A stretch of DNA of 32,874 nt from a virus. The translations under genes and the position numbers were made by a program. This document shows, piece after piece, positions 1-32,874 of this stretch. The stretch lies in the IMG/VR virus record IMGVR_UViG_3300036845_000279, positions 1 through 32,874 of that record; one strand, written 5' to 3'. The number at the start of each line of letters is the position of its first letter. The first letter of the stretch is position 1. The notes below the pieces were generated by a model that was not told the origin of the DNA, did no database searches, and worked only from the letters and a program-made list of their open reading frames with translations.

Positions 1-20
1 GCCCTACAGATTCTGTTTTG

Positions 21-35
21 CCCCCCCCCCCCCCC
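21..35. repeat. C15 homopolymer tract
   Basis: Fifteen consecutive C residues followed by GGG lie about 30 bp upstream of the first start codon in the window. A run this long is rare in phage DNA and prone to slippage in replication and sequencing. It may be a true length-variable tract near a promoter or a sequencing/assembly problem; the sequence alone cannot tell. Confidence 0.9.
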
Positions 36-67
36 GGGTACTGCTTCAGCACCGACAGGAGACACCG

Positions 68-397
68 ATGGGATACATAAGGCACCACGCAATCGTGGTC
101 ACGTCATGGAAGAAAGAACTGCTCGAAGAGGCGCACGCCAAAGCGGTCGAGTTGGGCATGTCGGTCAGCGACGTCACCGCTGAGGTCACCAACGGCTACC
201 GCTCGTTCTTCGTGGCCCCAGACGGCTCCAAGGAGGGCTGGGGCACCTCTGATCGCGGCGACGAGAACCGAACCGCGCTGATCGAATGGTTCAAAGACAA
301 AGCGGGATATCTCGACTGGGTGGAAGTGTCCTACGGCGGCGACGACTACGACCGCGTAACCGCCGAGCGCGGTCCCTTCTACCCAGACGAAGAATGA
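68..397 (+). CDS. Conserved actinophage hypothetical protein
   Basis: Encodes 109 residues. The ATG is preceded by AGGAGA about 6 nt upstream, which fixes the start. The protein is soluble, acidic toward the C-terminus and has no membrane segment. It has an N-terminal beta/helix stretch (IVVTSW, then a helix rich in Lys and Glu), a central NGYRSF motif, and DGSKEGW and WVEVSYG motifs. I recall this pattern from small conserved actinobacteriophage proteins of unknown function, usually in the non-structural arm. It is the first of eight co-directional small genes. Function unknown; the coding call is strong because of length, ribosome-binding site and family resemblance. Confidence 0.85.
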   Translation: MGYIRHHAIVVTSWKKELLEEAHAKAVELGMSVSDVTAEVTNGYRSFFVAPDGSKEGWGTSDRGDENRTALIEWFKDKAGYLDWVEVSYGGDDYDRVTAERGPFYPDEE

Positions 398-439
398 CGA
401 CGGGTTGAGGTTATCCCCGAGGTACGGAGAGTAGGAGAG

Positions 440-919
440 ATGAGCAGCGAGAGCAGCATGCGAGAGTTTTGCGTCACAGAGGACCAAGCAGCCGATCTAG
501 ATGCCCTGGCACCCGGATCGCTCATCCGCAACGGTGTCGAACCGCATTACGCGTACTTCGTGAAAACCGGGACGCTTTGGCATCCATGCGACCAGAGCGG
601 TGCCATGTTCAACTGGCGTCCCGAGTCGGAAAGGTTTGACCAACCACTCTGGTTGGGACCGTTCAAATCAACCCAGATACATCGATTCGGGTTGACCACG
701 GAGTTAACGGTATTGAAAACCGAACAAGTAAGCGGTATCGTTAACCGCATGACACCAGGAGGACGACCGCCCATCGGAGAACCCATCAACATCCGGCTGA
801 CCGACGACCTGCTCGAAGGCGTGGACAAGTTCGCGGCAGCCCGCAAGATCAGTCGCGCAGAAGCGATCCGGCGCTTACTCGACCGCGCCCTAGTGGAACT
901 CAACGGAGGAGCGATATGA
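440..919 (+). CDS. Ribbon-helix-helix (Arc/CopG-like) protein with unique N-terminal region
   Basis: Encodes 159 residues; the ATG follows a purine-rich TAGGAGAG. Residues ~115-155 look like a ribbon-helix-helix fold: a short strand (INIRLTDDL), a helix (LEGVDKFAAARK), a turn (ISR) and a second helix (AEAIRRLLDRAL). RHH proteins dimerise and bind DNA through the paired strands, so a regulatory role is likely. Residues 1-105, rich in aromatics (HYAYFV, LWHPCDQ, MFNWRPE, LWLGPF), match no family I recognise and may be a sensor or partner-binding domain. The stop overlaps the next start (ATGA), so the genes are translationally coupled. An antitoxin is an alternative, but no toxin-like neighbour is evident. 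Confidence 0.8.
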   Translation: MSSESSMREFCVTEDQAADLDALAPGSLIRNGVEPHYAYFVKTGTLWHPCDQSGAMFNWRPESERFDQPLWLGPFKSTQIHRFGLTTELTVLKTEQVSGIVNRMTPGGRPPIGEPINIRLTDDLLEGVDKFAAARKISRAEAIRRLLDRALVELNGGAI

Positions 920-1080
920 CGAGTAGTCCGTATGGGCCTGAGCGCCGCTGGGACGAGATGAGTCGCGCGGAGGCCGAAGGTGACGCCTTGCAGCCGACGA
1001 ATGATTTACCCACCGCAGAAGAATGGGCGCAGTACTGGGCGCGCGCTCGACCTGGTTTGAGGGGGGAAAGGATGACATGA
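916..1080 (+). CDS. Small hypothetical protein
   Basis: Encodes 54 residues, starting at an ATG overlapping the stop of the ribbon-helix-helix gene (ATGA) and preceded by GGAGGA within that gene's last codons. The product is hydrophilic, with two Trp-rich stretches (RRWDEM and EEWAQYWARARPG). The AEEWAQYWARA segment looks helical and amphipathic. The stop again overlaps the next ATG, so three genes form one coupled unit. Function unknown. Confidence 0.65.
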   Translation: MTSSPYGPERRWDEMSRAEAEGDALQPTNDLPTAEEWAQYWARARPGLRGERMT

Positions 1081-1256
1081 GCGGTGACGATGACTGGCAC
1101 GTCATACCGAACAACGATGGAGTTCAGCATGACTGCGCAGAGACGTGCGTGTGTGGCCCCACATGCGAGCCGGTGCCACGCGCGGACGACAGCATCGGAT
1201 GGCTCTATATCCATCACAGCCTTGATGGCCGTGAACTAAATGAGGCAGACCTCTAA
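1077..1256 (+). CDS. Cys-rich small actinophage protein with HHSLDGRE motif
   Basis: Encodes 59 residues from an ATG overlapping the previous stop, with GGGGAAAGG just upstream; an in-frame start 54 nt earlier is unlikely because it would bury this coupling. The middle carries a C-x3-C-x-C-x3-C cluster (DCAETCVCGPTCEP) that could bind a metal. The C-terminus has WLYIHHSLDGRE. Proteins with a WHVIP...CxCGP...HHSLDGRE architecture recur in mycobacteriophage non-structural arms; their role is unknown. Confidence 0.75.
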   Translation: MSGDDDWHVIPNNDGVQHDCAETCVCGPTCEPVPRADDSIGWLYIHHSLDGRELNEADL

Positions 1257-1272
1257 CCCCGTGATTACCGAC
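1254..1272 (+). repeat. Intergenic repeat copy 1 (TAACCCCGTGATTACCGAC)
   Basis: A 19-bp sequence beginning at the TAA stop of the preceding gene. Seventeen of 19 positions recur at 1650-1668, and shorter versions follow the stops at 1821 and 2239. It sits between stop and ribosome-binding site, so it could be a regulatory leader or RNA element. Confidence 0.6.
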
Positions 1273-1307
1273 CTAAAGAACATTACAAGTTGTCTGTAAG
1301 GAGTGAC

Positions 1308-1652
1308 ATGGATGACCGGGCGCACAGCATTGTTGCTGACAGCATCGGCACATCAGAAGTAGTTGACACGAACGACCTGACTAAACGCATCGTCGCCGCC
1401 CGCGTGCTAAGCGCGCTACGTGACTCCGGCTTCGCCATCGTGGAACTGCCGGAGCCAGACGACGATCACCACGACGGTATTGCGTTCTGGTGGCAAAGCG
1501 CCGAAGTCGGTGCCAACGGAGACATGGTTATCACGCAGCTCGACCCCGGCAGCGAGGCCATCTGGTTTAACCCAGACGTAGCCCGTGGTGTCGCTGCTGC
1601 GCTTCTGGCCGCAGCCAACGCAGCAGAACAACCAACCACCGCAGACCGTTAA
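1308..1652 (+). CDS. Hypothetical acidic protein
   Basis: Encodes 114 residues. The ATG at 1308 has a perfect AAGGAG four nt upstream, preferred over a TTG 18 nt earlier. The product is acidic and soluble: a helical N-terminus with LTKRIVAARVLSALRDSGF, a Pro/Asp/His-rich loop (LPEPDDDHHDG), then a two-strand region with FWWQSAEV and IWFNPD, and an Ala-rich C-terminal helix. I recognise no domain. It is preceded and followed by copies of the intergenic repeat. Confidence 0.75.
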   Translation: MDDRAHSIVADSIGTSEVVDTNDLTKRIVAARVLSALRDSGFAIVELPEPDDDHHDGIAFWWQSAEVGANGDMVITQLDPGSEAIWFNPDVARGVAAALLAAANAAEQPTTADR

Positions 1653-1668
1653 CCCACTGATTACCGAC
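1650..1668 (+). repeat. Intergenic repeat copy 2 (TAACCCACTGATTACCGAC)
   Basis: Second copy of the 19-bp stop-proximal repeat, differing from copy 1 at two adjacent positions. It is followed by GAGAAGGAAAAATC and the next ATG. Partial relatives are TAACCCACTGA at 1821-1831, CTAACCCCGATGG at 2056-2068 and TGACCCGATGGTTACCGG at 2239-2256. Confidence 0.6.
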
Positions 1669-1682
1669 GAGAAGGAAAAATC

Positions 1683-1823
1683 ATGGCGCGATGGATAGCA
1701 GCAATTCAGCCCTACGACTACGGCCAACCGTTTCAGCCTGAGACGCATGAGTTCATGGGCACGAGCGATAGTCAGCCGTGTGTGATCCGCATGGAACTTA
1801 CTGAGTGCGAACCCGACCACTAA
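1683..1823 (+). CDS. Small hypothetical protein
   Basis: Encodes 46 residues: an N-terminal ARWIAAIQPYDYG, then a Gln/Thr/Glu-rich stretch and a short C-terminal strand (CVIRMELTEC). The start is supported by AAGGAAAA seven nt upstream. It has no membrane segment and two cysteines. Its place in a regularly spaced run of small genes, each with its own ribosome-binding site, supports it as real. Function unknown. Confidence 0.6.
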   Translation: MARWIAAIQPYDYGQPFQPETHEFMGTSDSQPCVIRMELTECEPDH

Positions 1824-1852
1824 CCCACTGAACAGTCGAGAGGACGACGAGC

Positions 1853-2050
1853 ATGATTGAGCTACCGAACAGCGGCCTGACCCTCGATGACGCCGGGAAG
1901 TGGTTCGTGACAACAGCCCCGTTCAAGCGCGGCGGCCGGAAGATTGAGGGGCCGTTCCCGACCCGCGCTGCCGCTACCGACGCCCGCGGCGACGACATCA
2001 CCCACTACATCGACCAAGCCCCACACACCATGATTCGGTTCAACAAGTAG
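1853..2050 (+). CDS. Small basic hypothetical protein
   Basis: Encodes 65 residues, with GAGAGGACGACGAGC before the ATG. The sequence reads as a compact beta-hairpin protein: GKWFVTTAPFKRGG, then KIEGPFPTRAAATDA and a C-terminal ITHYIDQAPHTMIRF. The GPFPTRAAA-DA pattern resembles small phage and bacterial proteins in which a substrate-facing hairpin precedes a short helix. I assign no function. Confidence 0.65.
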   Translation: MIELPNSGLTLDDAGKWFVTTAPFKRGGRKIEGPFPTRAAATDARGDDITHYIDQAPHTMIRFNK

Positions 2051-2076
2051 ACCTGCTAACCCCGATGGAGAACAAC

Positions 2077-2241
2077 ATGAGCGCAGGAGAACACGATATC
2101 GGCAGCACTGAGTGGTATGCGGTGCAGTTTGGGCCGCAGAAGTCTTACCGCGAAATGCTGTTCGGGCAGCCCGAGTACGCCGAGTTCTATTACGACGGCA
2201 ACACGTACCCGCAAGACCTGCTAGACCCGCTAGACCGTTGA
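2077..2241 (+). CDS. Small acidic, Tyr-rich hypothetical protein
   Basis: Encodes 54 residues, rich in Tyr and Phe (WYAVQFGP, YREMLFGQPEYAEFYYDG). The ATG follows GATGGAGAACAAC, giving a GGAG ribosome-binding site. It is the last + strand gene of this block; its TGA is 8 bp from the stop of the convergent secreted-protein gene. No domain is recognised. The Tyr/Asp-rich acidic surface would suit a DNA-mimic or inhibitor, but that is speculation. Confidence 0.6.
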   Translation: MSAGEHDIGSTEWYAVQFGPQKSYREMLFGQPEYAEFYYDGNTYPQDLLDPLDR

Positions 2242-2249
2242 CCCGATGG

Positions 2250-2840
2250 TTACCGGCCCGGGGGTGCAGTCTCGTCTGGGTTCGGTAACACGGGGTTCAG
2301 GTTGTTCCCTGGCACCACATAGGGCGGTGTGCCGGGTATGGGTGGCGCTACAGGCGGTGTGGGACCGGGGTCAGGTGGCGCGGGAGCCGCTGCAGGACCG
2401 GGTGCGCCCGGCGGTGGGGGCGGTTGGCCGTCAGGTAATAGTTCGGGTTTCGGTGCGACGGTTTTGCATTTCGCCGGCTGAATGTAGGACTTCCACGCCC
2501 CCGGCGGGTTCGGCGGGTCAGACATCGACAGGTCGGGGCACGCCCAGTAGGTGATTCCCCGCAGTAGTCCGACTGGGGAGGTGACGGAGGCATTAATGAA
2601 CATGATTGAGATGCCGACGTTCGCTGTCCACATCCCCCCGCCGTACAGGGACAACCAATGTGATCCGTTGATCTCCGTCGGGCCTGCGCAGGCGTAGTCG
2701 TATTCGCCGAACGCAGCACCGGAGGCGCCGATCATCGGATAGTCACACCCACCCGGACCCGGCACCGACCCACCGATATCCGCGCGGACAGGAGCAGCCA
2801 ACAACAGTGCTGCTGCGGGCAGCAGCAGAAGCCGTTTCAT
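2250..2840 (-). CDS. Secreted proline-rich protein (CDGP-like)
   Basis: Encodes 196 residues from an ATG overlapping the preceding gene's stop (ATGA). Residues 1-20 are a signal peptide: MKRLLLLPAAALLLAAPVRA with a likely cleavage after VRA. The mature domain (~21-135) has five cysteines and a GCDYP...DYACAGP...INGSHW pattern resembling small exported mycobacterial CDGP-type proteins. The C-terminal third is a low-complexity Pro/Ala/Gly tail rich in PPPP, PAAAPAPP and PPVAPP, as in cell-wall-spanning proteins. It is the last gene of the lysis operon. It could act at the envelope during lysis, exclude other phages, or be a host-derived gene carried by the phage; these are not distinguishable here. 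Confidence 0.75.
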   Translation of the reverse strand: MKRLLLLPAAALLLAAPVRADIGGSVPGPGGCDYPMIGASGAAFGEYDYACAGPTEINGSHWLSLYGGGMWTANVGISIMFINASVTSPVGLLRGITYWACPDLSMSDPPNPPGAWKSYIQPAKCKTVAPKPELLPDGQPPPPPGAPGPAAAPAPPDPGPTPPVAPPIPGTPPYVVPGNNLNPVLPNPDETAPPGR

Positions 2841-3070
2841 CTTTTCAGCCGCCGCACCCCGACACCGATACCGTGGATAGGATCCACCCACTTAGGTAGA
2901 GCCGACGTGAGGTGAGCTGCGACCGAGCCGATCACCGCGTACGCCAGAATTGGATGGCTATTCGCATACCGGGCGCTGGCCTGCGACAGCATCTCGTCGT
3001 CCGCGCACAGCAGATCCCACGCCACCACCCCAACCCCAAGCGCAATCCAGGCGCGGTCAGACGACCTCAC
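2837..3070 (-). CDS. DUF7427-like small membrane protein
   Basis: Encodes 77 residues with a GTG start overlapping the upstream stop (GTGA). An N-terminal hydrophobic segment (WIALGVGVVAWDLLC, residues ~8-22) is followed by a loop with SQASARYANSHPILAYAVIG and a second weakly hydrophobic stretch (AVIGSVAAHLTSALP). The DEMLSQ...RYxxSHP pattern is what I recall of the DUF7427 family, common beside lysis genes in actinobacteriophages. Role unknown; a lysis accessory is plausible from position. Confidence 0.75.
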   Translation of the reverse strand: MRSSDRAWIALGVGVVAWDLLCADDEMLSQASARYANSHPILAYAVIGSVAAHLTSALPKWVDPIHGIGVGVRRLKR

Positions 3071-3462
3071 AGCGCGTCCCTAGCTTTATGGACGGCCACC
3101 CGGATGGCTTTGTGTACCTCTGTGAGGTCGGCGTCGGGGGCCATCAACATTCTGAGGATCTGATCCTCCAACTCTTCGAGGAGGAGGTAGATGACGTTGC
3201 GGGTGACCCGCAGTTCTTCTTTGCAGGTGGAGCATTCCCGGCGCGCTTCCTCGGCTTGCTCTTTCGCCGTCTTATAGTGTTCGCGGGATTCCTGATACCA
3301 GTTCCTAGAGTCTTCGGCCTGCTTGTCGCGTTTGAGGTTTTCCTTGTCGGCAGCTTCCTGCTTCACCTTGTCCCGGCGACTCAGCACCAACCCGAGCAGC
3401 GTGACCGCCCCGCCGCTGGAAAGTAGGGCGGTGAGGATGGCGGCGACCAGTTCGTGATTCAT
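3067..3462 (-). CDS. Single-pass membrane protein with coiled coil
   Basis: Encodes 131 residues. The ATG at 3462 overlaps the preceding stop (ATGA), preferred over an upstream in-frame start. Residues ~5-27 form a transmembrane helix (AAILTALLSSGGAVTLLGLVL). Residues ~30-100 are highly charged and predicted helical (DKVKQEAADKENLKRDKQAEDS, EHYKTAKEQAEEARRE), typical of a coiled coil, with a Cys pair (ECSTCKEEL). The remainder is LLLEELEDQIL...ADLTEVHKAIRVAVHKARDAL. Proteins of this shape are frequent near actinophage holins. It might link membrane and wall or tune holin triggering, but the sequence proves only membrane anchoring and oligomerisation potential. Confidence 0.75.
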   Translation of the reverse strand: MNHELVAAILTALLSSGGAVTLLGLVLSRRDKVKQEAADKENLKRDKQAEDSRNWYQESREHYKTAKEQAEEARRECSTCKEELRVTRNVIYLLLEELEDQILRMLMAPDADLTEVHKAIRVAVHKARDAL

Positions 3463-3944
3463 CGCCGATACACCATGAGGATGGCGGAGATGGTGAATGC
3501 GATAGCGCCCCACGGCATCATGAACAGGGCCTCCATCAGACCTTGATGCCCGAGCAAGCCTTCAGCACCGAGGATGATGCCGGCGGTCCAGTAGACCAAT
3601 CCGATCAGGAAGAACAAGACAGACAGGATGCGGGCGTGCGCGTTCAACCGGAGCGCGATCATCAACAGGGCGGCGAGAATGCTGCAGCACATGCCCATCC
3701 CGAACCCGTTATGCGGCAACTGCGGAAAATACGACCACGACGGGCCATACCAATACGCTGGAGACAGCATCAGCACCACGCCGAGGAGGAACGTCCACAG
3801 GGCGTAGCTCCAATAGACCGGCCCCGCGGCCATCACCATCGGATAGCGTTTCTCCTCGAACACCGCCGCGAGCCATGCCATCACAATCCCGATCAGGATC
3901 GACACGATCCCACCGGCGAGGATCAGAGGAACGACGGTGTTCAC
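3459..3944 (-). CDS. Four-helix membrane protein, lysis cassette
   Basis: Encodes 161 residues with a GTG start (GTGA overlap). Four hydrophobic segments are visible: ~4-28 (VVPLILAGGIVSILIGIVMAW), ~45-62 (YALWTFLLGVVLMLSP), ~85-100 (MCCSILAALLMIALRL) and ~105-125 (ILSVLFFLIGLVYWTAGIIL), with a further C-terminal stretch (AIAFTISAILMVY). An aromatic extracellular loop (YWYGPSWSYFPQ) lies between helices 2 and 3. No catalytic motif is seen. Position after the holin suggests a second holin, an antiholin or a superinfection-exclusion protein. Confidence 0.7.
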   Translation of the reverse strand: MNTVVPLILAGGIVSILIGIVMAWLAAVFEEKRYPMVMAAGPVYWSYALWTFLLGVVLMLSPAYWYGPSWSYFPQLPHNGFGMGMCCSILAALLMIALRLNAHARILSVLFFLIGLVYWTAGIILGAEGLLGHQGLMEALFMMPWGAIAFTISAILMVYRR

Positions 3945-4420
3945 TTCTCGTCCCGGGTGACAACAATTTTCGCGATCCCCTGCACCGTCAGCAATAAACA
4001 GCCGATCACATAGGGGGAGATCACGAAAATGCTGTATGTGCCCTCACCGAAACTGACGGCAGAGATAGCGGACACTTCGTAGGCCAGCAGGACGAAGAAC
4101 ATGCACGCATGGCCGCCGGTCTGTAGGCGGATGCTGGTGTTCCACAACGCGTCCTGGTTTTCGGTGCGGGACTCCATGGACAGTCCGCACATGACGATCG
4201 TGGTCGCGACGATGTGCAGCCACACCCACACGTCGTAAACAAGGCTCCCCATCACCGGCTCGACGTAGGTTGCGGGGGCGGCGAAGAACGTGCCGTACAT
4301 CCCCCACACCCACAACGCCAGGTAATAGACCCACACGAACGGGCGGACTTGCTCGGTGGTGATCGCCTTCCACAAGGCGGCTTTCACGCGGGCCAGCAGC
4401 ATCCGCAGGCGGTTAGTCAT
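3941..4420 (-). CDS. Polytopic membrane protein, lysis cassette
   Basis: Encodes 159 residues from an ATG overlapping the last codons of the holin gene by 8 bp. After a basic amphipathic N-terminus (MTNRLRMLLARVKAALWKA) come hydrophobic segments at ~30-50 (VYYLALWVWGMYGTFFA), ~62-82 (VYDVWVWLHIVATTIVMCG), ~104-120 (ACMFFVLLAYEVSAI) and ~132-152 (IFVISPYVIGCLLLTVQGIA). The family is not one I can name with confidence. Immediate coupling to the r1t holin makes it a good candidate for a holin partner. Confidence 0.7.
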   Translation of the reverse strand: MTNRLRMLLARVKAALWKAITTEQVRPFVWVYYLALWVWGMYGTFFAAPATYVEPVMGSLVYDVWVWLHIVATTIVMCGLSMESRTENQDALWNTSIRLQTGGHACMFFVLLAYEVSAISAVSFGEGTYSIFVISPYVIGCLLLTVQGIAKIVVTRDEK

Positions 4421-4673
4421 CTCCGAGGGGATCTACCGGATTCCACCCATGCGTCACTAACGGCGACCCTTTATCCCCCAGCTTCGCACTGGACAGGGAA
4501 GTCACCAACGACAGGAACCCACCCGACATGGCCATCCCGCCAATGGTTTTCCAATCCAAATGCCACGCATCCAACGCCGACCCGCCCATCCCGGTCACAG
4601 CACCGATAGCAGCGCCTCGCAGCACAAGCTCGGCAACGCTTTTCCAGTACTGCAGGGTCCAGATGCTGTTCAC
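4413..4673 (-). CDS. Holin, phage r1t type
   Basis: Encodes 86 residues from a GTG at 4673 with AAGGAG six nt upstream, so longer in-frame readings are rejected. The IWTLQYWKSVAEL N-terminus, followed by a Gly/Ala-rich hydrophobic helix (LRGAAIGAVTGMGG), a DAWHLDWKT loop and a second helix (GGMAMSGGFLSLVTSLSS), is characteristic of the Lactococcus phage r1t holin family found in many mycobacteriophages. It would form membrane lesions that release lysin A to the peptidoglycan at a set time. It lies 31 bp downstream of lysin B, the usual order. Confidence 0.85.
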   Translation of the reverse strand: MNSIWTLQYWKSVAELVLRGAAIGAVTGMGGSALDAWHLDWKTIGGMAMSGGFLSLVTSLSSAKLGDKGSPLVTHGWNPVDPLGDD

Positions 4674-4704
4674 CGGTGTCTCCTTGGTGATGATTCTTGC
4701 GGTT

Positions 4705-5811
4705 TCACGGCAGCAGCCCGCGTACCCAGTTGATGCCGCCATCCAAATTGAAGGGGCTGTAGTGGGGGTTGGTTCCGGTCTGGGCGATGAAGCCGATCCC
4801 GCTGACGATGGCCTGGAAGATGCCCCACACCTCATCAAACGGGGCCGTGAACAGGTTGGCGATGTCCGCCAGAATTGAGAACTGGTTGGAGAAGAAGTCC
4901 GAACGCGCAACCGCCTGGTAGATCGAGGCTTTAATGTCACCTTCGCGGGACGGGTTGGTGACTGCCCCCAGCACGCCGAGCAGCGGATTGGCCGCGGTCC
5001 CTCCGAGGAGACCGGTCAGGCTGCCGAGCAGTCCACTGTTTTGACTGAGGACCGTGCGTAAAGCAGCGCTCGTCGGCTCGTTGTCAGCGAAAATGTCGCC
5101 CTTCCGGTAAACATCCATGATCGGGAACTTTGGATTCAGTCCTAGGAGGTCGATACGCTTCAGCGGGTCGAGGCCGGAGTTCTGCGGCGGCCCGCCCTGT
5201 GCGCGCGACCAAGGCGCCACCGAACCCTTCTGGCGGCACGGATTTCCGTAGGCCAGCACACCGAGGATGTCGTTTTCTCGGGGGCTGCCGATCACGCGGT
5301 CGATCAGCCAGTCAGAGACGACGATCATCCCCTGGGAGAATCCGGCAACTACGATCTTGGTTCCGGGAGGGGCGAACTGGTTGACCCGGTTGTCCAGCTC
5401 GTTCACGCCGGAAGCGTTGTCGAACGGCAACGCACCATTGTTGTAGCCGGTCGGCAGGTGGGTGACCAGGCTCTCCTGCTCGAGGGCCTCAGCGGTACCC
5501 GCCGCGGGACCTACCCACATGTCACTCATGTGGCCTTCGACCGTGAAGAACGGGACACGTGGTTTTGGGATTGGTTTGATGAAGTGCGACTTGAGTTGCG
5601 AAGCGTAGTCGAAGATCCCGGTGACGGGCAGGCCGTAGCGGCGTTGCATCTCCGACACCACCGCCGCGGTGGCAGCGTCGTAAGTCCCGGTGGCGACAAG
5701 ATTTCCCGCGTAGGCTTTGAAGTGGGTGGCGAGGAATGTCTGTATCTGCGCGACTTTGGGATCTACATCGCCCAAGCCCCAGCCCACCCATTTACCGTTT
5801 GCGTCTTTCAT
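4705..5811 (-). CDS. lysB: Lysin B (mycolylarabinogalactan esterase)
   Basis: Encodes 368 residues; the ATG at 5811 overlaps the lysin A stop (ATGA). Residues ~1-75 form a peptidoglycan-binding-like domain (VAQIQTFLATHF, TGTYDAATAAVVSEMQRRYGL). The rest is an alpha/beta hydrolase of the cutinase-like lysin B family: the nucleophile elbow GFSQG puts Ser at ~159, KGDIFAD supplies the likely catalytic Asp, and NPHYSPF near residue 350 supplies the His. The enzyme cleaves the ester joining mycolic acids to arabinogalactan, freeing the outer membrane in the last step of lysis. Length fits the family, and all triad candidates are intact. Confidence 0.95.
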   Translation of the reverse strand: MKDANGKWVGWGLGDVDPKVAQIQTFLATHFKAYAGNLVATGTYDAATAAVVSEMQRRYGLPVTGIFDYASQLKSHFIKPIPKPRVPFFTVEGHMSDMWVGPAAGTAEALEQESLVTHLPTGYNNGALPFDNASGVNELDNRVNQFAPPGTKIVVAGFSQGMIVVSDWLIDRVIGSPRENDILGVLAYGNPCRQKGSVAPWSRAQGGPPQNSGLDPLKRIDLLGLNPKFPIMDVYRKGDIFADNEPTSAALRTVLSQNSGLLGSLTGLLGGTAANPLLGVLGAVTNPSREGDIKASIYQAVARSDFFSNQFSILADIANLFTAPFDEVWGIFQAIVSGIGFIAQTGTNPHYSPFNLDGGINWVRGLLP

Positions 5812-7010
5812 GCGCCGAATACCTTGTCTCTCAAAGTTTTGCCCTTCGAGGCCCAAGCCGGGTCTCCAGGTCCGAGCTGCGCCACGATGTAGCGGAGAAG
5901 GTCGGTGTCCGACGCGGCTGTGTACCATGCAATGAAAGCTTCGTCGGCGGCGCCGGATGTCGGCGGGACGGCAGGAGCGGGTGTTCCTGGGGTGTATTGC
6001 GCGACACGGGTGGCGAACACATCCCAGGGGAAGTTCAGTCCAACATCGGTGTGGGTGCTGCCAGGGCTCAACTGGGTGACGGTGATCGCGTTGTGGTCAG
6101 TGATCCCGTTTTCTTTGACCACTCGCGGATAGTCCTTACCGACCAAGATTTGGGTTGGGATGTTGAACGCCAAGCATTTTCTGACGGCCAGGTAGGCGGC
6201 GCTTTTAATACCGGCGGACATGTTGTCCAGCCACTCCTGTCGCGTCCAGTTCACTGTTGAGGTGGCGAAGCAAATGTTGATGGAGAACTCGTTAGCTGGG
6301 TCCAGCACTGACCAGGAGGCGACATCGTCGGTTTCCATGTCGTCTACGGAGCCGTCCGGGTTGATGATGTAGCCGTAGCTAACCCCGTTGCTGGCCATCC
6401 AATCGACAAACGCCGAGCCCTGCATCGACCCTTCCTCGGTGTGCAGGATGATGAGTCTCGGCTTGTAGCCTGCGCGGTCCTCGCAGTTGTTGTTGTTCTG
6501 GGTGAGGTCAGTTTCAGTGAACGGCGCCGGCCCGACCGGGGTTGGCGGCAGCGCGGGTACGGGCACATTTCCTCCTGAAGCGAGCTGGTTGTAAAGCGTT
6601 TGGGCGTCGGACATGCGCTGGTCGTAGCGATCCGGATAGGCCGACTGTTGAATCGCCTGCGCGTACGAGCCCGGAGTGTTGGTGTCGCTGTTGTAGTCGA
6701 GCTTCGCAAGCCGGGTGAAGAACAGCGCCGCCGATTTGTACGGGTCCATACATGTTGCGGCGTCGCCCCACCACCACGGCGGCCCCACCACCTGCTGCTG
6801 GAATAAGCCGACCGACGCGCTGTCGGAGCCGACCGCGTCGTGTGGAATCGACATGGACGCGGGCACTGCAGCGTTGGCGTACATCAGCCAGTTCGACTCG
6901 ACGAACACGGTCGCGAACCCGATCACGATGCCTTTCGGGCTAATACCTAGATCGGCACCAGCCTGCAGGACTGCCGGCGCATACTGTTGCGCAGTCACAA
7001 CCGGCCCCAT
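5808..7010 (-). CDS. lysA: Lysin A (lysozyme-like domain plus amidase)
   Basis: Encodes 400 residues. I choose ATG 7010 (MGPVVTAQQY), inside the end of a small upstream gene; an in-frame start at 7037 is less well placed. Residues ~5-145 resemble a transglycosylase/lysozyme-like domain with FVESNW (Glu38 a candidate acid) and SVGLFQQ. A Pro-rich linker (PVPALPPTPVGPAP) leads to an Amidase_2/PGRP-like domain (~175-335) with probable zinc ligands His190 (IILHTEEG), His306 (TDHNAIT) and His320/Asp322 (STHTDVG). A second Pro/Ala linker and a ~45-residue C-terminal segment (AFIAWYTAASDTDLL) follow, perhaps wall-binding. It would cut the glycan strand and the muramoyl-alanine bond. The stop overlaps lysB. 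Confidence 0.92.
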   Translation of the reverse strand: MGPVVTAQQYAPAVLQAGADLGISPKGIVIGFATVFVESNWLMYANAAVPASMSIPHDAVGSDSASVGLFQQQVVGPPWWWGDAATCMDPYKSAALFFTRLAKLDYNSDTNTPGSYAQAIQQSAYPDRYDQRMSDAQTLYNQLASGGNVPVPALPPTPVGPAPFTETDLTQNNNNCEDRAGYKPRLIILHTEEGSMQGSAFVDWMASNGVSYGYIINPDGSVDDMETDDVASWSVLDPANEFSINICFATSTVNWTRQEWLDNMSAGIKSAAYLAVRKCLAFNIPTQILVGKDYPRVVKENGITDHNAITVTQLSPGSTHTDVGLNFPWDVFATRVAQYTPGTPAPAVPPTSGAADEAFIAWYTAASDTDLLRYIVAQLGPGDPAWASKGKTLRDKVFGA

Positions 7011-7147
7011 GGGAGTCTCTCGTCGTCTTCGTCCCAATCGACGGTGGGCGCAATGAACGGGGCCGCAAGGAACACGACCAGCTCCAGAACACCGATGAGG
7101 GCGAGTAGGAGGATGGTGGCGTCGATGACATACCGGAGAACGCTCAC
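6995..7147 (-). CDS. Small single-pass membrane protein upstream of lysin A
   Basis: Encodes 50 residues from a GTG at 7147, four nt after the stop of the tail-fibre gene, and ends 16 bp inside lysin A. After (M)SVLRYVIDAT a long hydrophobic stretch (ILLLALIGVLELVVFLAAPFIA, residues ~11-32) forms one transmembrane helix, followed by an acidic tail with DWDEDDERLPW. No strong ribosome-binding site is seen, so it probably depends on coupling to the fibre gene. It is easily missed because of its length and GTG start. Its place ahead of lysin A suggests a lysis regulator or pinholin-like protein, not proven. Confidence 0.6.
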   Translation of the reverse strand: MSVLRYVIDATILLLALIGVLELVVFLAAPFIAPTVDWDEDDERLPWGRL

Positions 7148-7151
7148 CGGG

Positions 7152-8150
7152 TCACGACACCGCCGCCCAGAACGGGGTTGCGCTTGACGTAAGCGTTACA
7201 GGCGTGTGGAACGCTGTGGTGAGCCCAGTGTGGGTAGCATCAATGACGGCTCGGGGATGGGAGCTGATCAGGTTGGCCGCGCCCACAGAGCCGTTAGCAG
7301 AAGCGTCGTAAAAGAGCTTCGGCAGCGTGGTGCCAGTCGAAAACCACCCTACGTAATACAGTCCCGCTGCCACAGATTGCGCCACGGTCAAGGCCATTAC
7401 TTTTACACCTGCCGATTGCCAGGCCGTTGACTGATCAGCGGTAGCAGACAACAGGTTTCCGCTGAAATCAAACAACCCGGCGAAGTTCTGCCCCGACGTA
7501 AGAGTCGCACCTGCCGTGTTTATAGCGAAAATCACGTTGGTGATAGTGACGGCTTGCCGGATAGGCAGGAGAGTGAGATACGCCTCCCCGGCAACCAGGG
7601 TTGTGGTGATTCCGTACGACTTTATTGGATCGCCGGACCAAGCTATGTAGCCGTAGTCAGTCGGGGCAAATGCACCCAGTGCCGGAACAGCGATAGGGGC
7701 GGACCCGTCGAATCCAACGCCGTTGATGTTCGCCGGGGCCGCGAGTTTGGTGGCCGTCGCGGCATTCCCTGTGGTGCTCTGATTCAGATAGCGCGAATCC
7801 AACTGGGACAGCGGCTCATCGGTGGAGCGGACGCCCCATTGAGCGGTGGTCGAGTTGTATTGAAGAATTAAAGTTTGGCCCTGCAACAGTAATTGCGCCG
7901 GGGTTGTGCTACCGCCGAGGAATGCGTCGGAACCGCCTGGGACGATTGTCGCTATGTTCGCCGAGGCATAGGCGGCGTCGTAGCGTTTAACGGCGACGGT
8001 AGAAAGATTCGCCGGGGCAGTCGGCAACGTAATCGCCACGCTGGCCGAGGAGCAGTCCACGATAACCCAATCGTTGACGCTGGCAGTGTATGGCGCTGTA
8101 GTAGCGATCGGGACCAGGGATGGGGCGATGGGGGTGTATCTATAGGTCAT
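7152..8150 (-). CDS. Tail fibre / receptor-binding-type protein
   Basis: Encodes 332 residues; the ATG at 8150 overlaps the previous stop (ATGA). The N-terminal part (~1-95) is a beta-rich module (VNDWVIVDCSSASVAITLP, TLILQYNSTTAQWGV). Residues ~96-140 contain LDSRYLNQSTTGNAATATKL and NINGVGFDGSAPI, a linker pattern seen repeatedly in trimeric phage tail fibres. The C-terminal half is a beta-sandwich-like region (AGEAYLTLLPIRQAVTITN, FAGLFDFSGNLL) likely to contact the host surface. As the last virion gene before lysis it is a strong candidate host-range determinant. Confidence 0.75.
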   Translation of the reverse strand: MTYRYTPIAPSLVPIATTAPYTASVNDWVIVDCSSASVAITLPTAPANLSTVAVKRYDAAYASANIATIVPGGSDAFLGGSTTPAQLLLQGQTLILQYNSTTAQWGVRSTDEPLSQLDSRYLNQSTTGNAATATKLAAPANINGVGFDGSAPIAVPALGAFAPTDYGYIAWSGDPIKSYGITTTLVAGEAYLTLLPIRQAVTITNVIFAINTAGATLTSGQNFAGLFDFSGNLLSATADQSTAWQSAGVKVMALTVAQSVAAGLYYVGWFSTGTTLPKLFYDASANGSVGAANLISSHPRAVIDATHTGLTTAFHTPVTLTSSATPFWAAVS

Positions 8151-8389
8151 TGGCGCGTGAACTCCTCTACTACCTCGCCAGTGGCCGAACTGATGAGCCC
8201 CCAAGACTCGAGGACAACTTCGGGGTTTTCTTCCCTGGCTGATCTAACGACATGATCGACCTCGTTTTTCACGAGGTCTTTCGCGTCGTTGAACTCTTCA
8301 ATACTGAAGAAGACGTGCGGGCCGTGGTGTCTTGCTTTATTTGTCTTGACGAACAGCACATACGGTCCGGGCTGCTGAATTTCATCCAC
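8147..8389 (-). CDS. Small hypothetical protein between fibre genes
   Basis: Encodes 80 residues from a GTG with an excellent AGGAGG eight nt upstream. It is charged and soluble: a strand with PYVLFVKTNKARHHGPHVFF, then a long acidic helix (IEEFNDAKDLVKNEVDHVV), and a second short strand/helix ending EVVEEFTRQ. It could be a chaperone or adaptor for the adjacent fibres, as small acidic proteins between fibre genes often are, but no family is recognised. The stop overlaps the next start. Confidence 0.7.
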   Translation of the reverse strand: MDEIQQPGPYVLFVKTNKARHHGPHVFFSIEEFNDAKDLVKNEVDHVVRSAREENPEVVLESWGLISSATGEVVEEFTRQ

Positions 8390-8401
8390 AATAAAAGCCT
8401 C

Positions 8402-10999
8402 CTAGAGTTTAGTCACATCAACGGTGGCCGCTATAGCAGAGTGCCCCCTCGGCGATGGATGCGTGCCGTCGCCGGTCATGGTGTTCAAAGCGATAGGAAC
8501 ACTGCTGACCGTGGTTCCCGCGTTGAGAGTTGCCAGCGCGGTTGTGGAATTGGTGATCGAGTAAAGGAAGCCCGCCATCAGTCCACCGGAGGCCCCCGCG
8601 CCTGGAAGCGTGAACGCAATACCCTTGTCCCCACCCGATTCAATCACAGCGCTGTTGAAGGCTGCGTCGCTGGACGTGATGATGGTCGTACCTGACGTAA
8701 TCGACGCCGTCGCCATCCGCGAAGGCGGCGCCCACAATCCAGATCCTAGCGAGGACTCAACCGGGGCCGCGATGTCAATAATTCCCGTAATCGGGTGACC
8801 AAAGTTACCGGCTACCAGAGCATTCGAAGTTCCAACAGCAACAGGCAGTAGGGTCGTCGGATCTATCGGAGCACCTGCCCGGACCCATGTGTTGTATATG
8901 GCCCGTTGCGGTGCGGACGACATCAACGTCTGGTTTACGGTAGTGGCCCAACCATCCGTGGACGATGTGAAGGGGGTATTCGTCGTTAGGTACACCCGTG
9001 AGATTCCGTGACGACGCACAGCGGTTGCGATGAGCACGTTGAGCGGTTCGACAGCAATCGCGTTAAGCGACAATATGTTTATGTCGTTGGAGACATATTC
9101 GATGATGGCGATATTTGCTCTAGTTGCGTAGGGAAGTCTGCGGAAGCTGCCGTTGGTCGACTGGAACGTGGTTGCGCGATCGCCAGGGAGGGCCAGATTC
9201 AGTAAGCCGCCCTTGCCGGTCACGGCTCTGATACCCCATCCGCCCTGATTAAGCGCCGGCCTATATTGCAACGTGCTATCGCCATACGCAGACGCCGCTG
9301 AGTCCCCGATCATCAAGACAGACTTAGCATTACGGTCGTTGACGCTCCCCATCAACGCTGCCGGGCCATACAGGTATTGACCGTTTGAACCGGCTACTGC
9401 CGCACTTCCTGGTGCGGTCAGGTCGGTAGTTGCTGTCCAGCCGCCATACGACCCGTAGGCCCCAAAAGACATCAGCCTGACGGGATAGGCCGTCCCGCTG
9501 GCCAGGAACGTGCGCACAGCAACAACGTCGCCAGCAGCTACTGTTATACCAACGGGGTCCGCGATAATACGCCCACCGGGATCTAGCGTCGCGGCGGTTC
9601 GTCCCCCAAAGGTCACCCTATAGACGGTGTTCACAACGGTGTTGGGGTTGGTGCTGCTGACGACGCGCACCGCGGCATTGAAACTTATTGGGCCTGTGGC
9701 ATCTGTGTCTAGGAAAGTTGCAGTCGCCGTGTAGAAATGAGTGAAAAGCGGTGCGACGCTGGTGGCCGCAATGCCTACCGTGAACAGAAATTCGCTAGTC
9801 CCAACGGTAGATGTTGGTACAGCCCCAAACTGGGACGACCCGTACCCGGTATCGCCTATGCTGACCATCTTGTTAGCGCCTGAGAGTGCATCAATCGGCG
9901 CCAGATAGCGTTGATCATTTGCCGCAACAGGATTCAGCGATCCGGCAGGGGACCAGTACTTTGTTCCGGCAACCGAAATGACTTGGTATTCGCGTTGTTC
10001 CCCGGACATCGGCAACGTGGTCGACGTGCCGCCTGATGAATAGAATATGTCCGATCCAGCGCAGCTGAGCGTGACAGTGTTGGCTGAGATGTCGTCAGGG
10101 TCGCGGCGCACCGCCAAGCGTGCCCCGACACGCAGCCCGGACAGTGCGGGCAGCGGTGGGGTTAGGTTGCCGGAAGTGGCGTTGTAGTACGTGATCTGGC
10201 CGATAACCGGAGCAGTGCTTGTCGTAACGATGCTCACCGTCGACAACGGCTCTAACGTATTGACGCTGTTTACCGATAAGGTTCCGTCAGTGTTGTTGAC
10301 GACCGCCGAGGTTTGTAACGCGGTGTTCGCCAAGCCTAATGCGGTCTGGGCCGCGGACGACAGCGCCACTGTGTTGCTGGTGACGGTAATGTCGGTGCCC
10401 GCTGCGATCGATTGCAGTGCTGTTGCCGCTAACCCCAGTTCGGTTTGCACTGCCGACGTTAGATCGGTCGCTGGGATACCGCCCGTGGGTTTGTTGTAAG
10501 CACCAAGATCGGTTCTCGCGGTGGCAGCATCAGGCGCGGTGAGTAGTTGACGCCCGAGTGTGGTGGCATCCGAAATGTTCGCCGATGCGACTGTCTGTAT
10601 CTGCCCCGCCAAAACCCCGGCGGTTGGTGTCACCGCAACCAGGTTGATTGGTGTCGTATCGACGCTCGCAGCGAAAGTTACCGACTCCAAGGTCAGCGGG
10701 GCCCGCTGCTCACCGGGCTCCCGGTAGTAGACGTTGGAAAAGTCCGCCCTGTAATACAGGGTCCCAGTCAGGTTCAGCACCGCCGTGTTCGCCAGCAGAT
10801 AAACAGGGACCAACGTGTTGTTATCAATAGTTGAATGGATAACTGAGGGCACCACGATCGCTGGGGGGGAGAGCGTGGGAACAGCCAGCACACCGCTTTC
10901 CTCGACCAGCATCGTGAATGACACACAACCGTTTATGAAGCCCTCAGTTGAGGATGGCTCCCAAGTTCCTGTGACCTCGAAATAGCTCAGCTGTGTCAC
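8402..10999 (-). CDS. Minor tail protein with C-terminal SGNH (GDSL) hydrolase domain
   Basis: Encodes 865 residues from a GTG preceded by GAGGA. Residues ~1-165 resemble the N-terminal region of actinophage minor tail proteins (TGTWEPSSTEGF, YRADFSNVYYREPG). A Thr/Ser/Ala-rich fibre stalk follows, with near repeats QTELGLAATALQ and QTALGLANTALQ at ~190-230. Residues ~559-865 are an SGNH hydrolase: GDS with Ser ~567 in VLMIGDSAASAYGDS, a Gly in LALPGD, VSND at ~636-639, and DGTHP with Asp ~844 and His ~847. A beta-rich insert of about 80 residues splits blocks III and V. Such esterases deacylate cell-surface glycans or lipids; here the substrate is probably an acylated envelope component. Confidence 0.85.
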   Translation of the reverse strand: MTQLSYFEVTGTWEPSSTEGFINGCVSFTMLVEESGVLAVPTLSPPAIVVPSVIHSTIDNNTLVPVYLLANTAVLNLTGTLYYRADFSNVYYREPGEQRAPLTLESVTFAASVDTTPINLVAVTPTAGVLAGQIQTVASANISDATTLGRQLLTAPDAATARTDLGAYNKPTGGIPATDLTSAVQTELGLAATALQSIAAGTDITVTSNTVALSSAAQTALGLANTALQTSAVVNNTDGTLSVNSVNTLEPLSTVSIVTTSTAPVIGQITYYNATSGNLTPPLPALSGLRVGARLAVRRDPDDISANTVTLSCAGSDIFYSSGGTSTTLPMSGEQREYQVISVAGTKYWSPAGSLNPVAANDQRYLAPIDALSGANKMVSIGDTGYGSSQFGAVPTSTVGTSEFLFTVGIAATSVAPLFTHFYTATATFLDTDATGPISFNAAVRVVSSTNPNTVVNTVYRVTFGGRTAATLDPGGRIIADPVGITVAAGDVVAVRTFLASGTAYPVRLMSFGAYGSYGGWTATTDLTAPGSAAVAGSNGQYLYGPAALMGSVNDRNAKSVLMIGDSAASAYGDSTLQYRPALNQGGWGIRAVTGKGGLLNLALPGDRATTFQSTNGSFRRLPYATRANIAIIEYVSNDINILSLNAIAVEPLNVLIATAVRRHGISRVYLTTNTPFTSSTDGWATTVNQTLMSSAPQRAIYNTWVRAGAPIDPTTLLPVAVGTSNALVAGNFGHPITGIIDIAAPVESSLGSGLWAPPSRMATASITSGTTIITSSDAAFNSAVIESGGDKGIAFTLPGAGASGGLMAGFLYSITNSTTALATLNAGTTVSSVPIALNTMTGDGTHPSPRGHSAIAATVDVTKL

Positions 11000-11009
11000 T
11001 CGTCCTCGC

Positions 11010-11546
11010 TCACTTGGCTTTTGTGATCATGTTGGCGTGGATGCAGTCGATTCTGGCTCGGGCCTCAGCACACACAAAGGGATCTGCTATGACAGTTAAC
11101 TGGTTGTCCTGCTTGGTTTCCGCGCCGATGGACCAGTTCGTTGAACCGGTAACGAGGAAGACGCCGTCGATGATGCATTCCTTCATGTGCATGATCGCGC
11201 CGTGCTCGCTACGTCCAGTCGCAACAGACGATGCGGGGTATTTCTCCTGGGTGAGTAGTTGGCGCTCGTGTACTCCCCCGGCCTGTGAACTGTCCAAGGT
11301 CAACTGGACGTAGCAGTTTTCCTGGGTCAGTTTGGTGCGCAGGATCTCCGCCAGCTCGGGGTCATCGAATCCGTACATCGCCACTACTAAAGACTTTGTG
11401 GCAGATTGCAAAAGGTATTTCAGTGCGCCGTGAACATCGTCCACGGGTGAGTAGAACGAGCGGTGCGTGTCCGGGTAGCCGGGAGGGAACGGACCTTTTT
11501 TGAACTGGTCGAGAACATCGAGGCGGGCGAGCGCGTGCGCAGCCAT
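11010..11546 (-). CDS. Phospholipase D-like (single HKD) protein
   Basis: Encodes 178 residues. ATG 11546 shares one base with the preceding stop (TGATG), preferred over an in-frame start 96 nt upstream. It has one complete HKD motif: His120-x-Lys122-x4-Asp127-x6-Gly134-Ser135-x-Asn137 (HMKECIIDGVFLVTGSTN). The N-terminal half carries FYSPVDDVHGALKYLL and SLVVAMYGFDD, typical of the PLDc_2/Nuc fold. One-HKD members act as dimers, either as nucleases (Nuc, BfiI) or phosphodiesterases. No signal peptide is seen. Its position between two tail-associated hydrolases suggests a lipid target, but a nuclease cannot be excluded. Confidence 0.85.
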   Translation of the reverse strand: MAAHALARLDVLDQFKKGPFPPGYPDTHRSFYSPVDDVHGALKYLLQSATKSLVVAMYGFDDPELAEILRTKLTQENCYVQLTLDSSQAGGVHERQLLTQEKYPASSVATGRSEHGAIMHMKECIIDGVFLVTGSTNWSIGAETKQDNQLTVIADPFVCAEARARIDCIHANMITKAK

Positions 11547-12298
11547 CAATACGTCGGTGTCGGGACGGTGACGGGGCGGCTGTAGGCGCCCTCGATGGTC
11601 GGCCGGATATCCAAGTCGAGAGGATCGGTATAGGTGTTCCACGTGGTGCCCACCATGGGAACGGGTTGCGTCATTGACCAGATGTAGGTGATGTTCCCGA
11701 CGGTGTGAGAGACGTTCCCGGGCGCGGTGGGGCTCGGATCAATGTTTTGGTAGTTGGGGTGTACGGAGTTTTGGCCGCAGAACGCGTTGTATTTGGCGGT
11801 TGGCAGGCCAGTGCCGCTACCTGTCGGCCAGTCCGTCCAGCCGTCGTATTGCCTCTTGATTTCGGTGCAGGTGAAGCTAGTTCCGGATGGGGCTGTGACG
11901 TTGGCGCCGAACCAGTTCGGCAGCCACGCCCCCGTAGCAGGCCCGAGGGCGCCCCCATACACACTCACACTGTTGCCGATCCACACAAAGCTCAGGTCGG
12001 TCGGGGAGATGGTGGTGGTGGGGGCGTAGGCGTTCAGCCAGTAGTTGCACACCACAGCGCCGAGGCTGTGCCCGAACGCCACCATCGGTGCTGTGCCAGC
12101 AAGTAGGTAGCTGTTAAGCATTTGCGCGCCGGCCTGCACCGTGTTCAGGAATAAGCCCTCGTTGTTGTAGGGCACTTGGATTTGGTTGTGACCTTTGGTG
12201 ATCTGCCCTTTGAGCATGGTCGGCATGTAGTTGTTGAGGCCGGAGAACGCGCCGCCGAGCATGAACACGGTTGTGGTCACTGATAGGCCGTAATCCAT
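11546..12298 (-). CDS. PE-PPE-type alpha/beta serine hydrolase
   Basis: Encodes 250 residues; the start lies 22 bp inside the upstream minor tail gene. After a strand with VFMLGGAFSG the nucleophile elbow GHSLGA puts Ser at ~78. VWIGNSVSVYGGALG (~105-119) matches the GNPxRPNGG signature that I associate with the PE-PPE domain, otherwise known from mycobacterial PE/PPE esterases. VHPNYQNID in the C-terminal third is a candidate for the triad His. No signal peptide or PE/PPE N-terminal domain is present. Family members hydrolyse acyl esters, so the natural reading is a virion-associated esterase acting on envelope lipids during entry. Confidence 0.8.
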   Translation of the reverse strand: MDYGLSVTTTVFMLGGAFSGLNNYMPTMLKGQITKGHNQIQVPYNNEGLFLNTVQAGAQMLNSYLLAGTAPMVAFGHSLGAVVCNYWLNAYAPTTTISPTDLSFVWIGNSVSVYGGALGPATGAWLPNWFGANVTAPSGTSFTCTEIKRQYDGWTDWPTGSGTGLPTAKYNAFCGQNSVHPNYQNIDPSPTAPGNVSHTVGNITYIWSMTQPVPMVGTTWNTYTDPLDLDIRPTIEGAYSRPVTVPTPTY

Positions 12299-14559
12299 AT
12301 TTGGCCGGGGGCGCCGTGGCCGCCGTTGGCTAGATAGGCGCCGCCCGCGCCGCCGCCGCCCGGGGCTGCGCCGTTCGCGTTGGCAATGAGTTCTTCAGCG
12401 CCGCCCATATAGGTGGTGTTACCCAGGCCGCTTGTGTAGACAAGGTTTCCGGGGCTGAGCCCGAAATAGGTGGGGTTCGATCCCGATACGGCGCCGCCGG
12501 CTGCGGTGATCGCTGGCCCGGTGTATCCGGTGATGGTGACCGCGCAGCCACTTCCCGCGGCGCCGTTGCTGATCTCGATGACACCACCCGCACCGCCCTG
12601 CCCGATGGTGTAGGTGAATGCTGTTGTGGTTAACGGAACATCGATGCCGTAGGTCAGTGTGAACGCTGCCCACACGCCGTGGTTGCCGCCGGAGCCGTAA
12701 GAGAAAATGGTGGAACCTGGTCCGCCTCCGCCGCCGTCACCGACCAACACAATATCGATGAGGTCACCCAACGCCATCCATGTCGGGACGGTGTATGTGC
12801 CAGACGCGGCGGTGAGGGTTGTGACTTCCGGGTCGTGCTGTGGCACCCCGAGGGTGCCGCCTAAGCCGAACCATGGCACGTTGTTGCTGTAAGGGGGGCC
12901 GGGTGCCGCGATCGTGGACGGCGGTAATGCGGGGGTTCCCGCCAGCCTTATAGTGACCGCACACCATGGGTTTGATGCACCGGCTGTTGCTGTGACACTA
13001 AAGCTTCCGACGGTGGAGCTGTCGCACACCATGAGGGCCGGGTAGTCGTTGCCACCCGAGTTCCATGCGGCGCGTTGGTTGGCTCCGGTGGGTGTGCCGA
13101 TGGATGCGCTGGACAGCGAACCTATCGACATGAACGCCACAATGGTGAGCCCATCAGCGATTCCGGTGGGTGATACAGCAAGCGCCGTACCAGAGCCGGC
13201 GGCGCTGCTGGTGGACGCGGTTGTTGTTGCGGCATTCTTGTAGGATGTTGCGCGTATCGACACCCAGGTTATCGCCGAGGATGAGTTATTCACTGTGACG
13301 CTAACAGTTTTCGCTGTTCCCGAACCAGCGCCGGCCAACCGGAAAACTTCCAGTAACCCGTTGGATGCGGTGGTGTTGGGGCTCAGACTGGTCCCAGACA
13401 TGGACACGCCGCCATAGGTGGTGACTATCGACGTGATCGCGGTGCCATTCGAGTAGGCGGCAACCGAAACCACCACATCATCACCGACTGGGGCAGTGAA
13501 CGATTCGGTCCAGTTAGGGCTTGTCGACGCAGCTAGTGAGGCGCGCACCCCCGTGGTGTCCGCCACATCGAAAACTACCGGGGTGATGGAGTTGCGTGAC
13601 CCACCCAACGACTGCGGAAACGAGGGGGTGATCGTGTTCACCGGCAAATAATGGTTGGGCTCACCGGCAATATTGAAGCTGGTGCCCGCGGTGCCTTCCA
13701 TCATCAATTCCACCGCGTACCAAGCACCCTGGACGCTCACGAACTGATCAATGGTGGGGATTGTGGTGTAGTTCCATCCCGCTGCGGCGGTGGTGACCGG
13801 CCCGATAGTGAACATCAACGTGCACGCGCCCGTCGTTGTGTTCAACGAATACACACTCAAATACAAAGTGAGGCCAGACCCGACTGTGGGTGCCAGCCAA
13901 ATGATGCTCTGCTTCAAACCGGCGTCCGGTGTGCCGATATAGCCGATAACGGAGCTGTCCGGTGTGACCGCCACAACCTTGGAGGAATCGGTGATCTGAG
14001 ACACAGGGAACACAGCGTCGGCGGTCGAATCTATCGCCAGATAGGAGGGTTTATAGATAGCCCGGTTGGTGAGCGCCTCGGCGTTGGTGGTGCCCGGCCA
14101 CGGGCCCGCATTGGCCACACCGCTGAGCCATGTCGCTAATTCGCTTGCGGTGGTGACAGAGAAACCTAGGTCGGTGAACAGGACATCCCACGCCGTGAAA
14201 GCGGTTTGCGCGTTACCACCTATCGTTTGCAGCGCAGCTATCAGGGCTGTCACATCAGTGTCGGCCTGCCCGACAACACCGTTGATCAGACTCTGAAAAT
14301 TCAGCGACGACTGCTGCAACACAGAGGAGATGAAGTTGAAGAAGGATTGCGCGTCGGCGAGCCACGCCACAAGATCCAAACCAGTGGCTTGGTCGATCGC
14401 CGTCAAAACGTTGTTGAGGAAAAGCTGCTCGGCCTTCGCTAGCGCGGCGGGGATCTGGTCGTTGAGGTGATTGATCTGCGCAGCAGTAACACTTATTTGG
14501 TTGTTCGGGTCGTGGGTGACCTGAAGGTTCTGCGAGAAGAGATCAATCTGGCGGGGCAT
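12277..14559 (-). CDS. Minor tail protein with Gly-rich C-terminus
   Basis: Encodes 760 residues. Residues 1-~150 are helical (ITAAQINHLNDQIPAALAKAEQ-like start, then AWLADAQSFFNFIS), probably anchoring to the baseplate. Residues ~165-330 form a carbohydrate-binding-like beta region (YLSVYSLNTTTGACTLMF). Residues ~330-570 look like Ig-like repeats with NWTESFTAPVGDDVVV and WVSIRATSYKNA. The C-terminus (~600-760) is Gly-rich (LVGDGGGGGPG, GQGGAGG, PGGGGAGG), a fold found in phage fibre tips and ice-binding-like adhesins. It is the largest structural candidate for host-surface contact besides the SGNH fibre. Confidence 0.8.
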   Translation of the reverse strand: MPRQIDLFSQNLQVTHDPNNQISVTAAQINHLNDQIPAALAKAEQLFLNNVLTAIDQATGLDLVAWLADAQSFFNFISSVLQQSSLNFQSLINGVVGQADTDVTALIAALQTIGGNAQTAFTAWDVLFTDLGFSVTTASELATWLSGVANAGPWPGTTNAEALTNRAIYKPSYLAIDSTADAVFPVSQITDSSKVVAVTPDSSVIGYIGTPDAGLKQSIIWLAPTVGSGLTLYLSVYSLNTTTGACTLMFTIGPVTTAAAGWNYTTIPTIDQFVSVQGAWYAVELMMEGTAGTSFNIAGEPNHYLPVNTITPSFPQSLGGSRNSITPVVFDVADTTGVRASLAASTSPNWTESFTAPVGDDVVVSVAAYSNGTAITSIVTTYGGVSMSGTSLSPNTTASNGLLEVFRLAGAGSGTAKTVSVTVNNSSSAITWVSIRATSYKNAATTTASTSSAAGSGTALAVSPTGIADGLTIVAFMSIGSLSSASIGTPTGANQRAAWNSGGNDYPALMVCDSSTVGSFSVTATAGASNPWCAVTIRLAGTPALPPSTIAAPGPPYSNNVPWFGLGGTLGVPQHDPEVTTLTAASGTYTVPTWMALGDLIDIVLVGDGGGGGPGSTIFSYGSGGNHGVWAAFTLTYGIDVPLTTTAFTYTIGQGGAGGVIEISNGAAGSGCAVTITGYTGPAITAAGGAVSGSNPTYFGLSPGNLVYTSGLGNTTYMGGAEELIANANGAAPGGGGAGGAYLANGGHGAPGQIWITAYQ

Positions 14560-14563
14560 CGCT

Positions 14564-14911
14564 TTATACGACGCCAGCGGATGGGGTGATCGTCACCGGA
14601 CCTTGAGCGGAGTTGGTGATCGGCGTGGACAGGATGCACCAATCCACCATGTTGTTACCCGAAGACCCCGAGCACATGATCAGGTACGGATACGTTCCAG
14701 CCGGAAGGTTGATCGTGACCTGCGATCCGGAGGCGGAGCCGTTGGCGTGGGCGGTCCAGGTGGTGGCCTGCCTCGCATACGCGGGGGAACCGCCTGTGGC
14801 TTCGTTGAGGACTGTGGAGGTGGACCCGGGGGGCCCTGTGCACAGTCCGATGTAGTTGCCTAGTGCGGTGTAGTCGTTGCAGATGTTCTGCGCGGTCGTT
14901 AACTGATTCAC
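14564..14911 (-). CDS. Small minor tail protein
   Basis: Encodes 115 residues from a GTG with AAAGGG upstream. The N-terminus (TAQNICNDYTALGNYIGLCTG) and the C-terminal half (QVTINLPAGTYPYLIMCSGSSGNNMVDW) match a small beta-sandwich protein often found among actinophage minor tail genes. No enzymatic motif is present. Five Cys residues are unusual for a tail protein and could form disulphides only after release. It is likely a baseplate or fibre subunit. Confidence 0.75.
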   Translation of the reverse strand: MNQLTTAQNICNDYTALGNYIGLCTGPPGSTSTVLNEATGGSPAYARQATTWTAHANGSASGSQVTINLPAGTYPYLIMCSGSSGNNMVDWCILSTPITNSAQGPVTITPSAGVV

Positions 14912-14922
14912 CTAAACCCTTT

Positions 14923-16110
14923 CTAGAAGTGCCATGTCGCGGACAAGGTGACCCGGCCACCGAACGTCCCGAAATAGGCTGTCGGCAAAGCCCTCTCAGT
15001 ACCCACCGGTAATGCGAGCATCCCTAGTTGGGCGTCGGCTGGGGAGAAGCTGTAGGCCGTCGCCAACCCCGTGTTCAGGAGGTTGACGTAGACGGTGGTG
15101 TTCGCGCCGGCCGCGGTCTGCGCATACCCGTTTGTGGGACTCATGGCGTTTGATGGGGCGCCCGTTGAAGAGGTGTGGGGGACGATGGTGATCGACCCGG
15201 ACGTGTTCGCGTTCCCGTAAGCCACCAACGGTCCTGAACCTGGGTCACCGATCCGAACCTCCACACTCAGTAAGGGTGTGAAGGATAGGTCGATGCCGGT
15301 GATATCAATCTGCCCGGTGATCCACGGCTGCCACGCCCACTGCTGCGTCGGGGCCTGCCACGTGCAAATCGTCTGCGACCCACCCGTAATCCCTGAATAG
15401 GATTGGAACGCGGACTCAGGGATCGTGTAGGGGCGGGGCATGATGTCGCCGATGTCCATCGGCTGAAAGATCGGCGCCCCACCCAACGTGTATGCCCCGT
15501 TAAACCCCAGCACCTGCCCGACCGTGGGTGGGGTGGACAGGTTTACATCAGGGCACTGCGACAGCGCAGACGCCGGGCCTTGCGGGCCCGTCGGGACAGC
15601 AAGATTCAACTGCCACTGCGGATTTGAATTCGGACCTGACACAGTGATGAAGGAGGTGAGGTCGGAGTCGATCAAATCCACAACCGGGGTGATCACCGGA
15701 TACGGCCCCGGGGGGCCCTGCGACCCCATCGGCAGTTCACGGAACTCTGTCCCGTACCAGATGTATGCGGAGGTGGAGACAACGTTGCCGTTGCTGTCCT
15801 GGTTCGCGAAAATCCAGTACCTTCCGATATCCGCCGACGTGTTCGTGAGGCTGGTCGGAAGATCCGCTGGGGCTGCGAGGCCATCATTCTGGAACCTCAA
15901 CGCGAACTGCGGATTACCCTGCGGCCCCGCCGGGCCCTGCAACACCGGAACAGTTAGCACACCTTGATCACCGAACATCTCCAACGTCGCCGCGAACATG
16001 TTCGGGGTTGTCGGATCGGTAGCCACACCCATCAAATGCACGTTCGCCAGAATCGTCCCCAAAGGGACCGTGTCACCGACACTCAACATCTGAACAACGT
16101 TGTCGGTCAC
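14923..16110 (-). CDS. Minor tail protein with collagen-like segments
   Basis: Encodes 395 residues; the GTG overlaps the upstream stop (GTGA). Three short Gly-X-Y stretches are visible: LQGPAGPQGNP (~58-68), GSQGPPGPYP (~129-138) and PTGPQGPAS (~173-181). They separate beta-rich modules, as in trimeric fibres where collagen-like linkers zip three chains. The C-terminal 150 residues (ISLSFTPLLSVEVRIGDPG-like, then VYVNLLNTGLATAYSFS) resemble a compact beta domain. The architecture matches minor tail proteins downstream of the Gp37-like protein in mycobacteriophages. Confidence 0.8.
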   Translation of the reverse strand: MTDNVVQMLSVGDTVPLGTILANVHLMGVATDPTTPNMFAATLEMFGDQGVLTVPVLQGPAGPQGNPQFALRFQNDGLAAPADLPTSLTNTSADIGRYWIFANQDSNGNVVSTSAYIWYGTEFRELPMGSQGPPGPYPVITPVVDLIDSDLTSFITVSGPNSNPQWQLNLAVPTGPQGPASALSQCPDVNLSTPPTVGQVLGFNGAYTLGGAPIFQPMDIGDIMPRPYTIPESAFQSYSGITGGSQTICTWQAPTQQWAWQPWITGQIDITGIDLSFTPLLSVEVRIGDPGSGPLVAYGNANTSGSITIVPHTSSTGAPSNAMSPTNGYAQTAAGANTTVYVNLLNTGLATAYSFSPADAQLGMLALPVGTERALPTAYFGTFGGRVTLSATWHF

Positions 16111-16370
16111 GGGACTCCTTCAATGTGGTCTACATAGTTGATTTCCGGCTTCACATGCCACAGAGACTGATCCGGGACGTCATCGGTCGGGCCTTCAGCC
16201 GCACTCCATGTGGGAGCGCGCACCAGCTGCTCATAAAACGTTTTCGCGGCTTCCTGCATCTCCGCCATCTGCGGTGCCACCGCTTTGCAGTCCCGAATCA
16301 ACTGCCCCAACGCTGCTCTCTGCTCCACGTTAAGTTTCGAAACATCAACGCGCTTAACAGGTTTGTTCAT
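16107..16370 (-). CDS. Small hypothetical protein in tail operon
   Basis: Encodes 87 residues from an ATG preceded by GAGGG. The first 60 residues are helical (NVEQRAALGQLIRDCKAV, MAEMQEAAKTFYEQLVRAP) and could form a coiled coil or bundle; the remainder is acidic and Pro/Trp-containing (WHVKPEINYVDHIEG). It is coupled to its neighbours by a 9-bp gap and a GTGA overlap. Probable tail-assembly accessory or minor structural protein; no family recognised. Confidence 0.7.
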   Translation of the reverse strand: MNKPVKRVDVSKLNVEQRAALGQLIRDCKAVAPQMAEMQEAAKTFYEQLVRAPTWSAAEGPTDDVPDQSLWHVKPEINYVDHIEGVP

Positions 16371-16379
16371 TATTAACCC

Positions 16380-18368
16380 TCAGCCAAATAACGTGCCCTC
16401 GCCGAGGAACGCGGCGAAAGCTCCGTAGACCGCGTTGAGCGCGCGCATCCCTCTAGCGACGGGGTCTTGTTTGTCTTTGTCGTCCCCAACGGAGATGGTG
16501 CACAGGACTGGGGATTGGCGGTCCCAGGTGCGTTTGATGGCGGTGATCTGGTCGACGTAAATAACACCGTCGAACTCCCACCCGGCGCGCTCCCCTAAGC
16601 GGGCATCAACGTCGAGTACCCAGGGCATGCCCGACAGGACCTGCGCTTGAAATCCATAATAAGCCCGGGTATTGAAGTCCGCCTGGCGTAGGGACAGGAT
16701 GGAGGACAGGGTGTAGGCGACTTGGGTGCCGCGCTCAAAATGCTCCTGATACGCCAAATCCCCGGTCCACACAGCTCGTGTGGGGTTGGTGATGCGCTCC
16801 CAGGCCAGTAAGACGTTGTCGAGCTGCCCTTGGTAGAGGGTGTCAAGGCCGGCCCCGATAGGCGGTCCACCCTCGACAGCAACGCCGCCCAAACCGCCGC
16901 CAGCCGCCACCACTGTCTGAATCTGCGATAGACCGAACTGGATTCCGAACGTTTGGGCTTGGTTGACAATTGAGGGGCTGCGTCCACCGGTCATCATGGT
17001 CAATGGGGGGGCTTTGTAGAGGGTGTGTTGTTTGTTGATGACGCGGTCGAAGGTGGATTCCCGCCAAATCACCTTCGGCGGTTGAGGTGCCACACCCAAC
17101 AGGGCTTCGGCGATGGGTGCGGTCGGGTTGATCACATCAATAACCGGTTCACCATCGAGTGTTTGACCGGTGTCCGCGTTGATCAGAACACTGGTGAATA
17201 GGTCGTCGAAGGTGACGCCGATCAGGTTCAGGATGCCGTCTAACGCGGTCCCGGCGGGGCCTGCCTGCCCGGACATGTCCTCCAGCGAAAAGACGACACA
17301 GTTCCTGGTGGGCATCGTGAACGCTTGAACCTCAGCATTCCCCAGTGCTTGCACCAACTGGTCCGCTGAGGACAAGCCGAGGGCGTCGAGGATGTCGATC
17401 GTCGCGGTTTCGGTGCCGGTGATGATGTTCGCCAGCTCCGGGTTCGGGGAGTCGGTGTCCTCATCCTTCAGGAACGTGTAGGCGCGCAGAACGACTCCGC
17501 AGTCTTTCAGCATGTCCACGGTGGAGGCGTGCCAATCCGTCCACGTCGCCCCAATGGCCGTCCACCGCGACTGATCCCGCAACGGATCAACGAACGCCAC
17601 CTGGATCGGCCACGACAGGGGGTTGAAGTCCGCCAAGATGTTCTGGTCTATCAGGGCTGGGTTGATCCACGACAGCGGGTTGAAAGCGTTTGTGATCGTG
17701 GATATTCCGGGGGTGAACAACCGCATCAGGTTGATCATGAACGTCGCAAACAAAATGGTGCGGATCGGGCCGGGTAGGACCCAGATGCGTAATGGCTGTA
17801 TTTCCGGCGCGAACCACGGTGTGGCAGCGATCAAAAGTTTTTTGGCGTGCTCCCGCACACTTAAAGCGATGAGTTCGACTGTGGAGGTGCCGTCTTCGTT
17901 GCGTTTGACGTTGATCTGATGAATCTTCCCGCCCCACCGCGTCTTCCACGTTCGCTGGGTGGGTATCGGATCAATCAACAGGTGTACGTCTGTGTAAACC
18001 TGGATTTGGTTGACCATCCAATCAACCAAATAGTTATCGTATGTCATGACGACACGCGCGGTGCCGGTGTCGGACATGAGTTCTTCGGTGTCGCAGGACA
18101 GTTCGCCGACGATCTCTGCCATCACATTCATGTTCTGGTCGGCCAGCCGGAGCATCGGCCTCTGCTGGGCGGAGATTTTCCGGACGTTCGCCTTGTTCAC
18201 CAGATACGTCAAGGCTGACAGCGGATCCTTGATTGGGTCGGGCATTCCGTCGGTGCCGTTGGGTGCGAATGCGCCGTCGAGGATTTTCGTGAAGTTCACC
18301 GCGAGCGGAGGCAACAAGGCTGCCAGGGTTGGGTTTTCGGGGAACCCGTACAGATCAAACGACGTCAT
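16380..18368 (-). CDS. Minor tail protein, Gp37-like (baseplate/Tal-type)
   Basis: Encodes 662 residues; the ATG overlaps the upstream stop. The N-terminal region (~50-180: LRLADQNMNVMAEIVGEL, VVMTYDNYLVDWMVNQIQ) is the beta-domain of siphovirus tail hub proteins (Gp37-like/Tal N-terminus). An AQQRPMLRLAD and GGKIHQINVKRNEDGTSTVELIA pattern is characteristic. A middle region (~200-270) is hydrophobic and aromatic (ILFATFMINLMRLF), perhaps membrane-interacting, and the C-terminal part (GVIYVDQITAIKRTWDRQSPV) returns to the hub fold. It should cap the tail tube and hold the fibres. Confidence 0.85.
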   Translation of the reverse strand: MTSFDLYGFPENPTLAALLPPLAVNFTKILDGAFAPNGTDGMPDPIKDPLSALTYLVNKANVRKISAQQRPMLRLADQNMNVMAEIVGELSCDTEELMSDTGTARVVMTYDNYLVDWMVNQIQVYTDVHLLIDPIPTQRTWKTRWGGKIHQINVKRNEDGTSTVELIALSVREHAKKLLIAATPWFAPEIQPLRIWVLPGPIRTILFATFMINLMRLFTPGISTITNAFNPLSWINPALIDQNILADFNPLSWPIQVAFVDPLRDQSRWTAIGATWTDWHASTVDMLKDCGVVLRAYTFLKDEDTDSPNPELANIITGTETATIDILDALGLSSADQLVQALGNAEVQAFTMPTRNCVVFSLEDMSGQAGPAGTALDGILNLIGVTFDDLFTSVLINADTGQTLDGEPVIDVINPTAPIAEALLGVAPQPPKVIWRESTFDRVINKQHTLYKAPPLTMMTGGRSPSIVNQAQTFGIQFGLSQIQTVVAAGGGLGGVAVEGGPPIGAGLDTLYQGQLDNVLLAWERITNPTRAVWTGDLAYQEHFERGTQVAYTLSSILSLRQADFNTRAYYGFQAQVLSGMPWVLDVDARLGERAGWEFDGVIYVDQITAIKRTWDRQSPVLCTISVGDDKDKQDPVARGMRALNAVYGAFAAFLGEGTLFG

Positions 18369-19399
18369 CGGCCGCGTCTGTAACGTTGCGGGACGAAGGC
18401 TGTCACAACGGCGTTCACGTTGGTGTGTTTCACCGTGAAATGCGTCGCCGTTTGCGGGGGGATGGTGTGCATGAAGCGGGTGAACTGCCGCTGCCAGATC
18501 GGCTGATCCGACTGATCAATCCCCGACAGAAAGAAATTCAGAATCCCTGATGAGCGGGCGATGTCGAAGAACACGTTGTCGACCGGGTCGTTCTCGGCTT
18601 GCAACGGAACCTCACCCGGATCGGTATTCACCAGGACCGCACCGTCGGCGGGGAAAATGGTGGGGAGGGCGACCATGCGAGCGGAGTTGTTGTCCTGCAC
18701 CTGACACAACCCGGCCCCTACGATCAGGTAGTAGGCGTGGGTTTCCACGTCCCCGCGGTTCGCCAAAACAATATTCCCCGAGTAATAGCCGTCGCTGCCT
18801 TGCGGTCCTGATGTCAGGGCTTTCCACTGCCCGAACACCGTTGGTTTCGAGTAATACGGGAAGGGGGCGATCCAATTGATGTCCCATTCGGCGAAGTTGT
18901 TGCCGAACGCGACGGGGTCGAGCTGCTGCGCGGAATCCACCGTTTTGTAGGGCCACACTTGTATCCACCGCCAGCCACTGAGTCTTGTGAAGACTCCGAG
19001 CCAGCCGGGCTGGTTTTCGATCTGGCCGGCCCACCAACGCTGCTCAGCCATCCGATACAGATAGTTGTTCTTCCCCGCTATTTGGACGCGGAAGTTGATG
19101 AGGCGTTTGTTGATGTTGGTGCGTTGCACCGTCGCCCCAGCCTGGAACGCACCCTCTATGAGGACTTGTTCGAACGGGATGTGCTGTTCCCCTTGGATGG
19201 TGGGGCCGAGCTGCACACCCTCCCACCCAGCCAACGCCCCGTTGAGATGGAAGACGTTGCTGTTGGGGTCGATGTAGATGACCTGCGTTTGTAGGGCGGC
19301 AAGGTATTCGGGGTACTGCTCCAGGGTGTTGTAGCTGCTGAGTTTCCCTGTGTAGGAGGCGGTCTGCCCGATGGGTATCGGGTTGATAGGGGCGGTCAT
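18365..19399 (-). CDS. Distal tail (Dit-like) minor tail protein
   Basis: Encodes 344 residues from an ATG overlapping the tape-measure stop (ATGA). Position directly after the tape measure and the sequence pattern (FRVQIAGKNNYLYRMAEQRWW, AEWDINWIAPFPYYSKP, FFLSGIDQSDQPIWQRQF) fit the first minor tail protein of actinophages, equivalent to Dit. It would form the hexameric ring between the tail tube and the Gp37-like hub. No enzymatic motif seen. Confidence 0.85.
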   Translation of the reverse strand: MTAPINPIPIGQTASYTGKLSSYNTLEQYPEYLAALQTQVIYIDPNSNVFHLNGALAGWEGVQLGPTIQGEQHIPFEQVLIEGAFQAGATVQRTNINKRLINFRVQIAGKNNYLYRMAEQRWWAGQIENQPGWLGVFTRLSGWRWIQVWPYKTVDSAQQLDPVAFGNNFAEWDINWIAPFPYYSKPTVFGQWKALTSGPQGSDGYYSGNIVLANRGDVETHAYYLIVGAGLCQVQDNNSARMVALPTIFPADGAVLVNTDPGEVPLQAENDPVDNVFFDIARSSGILNFFLSGIDQSDQPIWQRQFTRFMHTIPPQTATHFTVKHTNVNAVVTAFVPQRYRRGR

Positions 19400-21504
19400 T
19401 GGTGCGGCAGGTTCCCGCCGCTGGTGACCATCGCAGGCATACGGTTCTGTGCCCCGTTAAGCGTCTCGTGCAGATCCTGGGTCGGGCTACCTTGGCCGTA
19501 TTGGTTCACGTTCAACTGTGGGCCGGTGTCACCATAAAAGTGGTTAGTGGTGGTGGTTTCACCTGTGCGGACGTTCTGAGCCCCCCCGGGGCCGACCGGG
19601 ACCGACCCAGCATGCGGGATCAGACCACCCAACCCGGGGAGCATCGAACCCCCGCCGCCACCACCGAGGGAGCCGCCGCCTTGCTGGCCGGCGAACTTGT
19701 TTATCAGTCCCGTCGCGAGTTTCGTAATCCCAAACTGCAACGGATTCGATGAGCCACCGAACGTTTTGAACACCGAGCCGTCGAGCCCGAATTCCTGCAA
19801 CACACCATTGACCAGACCTGAGCCGAGCTGCTGCCCTTGGGATTCCGAGCTACTGCCACCAGCGCCGCCGCCGCTGGGGTCGGCTGGCATGGTGTAGAGG
19901 GGATCATGCTGCGCGCCGGTAGGTGCACCCCCTGAGAGCCCCCCGTTGCTGCCGTTCATGGCTAGGTGGGCGTGCTGGTCGAACTGAGAACTGCCGGCCC
20001 CTACTGAACCGCCGAGCGCGAATGCCCCTGATGAGCCACCAGATTCAGCGTTCATCCCACCCGGCAATGTCGCCGCGGTGTGACCTGAGTTGGGGTCGGA
20101 GCCGTGGTTGTACCAGCCGATGTTGAGGTCGTTCGGGCCGCCCATGCCGGGTTGGAAGCCGTGGGACATCAGCCACGAGCCCTCGTTCTGGGTGGAGAAC
20201 TGCACCGAGGGTGACATGCCCAACGCCGCAGTAGCAAGCTTGGAAACCATTCCACTGCAATCGTTTCGGAGCTGCTGGCTATACGGGGTGACTTGAAGGG
20301 ACTGGGCAACCCTGTACAGATTTGAGATACGGTTACCGGAGGCGTGGAGTTCGGAGGGGCTCGACGCGGACGGGGAGACACTGTCGGAGAAACTCGGTAT
20401 TGGGGGTGCCGCACTTGCACTCGGTGCCGGTGTGGCTGAACTTATCGAACCAGGGCCGGTTACCGGTAAGCCGCTGGAGAAGGCCCCGTAGGCGTCCGCA
20501 CCCGATCCGAGAACATCGCCGCCGGTTCCTAAACCGGTCACGTCGCTGAGATCGACGCCGGAATGGCCACCACCGGGTGCGGTCGCGTGAACGCCGGGGA
20601 TTTTGTTGAGCGTGTCGGCTATCGCCTGGTCGTACTTGTTGCCCTTCCCGCGGTTGTCGATGATCGCAGCGTTGCCGCTGCGGCGGATCTCATCATCAAC
20701 ATCTTTCGCGGCAGCAAACGCGACCGCCAACGGGCCGGCTAACCCTTCGATCGCCGTACCGATTTCGCCGATCTTCCCGGGCAAACCGTTGAAGATGTCG
20801 GCGAATCCCTGCGCGGTTTTCTTGGCCTCATCAAATTTATTGATGGCGTCCTGCACCGGCCCGGGAAGGTCTTTGACCCCTATCCCAAGTTTGCCGACAC
20901 CGTCAATGAGTTTGGATACGCCGCCAACAGTGTCTCCGGAGCCGAAGGCTGCGAACGCTTGCCTGGTCGTGTCGGCAGCAGCCTTGACGCCGCCCACTTT
21001 GTCTTTGATGTTGTCGATCCAGGACTCAAAGCCCTGGCCAGCGGCTTTGGAAAGTGCACCGCCGACCATCCCGGCGATGCCCTCGTTTCCGAAGGCTGAC
21101 GTGAACGCCCCGCCGACAACATCCTCAACGCGGGCGGAGAGTTGGCGTTTGATGTCGGGGCTGATCGCCCCAACCATCTCTTTGCCGATGTCCCCGACAG
21201 CATCCCGGAACTTGGAGTGCGCCTTTTTACCGGTTTCTTGGAGTGCGTCTTCGACCTTGGAGGATTGTTCTTTGACGCCGTCGGCCATCGACTCCGACGC
21301 ATCATTCCCAGCCTTGTGGAAGACGTCTTTGACTTTGCCGGTGGCCTTGGTGAAGGAATCGTGGATCTTATCGCCGATACCGGAGGTGGCCTTACCGAAA
21401 GTCTCGGTGGCGTCCTTCCCTGCTTCTTCCATCGCCGGGCCGAGCTTGCTCGTCTCGGGCATGATGGGAACCCAGAGGACTGAAAGATCAACGTGGGACG
21501 GCAT
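19396..21504 (-). CDS. Tape measure protein with NlpC/P60-like motif
   Basis: Encodes 702 residues. It fixes tail length and is ejected ahead of DNA. Residues ~20-110 are charged and helical (EEAGKDATETFGKATSGIGD); ~250-270 is a hydrophobic stretch (AIEGLAGPLAVAFAAAK). Residues ~390-490 carry a peptidase-like signature: Cys416 in RNDCSGMVSKLA, GPNDLNIGWYNHG, and His475 in SGHTAATLPGG, followed by MNAESGG, as in mycobacteriophage tape-measure motifs proposed to cut peptidoglycan during entry. The C-terminal 200 residues are Gly/Ser/Gln-rich. It is short for a mycobacteriophage, implying a tail near 100 nm. GGGAGG upstream supports the start; a second ATG 14 codons in is possible. Confidence 0.92.
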   Translation of the reverse strand: MPSHVDLSVLWVPIMPETSKLGPAMEEAGKDATETFGKATSGIGDKIHDSFTKATGKVKDVFHKAGNDASESMADGVKEQSSKVEDALQETGKKAHSKFRDAVGDIGKEMVGAISPDIKRQLSARVEDVVGGAFTSAFGNEGIAGMVGGALSKAAGQGFESWIDNIKDKVGGVKAAADTTRQAFAAFGSGDTVGGVSKLIDGVGKLGIGVKDLPGPVQDAINKFDEAKKTAQGFADIFNGLPGKIGEIGTAIEGLAGPLAVAFAAAKDVDDEIRRSGNAAIIDNRGKGNKYDQAIADTLNKIPGVHATAPGGGHSGVDLSDVTGLGTGGDVLGSGADAYGAFSSGLPVTGPGSISSATPAPSASAAPPIPSFSDSVSPSASSPSELHASGNRISNLYRVAQSLQVTPYSQQLRNDCSGMVSKLATAALGMSPSVQFSTQNEGSWLMSHGFQPGMGGPNDLNIGWYNHGSDPNSGHTAATLPGGMNAESGGSSGAFALGGSVGAGSSQFDQHAHLAMNGSNGGLSGGAPTGAQHDPLYTMPADPSGGGAGGSSSESQGQQLGSGLVNGVLQEFGLDGSVFKTFGGSSNPLQFGITKLATGLINKFAGQQGGGSLGGGGGGSMLPGLGGLIPHAGSVPVGPGGAQNVRTGETTTTNHFYGDTGPQLNVNQYGQGSPTQDLHETLNGAQNRMPAMVTSGGNLPHQ

Positions 21505-21508
21505 CTAG

Positions 21509-22161
21509 CTAGGCCCTCCCTTTTGTGTTGAAGACTTTCGCGCGGTGCGCCTCATAGTCCGCGATGGACGTAAACTCACTTTTCGTTTCCGGCGCAACAG
21601 GTTTCCGGTAGGTGCGCCAGTCCGGTTGGTTCGTCTCCAACGACGCCAACATGGTTGCGTTATCCAAGACGTGACATACGCTTGATCCTGGTGGTGCGGC
21701 GACGATCAGCGAAAGAACTTCCGGGGCTGTGAGTTTCGGGGTGAACATGTCGGTTGCATGCAACCCAAGCACCAGCAGGTCACGCTGGACTGCGTGCCAG
21801 TGGAAACCGATGGCACGCACCAGCAGCGTTATTCCGGGGGTAGCCCGGCTTCTGGGGGCTCACTCAAATCTTTAAACCATTTGGAGAAGAACTCTTCCCG
21901 CTCATCATCCGGTAAATCGAGGACACGTTCCTGAACATGGTCGGGGACTTTCGCGCGGTCCATGAACTCGAACGTTTGGTACGCCTCGGAGAGTTTGCGG
22001 ACCTTCCACAGGAACTTGATGGCCTTAACGCCGTCGACTTCTCCCCACAGGACAGAGGATTTCGGGAACACGATCGGCTCCGAACCGTCTTCCGGGCGGT
22101 AGGTGAACGTCGGCTGATCCCCATACAGGGACTCTGTGACTCTTTCATCCACTGCGGTCAC
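21509..22161 (-). CDS. Tail assembly chaperone, long form made by -1 frameshift
   Basis: The reading frame 21509-21859 lies in the -1 frame relative to the upstream chaperone gene and is open from just after a TGA at 21862-21860, overlapping that gene's last nine codons. Its only early start (GTG 21820) lacks a ribosome-binding site. This is the gpG/gpGT arrangement of most long-tailed phages. A fusion would be about 217 residues; the downstream part contains FHWHAVQRDLLVLGLHATD, TAPEVLSLIVAAPPGSSV and a Lys/Glu-rich end. Chaperones of this kind recruit the major tail protein to the tape measure. The slip site is probably one of two C5 runs (21858-21854, 21840-21836). Confidence 0.8.
21829..22161 (-). 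CDS. Tail assembly chaperone, short form (gpG-like)
   Basis: Encodes 110 residues from a GTG overlapping the major tail protein stop (GTGA). It is acidic and soluble: RPEDGSEPIVFPKSSVLWGEVDGVKAIKFLWKV-type start followed by helices (KLSEAYQTFEFMDRAKVP, VQERVLDLPDDEREEFFSKWF) and a Pro-rich end (SEPPEAGLPPE). The order major tail protein, this gene, frameshifted extension, tape measure is diagnostic for the G component. It is expected in excess over the fused form. Confidence 0.88.
   Translation of the reverse strand: MTAVDERVTESLYGDQPTFTYRPEDGSEPIVFPKSSVLWGEVDGVKAIKFLWKVRKLSEAYQTFEFMDRAKVPDHVQERVLDLPDDEREEFFSKWFKDLSEPPEAGLPPE
21835..21859 (-). other. Probable programmed -1 frameshift window
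   Basis: The zero frame reads through two proline pairs, CCC CCA (21858-21853) and CCC CCG (21840-21835), before TAA at 21831. The -1 frame is open only from 21859 on. Slippage of tandem prolyl-tRNAs on either C5 run gives the fused chaperone. Neither heptamer (GCCCCCA, ACCCCCG) is a canonical X-XXY-YYZ site. Confidence 0.6.
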
Positions 22162-22739
22162 GTGTGGATACCGTCGTCGGTGATCTCATACACGAAGTTT
22201 CCGGACGTGTCGGGGAACGCCTCCATCGTCACGTCATACACAGCTAGATCCATGTGGGTCCACTTGTAGGCGCCGATCTCGGTGACACGCGCGATCGGGA
22301 GGGCTTGGCGGACGGTGGCCAGCTGGTAGAAGCCCTCAAACACCCACACCGCGTTCAGGTTCAACGTCGCGTTCAGGTTGCTAGTGGTGAGGGTACCCAC
22401 GGTGGTGGTCGCCGCGGTCACCGACACGTTGCCGTCGGAGTGGACTGCTTTCAACACATCCGCATCCAACGGCTGCAACAGCTGGAACTTGAACTGCACC
22501 GAATAGGACTGCTGCAGCGACGCAACCAAAGATCCGCCCCACGCGAACTTCTTCGTGTTAGGGCGGAGTTCGTTGCGGGTTACACCCTGGTCCCCCACAT
22601 ACCCCAGCGACACTAACGGCGATGTGAGCGCCGTTGTGGTGTCGGTGGGCAGCGTGGTTCCCAAGGGGGCACGCCAAATTCCGCCAGCGATATTAGGGGC
22701 TACCGCGAGCGTCTGCGCGACGTTATTGCCACCCGTCAT
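22158..22739 (-). CDS. Major tail protein
   Basis: Encodes 193 residues; AAGGAA lies four nt before the ATG. The sequence is a beta-rich tube protein: GGIWRAPLGTTLPTD and SLGYVGDQGVTRNEL near the N-terminus, EFKFQLLQPLDADVLK-like middle (VQFKFQLLQPLDADVL), and IGAYKWTHMDLAVYDVTMEAFPD at the C-terminus. That pattern and the location just before the frameshifted chaperones identify the tail tube subunit. Length is typical for lambda-gpV-fold tubes in actinophages. Confidence 0.9.
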   Translation of the reverse strand: MTGGNNVAQTLAVAPNIAGGIWRAPLGTTLPTDTTTALTSPLVSLGYVGDQGVTRNELRPNTKKFAWGGSLVASLQQSYSVQFKFQLLQPLDADVLKAVHSDGNVSVTAATTTVGTLTTSNLNATLNLNAVWVFEGFYQLATVRQALPIARVTEIGAYKWTHMDLAVYDVTMEAFPDTSGNFVYEITDDGIHT

Positions 22740-22760
22740 GGCTTTCCTTCTCTCTCTGTG

Positions 22761-23189
22761 TTAGGGATTCCACTGCTGGCCGGCCACACGCCACGTCACA
22801 CTCGCTCTGTAGCGGGGAAGGATCACATCAGGGTCTGTTAAGCGGTGCGGCGCAACCACACCCATCACGCCGACCACATACCAGCCGTTGATGGTCTGCC
22901 CGCGCCCGGCGGCCATGAGTGCGACCGCTTGGGCGGCGACTAGGCTGGCCTGGACTTCATTCGGGGAGTAGCCGTGCAGAATGCATTGCACGTCGTACTG
23001 GAAGCGGTTGGGTTTCGACCCGCCGCCGTATTCGAGTCGCAGAAACCCATTCACCGTGTCAGATGCCACATCCGGTGTTGGTAGCCGTGTCGCTACAGGG
23101 GTTGGTGCAAGGTTCGGGGCGAGGAAGTCTACTGCCAGAGCCTCGATGTCGGGGGGGAGGAGGATCGGGTCAACGGTCTGGAGCGTCAT
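22761..23189 (-). CDS. Tail terminator protein
   Basis: Encodes 142 residues; the ATG overlaps the previous stop (ATGA). The first half contains DPILLPPDIEALAVDFLAP, then GFLRLEYGGGSKPNRFQYDVQCILHGYS and VAAQAVALMAAG, and the end reads PRYRASVTWRVAGQQWNP. This is the usual layout of the actinophage tail terminator that stops tube growth and joins tail to neck. It precedes the major tail protein as expected. Confidence 0.8.
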   Translation of the reverse strand: MTLQTVDPILLPPDIEALAVDFLAPNLAPTPVATRLPTPDVASDTVNGFLRLEYGGGSKPNRFQYDVQCILHGYSPNEVQASLVAAQAVALMAAGRGQTINGWYVVGVMGVVAPHRLTDPDVILPRYRASVTWRVAGQQWNP

Positions 23190-23527
23190 TTCCCGCCCAT
23201 CGCCGCCGCCGCTTTCAGCAGGACGTGGTGTGTCATTTCGATGCGGATGCCCTTGCCGTCTATCGGATGCACATACGCCCGCGGCCGGGAGTGGTCGGGG
23301 TTGTCTTCAACAACCTGATCCCACGCGACCAGTTCGGCGTTCTCCGAAGTCTGCACCAGGACACCGAAATGCCCTGTCGTCCTGCGGCCCTTCCAACTCT
23401 TGGAGGTGAGTTCGGCTTGGCAGAGGTCGTCCACGATTTGCCGCATCTCCACGGCTTTCGCCGCGATGTGCTCCAACACCATGGGCAGGTGCCGGATCTG
23501 GCGGTGCTGCTCGTCGGTAAGTTCCAT
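23186..23527 (-). CDS. Neck / tail-completion protein (HK97 gp10-like position)
   Basis: Encodes 113 residues. ATG 23527 shares its A with the upstream stop (TGATG), preferred over longer in-frame readings. The first half is helical (LTDEQHRQIRHLPMVLEHIAAKAVEMRQIVDDL), followed by basic residues KSWKGRRTTGHFGVLVQTS and strands (AELVAWDQVV, RAYVHPIDGKGIRIE). Position between the stopper and tail terminator matches gp10-like neck proteins in this gene order. Confidence 0.75.
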   Translation of the reverse strand: MELTDEQHRQIRHLPMVLEHIAAKAVEMRQIVDDLCQAELTSKSWKGRRTTGHFGVLVQTSENAELVAWDQVVEDNPDHSRPRAYVHPIDGKGIRIEMTHHVLLKAAAAMGGK

Positions 23528-23898
23528 CAGTTGACCCTCCGAACGTGCACTGTCCCACCGAAAATCGGTGCGTAGCGTTGCCACGGCAAACCATTCGACC
23601 AACTGACGGGTCTGCCTTGGACTTCGTAGGCCAACCATTCGGTCCCGTTGTTCACAAGGATGTTGTCGAGCTTCTTGTATAAGGTTGGGTCGGGGACTTG
23701 GAGGATGAGGTCGATGATCGTGCGCTCGACGTACTCCACCGAGATTGGGTCTACCCGACCGTCGCCCAACTGTTGAATCCCGATGATGTACCGGATGATC
23801 GGAGCAGACAGTGCACCGGTGGGGTTGCCGTGTGAGTCCGTCCCAGTCACCGTGAAGATTTGGTGCTGTATCTCAATCTGGTTGGGGAAGATCGGCAT
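23527..23898 (-). CDS. Head-tail stopper
   Basis: Encodes 123 residues. It is almost entirely beta: IEIQHQIFTVTGTDSHGNPTG, IIRYIIGIQQLGDGRVDP, TIIDLILQVPD and GTEWLAYEVQGRP, ending GGTVHVRRVN. Siphovirus stoppers are beta-barrels with a loop that closes the channel, and this protein follows the adaptor gene directly (TAATG). Assignment rests on order and fold type rather than a specific motif. Confidence 0.75.
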   Translation of the reverse strand: MPIFPNQIEIQHQIFTVTGTDSHGNPTGALSAPIIRYIIGIQQLGDGRVDPISVEYVERTIIDLILQVPDPTLYKKLDNILVNNGTEWLAYEVQGRPVSWSNGLPWQRYAPIFGGTVHVRRVN

Positions 23899-24482
23899 TA
23901 GAACCTGACAAGGGTGAACGGACCCAAACGTCGCCGTTGGTCATCCGTCAACACAATCCCGAGTGCGCCCATGCTGATCGTGTACGGCCCCGAACTGATC
24001 TGCGTCGCAACCCCTGATGGCAACTCCATGGCGCGGTTCGCTAACTCCATACCCACCGCAGCAACAGTGAGCGGAAGCGTCGAATAACCATGCGTATACG
24101 TGACTTCCGCATGCCGCGCCAACGGAGACGGGTATTCGCGGAAAGGCTGTTCAGACTCCAACGGCCACAAAGGCCACTCAAAATACTGTTGCCGAAACCG
24201 TCTGATATAGCCGGCTTGATGCCAGTGATAGGTTGACGGGTCGGTTTCCAGCCCGTCAATCGTTACCGTCGCAACATCAGTCACATACAGGCTTGGGAGC
24301 ATGACCGTGCCGTCTGGCTGGATCGGAACCTCCTCCGTCACCGTGACCGACGGGAAGATGTGCCACTGGCAGAAGTTGCGGATCGTGTCCCCAACCGCCG
24401 ACAGGAACCAGTTCGGGTCAGACGCCTGAAACGACGCCAAATCATCAGAGTTCAGCAGCGGCTCACCCAAAGGGCTGGTCAT
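23898..24482 (-). CDS. Head-tail adaptor (connector)
   Basis: Encodes 194 residues; ATG 24482 overlaps the previous stop (ATGA). It opens with LGEPLLNSDDLASF and a helix AVGDTIRNFCQWHIFPS, then beta strands (VTVTEEVPIQPDGTVMLPSL, VATVTIDGLETDP) and a C-terminal helical section (AAVGMELANRAMELPSGV). The helix-beta-helix form with a YTHGYSTLP loop is typical of adaptor proteins that bind the portal below the capsid. Order and fold agree. Confidence 0.82.
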   Translation of the reverse strand: MTSPLGEPLLNSDDLASFQASDPNWFLSAVGDTIRNFCQWHIFPSVTVTEEVPIQPDGTVMLPSLYVTDVATVTIDGLETDPSTYHWHQAGYIRRFRQQYFEWPLWPLESEQPFREYPSPLARHAEVTYTHGYSTLPLTVAAVGMELANRAMELPSGVATQISSGPYTISMGALGIVLTDDQRRRLGPFTLVRF

Positions 24483-24622
24483 GGCTGCCTGATCCAAATC
24501 TGGGTGAGTTCCGAATACACCTGCGGCGCCGTACCGTCACCGCGAACCTTCGTGACATACCGGTACACGTATTGATCCGTGTCCGGTGGCACAGTTTCCG
24601 GGGTGAAAGGACCGTCGGTCAC
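24479..24622 (-). CDS. Small hypothetical protein, connector region
   Basis: Encodes 47 residues from a GTG overlapping the preceding stop (GTGA), and its own stop overlaps the adaptor start. It reads as one beta-hairpin unit (DQYVYRYVTKVRGDG, VYSELTQIWIRQP). The double coupling makes it likely to be translated. Its role is unknown; it may be an accessory at the connector. Confidence 0.65.
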   Translation of the reverse strand: MTDGPFTPETVPPDTDQYVYRYVTKVRGDGTAPQVYSELTQIWIRQP

Positions 24623-24786
24623 TTCGCGTCTTTAGTCACCGCGGTCGTTGACACCGGAGGCTTCTTTTCCTTCGGCGTAACCACTTTCGACTTCGTTACC
24701 GGCTTCTCGTCATCGAAGTCGGTGCCCTTGAGTGGGGGGTCGCCGCGCTCAAGTTCGTAGTCAGAGATTTTGGTGGTGTAACCCAT
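24619..24786 (-). CDS. Small Lys-rich hypothetical protein after capsid
   Basis: Encodes 55 residues; the ATG follows GTGAGGACTC. The N-terminus (GYTTKISDYELERGDPPLKG) is mixed, and the C-terminal half is a Lys/Pro/Thr-rich tail (KSKVVTPKEKKPPVSTTAVTK) likely disordered. Short Lys-rich proteins directly after the capsid gene are frequent in actinophages and may be capsid accessory or assembly proteins. It lies after the putative capsid terminator. Confidence 0.65.
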   Translation of the reverse strand: MGYTTKISDYELERGDPPLKGTDFDDEKPVTKSKVVTPKEKKPPVSTTAVTKDAK

Positions 24787-24813
24787 GAGTCCTCACTTTC
24801 AGGGTTGATGAAA

Positions 24814-24841
24814 CGGGCCGGGCCATTACAGACCCGACCCG
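24814..24841 (-). terminator. Terminator-like hairpin downstream of capsid gene
   Basis: On the - strand an 11-bp stem (CGGGTCGGGTC / GGCCCGGCCCG, two G-U pairs) closes a 6-nt loop and is followed by TTTCATC. It lies in the 68-bp gap between the capsid stop and the next start. The short T-run suggests attenuation rather than full termination, so capsid mRNA could exceed downstream connector mRNA. Confidence 0.5.
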
Positions 24842-24854
24842 CTCCGTCAAGGGA

Positions 24855-26303
24855 TTACGGTGCGTTCTTCAGCTGGATCAGCTCGAACAGCTCAGGACGC
24901 TCAACCATCAGACCAACACGTTCCTCCGAACGGCAGGTCCACAGGTTCTGCTCAAAATCGGTGCCATTGACGTTGGTGATGTCGGTGCGCAAACCACCAC
25001 GCCGCAGAATCCGGTTCCAGCCAGCGAAGTCACCAACCAAGATCAGCCCTTGCGGCATAGCCGGTGTGGTGACAATCTTTTTGCCCCACAACGCGAACTG
25101 GTTGGTGGCCTGAGGTGTTGGCTGGTTCTGGTTGTAGCCGTAGTCCGCGCCGAACATCGAACCGCCGTAGTACTGAAGGTTGTTGTCCTTCGCCAACCTG
25201 ATCGTCAGGAAGTCCAACGGGTTCATCAGAATGGCGTCCGGCTCGAAGAAGTGCAGAACCCGGATGTCGACGATGGCGTTCAAGATGCCCTCAGCGATCG
25301 CCACACCCGTTGGTGCGGTGCCGGTGGCGCCCGTGCCGATCACCGCGCGACCGGGGGTCACTGAGGCGACTGTGTCCGTGCCTGCACCGATACCGGAGGT
25401 GCCCGCGGCAGGCCACACCAGGTTGGTGATAGCCGTAACCGTTTGCGGGGCTGTGAAACCACCAGAGCGGTTCAGCAGACCGTTGACACCGGGATAGCCG
25501 GAGCCGGCGACCAGTTCGATCTCTTCTTTACGCTGCACACCTTGAACGCAGCGCTGCTGGATCAGGGACCAAATGTAGCCGGCGTCCTGGATCATTTCGT
25601 CTGTTGCCCGTTCAAGGTTGGCGATCTTGCCGACCTGCTCGGTGTAACGGGTGAAGGTGTGCGTCGAGGTGGGTTTCGTCGCACCTTCCAAGGTGGCGGC
25701 GGCGTTGTTGGTCCACGTCGACTCACGCACATACGTGACGACCGGCGACTCCACCGCATAGGTGGGCATCAACTGCGCCACCACATTCTCGTAGAACCGC
25801 AGATCCACCACACCCGGAATAAACTCGGGGGCGATGAACGGTCCCGCAGTACCAGCAAGGAAGTACGCGCCTCCCGCTAGTGCTACGGGGGTTGTGGTGC
25901 CGGATGCGCCTTCACCGGAAAGTCCGGTCACACCCTGCGTTTTCATTCGCAGCTCGTCTTGATAGCTCTTGAGCCCGAACTCGAATGTTGCCTCGCCGCG
26001 TTCACGGTTAGCGGCGGCTTCCTTCAGCCGTGCGAAACCATCCCGGTACTGCTTGAACTCGGCTGGTGCTTCATGCTCGGGTGCGTTGCCGCTGGGCTGC
26101 GGGTCTGCTGAGCCGGCAAGACCTTGCGCGGCGCGCAGAGTCTTGATGGCAACGCCGATCTTCTCCGACTCCGACTCAGCCTTTTCGCGAACTGAAACCA
26201 GTTCATCGAGGGTGATGTCATCGGCCTCAAAGGCTTTCAGTTTTTCGGTGACCTCGCGCCGCAGCTCTTCGTTCTGCCGGTTGAGGGTATCAATGCTAGG
26301 CAT
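24855..26303 (-). CDS. Major capsid protein, HK97 fold
   Basis: Encodes 482 residues. Residues ~1-115 form a helical, coiled-coil-like delta domain (RQNEELRREVTEKLKAFE, SVREKAESESEKIGVAIKTL), the scaffold removed by the prohead protease. The mature HK97-fold shell follows with GPFIAPEFIPGVVDLRFYE, ESTWTNNAAATLEGATKP, a spine helix with LERATDEMIQDA, and late motifs DAILMNPLDFLTIRLAKD and RGGLRTDITNVNGTDF. It lies directly after the protease and ahead of the connector genes, as expected. Confidence 0.95.
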   Translation of the reverse strand: MPSIDTLNRQNEELRREVTEKLKAFEADDITLDELVSVREKAESESEKIGVAIKTLRAAQGLAGSADPQPSGNAPEHEAPAEFKQYRDGFARLKEAAANRERGEATFEFGLKSYQDELRMKTQGVTGLSGEGASGTTTPVALAGGAYFLAGTAGPFIAPEFIPGVVDLRFYENVVAQLMPTYAVESPVVTYVRESTWTNNAAATLEGATKPTSTHTFTRYTEQVGKIANLERATDEMIQDAGYIWSLIQQRCVQGVQRKEEIELVAGSGYPGVNGLLNRSGGFTAPQTVTAITNLVWPAAGTSGIGAGTDTVASVTPGRAVIGTGATGTAPTGVAIAEGILNAIVDIRVLHFFEPDAILMNPLDFLTIRLAKDNNLQYYGGSMFGADYGYNQNQPTPQATNQFALWGKKIVTTPAMPQGLILVGDFAGWNRILRRGGLRTDITNVNGTDFEQNLWTCRSEERVGLMVERPELFELIQLKNAP

Positions 26304-26304
26304 A

Positions 26305-27171
26305 TCAATCCTTCGTGTTCATGCTGATGAGGAACGCGAGAGAGCGCGCCTTCTCAGCTTCTTTAGCTTTCAGGTGTGCCACGTCGTCGGCGGATTTGTC
26401 GGCGGCATCAGCGGCGGCGGATTTCTCGGCGGCGGCGGGTGCAGCGGATTCCTCGGCGGATTCCTGCGGCGATCCAACACTTTCCGTGCTGGAAGACTTT
26501 TCGGTAATACGTACTCCGGCAGCTCCCCCGCTGCCTCCCTCCATCTTGAAGCCCTCAAAAAACAGGCTTTTGTTGGCGCCGTCAGCGGTGCCCGGGTCGG
26601 CATCAATATCGTTGAGGCATTGCGCCCCCAAATGGCAGGCAGCGTCGTGGATGGCCTGCACCATCTCGTCATGCTTAGGAACTTGCGGGTTATCCCCAGA
26701 TGCGGACAGTCCGCCTTCGGTTTTGTCGAGCGTCGCTGCTTTCGAGGCGAGGACGACGGCTTCTGGGTTGGCGGGGATCGCCACAAAAGCGGCGTTCAAC
26801 AACTCGCGCTGAACCCCGTCGTTCTTCTGATTCTTCCGTTCTGCATAGGTCACCGACACAGAGTTGATGTGGCCCTCGTTGACGAGCTGGCGAACCATCT
26901 GCGCGTACTCGGTGCCGGCGTAGGTTCCTTTGCCGATCATCCGGTTCCCCTCAATCGTGGGAACCGCGGACCCGACGGTCTTTTCGAGGCTGCGACCGTG
27001 ATCGCCGTCGATGTGAATCCTCGCCGGGAGTGGAGTTCTCCATTCGTCGGCCCATAGGTTTTCGTCGTCCCGGTCCATGGTTTCGGTCGACAGGATGACC
27101 TCAAACTGGCCGGGAAAGTCGGATTCTATGGGCGCGACTGCTGCGTCCACGCTTTTAGTGACTACGTCCAT
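26305..27171 (-). CDS. Prohead (capsid maturation) protease
   Basis: Encodes 288 residues. The ATG overlaps the portal stop by one base (TAATG). Residues ~15-150 resemble a caudoviral S78-type serine protease: strands (FEVILSTETMDRDDENL), His58 in HIDGDHGR as the probable base, and HINSVSVTYAE with Ser104 or Ser106 as nucleophile, followed by ELLNAAFVAIPANPEA. The C-terminal 120 residues are Ala/Ser/Glu/Lys-rich low complexity (ESAEESAAPAAAEKSAA), likely a scaffold-like or self-cleaved tail. It would remove the capsid delta domain. Confidence 0.88.
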   Translation of the reverse strand: MDVVTKSVDAAVAPIESDFPGQFEVILSTETMDRDDENLWADEWRTPLPARIHIDGDHGRSLEKTVGSAVPTIEGNRMIGKGTYAGTEYAQMVRQLVNEGHINSVSVTYAERKNQKNDGVQRELLNAAFVAIPANPEAVVLASKAATLDKTEGGLSASGDNPQVPKHDEMVQAIHDAACHLGAQCLNDIDADPGTADGANKSLFFEGFKMEGGSGGAAGVRITEKSSSTESVGSPQESAEESAAPAAAEKSAAADAADKSADDVAHLKAKEAEKARSLAFLISMNTKD

Positions 27172-28634
27172 TACGCGATTCGCCTCTCTAACAGGAATTC
27201 GCACGCCTCACGCACGCCGTCTTGATCCCCGGTTTTGTTGATCTGCTCGCGGGCCGCCTGTTGCAGCGTGTGATTACGCCCGAGTAGCCCGGACATGTCG
27301 CGGATGTGTTTTTGCACGGCAGGTGTCGGAACATCTGTGCCACCAGCGCCGTTCAGCGCAGGAACGTGGGTACTAGCGCCGCTGTCGCTATTGACTGCGG
27401 GGCTGCTGTCTGTGGGACCGGGGGCGACGCCGGCTTGTGCCAGCGGCACCATCGCCCCTTGGACGTAAAGATTGTCGGCTTCCGGACCAGCAACATTCAG
27501 ATCAAAGTATTGGCGTGCTTCAGCCGGAGTCATGATTCCAGACACCACCAGATCCTTGACGGCCTGCGCGCGTTGTTCGAAGGCGCCGCGAAGTACTTCG
27601 GCGACAGCGAACTTCATCACCTTTGGGCCGTTGAAGTCCCGTCCGACTTCCCAGTTGATGACGGATTCGATGAACTCAATCCTGGGTGCCATGCTGTCGC
27701 GGTAGAGGGAGCGCATGTTTTCGGTGATGTTGGAGAACGTGGCGTGGTCCATGATCTGCAACGAAGATGGCGGTAAATCCATGACCCCGCAGACTTCTTC
27801 GCGGTTCAACTGCCGCGCCTCGAGGTAGGCCATGTCGACGGCTTTGGATTCGATCGGTTTGAAGGTGAGACCGTCCTCGAGGAGGACGACGCGGCCGTGG
27901 TTACCGGTGCCTTGGTGTTCGGACTGGAACGCCACCTTCAAGCGTTCGCGACCCAGGGTGCCGAGTTCCCGTTCGCTCTCGACCACGCCGGAGGGGTTGG
28001 TTCCGTTCTTCCACGACGCCGACATTGATCGGCGGGCGGAATCCTCATTCAAAAGGGTGGAGCGGAGGGGTTCCATGCGGGAGATACCGCGCATCATGTT
28101 GTCGGGGTTGAACTCCCGGAACGGCACCACATCATCACGCCCGTAAACCTGGTTAGGTCTGCCCATGAACCGGTAGGCTTCGGCGCCGTCGGTGTCACGG
28201 AAAATCTGCACCAAAGATGGGTGCATCGGCACAAACCCGGTCACCTGGTCGCCGCGCCCTTCGCGGAGTTTGATCCAGTACGTTTCGCCGTAAATTTCGA
28301 TCGTTGCGGCGGTCCACTCCCAGAACGAACTCGGCGACGTTGTGGGGCACGGGTCGGCGATCAGCTGCGCGAACGGGCCATCCAAATCCAGCTTCTGCCC
28401 TGATGCTGGGGACTGGTCCCACACCGCCGCACCGAGGCGGGCAATGGATCTAGATACTTTCCTGACTGCGGCATACACCCACGGCTGGGTGTGGTACAGC
28501 TGCCCATAGGAAGCGAACGCCGTCTCCAACGAGATACCGAGGCGGGGAACGAAGTAGGACGGCCAAAACTGGGGTGCGGTTTCCGCGAATGCTTGTGGTG
28601 CTAACGGATAGTGAGTTCCGTTTTCCAGGATCAC
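27171..28634 (-). CDS. Portal protein
   Basis: Encodes 487 residues. I place the start at GTG 28634 (GTGA overlap with the preceding gene), not at longer in-frame readings. Features of a siphovirus (HK97-type) portal are present: TQPWVYAAVRKVSRSIARLG, PSSFWEWTAATIEIYGETYW, KAVDMAYLEARQLNREEVCGVMDLPPSSL (residues ~270-300) and NITENMRSLYRDSMAPRIEFIES. It forms the dodecameric channel for packaging and ejection. The Pro/Ala/Asn tail is disordered. Confidence 0.92.
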   Translation of the reverse strand: MILENGTHYPLAPQAFAETAPQFWPSYFVPRLGISLETAFASYGQLYHTQPWVYAAVRKVSRSIARLGAAVWDQSPASGQKLDLDGPFAQLIADPCPTTSPSSFWEWTAATIEIYGETYWIKLREGRGDQVTGFVPMHPSLVQIFRDTDGAEAYRFMGRPNQVYGRDDVVPFREFNPDNMMRGISRMEPLRSTLLNEDSARRSMSASWKNGTNPSGVVESERELGTLGRERLKVAFQSEHQGTGNHGRVVLLEDGLTFKPIESKAVDMAYLEARQLNREEVCGVMDLPPSSLQIMDHATFSNITENMRSLYRDSMAPRIEFIESVINWEVGRDFNGPKVMKFAVAEVLRGAFEQRAQAVKDLVVSGIMTPAEARQYFDLNVAGPEADNLYVQGAMVPLAQAGVAPGPTDSSPAVNSDSGASTHVPALNGAGGTDVPTPAVQKHIRDMSGLLGRNHTLQQAAREQINKTGDQDGVREACEFLLERRIA

Positions 28635-28858
28635 GTTGGCAGCTCGGTGAGGAAGCCGTGAACTCGGTCGAAGTACTGGCGGCCGGCGATGGTATTCGGG
28701 GTTTCTCCTGGGGCGGCCACGGTTTCGCACTTCTCCAGCACATACGTGGTGTCGTCGAAGTCGGCTAGGCGCCCTGTGAAGAGGGTTTCGCCCGAGACAG
28801 TGTTCACCGCTACACGCCGGCGTAAAGCCTTGTTGAGAACGCGTTTACGTGGGAGCAC
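28631..28858 (-). CDS. Small hypothetical protein between terminase and portal
   Basis: Encodes 75 residues from a GTG. It begins with a strongly basic segment (RKRVLNKALRRRVAV) and continues as beta strands (VNTVSGETLFTGRLADFDDTTYVLE) that fit a small SH3-like or Sm-like barrel. Its stop overlaps the portal start. Genes of this size commonly sit here in mycobacteriophages; role unknown, perhaps capsid or packaging accessory. Confidence 0.7.
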   Translation of the reverse strand: MLPRKRVLNKALRRRVAVNTVSGETLFTGRLADFDDTTYVLEKCETVAAPGETPNTIAGRQYFDRVHGFLTELPT

Positions 28859-28868
28859 TCGGTTTCCT

Positions 28869-30431
28869 TCACAGGACTAGGACCTCTGGGCCGTCGGCCA
28901 TCGAATAAATGCTGGGTCGGTCATCGGGTAGGTTCGCGAGTCCCCACACCGCGCCGATACCGGCCATCAGGGGTGCGGTTTCGGTGGGGGATTTCATCGG
29001 GTCCAACACCCAACCCCCTTCCGGCCCTATTTTTGTAGCGGCGGATGTGGCGGCGGAGTCCATTCCGGGGTGGAATAGGTGCCGGATTTTGTGGTCACGG
29101 AGGGCGTCGAACATCTGTCCGTGCGCCGCGGACACATCCGTTGCGGCCCATTTGATGAACGGCAACCCTGCGTCTTCAATCTCGGCTGCCATCGACGCGG
29201 CGGGGATACGTGAGCCGATCCGGATGACGATCACGTTGTAGCGTGACCTGTGTTTTTTGAGGAACGGCAACACCCAGTCAGTTCCCGCCTGGTCTTCCCA
29301 AATACCAAAAACAGGGTTGCCCTGCATATCGAGGGAGGCCCGGGCGAGGTAGGCGCGGCTACGGTCCGGGGGGATCTCCAAACACACCGCCGCTGCCGCC
29401 CCGGTAGCCACGTTGGGGGCGGTGTCGGAGGTGTCTGACCACGCCTCAGCCGGAAATGGTCCACCGTCGGAGTGGGCGACCCAGATGCAGCGGCATTCCT
29501 TATCAAACACCGCGGCCGGGTCCTCATTCATCGCGTGAATAAGTGCGCGGTCGGTGACACAATCGGTGACGATGTCGGTGTGGTTCATCGCCGGATTCGC
29601 CTGCGCCAAAGCCGACATATCCGTCCGCGCGGAATGCGGGGGGGCGGACCATTCAAAAAAACCAGTCGCTACCTGACCGACGTTCTCCAACAGGGCGGCT
29701 ACGCCTTGGTCTGGTTCATCCAAGATGCCGGCGTCCTGATTGCCGTCCGGCCAACCCAAATCCCTATGCGCTTTGGTGCGTAAATGCCGTAACACGATGC
29801 TGAGGAGATCTCCGGCGTTGGCGAACGCCCACGTCTGCGCTTTCGGGCGGGCCATCGCCGTTTTCGTGACCGCAGCCCAACTGTCCCAGGCTTGGTGTTC
29901 CTGCAACTCATCCAAAAGGATCAGATCACCAGAGAAACCCCGTCCACCTCTTCGGGAGGCGGAGGCTACGCGGTATTCGCAGCCGTTCTCCAAAATCAAC
30001 CTTTTCGGGTGGCCGCGTTTCACCCCGGAGCGGTCTTTCTCCCCCGTCCCATCAATCAACGGCTCGAGCTCGGGGTTGGACATCGCCCATTCGACGGCGT
30101 CTTCCCACGACTCTTCAGCCCTGGGAAGGTCTTGGGCGGTTGCGATGACCTTCCGGGAGTCGAGGGCGTAGATATGCCATAAAGCTAAAACCACCATAAG
30201 GAGGCTTTTGCCGTTCTGCCTGGCTACTTCCACAACCACGGTGCGAAACCGGTAGAGGCCATCCTCGTTGAGTTCCAGCGCGTGGAGGAGGAGCCATTTC
30301 TGCCAGGGAAATAGCTTTATTTCGAGGACTTCTTCAGCGAACGCGATACACGCGAACCCATGAGTCGTCTCTTCGGTCAGCTCACGCCGCGGAGGTGTAT
30401 AGATCCGCGGCGTCTCAGCTCCGAGGTTCAC
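28869..30431 (-). CDS. Large terminase subunit
   Basis: Encodes 520 residues from a GTG overlapping the previous stop (GTGA). The N-terminal ATPase has FPWQKWLLLHALEL (adenine-binding region), a Walker A-like VARQNGKS with Lys75, and Walker B DLILLDE at 169-175 with Glu175 catalytic. TAQDLPRAEESW and AFANAGD (motif III/coupling) are also visible. The C-terminal part is the RNase H-like nuclease (ARASLDMQGNPVFGIWE supplies an acidic residue). It cuts concatemers and pumps DNA into the prohead through the portal encoded downstream. Confidence 0.95.
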   Translation of the reverse strand: MNLGAETPRIYTPPRRELTEETTHGFACIAFAEEVLEIKLFPWQKWLLLHALELNEDGLYRFRTVVVEVARQNGKSLLMVVLALWHIYALDSRKVIATAQDLPRAEESWEDAVEWAMSNPELEPLIDGTGEKDRSGVKRGHPKRLILENGCEYRVASASRRGGRGFSGDLILLDELQEHQAWDSWAAVTKTAMARPKAQTWAFANAGDLLSIVLRHLRTKAHRDLGWPDGNQDAGILDEPDQGVAALLENVGQVATGFFEWSAPPHSARTDMSALAQANPAMNHTDIVTDCVTDRALIHAMNEDPAAVFDKECRCIWVAHSDGGPFPAEAWSDTSDTAPNVATGAAAAVCLEIPPDRSRAYLARASLDMQGNPVFGIWEDQAGTDWVLPFLKKHRSRYNVIVIRIGSRIPAASMAAEIEDAGLPFIKWAATDVSAAHGQMFDALRDHKIRHLFHPGMDSAATSAATKIGPEGGWVLDPMKSPTETAPLMAGIGAVWGLANLPDDRPSIYSMADGPEVLVL

Positions 30432-30697
30432 ACCCCGGGAAACAGGTATGTGACTGTGCTGCTACCGGTCGCGACGATGGCGTAAAGGTCGTGCACATAG
30501 CCACCCGTGGAGGGGATATGCACCAGCGTCGTCGCCGGTATTGAGACGCCCGTAGTAGCTGTCACGCTGGGTCCACCGAACACCGTCGCCGCACTACAAG
30601 ACACCAAAACGTCATCGTTCTCAGCCGAGACAGTGCACACCAGGGTCGCTGTGGTGCCCACGGTGACAGAACCGTTGACGTAGGACTCGTTTGGCAT
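30428..30697 (-). CDS. Small beta-rich protein upstream of large terminase
   Basis: Encodes 89 residues. ATG 30697 follows GGAAGG, preferred over a GTG 24 nt upstream. It is almost entirely beta and Val/Thr/Ser-rich: SYVNGSVTVGTTATLVCTV, DVLVSCSAATVFG, GGYVHDLYAIVATG and STVTYLFPGV. No charge-rich helix or membrane segment. The composition fits a capsid decoration or small virion protein. Function not assignable. It is the first - strand gene after the DUF732 island. Confidence 0.7.
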   Translation of the reverse strand: MPNESYVNGSVTVGTTATLVCTVSAENDDVLVSCSAATVFGGPSVTATTGVSIPATTLVHIPSTGGYVHDLYAIVATGSSTVTYLFPGV

Positions 30698-30754
30698 CAG
30701 GGAACCTTCCGGAAAAGTCACAGGAAATCAGCAGGAGAAACGCGGAACTAAAGG

Positions 30755-30783
30755 TTGCCGACAGTGGTTAATGGCACTATGAC
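30755..30783 (+). promoter_or_regulatory. Putative + strand promoter, leaderless
   Basis: TTGCCG (30755-30760) and TATGAC (30778-30783) are spaced by 17 bp, a weak sigma70-like promoter. The ATG at 30788 begins 5 nt after the -10 box and lacks a ribosome-binding site, so transcription could start at or near the codon (leaderless, common in mycobacteria). Based on inspection only. Confidence 0.4.
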
Positions 30784-30787
30784 ACTC

Positions 30788-31285
30788 ATGCTCGACCCAG
30801 AACCAACCCTCGCCGCACCAACCGAGGACGAAACCCAGTCTTTGCACGCCTGGTCACAAGAAGACACCGCCGAGGTTGTTGACTATCGGCCGCGCAGCTG
30901 GAAACTCCCAGCCCTGGTGGTCACGATCGCCGCTGCGGCAGCCGTTACGGCTGGCCTGTTTTTGGCGTGGCCGAGTGCTACAAAACCGCAGGTCGCACCC
31001 ACGAAACCCCAGGTCACGGCACCAGCAAAACCGGCCATCCCCACATCCCCGCCAGTGCAGTCACAAAACCCGGATGACCGCTACGTTGCACTCATTCAGC
31101 AACGCGGAATGGACGTTATCTCCCGAACCCAGACCATCAACGCTGCCCACTGGATCTGTGAGCAGCACAAACACGGCTATCCCGCCACGGAGATCGCACA
31201 GGCCATCATCGACAGCACCCCCGGCATGACCATGAAGGGCGCCGCAATCGACATCGACACCGCGCTCGAGGTGTACTGCCCATGA
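30788..31285 (+). CDS. Membrane-anchored DUF732-like protein
   Basis: Encodes 165 residues from ATG 30788 (an ATG at 30779 is also possible). Residues ~1-42 are acidic and cytoplasmic; ~43-62 form one transmembrane helix (ALVVTIAAAAAVTAGLFLAW); ~65-98 are a Pro/Lys/Thr linker (KPQVAPTKPQV). The outer domain (~100-165) resembles DUF732: DDRYVALIQQRGMD, an AAHWICEQHKHG helix, and a final EVYCP, with two Cys that may pair. DUF732 is a mycobacterial exported domain of unknown role. The stop overlaps the next start. It is antisense to the late operon, so probably expressed separately, perhaps from a prophage. Confidence 0.8.
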   Translation: MLDPEPTLAAPTEDETQSLHAWSQEDTAEVVDYRPRSWKLPALVVTIAAAAAVTAGLFLAWPSATKPQVAPTKPQVTAPAKPAIPTSPPVQSQNPDDRYVALIQQRGMDVISRTQTINAAHWICEQHKHGYPATEIAQAIIDSTPGMTMKGAAIDIDTALEVYCP

Positions 31286-31560
31286 AACTATTCACCCTGA
31301 TAAGTGCCGGGTTTCTGCTGGTCGCACCCACAGCCCGCGCCGACGAGGGAACGTTTATCGCAGACCTCCAAGGCCAGGGAGTCCCAACCAACTGGCCTTT
31401 CGTGGTTCAACCCGTCGCCGGAACCAACATCTGCAACGAACTCCATAACGGGTTCACCCCGCAAAAAGTCGTACAACAATTCGCGCCAATCCAAGCGAAC
31501 TGGGCCCCCACCATCGTGGCAACCGCGCAACGCGACATTTGCCCCGACACCCTGCACTAA
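31282..31560 (+). CDS. Secreted DUF732-like protein
   Basis: Encodes 92 residues; the ATG overlaps the previous stop (ATGA). Residues 1-20 are a signal peptide (MKLFTLISAGFLLVAPTARA). The mature part has the DUF732 pattern: DEGTFIADLQGQGV, NICNELHNGFTPQKVVQQF and ATAQRDICPD, with three Cys. It pairs with the membrane-anchored partner, giving one anchored and one soluble version of the same fold. Its TAA overlaps the stop of the convergent HNH gene. Role unknown; envelope or host-interaction function is inferred. Confidence 0.8.
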   Translation: MKLFTLISAGFLLVAPTARADEGTFIADLQGQGVPTNWPFVVQPVAGTNICNELHNGFTPQKVVQQFAPIQANWAPTIVATAQRDICPDTLH

Positions 31561-32270
31561 CCGGTCCGCTGAAGCTTCCACTGCTGGAACTCGTCGAACT
31601 GGGCTTTAAGGTCTCTACGCCACTTCGCGTCGTGGGATGCGTGACATGGCCAGCACATCGGCATATAAAACTCGGGGTATCGGGAGTAGACCAGCTCCGA
31701 AGACCGCTGCCGTCCACACAACTCGTTCGGGTCTGTTCCGTCATAAGCCCAGTGATCAGATGCGTCACCGCAGTTCACGCACGGATACTGGCTGGATGAC
31801 CCCCAGAGCGCGATGCACCGAGAATGCGCCGCCCCATACGAGCAGGGCTTTTCGATCACAAACTTCGCCCGGCCCACGCTATGAAGCGGAGCGTGCAGGT
31901 CATGACCCATTTTCGTGCGATGCCAGTGCATCGCACATAGCCCTGCTCGTTCTATCGGCTTAATACACCGGGCGCCCGTGTCCGGGTTCACAACAGTGCA
32001 TGGTTTGCGGGGTTTGCGGGTTTGGCGGCACTGCAGGCATCGGCGCCCTGGACCGCTCGCCTGATCAGGGTATTCATGCCCATTTTTGCAATGAGTGGGC
32101 CACGCACGCCGCCCGACGCGGCGTCTATAGGCCGCGCGTTGCCGCTCGGACTGAGCTTTGCGGCAGATGTCACAGCGGCACCCTTTTCGGTACCTTGCCG
32201 AGCCGCCGTGCTTAATTTGCTGACCCTGATGGGACACGGAGCGAAACATCGCCGAACATGAATTACACAT
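31557..32270 (-). CDS. HNH endonuclease with multiple zinc-finger motifs
   Basis: Encodes 237 residues from an ATG with CCGGGAGA eight nt upstream. Zinc-like motifs occur in series: CxxC at 2-5, HGxxxxYxxGCRCxxC at ~21-36, CKNGHEY...CLQC at ~61-81, CTVV...RC...LCAMHWH at ~91-117. The C-terminal HNH domain has CVNCG (164-168), the catalytic pair Asp172-His173 in DHWAYDG, and MCWPCHASHD (205-214). HNH proteins beside terminases can assist cos cleavage, or be homing endonucleases. The leader has two perfect hairpins, and its stop overlaps that of the DUF732 gene. Confidence 0.85.
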   Translation of the reverse strand: MCNSCSAMFRSVSHQGQQIKHGGSARYRKGCRCDICRKAQSERQRAAYRRRVGRRAWPTHCKNGHEYPDQASGPGRRCLQCRQTRKPRKPCTVVNPDTGARCIKPIERAGLCAMHWHRTKMGHDLHAPLHSVGRAKFVIEKPCSYGAAHSRCIALWGSSSQYPCVNCGDASDHWAYDGTDPNELCGRQRSSELVYSRYPEFYMPMCWPCHASHDAKWRRDLKAQFDEFQQWKLQRTG

Positions 32271-32277
32271 ATTTTTT

Positions 32278-32285
32278 TCTCCCGG
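32278..32285 (-). promoter_or_regulatory. HNH ribosome-binding region, complementary to hairpin loop
   Basis: On the mRNA this is CCGGGAGA, containing the only good Shine-Dalgarno match for the HNH start (ATG at 32270). Its exact complement, TCTCCCGG, forms the loop of the hairpin at 32292-32323. Pairing would hide the ribosome-binding site. Confidence 0.55.
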
Positions 32286-32291
32286 AAAGGC

Positions 32292-32323
32292 GGAATCCCC
32301 GTACCGGGAGATACGGGGATTCC
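32292..32323 (-). promoter_or_regulatory. Perfect 12-bp hairpin in HNH leader
   Basis: GGAATCCCCGTA and TACGGGGATTCC are perfect inverted repeats around an 8-nt loop. There is no T-run after it on the - strand (GCCTTTCC), so it is not a standard terminator. The loop is complementary to the HNH ribosome-binding region 6 nt beyond the stem, giving a potential pseudoknot or alternative hairpin; with a 12-bp stem and 6-nt connector, complete pairing of both helices may be sterically strained. Confidence 0.6.
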
Positions 32324-32326
32324 TAA

Positions 32327-32347
32327 CCGCGGAGGATCAGTCCGCGG
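32327..32347 (-). promoter_or_regulatory. Perfect 7-bp hairpin between terminase and HNH genes
   Basis: CCGCGGA and TCCGCGG flank a 7-nt loop, 9 bp after the small terminase stop and 3 bp before the larger hairpin. Tandem stems could protect the upstream mRNA end or mark a processing or protein-binding site. No T-tract follows. Confidence 0.55.
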
Positions 32348-32356
32348 CTGACTTAT

Positions 32357-32767
32357 TTAACCTGTTTTCGTGTTTACACTGGTCATCGACCTGACAGATG
32401 CAAGTTTCGACTTCTTCGTATCGCCGGCTTTGCGTAGCGTTTCCAGCATGTCCGCGAGTTTCGCTGCAGCGGCCGGCTTCGAGGACGTGGCGCGAGGATC
32501 ATCCATCACCTTCGCCAAGGCGATCGCCGTAGCGACCAAACCAGGTCGAGGAGCATTCAAATCGGCGATCTCAGCCCGCACGCCACTTTCAACGCTGTCA
32601 TCAGCAGAAACAGGGGCTGAATTGGAAAAATCCGCAACAGCGGTCAGATCGCCGAACTGCTTCCGCTGGCGCAAATCCTGCTGATACGCCCGCTCCGAAG
32701 ATTTGCACTTCTCACACCGACAGCCCTGCTTATACCCGCGGCGCCCATGCACTGCGATCATCGGCAT
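32357..32767 (-). CDS. Small terminase subunit (probable)
   Basis: Encodes 136 residues; TTGGAG lies six nt before the ATG. The N-terminus carries HGRRGYKQGCRCEKC, a metal-binding-like motif shared with the HNH protein, then a basic helix (SSERAYQQDLRQRK). The middle is acidic and probably disordered. The C-terminal ~60 residues (GLVATAIALAKVMDDPRA, KPAAAAKLADMLETL, KSKLASVRSMT) match the helical C-terminal region I recall from mycobacteriophage small terminase subunits. It would recognise the packaging site and recruit the large subunit. Being first in the late operon supports the call; homology is not certain. Confidence 0.65.
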   Translation of the reverse strand: MPMIAVHGRRGYKQGCRCEKCKSSERAYQQDLRQRKQFGDLTAVADFSNSAPVSADDSVESGVRAEIADLNAPRPGLVATAIALAKVMDDPRATSSKPAAAAKLADMLETLRKAGDTKKSKLASVRSMTSVNTKTG

Positions 32768-32874
32768 AACTACTCCAAGTTAACTGCATAAACCCTGCAT
32801 AAAGGGCCCGTTGTTATACATATACACGGCGTTAGTTGACGATCTCTTGGTTAAAATCCATGGGAGCCCTCGAC
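32768..32874. other. AT-richer intergenic region upstream of late operon
   Basis: Contains a direct repeat of TGCATAAA (32787-32794 and 32799-32806) and an AT-rich stretch with TTATACATATACA. On the - strand GTCAAC and TATAAC, 16 bp apart, could serve as a late promoter, though both boxes are weak. The packaging (cos or pac) site is expected near here but no diagnostic sequence is seen. No gene can be supported up to the window end. Confidence 0.4.

What the first reader, a model, noticed from the sequence alone, without database searches (positions are those of the whole stretch)
8402..12298. Three adjacent envelope-type hydrolases in the tail operon
A PE-PPE-like serine hydrolase (GHSLGA), a single-HKD PLD-like enzyme and an SGNH esterase-fibre are consecutive and tightly spaced. 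With the tape-measure Cys/His motif they could attack, in order, acylated outer lipids or glycans, phospholipid and peptidoglycan: an entry apparatus tailored to the mycolate outer membrane. I know no named system combining these three.
Basis: partly seen in the sequence, partly recalled or inferred. Interest (0 to 1): 0.75.

Follow-up and report, generated by a model that had tools for sequence, protein, structure and literature searches.

The report
Tail-borne PE-PPE esterase in mycobacteriophage
A phage of mycobacteria carries, among its tail genes, an intact lipid-ester-cutting enzyme of the mycobacterial PE-PPE type that in related phages is fused to the tail-tip protein, so it probably helps the phage enter through the waxy outer layer; the two enzyme genes beside it do not form a fixed trio with it.

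Summary
The three ORFs are real, consecutive and tightly packed, but they are not one module. (1) PE-PPE hydrolase (11546-12280, minus): Pfam PF08237 1.4e-16, conserved Ser/Asp/His, cutinase/LysB-type fold. It occurs in the tail operon of four other phage contigs. In three more (two lineages) it is fused N-terminally to the Sipho_Gp37 tail protein that follows Dit, with the active-site residues kept. The nearest Mycobacteriaceae hub relatives (76-81% identity) lack it. This is good evidence for a tail-borne envelope esterase, most likely used at entry; I found no description of one. (2) The 'PLD' (11010-11546) is a single-HKD protein whose nearest relatives are NucT/Nuc nucleases. It lies in many phages without lysin B (15 of 16 PLD-only records), often beside endolysin genes, so 'phospholipid attack on a mycolate envelope' is not supported. 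(3) The SGNH protein (8402-10999) is a fibre-like esterase of a kind already annotated in Gordonia and Arthrobacter phages; it was not found in the relatives that keep the PE-PPE+PLD pair. Virion location, activity and substrate are inferred, not shown.

The parts
11546..12280 (-). PE-PPE (PF08237) serine alpha/beta hydrolase, 244 aa, no signal peptide seen; Ser72, Asp146/Asp150, His174 (numbered from GTG 12280)
11010..11546 (-). single-HKD PLD-superfamily protein, 178 aa, NucT/Nuc-like
8402..10999 (-). 865-aa fibre-like protein with C-terminal SGNH/GDSL hydrolase (about 436-860)
12277..14559 (-). minor tail protein with glycine-rich C-terminal domain, directly upstream of PE-PPE (4-nt overlap)
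16380..18368 (-). Sipho_Gp37 (PF14594) tail protein following Dit: the protein that carries the PE-PPE domain as a fusion in L004, L005, L040
18365..19399 (-). Dit-like minor tail protein (assignment by position and similarity)
19396..21504 (-). tape measure protein with endolysin-like Cys/His stretch (residues about 413-527)
7152..8204 (-). second tail-fibre-like protein downstream of the SGNH gene (true start uncertain)
5808..7037 (-). lysin A (Amidase_2; phrog_700 4e-82)
4705..5928 (-). lysin B (phrog_102 1e-61; also weak PE-PPE/cutinase matches)

Best explanation
The core of the finding is a tail-associated serine esterase. Phages of mycolate-bearing hosts have taken up the PE-PPE alpha/beta-hydrolase domain (kin to the phages' own lysin B and to host cutinase-like and PE-PPE enzymes). 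They place it in the tail, either as a separate gene behind the minor tail genes (as here) or fused to the N-terminus of the Gp37-type hub protein at the tail tip. After adsorption it would cut acyl esters of the outer membrane (mycolates on arabinogalactan or trehalose, or other acylated glycolipids) near the tail tip, opening or thinning the mycomembrane for DNA entry: in effect an entry counterpart to lysin B. Shown: domain, active-site residues, tail-operon position, hub fusions, association with lysin-B phages. Inferred: presence in virions, catalysis, substrate, timing. The neighbouring PLD is a separate NucT-like accessory gene of late operons, and the SGNH fibre a separate host-surface (probably polysaccharide O-acyl) esterase; they need not act with the PE-PPE enzyme.
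For: PF08237 match and conserved Ser/Asp/His in 10 phage sequences. Triad as published for PE-PPE (PMC3037379). Model (pLDDT 74) matches cutinases (2czq Z 14.0), D29 lysin B (3hc7 Z 13.4, 3.7 A, 158 aligned) and Mtb Rv3802c (Z 11.8). hhalign of the PE-PPE alignment to lysin B: probability 87% over the Ser-containing part. PE-PPE fused to PF14594 in one ORF in L004 (173 and 32 bits) and L040 (394 and 30 bits), also L005, each with the active-site residues; L004 and L040 are only 30% identical. Nearest hub relatives in Mycobacteriaceae genomes align from residue 233-235 on, i.e. lack the domain: a removable module. Free-standing PE-PPE gene in the tail region of L002, L003, L034, L035. Lysin B in 6 of 7 PE-PPE records against 1 of 16 PLD-only records, Fisher p 5e-4. 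No signal-peptide-like start, unlike host PE-PPE proteins and phage Chris gp95. Purifying selection. DNA kinship of the tail genes to Mycobacterium phages only.
Against: No virion proteomics or activity data. In L002, L003 and L035 the gene lies just before LysA, so a lysis role is possible for the free-standing form. In L041/L042 a distant PE-PPE gene lies beside the terminase, not in a tail operon. The StAugustine tail-region homologue gp42 has lost the Ser and His, so the domain can persist without catalysis, perhaps as a binding domain. The model is weak after residue 150, so the Asp/His geometry is not verified. The 401-genome hub search showed no further fusion.
Confidence: 0.6

Rival explanations
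1. The PE-PPE protein is a second lysis-phase esterase (a duplicate lysin B) made late from the tail-lysis operon, together with the NucT-like protein, and is not in the virion.
For: In L002/L006, L003 and L035 it lies one or two genes before LysA; PLD lies near endolysin genes in 10 of 26 loci; the lysin B profile weakly recognises PE-PPE genes.
Against: Fusion to the Gp37 hub in two lineages is hard to explain for a soluble lysis enzyme; the records also have their own lysin B in 6 of 7 cases; in the window and L034 the gene overlaps a minor tail gene by 4 nt.
Confidence: 0.2
2. The domain serves recognition or receptor processing: it binds or trims an acylated surface glycolipid (such as trehalose polyphleates or glycopeptidolipids) as a receptor step rather than breaching the mycomembrane.
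For: Degenerate StAugustine copy in the tail region; patchy presence on otherwise closely similar hubs; such glycolipids are named as phage receptors in a review (PMC13314858).
Against: Catalytic residues are kept in all ten other aligned phage copies.
Confidence: 0.15
3. One reading: PE-PPE, PLD and SGNH form one sequential entry apparatus tailored to the mycolate envelope.
For: Adjacency and tight spacing in this window; intact motifs in all three.
Against: The trio was found nowhere else: SGNH in none of 14 related records and not in scanned tail genes of L002, L003, L034; PLD mostly in phages without lysin B; PLD closest to nucleases.
Confidence: 0.05

Closest known systems
Mycobacteriophage lysin B (mycolylarabinogalactan esterase, D29 LysB 3HC7)
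   Same: alpha/beta serine hydrolase fold, lipid-ester chemistry expected, phages of mycolate hosts; many lysin B proteins carry PF08237 matches (PMC7022511)
   Different: lies in the tail operon or on the hub protein instead of the lysis cassette; present in addition to the phage's own lysin B; GHSLG instead of GYSQG
Mycobacterial PE-PPE domain proteins (PF08237, Rv1430 type)
   Same: family match, Ser/Asp/His positions, QYD..D.P motif
   Different: no PE/PPE or signal-peptide region; phage-borne; Leu instead of the usual Gln at the fourth place of the pentapeptide
Virion-associated lysins of mycobacteriophages (TM4 tape measure motif; D-Ala-D-Ala carboxypeptidase-like minor tail protein Omega gp39)
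   Same: enzyme domain borne by tail proteins
   Different: those act on peptidoglycan (known or presumed); here an esterase of the outer lipid layer is predicted
NucT / Nuc (single-HKD nucleases)
   Same: HKD motif, size, fold (1byr Z 18.6, 6ehi Z 18.4)
   Different: far below the NucT equivalog cut-off; phage late-operon gene; activity unknown
SGNH tail esterases of Gordonia/Arthrobacter phages (Culver gp58, AbbyDaisy gp28; phrog_8480)
   Same: C-terminal half, 30-33% identical, same catalytic residues, tail-region gene
   Different: longer N-terminal fibre part here

Membership tests
PE-PPE domain (PF08237) | Score above Pfam gathering cut-off | tested here: met
   61.1 bits against 21
PE-PPE domain (PF08237) | GxSxG/S pentapeptide and conserved Ser, Asp, His triad | tested here: met
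   GHSLG, QYDGWTDWP, HPNY; aligned with host proteins; published triad PMC3037379. Which of Asp146/Asp150 is catalytic is not settled
PE-PPE domain (PF08237) | Esterase activity | not testable with these tools
   no assay
Lysin B | Cutinase-like alpha/beta hydrolase fold as in D29 LysB | tested here: met
   3hc7 Z 13.4, rmsd 3.7, 158 aligned; similar Z for cutinases, so not specific
Lysin B | Place in the lysis cassette next to LysA | tested here: not met
   the phage's lysin B is a separate gene (4705-5928); PE-PPE lies in the tail genes
Lysin B | Mycolylarabinogalactan esterase activity | not testable with these tools
   no assay
Virion-associated lysin/depolymerase | Gene in tail operon or domain in a tail protein | tested here: met
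   tail region here and in L002, L003, L034, L035; PF14594 fusions in L004, L005, L040
Virion-associated lysin/depolymerase | Protein found in virions | not testable with these tools
   needs virion mass spectrometry
NucT/Nuc nuclease | Single HKD motif and Nuc fold | tested here: met
   motif invariant; 1byr Z 18.6, 6ehi Z 18.4
NucT/Nuc nuclease | Equivalog score for NucT | tested here: not met
   38.6 bits against cut-off 297: related, not NucT itself
Phospholipase D (two-HKD enzyme) | Two HKD motifs in one chain | tested here: not met
   one HKD motif in 178 aa
SGNH/GDSL hydrolase | Blocks GDS, G, (G)xND, DxxH | tested here: met
   S567, G606, N638, D844, H847 conserved with two phage homologues; block III reads VSND
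SGNH/GDSL hydrolase | Pfam GDSL gathering score | tested here: not met
   18 bits against 23.6 and 32.9; related by phrog_8480 and 9kr0 instead

The most novel reading that the evidence does not exclude
Some phages of mycolate bacteria carry a dedicated mycolate/glycolipid esterase on the tail hub, an 'entry lysin B', separate from the exit lysin B, which answers how such phages breach the mycomembrane from outside.
Probability: 0.35. Interest if true: 0.75.

Novelty: new variant of a known kind. Interest (0 to 1): 0.5.

Why it matters
How phages cross the mycolate outer membrane on the way in is poorly understood; the virion enzymes I found described for mycobacteriophages act on peptidoglycan. 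A removable lipid-esterase domain on the tail hub makes the question testable: compare near-identical hubs with and without it, and assay the domain on purified envelope lipids.

Tried and rejected
DNA-level search of 8-13 kb against phages: nothing. PLD in annotated phages: nothing; in plasmids only distant, including Pantoea and Salmonella 'phospholipase D family' proteins. PLD alignment against 396 genomes of the phylum at 1e-15: nothing, which the tool itself calls uninformative. Sequence search of PE-PPE against solved structures: no significant match by single sequence or profile. Genome-contig scan with PE-PPE found only ordinary chromosomal PE-PPE proteins, several with signal-peptide-like starts, not prophages. 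Long N-terminal open frames on hubs L052, L053, L067, L069 looked like read-through of an upstream overlapping frame, not other enzyme domains. Considered a defence role for the PLD because of DrmC matches; rejected as main reading since no other DISARM gene was seen and Nuc/NucT match better in structure. Papers: no held paper that I found describes a PE-PPE or lysin-B-like domain on a phage tail; the library lacks most subscription papers.

Full report
What the window is. It is a 32.9-kb virus record with a siphovirus structural module read on the minus strand: terminase, portal, capsid, tail genes, tape measure, Dit-like protein, Sipho_Gp37 protein, minor tail proteins, then PE-PPE, PLD, SGNH fibre, a small gene, a second fibre, LysA and LysB, followed by a probable holin. 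The tail genes have DNA similarity only to Mycobacterium phages such as Bipper and Typha, and LysB is present, so a mycolate host is very likely. Terminase, portal and capsid names rest on sequence inspection and similarity to other contigs, not on a family scan of those genes.

The observation. The three ORFs and their motifs are real. The PE-PPE gene most likely starts at GTG 12280, overlapping the stop of the minor tail gene by four bases; its relatives start at the same place. The PLD gene starts at ATG 11546, overlapping the PE-PPE stop by one base; SGNH starts 10 bases after PLD. PE-PPE and PLD show dN well below dS between relatives.

PE-PPE. The match to PF08237 is well above cut-off. 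Ser72, Asp146, Asp150 and His174 are invariant in ten phage sequences and line up with host PE-PPE proteins. The predicted structure, weak in its last third (pLDDT 74 overall), resembles cutinase-like proteins, D29 lysin B and Rv3802c. Two facts place it at the tail. First, the gene sits in the tail region of four other records, L002, L003, L034 and L035. Second, in L004, L005 and L040 the domain and PF14594 form one ORF in the tail region. L004 and L005 are near-identical records; L040 is a separate lineage at 30% identity. The hub relatives in Mycobacteriaceae genomes that are 76-81% identical align only from residue 233-235 onward, so the domain is an optional add-on. Six of seven PE-PPE records have a separate lysin B; the seventh contig ends inside the corresponding region. 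Among 16 PLD records without PE-PPE only one has lysin B (Fisher p 5e-4). The samples are small and related records inflate this.

Other phage PE-PPE genes exist and differ. Phages Chris, Nibb and Oscar carry one near the right genome end; the Chris protein has a signal-peptide-like start and lies beside a HicAB pair. StAugustine gp42 lies among genes after the minor tail proteins but has lost the Ser and His.

PLD. It has one HKD motif, invariant over 18 sequences. By sequence, profile and fold its nearest kin are Nuc and NucT. MitoPLD/Zucchini also scores well, so lipid activity is not excluded. It occurs in phage contigs of 5-164 kb, most without lysin B. An endolysin-type gene lies within about 1.2 kb in 10 of 26 loci (L003, L006, L007, L008, L018, L021, L022, L024, L029, L034); others lie beside portal or tail genes. 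These neighbour counts rest on simple ORF picking. The pair PE-PPE+PLD is adjacent in L002/L006 and L003, separated in L034, and PLD was not seen in L035.

SGNH. The C-terminal half matches tail esterases annotated in Gordonia and Arthrobacter phages, also proteins of rhizobial phages, with all catalytic residues. The stalk part resembles a fibre of L017. It was not found in 14 related records; that search can miss diverged copies.

Mechanism. Best reading: an esterase at the tail tip that loosens the outer lipid layer during entry, working like a lysin B but from outside. Steps shown: domain, residues, genomic place, fusion. Steps inferred: virion presence, activity, substrate, timing. The lysis-phase and receptor-processing rivals remain open, the former mainly for the free-standing form.

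Novelty. Each family is known. Lysin B proteins with PE-PPE matches are published (PMC7022511), as are virion-borne peptidoglycan hydrolase or carboxypeptidase-like domains in mycobacteriophages (PMC6116114, PMC3706429). A PE-PPE/lysin-B-like domain on the tail hub I did not find described. Hence a new variant of a known kind. The 'three-enzyme apparatus' is not supported as a unit.

Noticed in passing
window 12277-14559: Minor tail protein is mosaic: its first about 111-128 residues are 65-76% identical to L002 and L003 homologues, while the rest is replaced or diverged (about 30% or no match), although both upstream neighbours g115 and g395 stay at 87-93% identity.
   Followed up: partly
L031 11671-13668 (Mycobacterium phage StAugustine gp42): Tail-region PE-PPE domain with catalytic Ser and His replaced but the QFDGWADWP motif kept: a possibly non-catalytic binding version.
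   Followed up: partly
L075 2869-4002 (phage Chris gp95) and relatives: Secreted-looking PE-PPE hydrolase near the right genome end beside a HicAB toxin-antitoxin pair; RefSeq and phrog_9390 call this family 'DNA binding protein', probably a misannotation.
   Followed up: partly
L041 4494-5234, L042 2059-2772: Distant PE-PPE gene, in L042 directly upstream of the terminase large subunit gene, with intact GxSxG, QYDGWADLP and HMNY motifs.
   Followed up: partly
L008 11365-12477: Rv2525c-type glycoside-hydrolase-like protein shortly downstream of a NucT-like PLD gene.
   Followed up: no
L007 5574-9041, L008 6569-9331, L010 5598-8990, L014 5635-9417, L026 3566-7000: Large proteins of the uncharacterised phrog_5313 family lie upstream of the PLD gene in five contigs; no Pfam match for the one tested.
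   Followed up: partly
window 19396-21504: Tape measure protein is short (702 aa) and holds an endolysin-like stretch with NDCSG and a later His, fitting a Cys/His peptidase.
   Followed up: partly

What the first reader, a model, noticed from the sequence alone, without database searches (positions are those of the whole stretch)
30755..31560. Two-gene DUF732 island antisense within the terminase region
A membrane-anchored and a secreted DUF732-like protein, coupled by ATGA, sit on the opposite strand between the small and large terminase genes. The late transcript from the small terminase would run antisense through both. Both carry export signals typical of the host genus, and a promoter-like sequence precedes them. 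This fits a moron or lysogenic-conversion unit expressed from a prophage and altering the mycobacterial surface. The paired anchored/soluble arrangement suggests a two-component envelope system not described to my knowledge.
Basis: partly seen in the sequence, partly recalled or inferred. Interest (0 to 1): 0.8.

Follow-up and report, generated by a model that had tools for sequence, protein, structure and literature searches.

The report
Antisense envelope-protein genes in phage
Two small genes for exported mycobacterial-type proteins sit backwards inside the packaging genes of a phage whose closest relative is temperate, with their own conserved promoter; they look like cargo that a dormant phage expresses to change its host's envelope, probably against other phages, an arrangement known in outline from a Pseudomonas phage.

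Summary
[quoted passage not shown] The first encodes a single-pass membrane protein, the second a secreted protein; they overlap by ATGA. Both pass Pfam's DUF732 cut-off. D1 most likely starts at ATG 30779 on a leaderless transcript: GGAAC-N18-GTTAAT-N6-ATG is kept in relatives while its spacer is not.

The antisense slot is filled in seven related loci (window included), each ending in a 4-base stop-to-stop overlap with the late gene, but content varies: D1+D2 (window, L003, L005, L008), D2 alone (L004), RHH-like gene plus D1 (L007), membrane protein+HTH-like+D1 (L142). It is empty in M. abscessus and M. canariasense prophages. The closest near-complete relative is temperate.

So 'prophage-expressed moron' is well supported, though no expression data exist. 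'Undescribed two-component system' is not: the genes occur apart, hosts carry many DUF732 genes, often in tandem, and phage Nebkiss has an overlapping secreted/anchored DUF732 pair. Closest functional precedent: Tab of Pseudomonas phage JBD26 (antisense between terS and terL, own promoter, anti-phage). Superinfection exclusion is my favoured function, inferred only.

The parts
30744..30772 (+). Candidate promoter of the island: GGAAC (30744-30748), 18 nt, GTTAAT (30767-30772), then 6 nt to ATG 30779; suggests a leaderless transcript; resembles an ECF-sigma promoter
   Evidence: GTTAATGG..CTATGACA block invariant in window, L003, L005 and L004, while the spacer has no invariant column; only match in the window, 0.31 expected with one mismatch allowed
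30779..31285 (+). D1: 168-aa single-pass membrane protein, cytoplasmic N-terminus with AWSQ...RSWK motif, Pro-rich linker, C-terminal DUF732 domain with Cys127/Cys167
   Evidence: Pfam 49.2 bits; AF2: one helix 45-61 plus helical DUF732 domain at pLDDT about 96-98; homologues 59/55% in L003/L005
31282..31285 (+). ATGA overlap of D1 stop and D2 start
   Evidence: sequence
31282..31560 (+). D2: 92-aa secreted DUF732 protein (signal MKLFTLISAGFLLVAPTARA-DE), two Cys, C-terminus CPDTLH
   Evidence: Pfam 24.4 bits, cut-off 22.4; PHROG 658; 86% identical in L004 with dN/dS 0.22
31557..31560 (.). CTAA: stop codons of D2 (+) and of the late-strand HNH-like gene (-) overlap by 4 bases, as at the corresponding junction in relatives
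30428..30697 (-). Late-strand accessory gene, 89 aa (97 aa from GTG 30721), divergent from D1; present in L003, L004, L005, L142
   Evidence: no database family
31557..32270 (-). HNH-like gene inserted between terS and D2 in the window only; absent from this spot in L003, L004, L005, L142
   Evidence: PHROG 4160 2.9e-27; relatives in 115 phage records, some annotated HNH endonuclease
32357..32767 (-). Putative small terminase (by position)
   Evidence: PHROG 37967 1.2e-23, unnamed family; syntenic in relatives
28869..30431 (-). Large terminase
   Evidence: PHROG 9, 2.1e-66

Best explanation
A lysogeny-expressed moron in a conserved antisense slot between terS and terL. It has its own promoter, probably giving a leaderless mRNA, so it can be used in the prophage while the late genes are off. 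D1 is inserted in the membrane with its DUF732 domain outside; D2 is exported by Sec and stays in the envelope or is released. Together or singly they alter the mycobacterial envelope to the benefit of the lysogen, most likely by superinfection exclusion. In lytic growth the late transcript runs across both genes and would antagonise them. Shown: gene structure, DUF732 homology, conserved promoter-like box, modular and optional occupancy of the slot, temperate relative. Inferred: expression in the lysogen, leaderless start, localisation, exclusion. The confidence given is for the lysogeny-expressed envelope moron; exclusion as its function I put at about 0.35.
For: Antisense DUF732 genes in the same terS-terL gap of L003, L004, L005, L007, L008 and L142. 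Promoter box invariant across four phages, including L004 where D1 is cleanly gone and D2 sits behind D1's promoter. Purifying selection on D1 (dN/dS 0.27-0.36) and on D2 within its two allele classes (0.22, 0.35). Closest near-complete relative has integrase, HTH repressor and HTH_17 gene. DUF732 relatives lie at lysogeny-type places elsewhere: prophiGD36-2 gp67 beside integrase and polymorphic-toxin genes, CCUG48898T-2 gp2 beside its integrase, the D2 homologue near the end of the 57-kb IMG/VR contig G266, whose integrase is at the other end. Opposite-strand modules within lytic genes are lysogen-expressed in M. abscessus prophages (PMC8092301). Tab of JBD26 has the same antisense terS-terL place with its own promoter and gives anti-phage defence (PMC10884400).
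Against: No transcript, lysogen or phenotype data. The window itself is a fragment without an integrase. DUF732 genes also occur among genes expressed lytically: Troll4 gp76 was chosen as a likely lytic gene and is toxic when over-expressed (PMC7474061), and Stormageddon gp194 precedes minor tail genes. No defence-system profile matches.
Confidence: 0.62

Rival explanations
1. Lysogenic conversion for host fitness rather than defence: the exported DUF732 proteins add to the host's own set of envelope DUF732 proteins and help survival or interactions in the environment.
For: All 41 sampled genomes around M. canariasense carry DUF732, 2-31 genes each; host proteins share the anchored architecture; L003's phage also carries a PPE gene.
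Against: Position and antisense design match a known defence moron; no phenotype of a DUF732 envelope protein was found in the papers searched.
Confidence: 0.25
2. Early lytic host-takeover or exclusion genes, expressed soon after infection before late transcription starts.
For: Phage DUF732 genes are often found near whiB-type regulators in non-structural regions; Troll4 gp76 is inhibitory when over-expressed.
Against: Here they sit in the late region on the opposite strand, away from early operons, with their own promoter.
Confidence: 0.15
3. The main role is transcriptional: the antisense promoter damps terS and the start of the late operon in lysogens, the proteins being secondary.
For: Convergent stop-to-stop junction in all loci; no clear terminator directly after D2, so read-through into the late genes is likely.
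Against: The proteins are under purifying selection and the slot carries different proteins in relatives; M. abscessus and M. canariasense prophages manage without it.
Confidence: 0.08
4. A Tab/anti-Tab-like defence with its antidote in the late operon: the 89-aa late gene next to D1 cancels D1/D2 during lytic growth.
For: Same topology as tab/atab; the 89-aa gene is next to the island in window, L003, L004, L005, L142.
Against: L007 and L008 have the island without that gene; D1/D2 are exported whereas Tab acts in the cytoplasm; sequence relation to Tab was not tested.
Confidence: 0.06

Closest known systems
Tab / anti-Tab moron of Pseudomonas phage JBD26 (PMC10884400)
   Same: Antisense gene between small and large terminase genes, own promoter, temperate phage, optional among relatives, neighbouring late-strand gene
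   Different: Tab is a single 83-aa protein that blocks tail assembly; D1/D2 are exported DUF732 proteins of mycobacterial type; no defence shown
Nebkiss gp162/gp161 DUF732 pair (Gaiavirus)
   Same: Overlapping genes, one short secreted DUF732 protein and one anchored DUF732 protein with an AYS...PRRSWK motif before the membrane helix
   Different: Order reversed, anchored protein has two DUF732 domains, located among small non-structural genes, not in the terminase gap; function unknown
DUF732 genes of M. abscessus prophages (prophiGD36-2 gp67, CCUG48898T-2 gp2 and gp70)
   Same: D2-like secreted proteins or an anchored D1-like protein in temperate mycobacterial phages
   Different: gp67 and gp2 lie next to integrase genes and gp70 beside glycosyltransferase genes, not between the terminase genes
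Opposite-strand toxin-antitoxin modules in M. abscessus prophages (PMC8092301)
   Same: Modules transcribed against the lytic genes and expressed in lysogens
   Different: Toxin-antitoxin proteins, in early regions

Membership tests
DUF732 (PF05305) | Score above Pfam's gathering cut-off | tested here: met
   49.2 and 24.4 bits against 22.4; D2 is only just above
DUF732 (PF05305) | Two conserved cysteines and helical fold | tested here: met
   Cys conserved in alignments; AF2 helical domain, D1 pLDDT 96-98, D2 pLDDT mostly 75-93; disulfide not tested
Phage moron | Extra gene with its own promoter inserted among genes of another function, present in some relatives and absent in others | tested here: met
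   Slot filled in L003-L005, L007, L008, L142; empty in prophiGD36-2, phiT45-1, M. canariasense prophage; conserved promoter-like box
Phage moron | Expressed from the prophage | not testable with these tools
   needs RNA-seq of a lysogen
Tab-type terS-terL defence | Antisense gene between terS and terL with own promoter | tested here: met
Tab-type terS-terL defence | Homology to Tab and inhibition of tail assembly | not tested
   Tab sequence not compared; D1/D2 are exported DUF732 proteins, so not filed as members
Two-component (Rex-like) phage exclusion pair | Cytoplasmic sensor plus 4-pass membrane channel (PMC7542560) | tested here: not met
   D1 has one membrane helix and D2 a signal peptide; relatives have only one of the two

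The most novel reading that the evidence does not exclude
D1 is a transmembrane sensor: its outer DUF732 domain, paired with secreted D2, reads the envelope state, and its conserved cytoplasmic AWSQ...RSWK segment controls a host ECF-type sigma factor that in turn drives the island's GGAAC/GTT promoter, giving the prophage an envelope-stress switch. Hints only: the ECF-like promoter and a far-below-cut-off anti-sigma match of the L007 homologue (20.7 bits, cut-off 100).
Probability: 0.04. Interest if true: 0.8.

Novelty: new variant of a known kind. Interest (0 to 1): 0.45.

Why it matters
It points to the terS-terL gap as an antisense cargo slot in mycobacterial phages, parallel to the Pseudomonas Tab site, with interchangeable envelope cargo. 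DUF732 is a common but uncharacterised family of exported mycobacterial proteins; phages that keep one or the other gene under selection offer a simple genetic system to learn what these proteins do.

Tried and rejected
Single-protein scan of IMG/VR with D1 found nothing; alignments found L142 and L145. A scan for the start-site motif in IMG/VR gave 45 hits, mostly chance; only the known relatives also carry the terminase and DUF732 genes. PDB by sequence and by fold: no relative. Viral fold library: the convincing matches are other phage DUF732 proteins. NCBIfam and PADLOC: no usable match. Sigma-70 promoter scan: none. ORF length as evidence was rejected (44 long antisense ORFs). dN/dS near 1 between the two D2 allele classes (0.75-1.18) was not read as positive selection: 89-91 codons, poorly aligned, four sequences. 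I did not test whether the four-base stop overlap is selected or merely the tightest packing.

Full report
What is there. The window is a linear 32.9-kb IMG/VR contig with the late genes on the - strand: putative small terminase 32357-32767, HNH-like gene 31557-32270, an 89-aa gene 30428-30697, large terminase 28869-30431, portal, protease, capsid. Between the HNH-like gene and the 89-aa gene two genes run on the + strand. D1 (30779-31285) is a 168-aa protein with a cytoplasmic N-terminus, one membrane helix, a Pro-rich linker and a DUF732 domain; D2 (31282-31560) is a 92-aa DUF732 protein with a signal peptide. Both exceed Pfam's cut-off, D2 narrowly. They share ATGA. AlphaFold gives a confident helical DUF732 domain for D1 (pLDDT about 96-98) and one membrane helix; D2 is less certain. 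No signal-peptide or topology predictor was available; these assignments are read from the sequence and a hydropathy scan.

Start and promoter. The four phages that share the slot closely (window, L003, L005, L004) have GTTAATGG(C/T)(A/G)CTATGAC at the start of the first antisense gene, and GGAAC (GAAAC in L005) 18-19 bases before GTTAAT, while the spacer between the boxes has no invariant column. The -10-like box ends 6 bases before ATG, which fits a leaderless transcript, common in mycobacteria (general knowledge). The spacing and the GGAAC/GTT boxes resemble ECF-sigma promoters (general knowledge); no sigma-70 match was found. In the more distant L008, TAAAAT also lies 6 bases before the ATG.

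The slot in relatives. Large-terminase relatives from IMG/VR show the following between terS and terL, always antisense: D1+D2 in L003, L005 and the more distant L008; D2 only in L004, joined to D1's promoter and first codons; a ribbon-helix-helix-like gene plus a D1-like gene in L007; a small membrane protein, an HTH-like gene and D1 in L142, overlapping by four bases each. In every case the last antisense gene's stop overlaps the late gene's stop by four bases. The gap is empty in the M. abscessus prophages prophiGD36-2 and phiT45-1 and in an M. canariasense prophage (L039).

Life style. The window lacks an integrase, being a fragment. The closest near-complete relative (L003's contig, 49.7 kb; large terminase 83% identical) has an integrase, a HTH repressor and an HTH_17 gene, so it is temperate.

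Where else such proteins occur. The 41 sampled genomes around M. canariasense all carry DUF732 genes, 2-31 each; the 12 closely spaced pairs that I fetched mostly hold two secreted DUF732 proteins, and some hosts have anchored proteins built like D1. Phage Nebkiss gp162 (secreted) and gp161 (anchored, two DUF732 domains) overlap by four bases, so an anchored/secreted pair is not new. In M. abscessus prophages DUF732 genes lie by the integrase, and in the 57-kb contig G266 a D2 homologue with the same CPDTLH end lies near one end while the integrase lies at the other.

Selection. D1 shows dN/dS 0.27-0.36 and D2 0.22 and 0.35 within two allele classes, against 0.07-0.19 for the large terminase. 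Synonymous changes are partly saturated, so these are rough. D2 falls into two classes (window/L004 and L003/L005), which cuts across the terminase relationships: the window's terminase is closest to L003's. That is mosaic exchange.

How it probably works. The most economical reading is a moron expressed in the lysogen from its own promoter, putting DUF732 domains outside the cytoplasmic membrane. Two published parallels support the logic: M. abscessus prophages express opposite-strand modules in lysogens (PMC8092301), and Tab of Pseudomonas phage JBD26, antisense between terS and terL with its own promoter, is a prophage-expressed defence (PMC10884400). An exported protein would act at adsorption or DNA entry rather than on tail assembly, hence superinfection exclusion as the favoured function. 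This last step is inference.

Observation confirmed; moron idea supported by comparison, not by expression data; the two-component claim is weakened because the genes occur singly and because pairs are known elsewhere.

Noticed in passing
L043:1108-2121 (+), contig IMGVR_UViG_3300036790_000126: L003's temperate phage carries a PPE gene (PF00823 196.6 bits, PPE-SVP 39.2 bits) right after its last late genes and before the integrase; no match in 50,697 phage records. A phage-borne PPE protein seems unreported in that collection.
   Followed up: partly
window 2250-2891 (-): At the corresponding end of the late region the window has a different ORF with a signal peptide (MKRLLLLPAAALLLAAPVRADIG) and no Pfam match: a possible second cargo site.
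   Followed up: partly
window 31557-32270 and 32357-32767 (-): The HNH-like gene starts with a CRC..C segment like that of the putative small terminase and ends with the same TG-stop, as if inserted with part of terS copied.
   Followed up: no
L106:5268-5500 (-) and 5711-6001 (+): In genome G031 the terS-terL gap holds three tRNA genes (His, Glu, Gly) and an unrelated antisense ORF with a hydrophobic stretch.
   Followed up: partly
L007:1316-1486 (-) and its upstream: A ribbon-helix-helix-like gene precedes the D1-like gene, with an inverted repeat ATCCCTAGATAGGGGAT before it, a possible self-operator.
   Followed up: no
L145:363-566: A D2 homologue with the same CPDTLH end sits tail to tail with the late genes near the end of contig G266, with the integrase at the other end.
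   Followed up: yes
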